This document shows, in pieces, positions 1 to 18,854 of a DNA stretch of 18,854 nt. Source of the stretch: Betaproteobacteria bacterium (GTDB taxonomy: Bacteria; Pseudomonadota; Gammaproteobacteria; Burkholderiales; SG8-41); assembly GCA_021300125.1 (NCBI GenBank), contig JAJTHX010000207.1, positions 1 through 18,854 of the forward strand. Direction: 5' to 3'. Under the pieces are notes generated by a model. That model did not search any database, was not told where the DNA came from, and saw only the letters and a program-made list of their open reading frames with translations. Both the position numbers and the translations under genes were made by a program. Numbering within the stretch: the first letter of the stretch is position 1; the number at the start of each line of letters is the position of its first letter.

Positions 1-13
1 CGAACCCCAGTAA
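1..13 (+). CDS. Possible C-terminal tail of a TctC-type gene (partial)
   Basis: The first 13 bases can be read as the codons for Glu-Pro-Gln followed by TAA. The 12 bases at 1-12 are identical to the last 12 informative bases of the TctC receptor gene ending at 4950 (4938-4949), which also ends in Glu-Pro-Gln-stop. A strong hairpin terminator follows at once, as expected after a gene end. I infer the tail of another Bug/TctC gene cut by the window edge. Three codons are very little evidence, and a chance match is possible. Confidence 0.35.
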
Positions 14-30
14 GGCTCAATCTCCGCGAC

Positions 31-58
31 AAAACGCCGGCGATGCCGGCGTTTTTTT
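31..58. terminator. Bidirectional intrinsic terminator
   Basis: ACGCCGGC at 34-41 pairs perfectly with GCCGGCGT at 45-52 around a GAT loop. It is followed by six T on the + strand (53-58) and preceded by A residues (31-34), which give a short U-tract on the minus strand. It lies between the + strand gene tail ending at 13 and the stop of the minus-strand pirin gene at 61, so it probably ends transcription from both sides. Confidence 0.85.
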
Positions 59-60
59 GT

Positions 61-918
61 TCAAGCCGTCAACCGGCCGCTCTGGTAATCGCGCACCGCC
101 TGCTCCAGCTCTTCGCGGGTGTTCATCACAAAGGGACCGTACTGCGCCACCGGCTCGTTCAGGGGGCGCGCTGCGAGCAGAATCAGGCGGGCGCCTTCGG
201 CGCCCGCGCGCAGCGTCACCGCCACACCTGCACCCAGCACGCCCGCACAGCGCCGCTGCAGCGGCTGCGAATCGCACGCTCCCACGCACAGGACCCCCTC
301 GTAAAGATAGACAAAGGCGTTGTGGCCCTGCGGCAGGTCGTGACGGAATTCTCCGCCGCCGGGCAGCCCGATGTCGAAATAGATCGGCTCGGTGCCCAGA
401 CCCTGTATCGGCCCCGGCGTGTCAGCACCCCCGGAATGCAGGGTGCCCGCGATCACCCGCGCCCGGCCGCCGCCGGGCAGCCGGACTTCAGGAATGGCGG
501 CCGCCGGGATATCGCGGTATGCAGCGGGCTTCATCTTTTCCGCCGCGGGCAGGTTGATCCAGAGCTGGAAACCGCGCATGCGGCCCTCGGTCTGCTGCGG
601 CATCTCGGAATGGATGATGCCCCGCCCGGCGGTCATCCACTGCACGTCGCCACTCCTGAGGTCGCCGCGGTTGCCGAGGTGGTCCTCGTGCAGCATGTGG
701 CCGTCGAGCATGTAGGTCACGGTTTCGAAGCCGCGGTGCGGATGGGCGGGAAAGCCGGCAATGTAATCCTGCGGATTGTCGGTACCGAACTCATCCAGCA
801 TCAGGAAGGGATCGAGCCGCGCCAGCGGCGACTGGCCGATGCTGCGGCGCAGGCGCACGCCGGCACCATCCGATGTCTCGGTGGCGGCAATCACCCGCTT
901 CAGGTTGCGTTCGGGCAT
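61..918 (-). CDS. Pirin family protein
   Basis: This is a 285-residue bicupin of the pirin family, close to the usual length of about 290. The N-terminal cupin carries the metal-site pattern: H59 and H61 in a HPHRGFE context, then H103 and E105 in GRGIIHSEMP. These correspond to His56, His58, His101 and Glu103 of human pirin, which bind iron. The C-terminal cupin follows from about residue 150 and ends in the typical PVAQYGPFVMNT stretch. Bacterial pirins are cytoplasmic; some have quercetin dioxygenase activity and others modulate enzymes by binding, so the role here is open. It is the last gene of a minus-strand operon, 24 bases after the TctC receptor stop, and ends at a bidirectional terminator. 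Confidence 0.93.
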   Translation of the reverse strand: MPERNLKRVIAATETSDGAGVRLRRSIGQSPLARLDPFLMLDEFGTDNPQDYIAGFPAHPHRGFETVTYMLDGHMLHEDHLGNRGDLRSGDVQWMTAGRGIIHSEMPQQTEGRMRGFQLWINLPAAEKMKPAAYRDIPAAAIPEVRLPGGGRARVIAGTLHSGGADTPGPIQGLGTEPIYFDIGLPGGGEFRHDLPQGHNAFVYLYEGVLCVGACDSQPLQRRCAGVLGAGVAVTLRAGAEGARLILLAARPLNEPVAQYGPFVMNTREELEQAVRDYQSGRLTA

Positions 919-942
919 GGATATCCCCGTGCAGCCAGTCTG

Positions 943-1935
943 TCACTCCACCGTGATGTTGGCGGCCTTGACCACCTTCGCCCATTTCGCGATCTCGGCC
1001 TTGAGCCATTTCGCGAACTCCTGCGGCGAATTGCCCACCGGCACCCCGCCTTCGGCCTCGAAGCGCTTGCGCACCTCGGGCGAGTGGACAATGGCGACGA
1101 TGCGCTGGTTGAGCATGCGCACGATGGGCTCGGGCGTGCCGCGCGGCATGAAAATGCCCTGCCAGGTGCCGGACTGGTAGCCCTTCAGGCCGGACTCCGC
1201 AATCGTCGGCAGGTCAGGCACCAGCTGTGAACGTTCGAGGCTGGTCACGGCGACACCGCGCAGTTTGCCGGCGCGCACATGCGTCATCACTGACGGCATG
1301 GTCGCGAACACCACCTGGATGCGGCCGGAAAGCAGGTCGAGGATCGAGCCGGAGGCGCCCTTGTAGGGCACGTGCACGATCTTCGTGCCGGCCATCAGGT
1401 TGAACAGCTCGCCTGCAAGATGCGGACCGCCCCCGTTGCCCGAAGAACCGAAATTGAGTTCCCCGGGCCGGGCCTGAGCCAGCTTGATCAGGTCAGCCAC
1501 CGTGTTGACGGGCAGCGAGGGGTTCACCACCAGGATCTGTGTCGCGGTGGAGGCCAGCGTCACCGGCGCAAAATCGCGCTCGGAGTCGTAGGGCAGCTTT
1601 TTGTAGATGCTCGGGTTGACGCCGAAGGAACTCCCAACCAGCAGCATGGTATAGCCGTCGGGATTGGCCTTGGCCACCATATCCGCCGCCAGCACACCGC
1701 CCCCGCCGCCGGAGCGATTATCAACCACGAACTGCTGGCCCAGCTGCTTGGCGAGTTCGCCGGCGATCATCCGCGCCACGAAGTCGGCATTACCCCCCGC
1801 GGCCTGGGCCACGACGAAACGCACGGGCCGGTTGGGATAACCGGGCAACGACACCTGTGACGCCTGCGCGGCTGCGGCCACTCCGGCAATCAGCAGGAAA
1901 AGGCACGTCATCACCGTCCTAGAGATCTGCCTCAT
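943..1935 (-). CDS. Bug/TctC-type tripartite tricarboxylate transporter substrate-binding protein
   Basis: This is a 330-residue periplasmic receptor. The N-terminus is a hydrophobic signal peptide ending near residue 26. The family signature YPNRPVRFVVAQAAGGNADF (about 33-52) contains the ligand-clamping loop, and HVPYKG occurs mid-protein. Bug proteins bind small carboxylates such as citrate, glutamate or nicotinate, and the ligand cannot be read from sequence. Three starts are possible: the ATG at 1953 overlaps the upstream stop as ATGA, and tandem ATGs lie at 1938 and 1935. I chose 1935 because GGAG at 1942-1945 is best spaced to it (6 bases) and the signal peptide then begins MRQISRT. 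It sits between the crotonase and pirin genes, and no TctA/TctB membrane subunit is nearby. Confidence 0.93.
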   Translation of the reverse strand: MRQISRTVMTCLFLLIAGVAAAAQASQVSLPGYPNRPVRFVVAQAAGGNADFVARMIAGELAKQLGQQFVVDNRSGGGGGVLAADMVAKANPDGYTMLLVGSSFGVNPSIYKKLPYDSERDFAPVTLASTATQILVVNPSLPVNTVADLIKLAQARPGELNFGSSGNGGGPHLAGELFNLMAGTKIVHVPYKGASGSILDLLSGRIQVVFATMPSVMTHVRAGKLRGVAVTSLERSQLVPDLPTIAESGLKGYQSGTWQGIFMPRGTPEPIVRMLNQRIVAIVHSPEVRKRFEAEGGVPVGNSPQEFAKWLKAEIAKWAKVVKAANITVE

Positions 1936-1949
1936 CATCTTCTCCGACC

Positions 1950-2750
1950 TCATCGTCCCTTGAACACCGGTTTGCGTTTTTCCATGAACGCGCGCCGGCC
2001 TTCGATGAAGTCCTCGCTGGCGCCGCAGTCGCGCACCAGTTGTTCGCACAGGGCGACATCGCGATCGGCCGCATCCTTCATCAGCTCGTCAACCACGCGC
2101 TTGGCGGTGAGGATCGACAGCGGCGCGTTCTCGGCCATGTTGCCGGCCCAGGCCCGCACCGTGTTCTCCAGCTCGGCGGCGGGCACCACTTCGTTGACGA
2201 TGCCCATGCGCAGCGCAGCGTCGGCCTTGTAGCGGCGCGCGGTGAAGATGAACTCCTTGGCCACCGAGGGTCCGGTCAGCTCGACCAGGCGGCGCAGGCC
2301 CTCCATGCCGTAGCCGATGCCCAGCCGCGCGGCGGGGATGCCGAACTGCGCGTCATCGGAGCAGATGCGCAGGTCGCAGGACAGCGCCAGTGACATGCCG
2401 CCGCCGATGCAGTAGCCGCGGATCATCGCGATCGTCGGCTTGCCGGTGCCGCGCAGCACCTTGCGCATGCCGGAGGACACCTTCGAATACGTTTCCTGCG
2501 CCTCGGCGTTGGCGCGCTCGTCCTCGAATTTGGAAATATCGGCGCCGGAAACGAAGGATTTGTCGCCGGCGCCGGCGAGCACGATCACGCGCACGGCAGG
2601 ATCGGCATCGAACAGCCGGAGCACCTCGCCCGCGGCCTGCCACATTTCCAGCGACACCGCATTGCGGCGTTCGGGATTGTTGAAAATCAGGAAACCGATC
2701 GCGCCTTCACGGCGCGCGACGATCTTGTCAGTACCGGTGATGATGCTCAT
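1950..2750 (-). CDS. Enoyl-CoA hydratase/isomerase (crotonase) family protein lacking both hydratase glutamates
   Basis: This is a 266-residue crotonase-fold protein. The substrate-binding NNPERRNAVS lies near residues 24-33. The oxyanion-hole segments are SGAD (69-72) and GYCIGGG (112-118). The two acid/base glutamates of rat enoyl-CoA hydratase (Glu144 in GGGCE, Glu164 in QPE) align with Ser120 and Ala140, so simple hydratase activity is doubtful. The family also holds decarboxylases, isomerases, thioesterases and hydrolases that work without one or both. The start at 2750 has AGGAGGTG upstream at good spacing; a longer open frame to 2813 lacks such a site. It is second in the operon, 87 bases after the dehydrogenase, and its TGA abuts the next gene. 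Confidence 0.9.
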   Translation of the reverse strand: MSIITGTDKIVARREGAIGFLIFNNPERRNAVSLEMWQAAGEVLRLFDADPAVRVIVLAGAGDKSFVSGADISKFEDERANAEAQETYSKVSSGMRKVLRGTGKPTIAMIRGYCIGGGMSLALSCDLRICSDDAQFGIPAARLGIGYGMEGLRRLVELTGPSVAKEFIFTARRYKADAALRMGIVNEVVPAAELENTVRAWAGNMAENAPLSILTAKRVVDELMKDAADRDVALCEQLVRDCGASEDFIEGRRAFMEKRKPVFKGR

Positions 2751-2837
2751 GCCGCACCTCCTGCAGTCGATGGCCAGAACCGATTCATACCGCGATGCGG
2801 CGCCGCAGTCCATGCGCCGTTCCGCATGGTGTCAAGC

Positions 2838-3818
2838 TCAGTCCTGCGGCCGCACTTCCGGATTGAGGAAATTGCGCGGATCGTGGACTTCGCCGCGCAG
2901 CCAGGCATTGATGTTGGCCGCGGCGATGGTGCCCATCCTGACCATCGCACCGGTGGTCGCCGCCGCGATGTGCGGGGTCAGAATCACGTTGGACAGGGCA
3001 TACAGGGGGTGATCCGGCCCCGGCGGCTCGCAGGCATAGGTATCAAGGCCTGCGCCGGCGATGCGCCCCGCTTGCAGCGCCTCGACCAGCGCCACCTCGT
3101 CCACCACCGGGCCGCGGGCGGTGTTGATGAGCAGGGCTTCCGGTTTCATTCTCGCCAGTTGCGCCGCACCGATCAGACCCCGGGTTTCTGCGGTCAGCGG
3201 GCAGTGCAGGCTGAGGATGTCCACCGTCTCCAGCAGGCAGCCGAGATCGGGTTCCGGACGCATGCCTGCAGGCAGCGTGACATTCGAACGGGTATGCACT
3301 ACCACCGCAGCACCACAGGCGGCGGCGAGCCTGGCGGTGCGCTCGCCGATCTGGCCGTAGCCGACGATGCCGACGATGCGCTCGCGGAAATCCCGCCGCA
3401 GTTCGCTCAGATGGCGCCACTCGCCTCGGCGGATCTCGCGGTCGTAGCGTGGCAGGTCGCGCGCCAGTGCAAGCATCAGCGCCAGCGCATGCTCGGCCAC
3501 CGCGTCGGCATTGGCGCCGCCGGTGACCATCACGGCCACGCCGCAACGCGAGGCTGCAGCGATGTCCACGCTGTCCACCCCGGCGCCGTGCTTGGCGATG
3601 ATTTTCAGGCCGCTTGCCGATTCAATCACGCCGGCGGTGAACGGCGGCGAGCCGCGCAGCAGCACCGCCACCGGCCGGTGCTGCTGCAGCGCCGCGCGCA
3701 GTGACGCCTCGTCGACGCGGTCGGTCATGAATACCGGCTCAAGACCGCCTTCGCGCAGCAGCCGCTGCGCCAGCCCGGAAACGGTGGAAGCGGTGACCAG
3801 CACCCGTGGCATGCTCAA
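2838..3818 (-). CDS. D-isomer-specific 2-hydroxyacid dehydrogenase (SerA/GhrB-like)
   Basis: This is a 326-residue NAD(P)-dependent D-2-hydroxyacid dehydrogenase of usual length. It should reversibly oxidise a 2-hydroxy acid to the 2-oxo acid in the cytoplasm. The nucleotide-binding loop GYGQIG is at 153-158. The catalytic Arg, Glu and His are R235 (NTARGPVVDE), E264 (YACEPPG) and H283 (TPHIAAAT). The favoured start is TTG at 3818: GGAGG at 3824-3828 lies 5 bases from it, against 11 bases from the ATG at 3812 in the same frame. It is the first gene of the minus operon and diverges from the TctC gene at 3979. Substrate unknown; phosphoglycerate, glyoxylate/hydroxypyruvate or another 2-oxo acid are possible. 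Confidence 0.92.
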   Translation of the reverse strand: MSMPRVLVTASTVSGLAQRLLREGGLEPVFMTDRVDEASLRAALQQHRPVAVLLRGSPPFTAGVIESASGLKIIAKHGAGVDSVDIAAASRCGVAVMVTGGANADAVAEHALALMLALARDLPRYDREIRRGEWRHLSELRRDFRERIVGIVGYGQIGERTARLAAACGAAVVVHTRSNVTLPAGMRPEPDLGCLLETVDILSLHCPLTAETRGLIGAAQLARMKPEALLINTARGPVVDEVALVEALQAGRIAGAGLDTYACEPPGPDHPLYALSNVILTPHIAAATTGAMVRMGTIAAANINAWLRGEVHDPRNFLNPEVRPQD

Positions 3819-3978
3819 GCGGACCTCCCGGCGTTGGCGGAGTCAGAGATGGCGCCAATTATCACACCCCAGACAGCGTGGTGTGTCACCTCGATTGCCC
3901 CTAGAATGGGGGCACGGCGACGCCCACCCAGAAGGTCGCGCCAACCTTTGTGCCCATCAAAACGGAGGAGAACGACCC
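3819..3978. promoter_or_regulatory. Divergent promoter region with inverted repeats
   Basis: This 160-base region separates the dehydrogenase operon (leftward) from the TctC gene (rightward). CACACC at 3863-3868 and GGTGTG at 3880-3885 form a 6-bp inverted repeat with an 11-base spacer, a layout that could suit a dimeric regulator. GGTGTGTCACC at 3880-3890 is a second, overlapping short palindrome. TAGAAT at 3902-3907 resembles a -10 hexamer for the rightward gene, but no good -35 is visible. The regulator is unknown. Confidence 0.4.
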
Positions 3979-4950
3979 ATGTCATGCCGCATGTCCCCGG
4001 CGCTGGCGCTTGCGCTGGCCGCCCTGTTTTCTGCCGGTACCGCGCTGGCGCAGCAGCCGTATCCGAACCGGCCGGTCCGCCTGGTCATCCCCTTCCCCGC
4101 CGGCGGCAACGTCGACGTGTTTTCGCGCGTGCTGTTCCGCCAGGTCGAGGCTGAACTGGGCGCCACCTTTGTCATCGACAACCGCGGCGGTGCCAACGGC
4201 ATCGTCGCCGCCGACACGGTGCGCAGCGCTGCCCCCGACGGCTACACCGTCATGAACACCTCCTTCAGCTTTGCGGTCAACCCGGCGATCGTGAAGAGGC
4301 TGCCCTACGACGTGGTGCGCGACTTCACGCCGATCACCAACGTCGCCACCGGCCTCGGCTATCTGCTGGTGGTGCATCCGTCAGTGCCCGCGAAAAACAC
4401 CGCGGAACTGATCGAGGTCGCGCGCAAGCAGTCGCTGCGCTACAGCACCGCCGGTATCGGCAACGGCCAGCACCTGGCTGGCGCACTGCTCGCGAACATG
4501 ACCAAGACCGACCTGCTGCATGTGCCCTACAAGGGCGGCGGCCCGGCAATGACCGCGGTGCTCGGGGGCGAAGTGCAGATCCATTTCCCCGCGGCCTCGG
4601 TGGGCCTGCCGCATGCCAAGGCCGGCCGCGTGCGTTCGATCGCCTTCACCGGCGCCAAACGGCTGGCCAACCTGCCCGACTTGCCCACCGTGGGCGAGAC
4701 CGTGCCCGGTTACGTTTCCGATGCGGGCTGGCACGGCATGTTCGGCCCGCCGCGGCTGCCGGCAGCAATCACCAACCGCCTGCAGCAGGCCGTTCACAAG
4801 GCACTGCAGGAGCCGAAGGTGAACGCCCATTTCGTCGACAACGGCTACGAGCCCAACGGCGACCGCCCGGAAGTCTGGGCCGCCAAGTTCAGGGAGGATG
4901 TGAAACGATTCGCGGCCATCGCCAAGGCCGCCGGTATCGAACCCCAGTAG
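3979..4950 (+). CDS. Bug/TctC-type substrate-binding protein
   Basis: This is a 323-residue receptor with a clear Sec signal peptide, cleaved probably after Ala-Leu-Ala at residues 22-24. The signature YPNRPVRLVIPFPAGGNVDV (28-47) and a later HVPYKGGGPA are typical of Bug/TctC proteins, which fold as two-domain Venus flytraps and carry carboxylates to a TctA/TctB membrane pair or act in sensing. The start has GGAGGAG at 3964-3970, 8 bases from the ATG. It is a single-gene unit ending in a hairpin terminator at 5010-5034, and it shares its upstream region with the divergent dehydrogenase operon. The ligand is unknown. Confidence 0.94.
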   Translation: MSCRMSPALALALAALFSAGTALAQQPYPNRPVRLVIPFPAGGNVDVFSRVLFRQVEAELGATFVIDNRGGANGIVAADTVRSAAPDGYTVMNTSFSFAVNPAIVKRLPYDVVRDFTPITNVATGLGYLLVVHPSVPAKNTAELIEVARKQSLRYSTAGIGNGQHLAGALLANMTKTDLLHVPYKGGGPAMTAVLGGEVQIHFPAASVGLPHAKAGRVRSIAFTGAKRLANLPDLPTVGETVPGYVSDAGWHGMFGPPRLPAAITNRLQQAVHKALQEPKVNAHFVDNGYEPNGDRPEVWAAKFREDVKRFAAIAKAAGIEPQ

Positions 4951-4963
4951 GACCTGGCGTGCA

Positions 4964-5003
4964 TGACAGCAGCAGCCCGGCCGTGACAGCAGCAGTCCGG
5001 CCG
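4964..5003. repeat. Tandem duplication of a 20-bp unit
   Basis: TGACAGCAGCAGCCCGGCCG (4964-4983) is directly followed by a second copy at 4984-5003 that differs only by T for C at 4996. It lies between the TctC stop and the terminator hairpin. It looks like a recent slippage duplication; no function is evident. Confidence 0.9.
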
Positions 5004-5009
5004 TTATTG

Positions 5010-5034
5010 AAGCGCCCCGGCCGGGCGCTTTGTT
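5010..5034 (+). terminator. Intrinsic terminator of the TctC gene
   Basis: AAGCGCCC at 5010-5017 pairs with GGGCGCTT at 5023-5030 (8 bp) around a CGGCC loop, and TGTT extends the T-rich tail. It is 60 bases after the TctC stop and upstream of the selenoprotein pair, so that pair is probably transcribed on its own. Confidence 0.7.
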
Positions 5035-5035
5035 C

Positions 5036-5041
5036 TAGAAT
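5036..5041 (+). promoter_or_regulatory. Candidate -10 element for the selenoprotein pair
   Basis: TAGAAT at 5036-5041 matches a sigma-70-type -10 at five of six positions and lies 61 bases before the ATG at 5103. The same TAGAATCAT 9-mer occurs at 7491-7499 and, inverted, at 7449-7457. No good -35 is seen at 16-18 bases; TTGAAG at 5007-5012 is 23 bases away. This is an inference from one hexamer. Confidence 0.35.
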
Positions 5042-5102
5042 CATCCCATCGTGCCCGAAACCGGCGCGAATCCATCCCCAACACAGCGCTCCCGGAGGCT
5101 TC

Positions 5103-5621
5103 ATGCGTGCGAAATCCCTGATCGGCACCCTGCTGCTGGGCGCCGGCCTGATCTGGCAGACCGCTGCAGCCAGCGGACTCCAGTTGGTCAGCCCCCCCAC
5201 ACCGATGCCGGCATTCAAGTCAGCCAACCTCGGCGGCAGCAGCACCAGCGATGCCGACCTGCGCAACAAGGTCACCATCATCCGCTTCTGGGCCTCCTGG
5301 TGAGCCTCCTGCGTGCGTGAGATGCCCTCCGTGCAGAGGGCACATGAAGAACTGAACAAGGACGGCATCAAGGTCATCACGGTGTCGATCGACGGCACCG
5401 GCGAAACCGCGGTGAAGCCGATTTTCGCCAAGGGCGGCTATACCCTGCCTGCCCTGCTCGACCCCAACATGGAAGTGGCCCGCGGGTTCGGCGTGCGCGG
5501 CGTGCCCTCCACCGTGGTCGTCGATGCCAAGGGCATGATCCGTGCCCGCACCCTGGGCCACATCGACTACGGCGGCCCGGAGTTGCGCAATTTCGCGCGC
5601 GACCTCGCCCGCGGCAAATAA
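5103..5621 (+). CDS. Selenocysteine-containing exported TlpA/ResA-like thioredoxin (in-frame TGA at U67)
   Basis: Read through one TGA at 5301-5303, this encodes 172 residues. An N-terminal signal peptide (about 1-23) predicts export to the periplasm. A thioredoxin fold follows, with FWASW-U-A-S-C-VREMPS (62-76) at the active site and the cis-Pro loop GVPST (P135). TlpA/ResA proteins have W-C-x-x-C here, so the TGA replaces exactly the attacking cysteine and gives UxxC with resolving Cys70. No other cysteine is present. The frame is open on both sides and ends in TAA. The start has GGAGG at 5094-5098. A SECIS-like hairpin lies at 5323-5342. It is 23 bases upstream of a second TGA-interrupted redox gene. 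A nonsense mutation is the alternative, but the downstream half shows no decay. Confidence 0.9.
5323..5342 (+). promoter_or_regulatory. Candidate bacterial SECIS element for the thioredoxin
   Basis: UGCCCUC (5323-5329) pairs perfectly with GAGGGCA (5336-5342), 7 bp, around the hexaloop CGUGCA (5330-5335). The loop begins 27 bases after the TGA, within the roughly 16-37 base range described for bacterial SECIS elements, and has a G among its first two bases, followed by U. SelB would bind it to direct Sec-tRNA to the UGA. The hairpin lies within coding sequence, as is normal in bacteria. Not tested by folding software. Confidence 0.75.
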
Positions 5622-5644
5622 CCCACCCTCAACCGGGAGAGCCC

Positions 5645-6211
5645 ATGACCCCGTCCTCACCGTTACACTGGCTGGTCGCCTTCGCATGCAGCCTGCTGCT
5701 GGCCACCGCAGCGCAGGCCCAGATGCCCAGGGTCGGCGACAAGGCGCCGGATTTCTCGCTGCCCTCGACCACAGGGGCGACCGTTGCGCTCGCCGACCAT
5801 CTCGGCAAGCGCAACATCGTGCTGTTCTTCTACGTCGCCGCGTTCACCGACACCTGAACGACCGAAGTCGTGGCCTTCCAGCTTGATCTCCCCAAGTTCG
5901 AGGCCGCCCATGCCCAGGTCCTGGGCATCAGTGTCGATTTCAACGCCGCCAACACGGCATTCGCCGAGCGTCTTGGCCTGAAATTCCCGCTGCTGAGCGA
6001 CACCCGGCGCATCATGAGCCGCGCCTACGGCGTGCTCAACGACGATGCCGCCGCGGCTGGCGATCCGAAACGGGTGGCGGGTTACCTGCGCTCGAAGCGG
6101 GCCTGGTTCATCATCGACCGCCAGGGTGTGGTGCGCTACACCAATGTCGACGACCCGCGCGGCATCATGCCCAACGACGAACTGCTGGCCGTGCTGAAAA
6201 AGCTGCAGTAG
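5645..6211 (+). CDS. Selenocysteine-containing exported BCP/AhpC-type peroxiredoxin (in-frame TGA at U71)
   Basis: Read through one TGA at 5855-5857, this encodes 188 residues: a signal peptide (about 1-26), the redoxin opening VGDKAPDFSLP, then FFYVAAFTDT-U-TTEVVAF. Peroxiredoxins carry PxxxTxxC at this point with Cys as the peroxidatic residue, so U71 replaces it and gives T-x-x-U. The motif's proline is Val64. The mature part contains no cysteine, making it a one-Sec enzyme with no internal resolving thiol. It should reduce H2O2 or organic peroxides in the periplasm using an outside thiol. A later SKRAWFIIDRQGVVRYT segment is typical. GGGAGA at 5635-5640 precedes the ATG; the gene ends in TAG. 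It follows the UxxC thioredoxin by 23 bases, which suggests that protein as reductant. Confidence 0.9.
5872..5905 (+). promoter_or_regulatory. Candidate bacterial SECIS element for the peroxiredoxin
   Basis: A two-part hairpin follows the TGA. The lower stem pairs GGCCUU (5872-5877) with GAGGCC (5900-5905). After a small internal loop, the upper stem pairs AGCUUG (5880-5885) with CAAGUU (5893-5898); each stem includes one G-U pair. The apical loop is AUCUCCC, starting 29 bases after the TGA, within the bacterial SECIS range. If the last G-C pair opens, the loop starts with G, as the consensus prefers. It fits less well than the hairpin of the upstream gene. Confidence 0.6.
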
Positions 6212-6222
6212 GTCCTGCGCCA

Positions 6223-6246
6223 GCGGCCGCGATACCTCGCGGCCGC
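6223..6246. terminator. Strong hairpin between convergent genes
   Basis: GCGGCCGCGA (6223-6232) pairs perfectly with TCGCGGCCGC (6237-6246), a 10-bp stem with a TACC loop. It lies between the peroxiredoxin stop (6211) and the convergent TctC stop (6254). There is no T-tract on either side, so it is terminator-like rather than a classic intrinsic terminator. Confidence 0.6.
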
Positions 6247-6253
6247 CGCACCA

Positions 6254-7225
6254 TCAATCCAGTTTCAGGTTGAGTTTCTTCAGGATGCGCTCGTTGCGCT
6301 GCATCTCGCTGCGGATGTAGGCATCGTAGTCGGCAGGGCTCATCGTGCCCTCGGAAAATCCCTGCCTTGCCAGCGTCGCCGCCGCCTCGGGTGTCCTCAG
6401 GGCTTTCGCCACCTCGGCTGACAGCCGCTCCACGATTGGCCGCGGCGTGCCGGCACGCGCCATGATGCCGAACCAGTTCAGCGATTCGAATCCGGGCCAG
6501 CCCGACTCGGCGATGGTCGGAATCTGCGGCAGGTTGGACGCGCGCTGCGCCGAGGTCACCGCGAGGCCGCGCAAACGCCCCGAAGGAATGTACTGTGAGC
6601 AGTCGAGCACGTTGCCGACCAGCAGCGTGATATGGCCGCCGAGGATGGCCGTGGTCGCCGGCGCACCGCCGCCGAAGGGCACATTGATCAGGTTGATGCC
6701 GGCGAGGTCGTGAAAGAGTTCTCCGGCGATGCGGCCGCCGCCGATGATGCTCGACACCCCCCAGGACAGTTCCCCGGGACGCTTTTTCGCCAGCGCCACC
6801 AGTTCCTTCATGTTCTTCACCGGCAGCGAAGGATGGGCGCAGTAGATCAGCGGGTTGTAGACCATGCGCGTGACCCCGGTGAAGTCGCGCAGCGAATCGT
6901 AGGGCATCTTTGAATAGGCGAAGGGATTGACGGTGAAGCTGGTCGCCATCACCAGCAGGGTGTACCCGTCAGCCGGCGCACGCGCGGCGATCTCGGTCGC
7001 GATCACCGTGTTTGCACCGGGCCGGTTCTCGATGGTCAGGTTCTGGCCCAGTGCCTTCGACACGGTGGGAGCGACCAGGCGCGCCATGGTGTCGGCAGCA
7101 CCACCCGGCGGGAACGGCACCAGCACGCGGATCGGCCGCGTCGGATAGTCCTGCGCCAGAACCGCCACCGGCAGCAACAGCGATGCCGCCATCAATGCCG
7201 CACTTAACGTATTGCGTATGCCCAT
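6254..7225 (-). CDS. Bug/TctC-type substrate-binding protein
   Basis: This 323-residue periplasmic receptor has a signal peptide ending in AVLA (21-24) and the signature YPTRPIRVLVPFPPGGAADT (27-46). Later family segments such as the GELSWGVSS region and INVPFGGGAP match, the latter replacing the usual HVPYKGG. The start at 7225 has GGGAGGAG at good spacing (7229-7236); a longer open frame to 7303 would hide the signal peptide. It is transcribed alone, converging on the selenoprotein pair and diverging from the operon at 7577. The ligand is unknown. Confidence 0.93.
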   Translation of the reverse strand: MGIRNTLSAALMAASLLLPVAVLAQDYPTRPIRVLVPFPPGGAADTMARLVAPTVSKALGQNLTIENRPGANTVIATEIAARAPADGYTLLVMATSFTVNPFAYSKMPYDSLRDFTGVTRMVYNPLIYCAHPSLPVKNMKELVALAKKRPGELSWGVSSIIGGGRIAGELFHDLAGINLINVPFGGGAPATTAILGGHITLLVGNVLDCSQYIPSGRLRGLAVTSAQRASNLPQIPTIAESGWPGFESLNWFGIMARAGTPRPIVERLSAEVAKALRTPEAAATLARQGFSEGTMSPADYDAYIRSEMQRNERILKKLNLKLD

Positions 7226-7576
7226 CTCGCTCCTCCCAGAATGCGGCTTGCACGCCGCCTTGTTGTTGAGCGCACGATACCGTTGTTGCCCCTGCCAGGC
7301 CAAGCAAAAGCAGCGGTCTTGGGGCTACGAAAAAAAATAATCAGTTAAATCAATTGCTTATATAAAGAGCAGGGCGCCCTGCCTGCGCAGCCCCGCGCCG
7401 CCTGCACTTCGCCAGCAGCAAGCCGAATTGTTAATGCCCCATTTAAGGATGATTCTAGGCCACCGGAATACCCCCGCTTGGCGCGCGGCCTAGAATCATT
7501 CACCGTTGCCGGTAACGGCATACGCCCGACCACTAACAGCCGGACCCCCGAACTGGCGACCGCACAAGGAGAAGCC
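7226..7576. other. 351-base divergent intergenic region
   Basis: No credible gene is present. From the left it holds the TctC ribosome-binding site, an AT-rich tract at 7330-7366 (run of A, then TATATAA) unlike its GC-rich surroundings and a plausible promoter or regulator-binding zone, a long inverted repeat at 7449-7499, and the ribosome-binding site AAGGAGAAG (7566-7574) of the next gene. Both arms of the inverted repeat contain TAGAATCAT read outward, so they could supply -10 elements for the two divergent genes. Confidence 0.6.
7449..7499. repeat. Perfect 13-bp inverted repeat
   Basis: ATGATTCTAGGCC (7449-7461) and GGCCTAGAATCAT (7487-7499) are exact reverse complements with a 25-base spacer. 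The repeat lies between divergent transcription units. It could be an operator for a dimeric regulator or two outward-facing promoter elements. No transposon features are nearby. Confidence 0.85.
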
Positions 7577-8539
7577 ATGTCCACCGTGATGACCGCACCG
7601 CCCAGGGCCGCGGACAAAAAACCCCCATTCGTGCTCCGCGGCGTGATGCAGGCCCCGGTCACGCCGCTGAATGACGACTTCAGCGTGGACTACGACCGCT
7701 TCGCCAAGATGGTCGACTTCCACGTGCGCAACGGCGCGCCCGCGATCGCCTGGCCCCACCACAAGGCCGAGTCACCGAACCTGACGATGGAGGAGCGCAA
7801 GCTTGGCGCGGAAGTCATGGTCAAGACCGTGGCCCGCCGCGTGCCGGTATCGGTGTTCGTCGGCAGCCTGTCGGAGGAAGACTCACTTGACCTCGCGCGC
7901 CACGCGCAGAAGATCGGCGCCGACATGATCCTCACCATCTCTCCCTACTGCCGGCGCCCGACGCAGGAGGAAATTTTCCGTTCCATCACCCGCATCGGCA
8001 GCCACACCGACCTGCCCGTGCTGACCTACAACTCGCCCTGGCGCAACGGCGAAGGCGTCGAGTTCACCAGCACGCTGGTGCAGCGCCTGATCGAGCGTCT
8101 GCCCAATTACACCGGCATGAAGGACGCCAGCTTCCACAGCGAGAAGTTCATGGAAATCTCGCGCGTTGCGCTGAACATGCGCCCTGGCTTCTCGATCATC
8201 ATGGGTCTTGAGCACCTGCTCGCTTCCTACCCGCTGGGCGCCTGCGGCTCGTTCTCGTCCTGCGGCGCGATCGCGCCCAACCTGTGCAACCGCTTTTTCG
8301 CGGCCCTGGTCGCCAACGACTGGGAAACGGCGCGTACCTGCCAATACAAGATCACCAGGCTCTACCGCCTGTTCAAGGACCAGTACCCGTCCTCGCTCAA
8401 GGGCGCGATGATCTCGATGGGCCGCGATGCCGGTCCGATCCGTTCACCGCTGCCCACCGCTTCCAAGGAGAGGGTCGATTTCCTGTGCCGGCAGCTCGAA
8501 GAGCTGGGCGTCATGGACACCGAACCCCACGGCTGGTAA
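7577..8539 (+). CDS. DapA/NanA-superfamily (dihydrodipicolinate synthase-like) aldolase/lyase
   Basis: This is a 320-residue TIM-barrel protein of the N-acetylneuraminate lyase/dihydrodipicolinate synthase superfamily. The Schiff-base lysine is K182 (TGMKDAS) and the motif tyrosine Y151 (TYNSPWRN, for YNVPxRT). The GTTGES loop of true DapA is PHHKAES here (60-66), so the substrate is probably not pyruvate plus aspartate semialdehyde. Members perform retro-aldol, decarboxylation or hydrolysis on 2-oxo acids. AAGGAGAAG (7566-7574) sets the start at 7577; a longer upstream frame lacks support. It is the first gene of an operon with a second, catalytically altered paralogue 20 bases downstream, then a receptor and a cyclodeaminase-like gene. 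Confidence 0.9.
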   Translation: MSTVMTAPPRAADKKPPFVLRGVMQAPVTPLNDDFSVDYDRFAKMVDFHVRNGAPAIAWPHHKAESPNLTMEERKLGAEVMVKTVARRVPVSVFVGSLSEEDSLDLARHAQKIGADMILTISPYCRRPTQEEIFRSITRIGSHTDLPVLTYNSPWRNGEGVEFTSTLVQRLIERLPNYTGMKDASFHSEKFMEISRVALNMRPGFSIIMGLEHLLASYPLGACGSFSSCGAIAPNLCNRFFAALVANDWETARTCQYKITRLYRLFKDQYPSSLKGAMISMGRDAGPIRSPLPTASKERVDFLCRQLEELGVMDTEPHGW

Positions 8540-8559
8540 CCCCTGCGCGAGACACCGAC

Positions 8560-9474
8560 ATGAAAAAATTCAATCCCGGATTCGTCCACACCCCCGTCAC
8601 CCCGTTCAGGGCCGACCAGAGCATCGACTTCGACACCTACTCGCGCGTCCTCGATTTCCACATCAACAACGGTGCCGATGCGCTGGCCCTGCCGATGCCG
8701 CAGGGCGAGGACATCAGCATGACCGAGGTCGAACAGCGCAAGCTGCTGGATTTCGCGATGAAACAGGTCAAGGGCCGCCTGCCGGTGATCGCCCACATCG
8801 GCGACCCCGGCACCGACATCGCTGTCGCCCGCGCCCGCCATGCCGAAAGCCTCGGCGCCGCGGCGATCGCCGCGCACCCGCCCTACTTCTGGCATCCCAA
8901 GGCCTCGATGGTTGCCGAGCACCTGGTGCGCGTCGGCGGCGCCACCAGGCTGCCGTTCTACATCTGCACCCCGGTAGTGGAGGACGCGGGCACCCACCTC
9001 ACAGCCGAGATCGTGCTCGACGTGCTCAAGCGCCTCGACAACGTCGCCGGACTGGTCGATTCGAGCATGCGCTTCGTGTTCATGGTCGAGGTGCTGTCGC
9101 TCGGACGCGAAATCAAGCCCGGCTTCCAGCTGCTCTCCGGCACGGACTACATGGTCAGCAACGGCGTGGTCGGCGGCAATGGCGTGTTCTCGCCGCTGGC
9201 GAGCGTCGCGCCGAAACTGGCGCGCCAGCTCTACGAACTGTGCGCGAAGCAGCAGTTCACCCAGGCGCGCAAGCTGCAGGAACAGATGGCGCTGCTGCAC
9301 CACACCCTGAAGACCGCCGGTTACGCCGGCCTCAAGGGCGCGCTGCGGCTGATGGGCCGTGAATGCGGCGAACCGAGACTGCCGCGCAGCAGCCTCGGCG
9401 TCGCCGAAGCGGCGCGGCTGGCCGAGCAGATCGCGGCGATGCCCTTCCTGCAGGGCGAGCCGCGCGGCTGGTAG
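8560..9474 (+). CDS. DapA-superfamily protein lacking the catalytic lysine
   Basis: This 304-residue paralogue of the preceding gene has the same barrel opening (HTPVTPF, DFHINNGADAL) and a matching C-terminal half. At the Schiff-base position the context GMKDAS becomes GLVDSS, with Val166 (GTC codon) for Lys. The motif Tyr position is Ile135 (YICTP for YNVP), although Tyr134 is adjacent. It therefore cannot use normal class I aldolase chemistry at that site; it may be a pseudoenzyme partner of the first protein or have another activity. The reading frame is clean and the C-terminus (EPRGW) resembles that of its neighbour (EPHGW), which argues against decay. The start at 8560 has only a weak upstream GAG and may rely on coupling to the upstream gene. 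Confidence 0.88.
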   Translation: MKKFNPGFVHTPVTPFRADQSIDFDTYSRVLDFHINNGADALALPMPQGEDISMTEVEQRKLLDFAMKQVKGRLPVIAHIGDPGTDIAVARARHAESLGAAAIAAHPPYFWHPKASMVAEHLVRVGGATRLPFYICTPVVEDAGTHLTAEIVLDVLKRLDNVAGLVDSSMRFVFMVEVLSLGREIKPGFQLLSGTDYMVSNGVVGGNGVFSPLASVAPKLARQLYELCAKQQFTQARKLQEQMALLHHTLKTAGYAGLKGALRLMGRECGEPRLPRSSLGVAEAARLAEQIAAMPFLQGEPRGW

Positions 9475-9538
9475 CACGCCCCCGGTCCGGCCGCGCCCGC
9501 GTGCGCCGGACCAACCTTCCCATTTGCGGAGAATCCCG

Positions 9539-10528
9539 ATGAACACGCGACTCGCCATGCCCGTGCTCGCGGTGCTGGCCCTGCTCGGCACCTCACCGTC
9601 GCAGGGCCAGAGCGGCTGGAAGCCATCGAAGCCGGTGGAAATCATCCTGCCCACCGCCGCCGGCGGCGCCAACGACAACATGGCGCGCCTGATCCAGAAA
9701 GCGCTGCAGGACAACAAGATCGTGCAATCGCCGCTGGTGGTGATGAACAAGGCCGGTGGCAACCAGACACTGGCCGCGACCTACCTGCGCCAGAACGCCA
9801 AGGACCCGCATTACCTGCTGTACTCGACCTCGACGGTGTTCACCTCGCACATCACCGGACTGGTTGCGCAGAACTACACCGACCTCGCCCCGATCGCGCT
9901 GCTGATGACCGAATACAGCGTGTTCTCGGTGCGGCCGGATTCCCCGATCAAGGGCGTGAAGGACCTGATGGCCCGGCTCAAGGCCGACCCGCAGTCGGTG
10001 TCCTTCGGCGTGGTCAGCCTCGGCGGCTCCAACCATATCGCGCTGTCCCAGGTGGCGCGTGCCGCGGGCGTCAATCCGAGGCAGTTGCGGGTGGTGGTGT
10101 TCAAGACCAATGTCGAGTCCTACCTTGGTGTCGCCGGCGGGCACATCCATGCCGTGGCCTCGTCGGCCAGCGCCGCCATGCCTTTCCTGCAACAGGGCAC
10201 CGCGCGTGTGCTCGCCATCGCCGCACCCCAGCGCCAGACCGGCGCACTGGCCAGCGTGCCGACCCTGCGTAACGAGGGCGTGGACATCCCGCTCACCACC
10301 AACTGGCGCGGCGTCTTCGGCGCCCCGGGCATCACCCCGGCCCAGGTTGCCTTCTGGGAGGACGCCTTCTCCCGCATGGTCGCCACCGAAGACTGGAAAA
10401 AAGCCCAGGAACTGGGCGAGCACGGCCGCAGGTTTCTGGCCGGGCGCGATTTCCAGAAATTCCTGGACATTGAATACCAAGTCTCCAGGACCGTGCTCAC
10501 CGAACTCGGATACGCCAAGCAGCCATGA
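9539..10528 (+). CDS. Bug/TctC-type substrate-binding protein
   Basis: This 329-residue receptor has a signal peptide (about 1-24) and a divergent binding signature, KPVEIILPTAAGGANDNMAR (30-49), which lacks the usual YPxRP start. The second lobe lacks HVPYKG and has VVFKTNVES instead, so it belongs to a different branch from the other receptors here. GGAGAA at 9528-9533 precedes the ATG. It lies 64 bases after the second DapA-like gene, and its TGA overlaps the next gene's ATG (ATGA at 10525-10528). Context suggests it captures the compound that the operon's enzymes process. Confidence 0.9.
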   Translation: MNTRLAMPVLAVLALLGTSPSQGQSGWKPSKPVEIILPTAAGGANDNMARLIQKALQDNKIVQSPLVVMNKAGGNQTLAATYLRQNAKDPHYLLYSTSTVFTSHITGLVAQNYTDLAPIALLMTEYSVFSVRPDSPIKGVKDLMARLKADPQSVSFGVVSLGGSNHIALSQVARAAGVNPRQLRVVVFKTNVESYLGVAGGHIHAVASSASAAMPFLQQGTARVLAIAAPQRQTGALASVPTLRNEGVDIPLTTNWRGVFGAPGITPAQVAFWEDAFSRMVATEDWKKAQELGEHGRRFLAGRDFQKFLDIEYQVSRTVLTELGYAKQP

Positions 10529-11526
10529 CAGCAATTCTCGACATCCAGTCCATGGAGGGCGTCATCGCCCTCCGCGAGGCCATCGACCTCCTGGAAGCCA
10601 CGCTGCCCCACGAAGCGGCGGGTGACACCGCGGTATCACCCAAATTCATCACCGACTTCGACAGCGGCATGATGCGCATCCTGTTCGCGGCCGACCGTGC
10701 CGCAGGCTATTGCGCGATGAAGGCGTACCACAACATCAAGGGCGCGGGCACGCGCTATGTCGTGCTGCTCTACCGGCTCTCCGATGGCGAACTGCTGGCC
10801 ACCCTCGACGGCCGGCTGATCACCGACCTGCGCACCGGCGCCGCCAGCGGTGTCGCCGCGCGCAAAGTGAAAATCGACGGTGCGGTCACGGTCGGCATCC
10901 TCGGCTCCGGCAACCAGGCGCGCACCCAGCTGGAAAGCCTCGCCTCGGTCTACCCCATCGAGGCTGCGTTCGTGTTCAGTCCGACCGAGGCCAACCGCAA
11001 GGCCTACGCCGCCGAGATGTCGGCACGGCTCGGTTTTCCGGTGCATCCGGTGGCTTCGGCGGAAGCCGCCGTGCGCGGCCGCCAGGTCGTCGCCTCCGCC
11101 AGCAACGCGCGCACCGCTGAACCGATATTGCACGGCGCCTGGCTCGAAGGCTGCCGCCTGCTCTGCGCCGTGGGCAACACCCGCGCCGGTTTCGCCGAAG
11201 CCGACGTGCAGTGCTTCGGCGACGCGCAGCTGGTGGTGGTGGATTCGCTGCACGCACTGAAAGAGGCCGGCGACCTCAAGCGCGCCGTGGAAGCCGGCGC
11301 GCTCCCGGAATCGAAGCAGGCCACGCTGGCGCAACTGGTTGAGCGCAAGGTGGCCGTGCCTGCCAGCGGGCTGGTCACCTTCAAGTCGGTGGGCACCGCA
11401 CTGCAGGATCTCGCGCTCGCCGCGCGCTACTACGAACTGCTGCGGGACAGGCCGGGCATCGTCCACGGCCCCAGCGCAGCCACGCTGCGCGACAACGGGC
11501 GGCGCAGCGCCGGGTCAACGGGCTGA
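10525..11526 (+). CDS. Ornithine cyclodeaminase/mu-crystallin family protein
   Basis: This 333-residue NAD(P)-binding protein belongs to the ornithine cyclodeaminase/mu-crystallin/alanine dehydrogenase-like family. Seen motifs are K66 in MKAYHNIKG, the conserved DGRLITDLRTGAASGVAARK (95-114), the Rossmann loop GSGNQA (127-132) and a C-terminal FKSVGTALQDLALA. Family members act on amino acids or cyclic imines, as cyclodeaminases, ketimine reductases or dehydrogenases. The start overlaps the receptor gene's stop by four bases, implying translational coupling. As the last enzyme of an operon with two DapA-like proteins, it may reduce an imine or deaminate an amino acid in a shared pathway. The exact substrate cannot be read. 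Confidence 0.92.
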   Translation: MTAILDIQSMEGVIALREAIDLLEATLPHEAAGDTAVSPKFITDFDSGMMRILFAADRAAGYCAMKAYHNIKGAGTRYVVLLYRLSDGELLATLDGRLITDLRTGAASGVAARKVKIDGAVTVGILGSGNQARTQLESLASVYPIEAAFVFSPTEANRKAYAAEMSARLGFPVHPVASAEAAVRGRQVVASASNARTAEPILHGAWLEGCRLLCAVGNTRAGFAEADVQCFGDAQLVVVDSLHALKEAGDLKRAVEAGALPESKQATLAQLVERKVAVPASGLVTFKSVGTALQDLALAARYYELLRDRPGIVHGPSAATLRDNGRRSAGSTG

Positions 11527-11527
11527 A

Positions 11528-11546
11528 CGGCGGCGCGATGCCGCCG
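11528..11546. terminator. Hairpin between convergent genes
   Basis: CGGCGGC (11528-11534) pairs with GCCGCCG (11540-11546) around GCGAT. It sits in the 28-base gap between the convergent cyclodeaminase-like and YciI-like stops. No T-tract follows on either strand, so terminator function is only probable. Confidence 0.5.
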
Positions 11547-11554
11547 GGGCGCGC

Positions 11555-11857
11555 TCAGGCGCCCTCTGCCGTCTCCGGATTCCAGTTGCCCTTGCGCATG
11601 CGGGTGATGGTGATGCTCTTGAACACGCCCTTCTGGGTGAAGGGATCACCATCGGAAAACTTTTTCGCCTCGGCGCGGCTGTTGACGTTGAGGATGAACA
11701 GGCTGCCGATGGCCTCGCTGCCGTCATCACTCTGGGTTGCGCCCGACAGCACCAGGATGTGCTTCTGGCTTTTCAGGTAATCGCGGTGCGGCTGCAGCAC
11801 GGATTCGCGGATGGCGGCGGTGTTCGGATTGTCGGTGCAGATGACGGCCCAGAGCAT
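11555..11857 (-). CDS. YciI-like (YCII domain) protein
   Basis: This 100-residue protein has the YCII pattern: an N-terminal beta strand, H24 in LQPHRDYL, a mid segment LVLSGA followed by an acidic loop, EAxxF helix residues and DGDPFTQKGVF (69-79). YCII proteins are small ferredoxin-like alpha+beta barrels; some are linked to muconolactone isomerase-type or unknown reactions. AAGGGA lies 8 bases before the ATG on the minus strand. It converges on the cyclodeaminase-like gene and diverges from the alpha/beta hydrolase. Function unknown; no signal peptide. Confidence 0.85.
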   Translation of the reverse strand: MLWAVICTDNPNTAAIRESVLQPHRDYLKSQKHILVLSGATQSDDGSEAIGSLFILNVNSRAEAKKFSDGDPFTQKGVFKSITITRMRKGNWNPETAEGA

Positions 11858-11905
11858 GGCAGGATCCCTTCACATCGTGGATGTTGTCGTGAAATGCCCG
11901 CGGCC

Positions 11906-11935
11906 CTGACGCGGGCTGCGGTGCGGGCTTATCAT
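11906..11935 (+). promoter_or_regulatory. Candidate sigma-70 promoter for the alpha/beta hydrolase
   Basis: CTGACG at 11906-11911 and TATCAT at 11930-11935, spaced 18 bases, resemble -35 and -10 hexamers. They lie 38 bases before the ATG at 11974. An inverted repeat GCCCGC (11896-11901)/GCGGGC (11911-11916) overlaps the -35 and could bind a regulator. Confidence 0.45.
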
Positions 11936-11973
11936 AGGGCCTTTTCAACACCGAAAACCGTTCCGGAGGAGCC

Positions 11974-12840
11974 ATGGCCATTCCCTACAATCCCGACAGC
12001 CTGTATGCCGTCAAATGCTGGGAAGTCGAATACCGCAAGTCAGAGCAGCGCACGCTGATCGCACGCATCTACCAGCCCCAGGGCACGGGCCCCTTCCCGG
12101 TGCTGCTCGACCTGCACGGCGGCGCCTGGAGCCGCAAGGACCGCTACGCCAACGAACCGATGGCGCGCGCCGTTGCCGCCGCCGGCATGCTGGTGGTGTC
12201 GCCCGACCTGCGCATTTCCAGCGAGGCACCTTATCCGGACGCGGTCCAGGACGCGCACTATGCGATCCGCTGGCTCAAGCACAAGGCGAAATCGCTCAAC
12301 GGCGACCCGACCCACTTCGGCGTGCTCGGCAGTTCCAGTGGCGGCCACATCGCGCAGCTGCTGGCGATGAAGCCGAATGATCCGAAATACGCCGCGATCC
12401 CCTTTCCCGAAGCGCCGCAGCTCGACGCCACCTTCAGCTACGTCGCCACCCGCTCGCCGATCAGCGACCCGATCGCGCGCCGCGCCCAGGCCGAGCGCAA
12501 GGGCAACAAGCAGATGCTGAAAAACTCCGACACCTTCTTCAGCGCGCCGGGCTCGATCGAGGAAGGCAACCCGCAGGCCATCCTCGACCGCAAGGAAAAG
12601 GTGCAGCTGCTGCCGCTGCTGATCATGCAGGGCGGCCTCGACGACAACGTGATCCCGCCGATCCAGGAAAAATTTGCCGCCACCTACCGTGCCGCCGGCG
12701 GCGAATGCCAGCTTGAGATTTTCACCAACAGCGAGCATGAGTGGACCGCCGTGCCCAGCCCCGAGGCCGACCGTTCCCACCGCATGGTGATGGAATTCAT
12801 CGCGCGGCAACTGGGCGCCCTGCAGAAAAAAGCCGCCTGA
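11974..12840 (+). CDS. Alpha/beta hydrolase (carboxylesterase-like)
   Basis: This 288-residue alpha/beta hydrolase belongs to the HSL/BD-FAE esterase type. The oxyanion-hole motif is HGGAW (48-52), the nucleophile elbow GSSSGG gives S121, and the likely triad is completed by D223 (GGLDDNV) and H255 (SEHEW). No signal peptide is seen, so it is probably cytoplasmic and cleaves a small carboxylic ester or similar bond. GGAGGAG stands just before the ATG (from about 11964). It has its own candidate promoter and a strong terminator at 12867-12893, so it is a single-gene unit. The substrate is unknown. Confidence 0.92.
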   Translation: MAIPYNPDSLYAVKCWEVEYRKSEQRTLIARIYQPQGTGPFPVLLDLHGGAWSRKDRYANEPMARAVAAAGMLVVSPDLRISSEAPYPDAVQDAHYAIRWLKHKAKSLNGDPTHFGVLGSSSGGHIAQLLAMKPNDPKYAAIPFPEAPQLDATFSYVATRSPISDPIARRAQAERKGNKQMLKNSDTFFSAPGSIEEGNPQAILDRKEKVQLLPLLIMQGGLDDNVIPPIQEKFAATYRAAGGECQLEIFTNSEHEWTAVPSPEADRSHRMVMEFIARQLGALQKKAA

Positions 12841-12866
12841 TCGCGCATCAAGACAGCTGGCCCTGA

Positions 12867-12893
12867 AAAAAACCCCGCGATGCGGGGTTTTTT
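12867..12893. terminator. Bidirectional intrinsic terminator
   Basis: CCCCGC (12873-12878) pairs with GCGGGG (12882-12887) around GAT, flanked by six A (12867-12872) and six T (12888-12893). Both strands therefore show a GC stem plus U-tract. It serves the convergent alpha/beta hydrolase (+) and TctC (minus) genes. Confidence 0.95.
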
Positions 12894-12911
12894 GTTTGCG
12901 GGCAGGACGCC

Positions 12912-13877
12912 TCAGTCCATCACGATGTTCAGCGGCTTCGCCACCTTGGCCCACTTGGCGATGTCGCCGTCGATCAGCCGGCCGAATTCGGCGGGGGAAA
13001 CCTCGGTCGCCTCGACCCCGGCACCGAGCAGCCGTTCGCGGGTCTCGGGTTGGCGTACTGCGGCCAGCACCGCAACGTGCAGCCGGTCAATCACCGGCTT
13101 CGGCGTGCCGCGTGGCGCGACCAGTCCGTACCAGCCGCTGACGGCATAGCCGGGCAGGCCCGACTCCGAGATTGTCGGCAGTGCCGGCAGCGCCGGTGTA
13201 CGCTTCGCGGTGGTCACGCCGAGTCCGCGGATCTTGCCCGACTGCAGGTGCGGCCGCGCCACCGCCACGGTCGAGAAAAACACCTGCACGCGGCCGGCGA
13301 GCAGATCGGCCATCGCCGGATTGCCGCCCTTGTAGGGCACATGCAGCATCTTGATGCCGGCCATCGAGTTGAACAGCTCGGCGGCAAGATGGGTCAGGTT
13401 GCCGGTGCTTGAGGAGGCATACGACACCAGCCCCGGCTTCGCCTTCGCCAGTGCAATCAGCTCGCTGCTGTTCGAGACCCCCGCGCCGGGATGGGCAACG
13501 AAGACATAGGCGCCGTCGCCGAACTGCGCCACCGGCACGAAATCGCGCTGCGTATCAAAAGGCAGCTTCGGATACAGCGCCGGATTGATGGCATGGCCCG
13601 CGGCCACCACCAGCAGCGTGTAGCCGTTGGGCGCCGCGCGGGCGACGATCTCGGAGCCGATCAGCGTGTTGCCGCCACCGCGGTTGTCCACGATCACGTT
13701 CTGGCCCAGCTCGCGCGACATCGTCGGTGACACCAGCCGCGACACGATGTCATTCGCCCCGCCGGCCGGATAGGGCACGACCATGCGCACCGGCCGCGAA
13801 GGAAAGGTCTCCGCCACCGCCTGCAGCGCCAGGGCGCCCAGCAGGGCAGCCGCCCAGCATCGGTGATTTCGTTTCAT
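12912..13877 (-). CDS. Bug/TctC-type substrate-binding protein
   Basis: This 321-residue receptor has a signal peptide ending in AVA (20-22), the signature FPSRPVRMVVPYPAGGANDI (25-44) and HVPYKGGNPA mid-protein. The start at 13877 follows GGAGGAG with good spacing (13884-13890 on the minus strand). The same frame stays open far upstream, antisense to the ThDP enzyme, but only this start gives a signal peptide and a ribosome-binding site. It is a single-gene unit, convergent with the alpha/beta hydrolase and divergent from the ThDP enzyme gene. The ligand is unknown. Confidence 0.94.
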   Translation of the reverse strand: MKRNHRCWAAALLGALALQAVAETFPSRPVRMVVPYPAGGANDIVSRLVSPTMSRELGQNVIVDNRGGGNTLIGSEIVARAAPNGYTLLVVAAGHAINPALYPKLPFDTQRDFVPVAQFGDGAYVFVAHPGAGVSNSSELIALAKAKPGLVSYASSSTGNLTHLAAELFNSMAGIKMLHVPYKGGNPAMADLLAGRVQVFFSTVAVARPHLQSGKIRGLGVTTAKRTPALPALPTISESGLPGYAVSGWYGLVAPRGTPKPVIDRLHVAVLAAVRQPETRERLLGAGVEATEVSPAEFGRLIDGDIAKWAKVAKPLNIVMD

Positions 13878-13939
13878 CCGTTTCTCCTCCAATCTGTTCC
13901 AGTCTGTTTTTGTTGGGCAATTCCCGGACATTGAAGCAC

Positions 13940-13971
13940 TGCGGTGGGCGCCGCGCAACGGCGCGACCGCA
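13940..13971. repeat. Interrupted inverted repeat in a divergent promoter region
   Basis: TGCGGT (13940-13945) pairs with ACCGCA (13966-13971), and inside it GCGCCG (13948-13953) pairs with CGGCGC (13959-13964) around CGCAA, with a small GG/G bulge. The 12 bp form one cruciform-capable element between the divergent TctC and ThDP enzyme genes. It may be an operator or a leader hairpin; GC-rich chance pairing is possible. Confidence 0.5.
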
Positions 13972-14048
13972 TGCTGGCGCGCAGGCAGCACGGCCCGCGG
14001 CGGGTTTGGATTAACATCGCGGCTCCGCAACCCTGAGTCTTTTCCGCC

Positions 14049-15731
14049 ATGGACACACCGCAACGCAAACCCCTTCCCGCCGGCACCGTGACCGGCGCCC
14101 GCGCACTGGTCGACGGCCTGCTGCGCGAAGGCATCGACCATGTCTTCGGCATTCCCGGCACGCAGAACCTGGCCATCCTCGATGAACTGCGTGCGACCCC
14201 GCAGATCCGTTTCATCCTGACCCGGCATGAACAGGGCGCCGCGTTCATGGCCTACGGCTTTGCCCGCGCCGCCAACAAACCCTCGGTGGTGACAGTCACC
14301 GAAGGCCCCGGCGTCACCAACATCGTCACCGCCACTGCCGCGGCCTTCAAGGGCAACGTGCCGGTGATCAGCATCACCGGCGTGCAGGAAAGCGCGATGC
14401 GCGAGCGTGACGCCACCCAGGACATGGACCAGATTCCGTTCATGAAGCCGATCACCAAATGGGCCTACAGCATTCCCTATCCGGAAAAAATCCAGGAGGC
14501 GGTGCGCAAGGCCTTCCGCGTCGCGCTGGCCGAACCGCAGGGGCCCACCCACATCGAGGCCGCAAGCGAAGTGCTGCTGCAGCCGGTGAAGCCGCAGGCC
14601 ATCGCTCCCGCCGCCTACCGCAGCACGGTGCCCGCGGTCTGCGACCCGGCGCAGCTTGACGCTGCCTGGGACCTGATCGCGAAGGCGCAGCGTCCGCTGT
14701 TCGTGGTCGGCCGGGGCGTGATGAAGGAAGGTGCCGTGGCTGCCATGGAAGCACTCGCCACCGCCACCGGCATCCCCGTTGCGGTGCTGCAGTACTCGCC
14801 CGATGCCTTTCCATCCACGCACCCGCTGGCGCTGGGCCCGCTCGGCCGCAACGCCTTCTCCAGTGCCAACCGCAATGCGCCCAAGGCCGACCTCATCGTC
14901 GCCATCGGTGCGCATTTCGACGTGTTCTCGACAATGTATAAATACGGCATCTTCAGCGACCAGGCGAAGATCATCCACCACACGGCGGCCCCGGGCCAGA
15001 TCGGCATTGTGTTCCCGGTGGCCCTCGGCGTGGCCGGTTCGACGCCGAGCTTTATCCGCGGCCTCGCCGAGCGCGCCGCGCGGGACTGCGCGCGCAAGCC
15101 CTGGGTCGATGTGGCGCGGGCACGCGCCGAATTCGAGCAGGAAATCGCATCGGTGCTGAAACCGGAAAGGCAGCCGATCCAGCCCCAGTTCGTCGCCCAC
15201 ACCATCCGCAAGGTGCTGCCGAAAGACGGCCTGCTCGTCGTCGATGCCGGCAACGGCGGCAAACACGTGCGCAGCTATTTCAAGAGCTACGTACCGAACT
15301 CCTTCATGTGCATCGACGACTGGGCCTCGGTCGGCGGCTCGCTGCCCATCGCCCTTGGCGCCAAACTCGCGCAACCCCATCGTCCGGTGCTCTGCGCCTC
15401 CGGCGACATGGGCGCGATGTGCAACATCGGTGAACTCGAAACGGCGGTGCGCGAAAACATCGCCGTGGTCTATGTCGTGTTCAACGACCAGGGCCTCGGC
15501 AACGAGCGCGCCTTCCAGAACGAGCATTTCGGCGGCCGCTATTTCGCCGTGGACTACAGGAATCCGGATTTCGGCGCACTGGCGCGGGTCTTCGGCGCCC
15601 ATGGCGAGCAGGTCACCCGCCCGCAGGACCTCGAAGGCGCCGTCCAGCGCGCCTTCGCCAGCGGCAAGCCGGCCGTGATTGACGTCATGATCGATCAGAA
15701 CAACCTGGCGCCGGTGGTGCACCGGACCTGA
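14049..15731 (+). CDS. ThDP-dependent enzyme, acetolactate synthase/decarboxylase-like
   Basis: This 560-residue protein has the three-domain layout of the acetolactate synthase/benzoylformate decarboxylase superfamily: an N-terminal PYR domain with cofactor-activating E61 (TRHEQGAA), a central domain from about 195, and a C-terminal PP domain. The ThDP-Mg motif reads SGDMGAMCN (451-459) to FNDQ (478-481). D453 and N479 are kept at normal spacing, but GDG is GDM and NN is ND. It should decarboxylate or ligate a 2-oxo acid in the cytoplasm; true acetolactate synthase is uncertain because no small subunit adjoins. No clear Shine-Dalgarno precedes the ATG. It is divergent from a TctC gene and ends in a terminator at 15765-15793. 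Confidence 0.9.
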   Translation: MDTPQRKPLPAGTVTGARALVDGLLREGIDHVFGIPGTQNLAILDELRATPQIRFILTRHEQGAAFMAYGFARAANKPSVVTVTEGPGVTNIVTATAAAFKGNVPVISITGVQESAMRERDATQDMDQIPFMKPITKWAYSIPYPEKIQEAVRKAFRVALAEPQGPTHIEAASEVLLQPVKPQAIAPAAYRSTVPAVCDPAQLDAAWDLIAKAQRPLFVVGRGVMKEGAVAAMEALATATGIPVAVLQYSPDAFPSTHPLALGPLGRNAFSSANRNAPKADLIVAIGAHFDVFSTMYKYGIFSDQAKIIHHTAAPGQIGIVFPVALGVAGSTPSFIRGLAERAARDCARKPWVDVARARAEFEQEIASVLKPERQPIQPQFVAHTIRKVLPKDGLLVVDAGNGGKHVRSYFKSYVPNSFMCIDDWASVGGSLPIALGAKLAQPHRPVLCASGDMGAMCNIGELETAVRENIAVVYVVFNDQGLGNERAFQNEHFGGRYFAVDYRNPDFGALARVFGAHGEQVTRPQDLEGAVQRAFASGKPAVIDVMIDQNNLAPVVHRT

Positions 15732-15764
15732 GCGGCAACAGCCTGAATCCGCCGGTTATTCCGG

Positions 15765-15793
15765 GCCGCAGTGTTTTTCACCGCGGCTTTTTT
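15765..15793 (+). terminator. Intrinsic terminator of the ThDP enzyme gene
   Basis: GCCGC-A-GTG (15765-15773) pairs with CAC-C-GCGGC (15779-15787) around a TTTTT loop, with one A/C mismatch, and six T follow (15788-15793). It lies 33 bases after the stop and separates this gene from the downstream metallo-hydrolase. Confidence 0.8.
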
Positions 15794-15858
15794 CGCCAGG
15801 CAGCCGGCGCATGATGCGGGCTGGGTCCGTTGCGGCCCGCATCTCAAGGGAGAACAAC

Positions 15859-16758
15859 ATGCTGCGCAACATCATCGCTGCCATCGCGCTCGGTCTTGCC
15901 GTCGGCGCCTCGGCCCAGGAAAAACCGGCGCCTGCACCGGCGCAGAAACCGGCGCTCTTCGCCACCACCAAGGTCGAAGGCACCGACAACGTCTACATCT
16001 TCCGCTACGGCAACCACCAGTCGATGTTCGTGGTCACCCGCGACGGCGTGATCGCCACTGATCCCATCGCCTACGGCCGCCCGCAGGCCGCACACCTCTA
16101 CATCGAGGAAATCCGCAAGATCACCAGCCAGCCGATCAGGTACCTGATCTACAGCCACCACCATTTCGACCACATCGCGGGTGGGCAGCCGTTCAAGGAC
16201 GCGGGTGCAACCATCATCGCCCACCGCCGCACCAAGGAAAGGCTGGAGGTGATCAACGATCCGTTCACGCCCCTGCCCGACGAAACCGTGGGCAACCGCC
16301 GCGTGATCAACCTCGGCGGCACCATGCTCGAGCTGACCTACCACGGCCTCAACCACTCCGACAGCACGCTGGCAATGCGCCTGCCCAAGGAAAAAATCCT
16401 GTTTGTGGTGGACGTGCTGCCGGTGGGTGCCGTGCCCGGTCGCGGCATGATCGACTTCCACCCGCTCGAAGCCGAGAAATCGATCGAGTCAATGCTGGCA
16501 ATGGACTGGGAACGTCTGATCCCCGGCCATCCGGGACAACCCAACGGACGCCTCGGCACCAAGGACGACGTGCGCGCCCAGCTCCGGTTCCTGCGCGACG
16601 CCTCCGAGGCGGTGAAGGCCGCCGCACGTGAAGGCAAGTGCTGGGAACCCGCCGAAAACGAGGTCACCCTGCCCCAATACGAATCGTGGCCAGGCTACAA
16701 AATCAACCTGCCCTTCGTGCTGCGCCGCTACTGTGGCCTGTGGGGGCGCGGTACCTGA
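15859..16758 (+). CDS. Exported metallo-beta-lactamase-fold hydrolase
   Basis: This 299-residue MBL-fold protein has a signal peptide (about 1-20, ending ASAQ), so it is likely periplasmic. The zinc motif HxHxDH is H100-H-H102-F-D104-H105; the other ligands are likely H166 (HGLNHSDS), D185 (VVDVLP) and H224 (PGHPGQ). The fold hydrolyses many bonds, including lactones, thioesters and beta-lactams; this sequence does not reveal which, and the C-terminal extension past residue 250 is not diagnostic. AAGGGAGA just before the ATG at 15859 supports this start over an in-frame ATG at 15811 that would hide the signal peptide. A UUCG-loop terminator follows at 16783-16802. Confidence 0.9.
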   Translation: MLRNIIAAIALGLAVGASAQEKPAPAPAQKPALFATTKVEGTDNVYIFRYGNHQSMFVVTRDGVIATDPIAYGRPQAAHLYIEEIRKITSQPIRYLIYSHHHFDHIAGGQPFKDAGATIIAHRRTKERLEVINDPFTPLPDETVGNRRVINLGGTMLELTYHGLNHSDSTLAMRLPKEKILFVVDVLPVGAVPGRGMIDFHPLEAEKSIESMLAMDWERLIPGHPGQPNGRLGTKDDVRAQLRFLRDASEAVKAAAREGKCWEPAENEVTLPQYESWPGYKINLPFVLRRYCGLWGRGT

Positions 16759-16782
16759 TCACCACCCGCTCATTGCCCCATC

Positions 16783-16802
16783 AGCCCCGCTTCGGCGGGG
16801 CT
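16783..16802. terminator. Hairpin terminator between convergent genes
   Basis: AGCCCCGC (16783-16790) pairs with GCGGGGCT (16795-16802), 8 bp, with a TTCG tetraloop and a short T-rich tail (GTTTCATT). It lies between the MBL-fold gene stop at 16758 and the convergent TctC stop at 16806. Confidence 0.8.
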
Positions 16803-16805
16803 GTT

Positions 16806-17762
16806 TCATTCAGGGCGGATCGCACCCTCGCGGATAATCGCGCCGAAGCGCAGATACTCCTGCTGCATCAGGCGCATGAAGCCGTCGGGTGTGCCCTCCA
16901 CCACCGGCTCCGCGCCCTGGCTGGCGAAACGCTGGCGCAGCGCCGGCGTGCGCAGGCTGCTCACGGTATCACCATGCAGCTGCTCGACGATTCGCCGCGG
17001 CGTGGCCTGCGGCGCCACCAGCCCCGACCAGCTGTCGAACTGCGCCTCCGGCAAGCCCGCCTCGCCGATGGCCGCGACCTGCGGCAATGCCGGGCTGCGG
17101 CCTGCGGTCATCACCGCCAGCGCGCGCAGCCGCCCATCCTTCACCGGGCCGATCACCGCGGGTAGCGTCAGCACGGCGAAATGCACGCGGCCCAGCCCCA
17201 TCTCGATCTCGCTCTGGCCGACCGTGCGGTAAGGCACGTGCACCGCCCGTATGCCCATCGCCCGCGCAAGCACCTCGCCGGCCAGGTGCGAGGCCGAGCC
17301 AATGCCCATCGAGGCGAAATTCAGATCACCCGGACGCGCCCGCGCGTGGCGTGCGAATTCCGCCGCGCTGCGCACCGGAAGATCTGGTGCCGTCACCAGC
17401 ACGTTGGTGATCGAGGCTACATGCGCGACGGCCGTGATGTCGGCCAATGGACGATATGGTGGCGAGTCCCGCAACAGCGCATTGATCAGCCGCGTCACGC
17501 CGACCATGCCCAGGGTATGGCCGTCGGCGCCGGCGCGCGACAGCAGCAGGTTGCCGATCAGACCACCGGCACCGGGCCGGGGATCGATCAGCACCCGCTC
17601 GCGGTAGCGAGACTCCAGCGCTTCGCCGAGGGCGCGCGCGAAAAACTCGTCGGCCGACCCCGGCGAGGCGGCGACGATGATGCGGATCGGCCGTTGCGGA
17701 AAATCCGCGTGCACCGCGGTCGCCGCCCCGAAACACAGGGCAGCAGCCGCGATCCGGCGCAT
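16806..17762 (-). CDS. Bug/TctC-type substrate-binding protein, divergent
   Basis: This 318-residue receptor has a signal peptide ending AVHA (16-19). The binding signature is unusual: FPQRPIRIIVAASPGSADEF (21-40), in which the normal P-x-GG-x-x-D loop has become PGSADE, so ligand contacts may differ. HVPYRTVGQS replaces HVPYKGG. The start at 17762 shares one base with the stop of the upstream dienelactone-hydrolase-like gene (TGATG), and no separate ribosome-binding site is seen, so translation is probably coupled. A longer frame to 17807 lies inside the upstream gene. It is the last gene of the operon that enters from the right edge. Confidence 0.92.
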   Translation of the reverse strand: MRRIAAAALCFGAATAVHADFPQRPIRIIVAASPGSADEFFARALGEALESRYRERVLIDPRPGAGGLIGNLLLSRAGADGHTLGMVGVTRLINALLRDSPPYRPLADITAVAHVASITNVLVTAPDLPVRSAAEFARHARARPGDLNFASMGIGSASHLAGEVLARAMGIRAVHVPYRTVGQSEIEMGLGRVHFAVLTLPAVIGPVKDGRLRALAVMTAGRSPALPQVAAIGEAGLPEAQFDSWSGLVAPQATPRRIVEQLHGDTVSSLRTPALRQRFASQGAEPVVEGTPDGFMRLMQQEYLRFGAIIREGAIRPE

Positions 17763-18649
17763 CAGCCGCGCAGGTGCTTGTTGAAAAACTCCAGCGTTCG
17801 CTGCCATGACAGTTTCGCCGCGGCCTCCTCGTAACGCGGCGTGGTGTCGTTGTGGAACCCGTGCAGCGTGTTCGGATAAATGTGCGCGATGTAGTTGATC
17901 TTGTACTCCTTCAGCGCCGCCTCGTACGCGGGCCAGGTCTTGTTCACGCCCTCGTCATCGCTGGCGAAATGCAGCAGCAGCGGCGACCTGATCTTCGGCA
18001 CCTCCGAGGCCGGCACCTGGCGGCCGTAGTACGGCACCGAAGCCGAGAAGTCTGGCATGCGCGTGGCCAGCAGGTTGCAGATGTAGCCCCCGAAGCAGAA
18101 GCCGACGACGCCGATCCTGCCCGCCTCGGGACGCGCCTTCAGGAACTGCGCGCCCTGGTAGAGATCCTCTTCGCGCTTTTTCGCGTCCTGCGCGGCAAAC
18201 AGCGTACGCGCCTTGTCCTCGTCGCCGGGATAACCGCCCACCGGCGTCAGCGCATCCGGCGCAAAGGCGACGAAGTTCGCGGTGGCGAGCCGCCGCGTGA
18301 CATCCTCGATGTAGGGATTCAGGCCGCGGTTCTCGTGGATCACCAGCACCGCCGGCAGCTTGCCCTTCATGCCGGCGGGTGCGGCGTAGTAGCCGCGGAT
18401 GCGGCCATGGCCCTGCGGCGAATCGTATTCAAGATACTGCGTGCGGATGCGCGGATCGTCGCGCGCCACCTGCTGCGCCCAGGCGAAATTGGGCTTCAGC
18501 GCCTCGAGCATCGCCGTCGCAGTGAAGGCCCCGACCGCGAACTTCGCGGCGCGGTCGAGGAATTCGCGGCGGTCGATGCGGCCATGCACATAGCCGTCGA
18601 ACAGTTTCATCACTTCCGGCGGAAAATCACTGGCTTTCTTGCGTTCCAT
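17762..18649 (-). CDS. Dienelactone hydrolase family protein with Tat signal
   Basis: This 295-residue protein has a dienelactone hydrolase-type alpha/beta fold. The nucleophile is C185 in GFCFGG, the acid D231 or D232 (ASDDEG), the base H263 (LHGFH), and E106 in HENRGL matches the conserved glutamate near the active-site cysteine in DLH. The N-terminus reads IDRREFLDRAAKFAVGAFTA (25-44), a twin-arginine motif plus hydrophobic stretch, so a folded export route to the periplasm is likely. It should cleave a lactone or ester. AGGAGA precedes the ATG. It is 42 bases after an amidohydrolase gene and directly coupled to the TctC gene, which suggests uptake and breakdown of a lactone- or ring-derived acid. 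Confidence 0.93.
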   Translation of the reverse strand: MERKKASDFPPEVMKLFDGYVHGRIDRREFLDRAAKFAVGAFTATAMLEALKPNFAWAQQVARDDPRIRTQYLEYDSPQGHGRIRGYYAAPAGMKGKLPAVLVIHENRGLNPYIEDVTRRLATANFVAFAPDALTPVGGYPGDEDKARTLFAAQDAKKREEDLYQGAQFLKARPEAGRIGVVGFCFGGYICNLLATRMPDFSASVPYYGRQVPASEVPKIRSPLLLHFASDDEGVNKTWPAYEAALKEYKINYIAHIYPNTLHGFHNDTTPRYEEAAAKLSWQRTLEFFNKHLRG

Positions 18650-18691
18650 GCGGGTTCTCCTGGTTGACCGACAAGGACAGGGTCCAGCGCT

Positions 18692-18854
18692 TCAAAACTT
18701 GATGCCGAGCAGCTTCGCCGCGGTCTCGCTCAGCATCATCCGCTTTTCGGCGTCGCTGAAGCCCGGGGCATTGAGGATGTGGTCGACCGACTGGCTCTGC
18801 CAAGGGATCGGATGGTCGGTGCCGATCACCAGGCGGTCGACGCCAACCTCGTGC
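18692..18854 (-). CDS. Amidohydrolase (metal-dependent, ACMSD-like), C-terminal part
   Basis: Only the last 53 or so codons are in the window. They read with LVIGTDHPIPWQ, then SVDHILNAPGFSDAEKRMML and ETAAKLLGIKF-stop. This is the usual end of amidohydrolase-2 (aminocarboxymuconate-semialdehyde decarboxylase-like) barrels, where GTDxP holds the conserved metal-binding aspartate and the final helix ends in a leucine-rich tail. It is the upstream member of the operon with the dienelactone-hydrolase-like and TctC genes. The start and the N-terminal metal ligands lie beyond the right edge. Confidence 0.85.
   Translation of the reverse strand, partial: HEVGVDRLVIGTDHPIPWQSQSVDHILNAPGFSDAEKRMMLSETAAKLLGIKF

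What the first reader, a model, noticed from the sequence alone, without database searches (positions are those of the whole stretch)
5103..6211. A two-gene exported selenoprotein module: UxxC thioredoxin plus one-Sec peroxiredoxin
Two adjacent genes, 23 bases apart, each carry one TGA precisely at the catalytic cysteine. Two independent nonsense mutations at these exact codons are very unlikely. Both proteins have signal peptides, which suggests work outside the cytoplasm. The peroxiredoxin lacks a resolving thiol, and the thioredoxin has Sec and a resolving Cys, so the pair could form a self-contained periplasmic peroxide-reducing relay fed by a DsbD/CcdA-type donor. Selenoprotein Prx and Trx-like families are known, mainly from anaerobes and marine metagenomes; I do not recall this exported tandem in a Burkholderiales-like setting.
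Basis: inference. Interest (0 to 1): 0.95.

Follow-up and report, generated by a model that had tools for sequence, protein, structure and literature searches.

The report
Paired exported selenium thioredoxin and peroxiredoxin
Two adjacent genes, found side by side in dozens of related bacteria and each carrying an in-frame UGA at the catalytic position, most likely encode two selenium proteins that are predicted to be exported and would work as a pair to destroy peroxides outside the cytoplasm, in a lineage where a published survey had found only one selenium protein.

Summary
Window 5103-5621 encodes a TlpA/ResA-like thioredoxin (TGA at codon 67, UASC), 5645-6211 an AhpC/TSA-fold peroxiredoxin (TGA at codon 71, FTDTU), 23 bases apart. 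In 74 genomes of the window's family, 43 of 43 close Prx copies (42 genomes) and 41 of 41 close Trx copies (40 genomes) have exactly one TGA. Of 50 distinct Prx genes with DNA in hand, 46 have the Sec-type Trx directly upstream; three others are cut by contig ends, one is unclear. Hairpins after both UGAs exceed synonymous recodings; the downstream halves are under purifying selection; selA and most of selB are in the genome. Six relatives carry the reverse pair, Sec-Prx then CxxC-Trx, independent support for a functional link. All 50 Sec Prxs lack the active-site Pro that four Cys relatives keep. Best reading: a periplasmic peroxide reductase whose Sec-Trx re-reduces a one-Sec Prx. Chemistry, export and the DsbD donor are inferred. 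A new variant of known selenoprotein families; my seven paper searches show no report of this tandem.

The parts
5094..5098 (+). ribosome-binding-site-like GGAGG before the Trx start
   Evidence: sequence; similar motifs precede many homologous starts, but the starts there were chosen with a bonus for such motifs
5103..5621 (+). Sec-thioredoxin gene, TlpA/ResA-like, 172 residues with U67; signal-peptide-like residues 1-24
5301..5303 (+). TGA most likely read as selenocysteine, first residue of UASC
   Evidence: TGA in 46 of 46 distinct homologues with DNA in hand; one TGA in each of 41 family copies
5323..5342 (+). SECIS-like hairpin of Trx: 7-bp stem TGCCCTC/GAGGGCA, loop CGUGCA, loop 26 nt after UGA
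   Evidence: 302 of 308 cells paired in 44 unique sequences, changes on both sides at three pairs, 0 of 200 synonymous recoding sets reach it
5645..6211 (+). Sec-peroxiredoxin gene, AhpC/TSA family, 188 residues with U71; signal-peptide-like residues 1-26; no Cys after residue 26
5855..5857 (+). TGA most likely read as selenocysteine at the peroxidatic position (FTDTU)
   Evidence: TGA in 50 of 50 distinct homologues with DNA in hand; one TGA in each of 43 family copies
5872..5905 (+). SECIS-like hairpin of Prx, 12 pairs: GGCCUU and AGCUUG with CAAGUU and GAGGCC
   Evidence: 443 of 492 cells paired in 41 unique sequences; 0 of 200 synonymous recoding sets reach it; shuffle z -3.38 for the window

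Best explanation
The two adjacent genes carry conserved in-frame UGA codons at the catalytic positions of a TlpA/ResA-like thioredoxin and a peroxiredoxin, and most likely encode two selenoproteins, predicted to be exported, that would act together as a peroxide-reducing pair in the periplasm. Shown here: the two reading frames, the UGAs at the catalytic positions, conservation of both UGAs and of gene order, selection on both downstream halves, hairpins after both UGAs, and selA/selB in the genome. Inferred: SelB and tRNA-Sec read both UGAs as selenocysteine; both proteins cross the membrane by a signal peptide; peroxide oxidises the Prx selenol (U71, helped by T68 and R152) to a selenenic acid; having no resolving thiol of its own, the Prx is re-reduced by U67 of the thioredoxin through a transient Se-Se bond that C70 resolves; the resulting Se-S bridge is reduced by a DsbD-type transmembrane donor, for which the genome has one gene elsewhere.
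For: Both TGAs at catalytic Cys columns. Family of 74 genomes: 43 close Prx copies in 42 genomes, each with one TGA; 41 close Trx copies in 40 genomes, each with one TGA, all in genomes with the Prx. 46 of 50 distinct Prx loci in hand have the Trx directly upstream on the same strand, 11-84 bases away with starts chosen by rule. Hairpins beyond coding constraint. Median dN/dS downstream of the UGA 0.376 (Trx) and 0.230 (Prx). selA and selB side by side in the own genome. In a draw of 300 genomes of the order, 12 of 12 with the pair-type Prx have SelA against 75 of 288 others; tRNA-Sec over cut-off in 11 of these 12. Six genomes carry a Sec-Prx followed on the same strand by a CxxC TlpA-like Trx. 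49 of 50 Sec-Prx have no Cys after residue 26, 46 of 46 Trx have C at +3. DsbD present. Nearest solved folds: Bcp4 and the 1-Cys AhpE for Prx; a Geobacter thioredoxin, ResA-type proteins and TlpA for Trx.
Against: No tRNA-Sec was found in the own genome; it is 79.9% complete and the sel contig ends inside selB, while in the 11 relatives the tRNA gene lies on the contig of selA. The Prx hairpin has a G in the first two loop positions only if its closing G-C pair opens, so it meets the published bSECIS model only in part; 49 of its 492 cells are unpaired, many of them in a group of sequences whose lower stem pairs in a shifted register; for the window alone 1 of 200 recodings has as many Prx pairs. 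The best fold of 48 nt at the window's Trx UGA is a competing structure, not the conserved hairpin. The Prx lacks the Pro of PxxxTxxC. DsbD is not linked to the pair. In L079 about 160 bases before the Prx show no Trx tail. Counted by genus the link with SelA is weak (p 0.056). Signal peptides rest on a rule of my own: 38 of 45 Trx and 35 of 48 Prx pass; those that fail have a hydrophobic core but no A-x-A. No direct evidence of contact or activity.
Confidence: 0.66

Rival explanations
1. Both are selenoproteins and linked, but the flow runs the other way: the Prx uses peroxide to oxidise the Sec-Trx, which then passes disulfides to envelope proteins (peroxide-driven oxidative folding).
For: The same partner contacts would be used; gene linkage and Sec conservation do not tell direction.
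Against: The Trx is nearest to TlpA-, ResA- and CcmG-type proteins, known as reductants (recalled; TlpA as reductant of ScoI seen in passages of PMC4491210). A DsbD gene is present.
Confidence: 0.13
2. The Sec-Trx serves other envelope clients (cytochrome c, copper chaperones) and the Prx is recycled by another thiol; the genes are neighbours because both need selenium or the same regulation.
For: TlpA-like proteins have such clients (PMC4491210 passages); no direct evidence for Trx-Prx contact here.
Against: 41 of 41 close Sec-Trx copies of the family are in genomes with the Sec-Prx; the pair persists in 11 upstream and 7 downstream neighbourhood groups among 43 loci with enough flank on each side; a Sec-Prx/CxxC-Trx pair in reverse order exists, so a shared need for selenium does not explain the link there.
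Confidence: 0.16
3. TGA is a real stop (pseudogenes or regulated truncation), or TGA means Trp in this organism.
For: Standard-code ORFs end and restart there; 26 of the 120 listed Prx hits carry W at the site.
Against: Purifying selection after the TGA, the same site in every copy read, hairpins, selA/selB present, TGA used as stop in 14 of 19 window genes. Two of the W proteins differ from loci L127 and L129 only at that residue, and the DNA there is TGA, so W is a gene-calling artefact at least there.
Confidence: 0.02

Closest known systems
Sec-peroxiredoxin, TxxU family (PF00578/COG1225; Eubacterium acidaminophilum type, as listed in PMC9312934 and PMC13188914, passages)
   Same: Sec at the peroxidatic position, TxxU, AhpC/TSA fold
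   Different: Predicted to be exported, no resolving thiol, lacks the Pro of PxxxTxxU that the 2026 review calls highly conserved
Sec-containing thiol-disulfide isomerase-like / TlpA-like families (cd02966, UxxC and UGC; PMC13188914, passages)
   Same: TlpA-type fold with Sec as first active-site residue (UxxC form)
   Different: In the 74 family genomes it always comes with the Sec-Prx; it passes no NCBIfam cut-off. Whether it is the same family as the listed UxxC one was not tested
[quoted passage not shown] review)
   Same: Two selenoprotein genes side by side, one a Prx; the single Prx/Prx-like 2 read is the nearest precedent (that family is listed as UxxC, pfam04592)
   Different: Other partner families; the passages seen examine neither export, conservation nor function
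ScsB and cell envelope peroxiredoxin pathway (Cho et al. 2012; only the title seen, in a reference list; details recalled)
   Same: Envelope peroxiredoxin fed by a DsbD-like transporter, through a thioredoxin-like protein (recalled)
   Different: Cys-based (recalled); here both partners carry Sec and no transporter gene was found beside them
Mycobacterial AhpE (1-Cys Prx, PDB 1xvw, 4x1u)
   Same: Close fold match; one-Cys chemistry needing an external reductant (recalled)
   Different: Cytosolic, Cys, keeps the Pro (recalled)

Membership tests
Bacterial selenoprotein gene (Trx) | In-frame UGA at a redox Cys position, conserved in homologues | tested here: met
   46 of 46 distinct loci read; one TGA in each of 41 family copies
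Bacterial selenoprotein gene (Trx) | bSECIS: loop 3-9 nt, stem 4-16 bp, G in first two loop positions, loop 16-37 nt from UGA, MFE -7.5 kcal/mol or lower (model from PMC13188914 section 5) | tested here: met
   6-nt loop CGUGCA, 7 bp, 26 nt, -12.3 kcal/mol for the hairpin segment; a competing fold exists in the window
Bacterial selenoprotein gene (Prx) | In-frame UGA at a redox Cys position, conserved in homologues | tested here: met
   50 of 50 distinct loci read; one TGA in each of 43 family copies
Bacterial selenoprotein gene (Prx) | bSECIS model as above | tested here: inconclusive
   Stem, spacing (28 nt) and energy (-17.3) fit; loop AUCUCCC has no G in its first two positions unless the closing G-C pair opens
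Bacterial selenoprotein gene (both) | selA, selB in the genome | tested here: met
   (selB cut by the contig end); selD not searched
Bacterial selenoprotein gene (both) | tRNA-Sec in the genome | tested here: inconclusive
   none over cut-off in the own, incomplete genome; 11 of 11 other pair genomes searched have one
Bacterial selenoprotein gene (both) | Selenium in the protein | not testable with these tools
   needs mass spectrometry
AhpC/TSA family (PF00578) | Pfam gathering score | tested here: met
   Prx 114.5 bits, Trx 77.7 bits, cut-off 26
Typical peroxiredoxin | PxxxTxxC/U motif with its Pro | tested here: not met
   residue 64 is V; V 5, I 43, T 2 in 50 Sec copies; P in 4 of 4 Cys relatives
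Typical peroxiredoxin | Catalytic Thr and Arg (positions recalled from the family) | tested here: met
   T68 in 50 of 50; R152 in 47 of 50, window included, lost in L042, L079, L081
Typical peroxiredoxin | Peroxidase activity | not testable with these tools
   needs an assay
NCBIfam Sec-Prx equivalogs (PrxU, Prx-SUH) | curated cut-off | tested here: not met
   53.7 of 270 and 32.2 of 298 bits
TlpA/ResA-like thioredoxin | Thioredoxin-like fold, WCxxC-type site, cis-Pro | tested here: met
   WUxxC, invariant P135, nearest folds 3kcm, ResA-type and TlpA; not over the NCBIfam ResA or TlpA cut-offs
Envelope (periplasmic) protein | Signal peptide | tested here: inconclusive
   own rule: 38 of 45 Trx, 35 of 48 Prx; no dedicated predictor

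The most novel reading that the evidence does not exclude
This is a dedicated all-selenium peroxide relay of the cell envelope, in which electrons pass from one selenocysteine enzyme to another through a Se-Se intermediate, and in which selenium let the peroxiredoxin drop the active-site proline that every Cys relative seen here keeps.
Probability: 0.42. Interest if true: 0.85.

Novelty: new variant of a known kind. Interest (0 to 1): 0.68.

Why it matters
A 2006 survey states that fdhA encodes the only selenoprotein of the Sec-decoding Alpha- and Betaproteobacteria it covered (PMC1794560, passages), and a 2016 survey puts more than three quarters of selenoprotein-rich species among anaerobes (PMC5029168, passages). 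Here a two-gene selenoprotein unit recurs in 42 of 74 genomes of a Burkholderiales-type family (label from related record titles) with no Cys form among them, and it is probably exported. It offers a natural Sec-Sec enzyme pair with internal comparisons (Sec without Pro, Cys with Pro; a Sec-Prx with a CxxC Trx), so the old question of what Sec buys over Cys becomes directly testable. It also shows how protein catalogues hide such genes as truncated ORFs or W variants.

Tried and rejected
Rfam scan of 4800-6600 gave only chance-level matches. Pseudogene, sequencing error and code-4 reassignment were rejected. The eight weak tRNA-Sec matches of the own genome (L001-L008) lie where ARAGORN calls ordinary tRNAs. 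Viral contigs: nothing. Class and phylum draws at E 1e-32 (369 and 398 genomes, the own one and a few of its order included): the own genome and one Cys protein, G511, which looks PrxQ-like (label recalled) with no such Trx in its 3.5 kb. The W variants looked at first like real Trp losses; two of 26 are shown to be TGA, the other 24 could not be checked, and some of these have a weaker motif (AFSGLW and the like), so a real loss in a few is not excluded. Flanking ORFs of four further loci gave no redox partner by eye; no family search was run on them. The neighbourhood groups are single-linkage, and solute-binding-protein paralogues merge unrelated loci, so 11 and 7 are probably too few. Tree: the Cys relatives lie among Sec forms (P0105 beside L042 at 99/82), which suggests Sec to Cys changes, but the root is a midpoint and long branches meet, so no direction is claimed. 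Only 120 of 614 Prx hits and 120 of 182 Trx hits were listed and classified. In one search at most 11 candidates per genome were scored, so 12 of 300 is a lower bound.

Full report
Observation. The window carries two reading frames on the + strand that are open only if one TGA each is read through: 5103-5621 (172 residues, U67) and 5645-6211 (188 residues, U71), 23 bases apart. Pfam places both in the AhpC/TSA and Redoxin families above the gathering scores. In profile alignments to solved structures U67 lies on the first Cys of WCxxC and U71 on the peroxidatic Cys of TxxC. AlphaFold models have mean pLDDT 89.1 (Trx) and 82.7 (Prx); both are weakest in the first 20 residues, and the Prx also at 64-66 around residues 131-150. 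The Trx model is nearest to a Geobacter thioredoxin, ResA-type proteins and TlpA, the Prx model to Bcp4 and the 1-Cys AhpE.

Conservation. A scan of genome contigs with peptide patterns that do not include the Sec codon gave 31 loci: 26 close relatives, all with TGA in the Prx; 23 of them also hold the Trx site, all TGA; the other three are at contig ends. The remaining five are distant Cys Prxs without such a Trx. In the 74 genomes of the window's family a profile holding Sec, Cys and W rows finds 43 close Prx copies in 42 genomes, each with exactly one TGA. The Trx profile finds 41 close copies in 40 genomes, each with one TGA and all in genomes that have the Prx; the two Prx genomes without it (G1031, G1043) are cut by contig ends, and in G1029 the two genes are on different contigs, the Trx there not read by me. 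Among 50 distinct Prx genes with DNA in hand, all TGA at the site, 46 have the Trx upstream on the same strand, 11-84 bases away (starts chosen by rule). Of the other four, L032 shows the Trx tail, L034 and L041 begin inside or just before the Prx, and L079 has about 160 bases without a Trx tail, a possible exception. Class and phylum draws (369 and 398 genomes, the own one and a few of its order included) gave only the own genome and one distant Cys Prx; L040, titled only 'Proteobacteria bacterium', has the pair.

Sec decoding. After each UGA lies a hairpin. For Trx 302 of 308 cells of a 7-bp stem are paired in 44 unique sequences, with changes on both sides at three pairs (C-G to U-A at two, U-A to G-C at one); sets of synonymous recodings average 3.95 of 7 pairs against 6.86 observed, 0 of 200 sets reaching it. 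For Prx 443 of 492 cells of 12 pairs are formed, 10.80 against 8.76, 0 of 200 sets; for the window alone 1 of 200 Prx recodings has as many pairs and none as low an energy. Held against the published bSECIS model the Trx hairpin meets all four rules; the Prx hairpin lacks the loop G unless its closing pair opens, and in one group its lower stem shifts register. Against this, the minimum-energy fold of 48 nt at the window's Trx UGA is a competing structure. Codons after the UGA are under purifying selection: median dN/dS 0.376 (961 of 1035 sequence pairs with usable dS, maximum 0.947) and 0.230 (1104 of 1225, maximum 0.521). The own genome has selA and selB side by side, selB cut by the contig end. 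Its tRNA-Sec was not found, but the assembly is 79.9% complete and the sel contig stops inside selB, while in the 11 relatives searched the tRNA gene lies on the contig of selA; 11 of 12 pair genomes have one over the cut-off. In a draw of 300 genomes of the order, all 12 with the pair-type Prx have SelA against 75 of the other 288 (p 2e-7 by genome, 0.056 by genus).

A second architecture. Six family genomes have a more distant Sec-Prx (FYVLDFTPTU), exported-looking by eye, followed on the same strand by a TlpA-like Trx with CxxC (L138-L143). An exact hairpin GTCGTCC/GGACGAC with loop AGTAG or AGTCG follows that UGA in five of six; the sixth has one mismatch. Because here only the Prx needs selenium, the gene link cannot be a mere sharing of selenium supply; this is the best evidence that the Trx serves the Prx.

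Active sites. All 46 Trx have C at +3 of U; 49 of 50 Prx have no Cys after residue 26. T68 is invariant and the canonical Arg (R152; assignment recalled) is present in 47 of 50, missing in L042, L079 and L081. The Pro of PxxxTxxC is V, I or T in all 50 Sec copies and V in all six type-B copies, but P in the four Cys relatives, in the outgroup and in a separate Sec-Prx of the own genome. So Sec in these two clades goes with loss of a residue that the 2026 review calls highly conserved also in Sec-Prx (PMC13188914, passages); the own-genome exception shows that Sec does not force the loss. That Sec, being deprotonated without help, tolerates it is my inference.

Mechanism. Prx selenol reduces peroxide and becomes a selenenic acid; with no resolving thiol it must be reduced by a partner; the co-encoded Trx has Sec to attack and Cys to resolve; a DsbD-type protein would reload the Trx. 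The genome has a DsbD and, next to it, a CxxC TlpA-like protein; a DsbD search found none near the pair. Every step of this paragraph is inferred from family chemistry.

Prior knowledge. The 2006 survey says fdhA encodes the only selenoprotein of the Sec-decoding Alpha- and Betaproteobacteria it covered (PMC1794560, passages). [quoted passage not shown] The 2005 Sargasso Sea paper and the 2022 review list the single families (PMC1088965, PMC9312934, passages). The 2026 review lists single families and other operons (PMC13188914, outline, passages and section 5). My seven paper searches showed no report of this tandem in the open-licence library; subscription papers are not covered.

Catalogue artefact. 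Of 120 listed Prx hits, 90 are ORFs that start after the UGA, 26 carry W and 4 carry C at the site. P0121 and P0029 differ from the proteins of L127 and L129 only by W, and the DNA there is TGA. Of 120 listed Trx hits, 119 start after the site and one has C.

Noticed in passing
L069 (G000:C311) 2060-2509, minus strand: A third likely selenoprotein of the own genome: a Prx with no evident signal peptide, motif PFAFTGGU, which keeps the active-site Pro; a similar TGA-bearing one is in L082 (G263).
   Followed up: partly
L138-L143 (six family genomes): Reverse pair: exported-looking Sec-Prx (FYVLDFTPTU) followed by a CxxC TlpA-like Trx, with its own SECIS-like hairpin.
   Followed up: partly
26 of the 120 listed proteins: Public catalogues carry W at the Sec site; two are shown to be TGA in DNA, which points to gene calling with a TGA=W code on short contigs.
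   Followed up: partly
L042, L079, L081: Sec-Prx that lack the canonical Arg (R152) as well as the Pro; closest to the Cys forms P0105 and P0019.
   Followed up: partly
L019, L024, L025: Records titled Rhizobiaceae and Bordetella parapertussis share the region with Burkholderiales MAGs; the titles may be wrong.
   Followed up: no
G100:C331:664-753 and G100:C103:467-557: Two tRNA-Sec matches over the cut-off in one genome (80 and 75 bits).
   Followed up: no
window 943-2049, 3985-4950, 6254-7225, 9464-10528, 12915-13900, 16806-17807: Many paralogues that look like tripartite tricarboxylate (Bug-type) solute-binding proteins surround the pair (label recalled, no family search run; some starts are my guess).
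   Followed up: no
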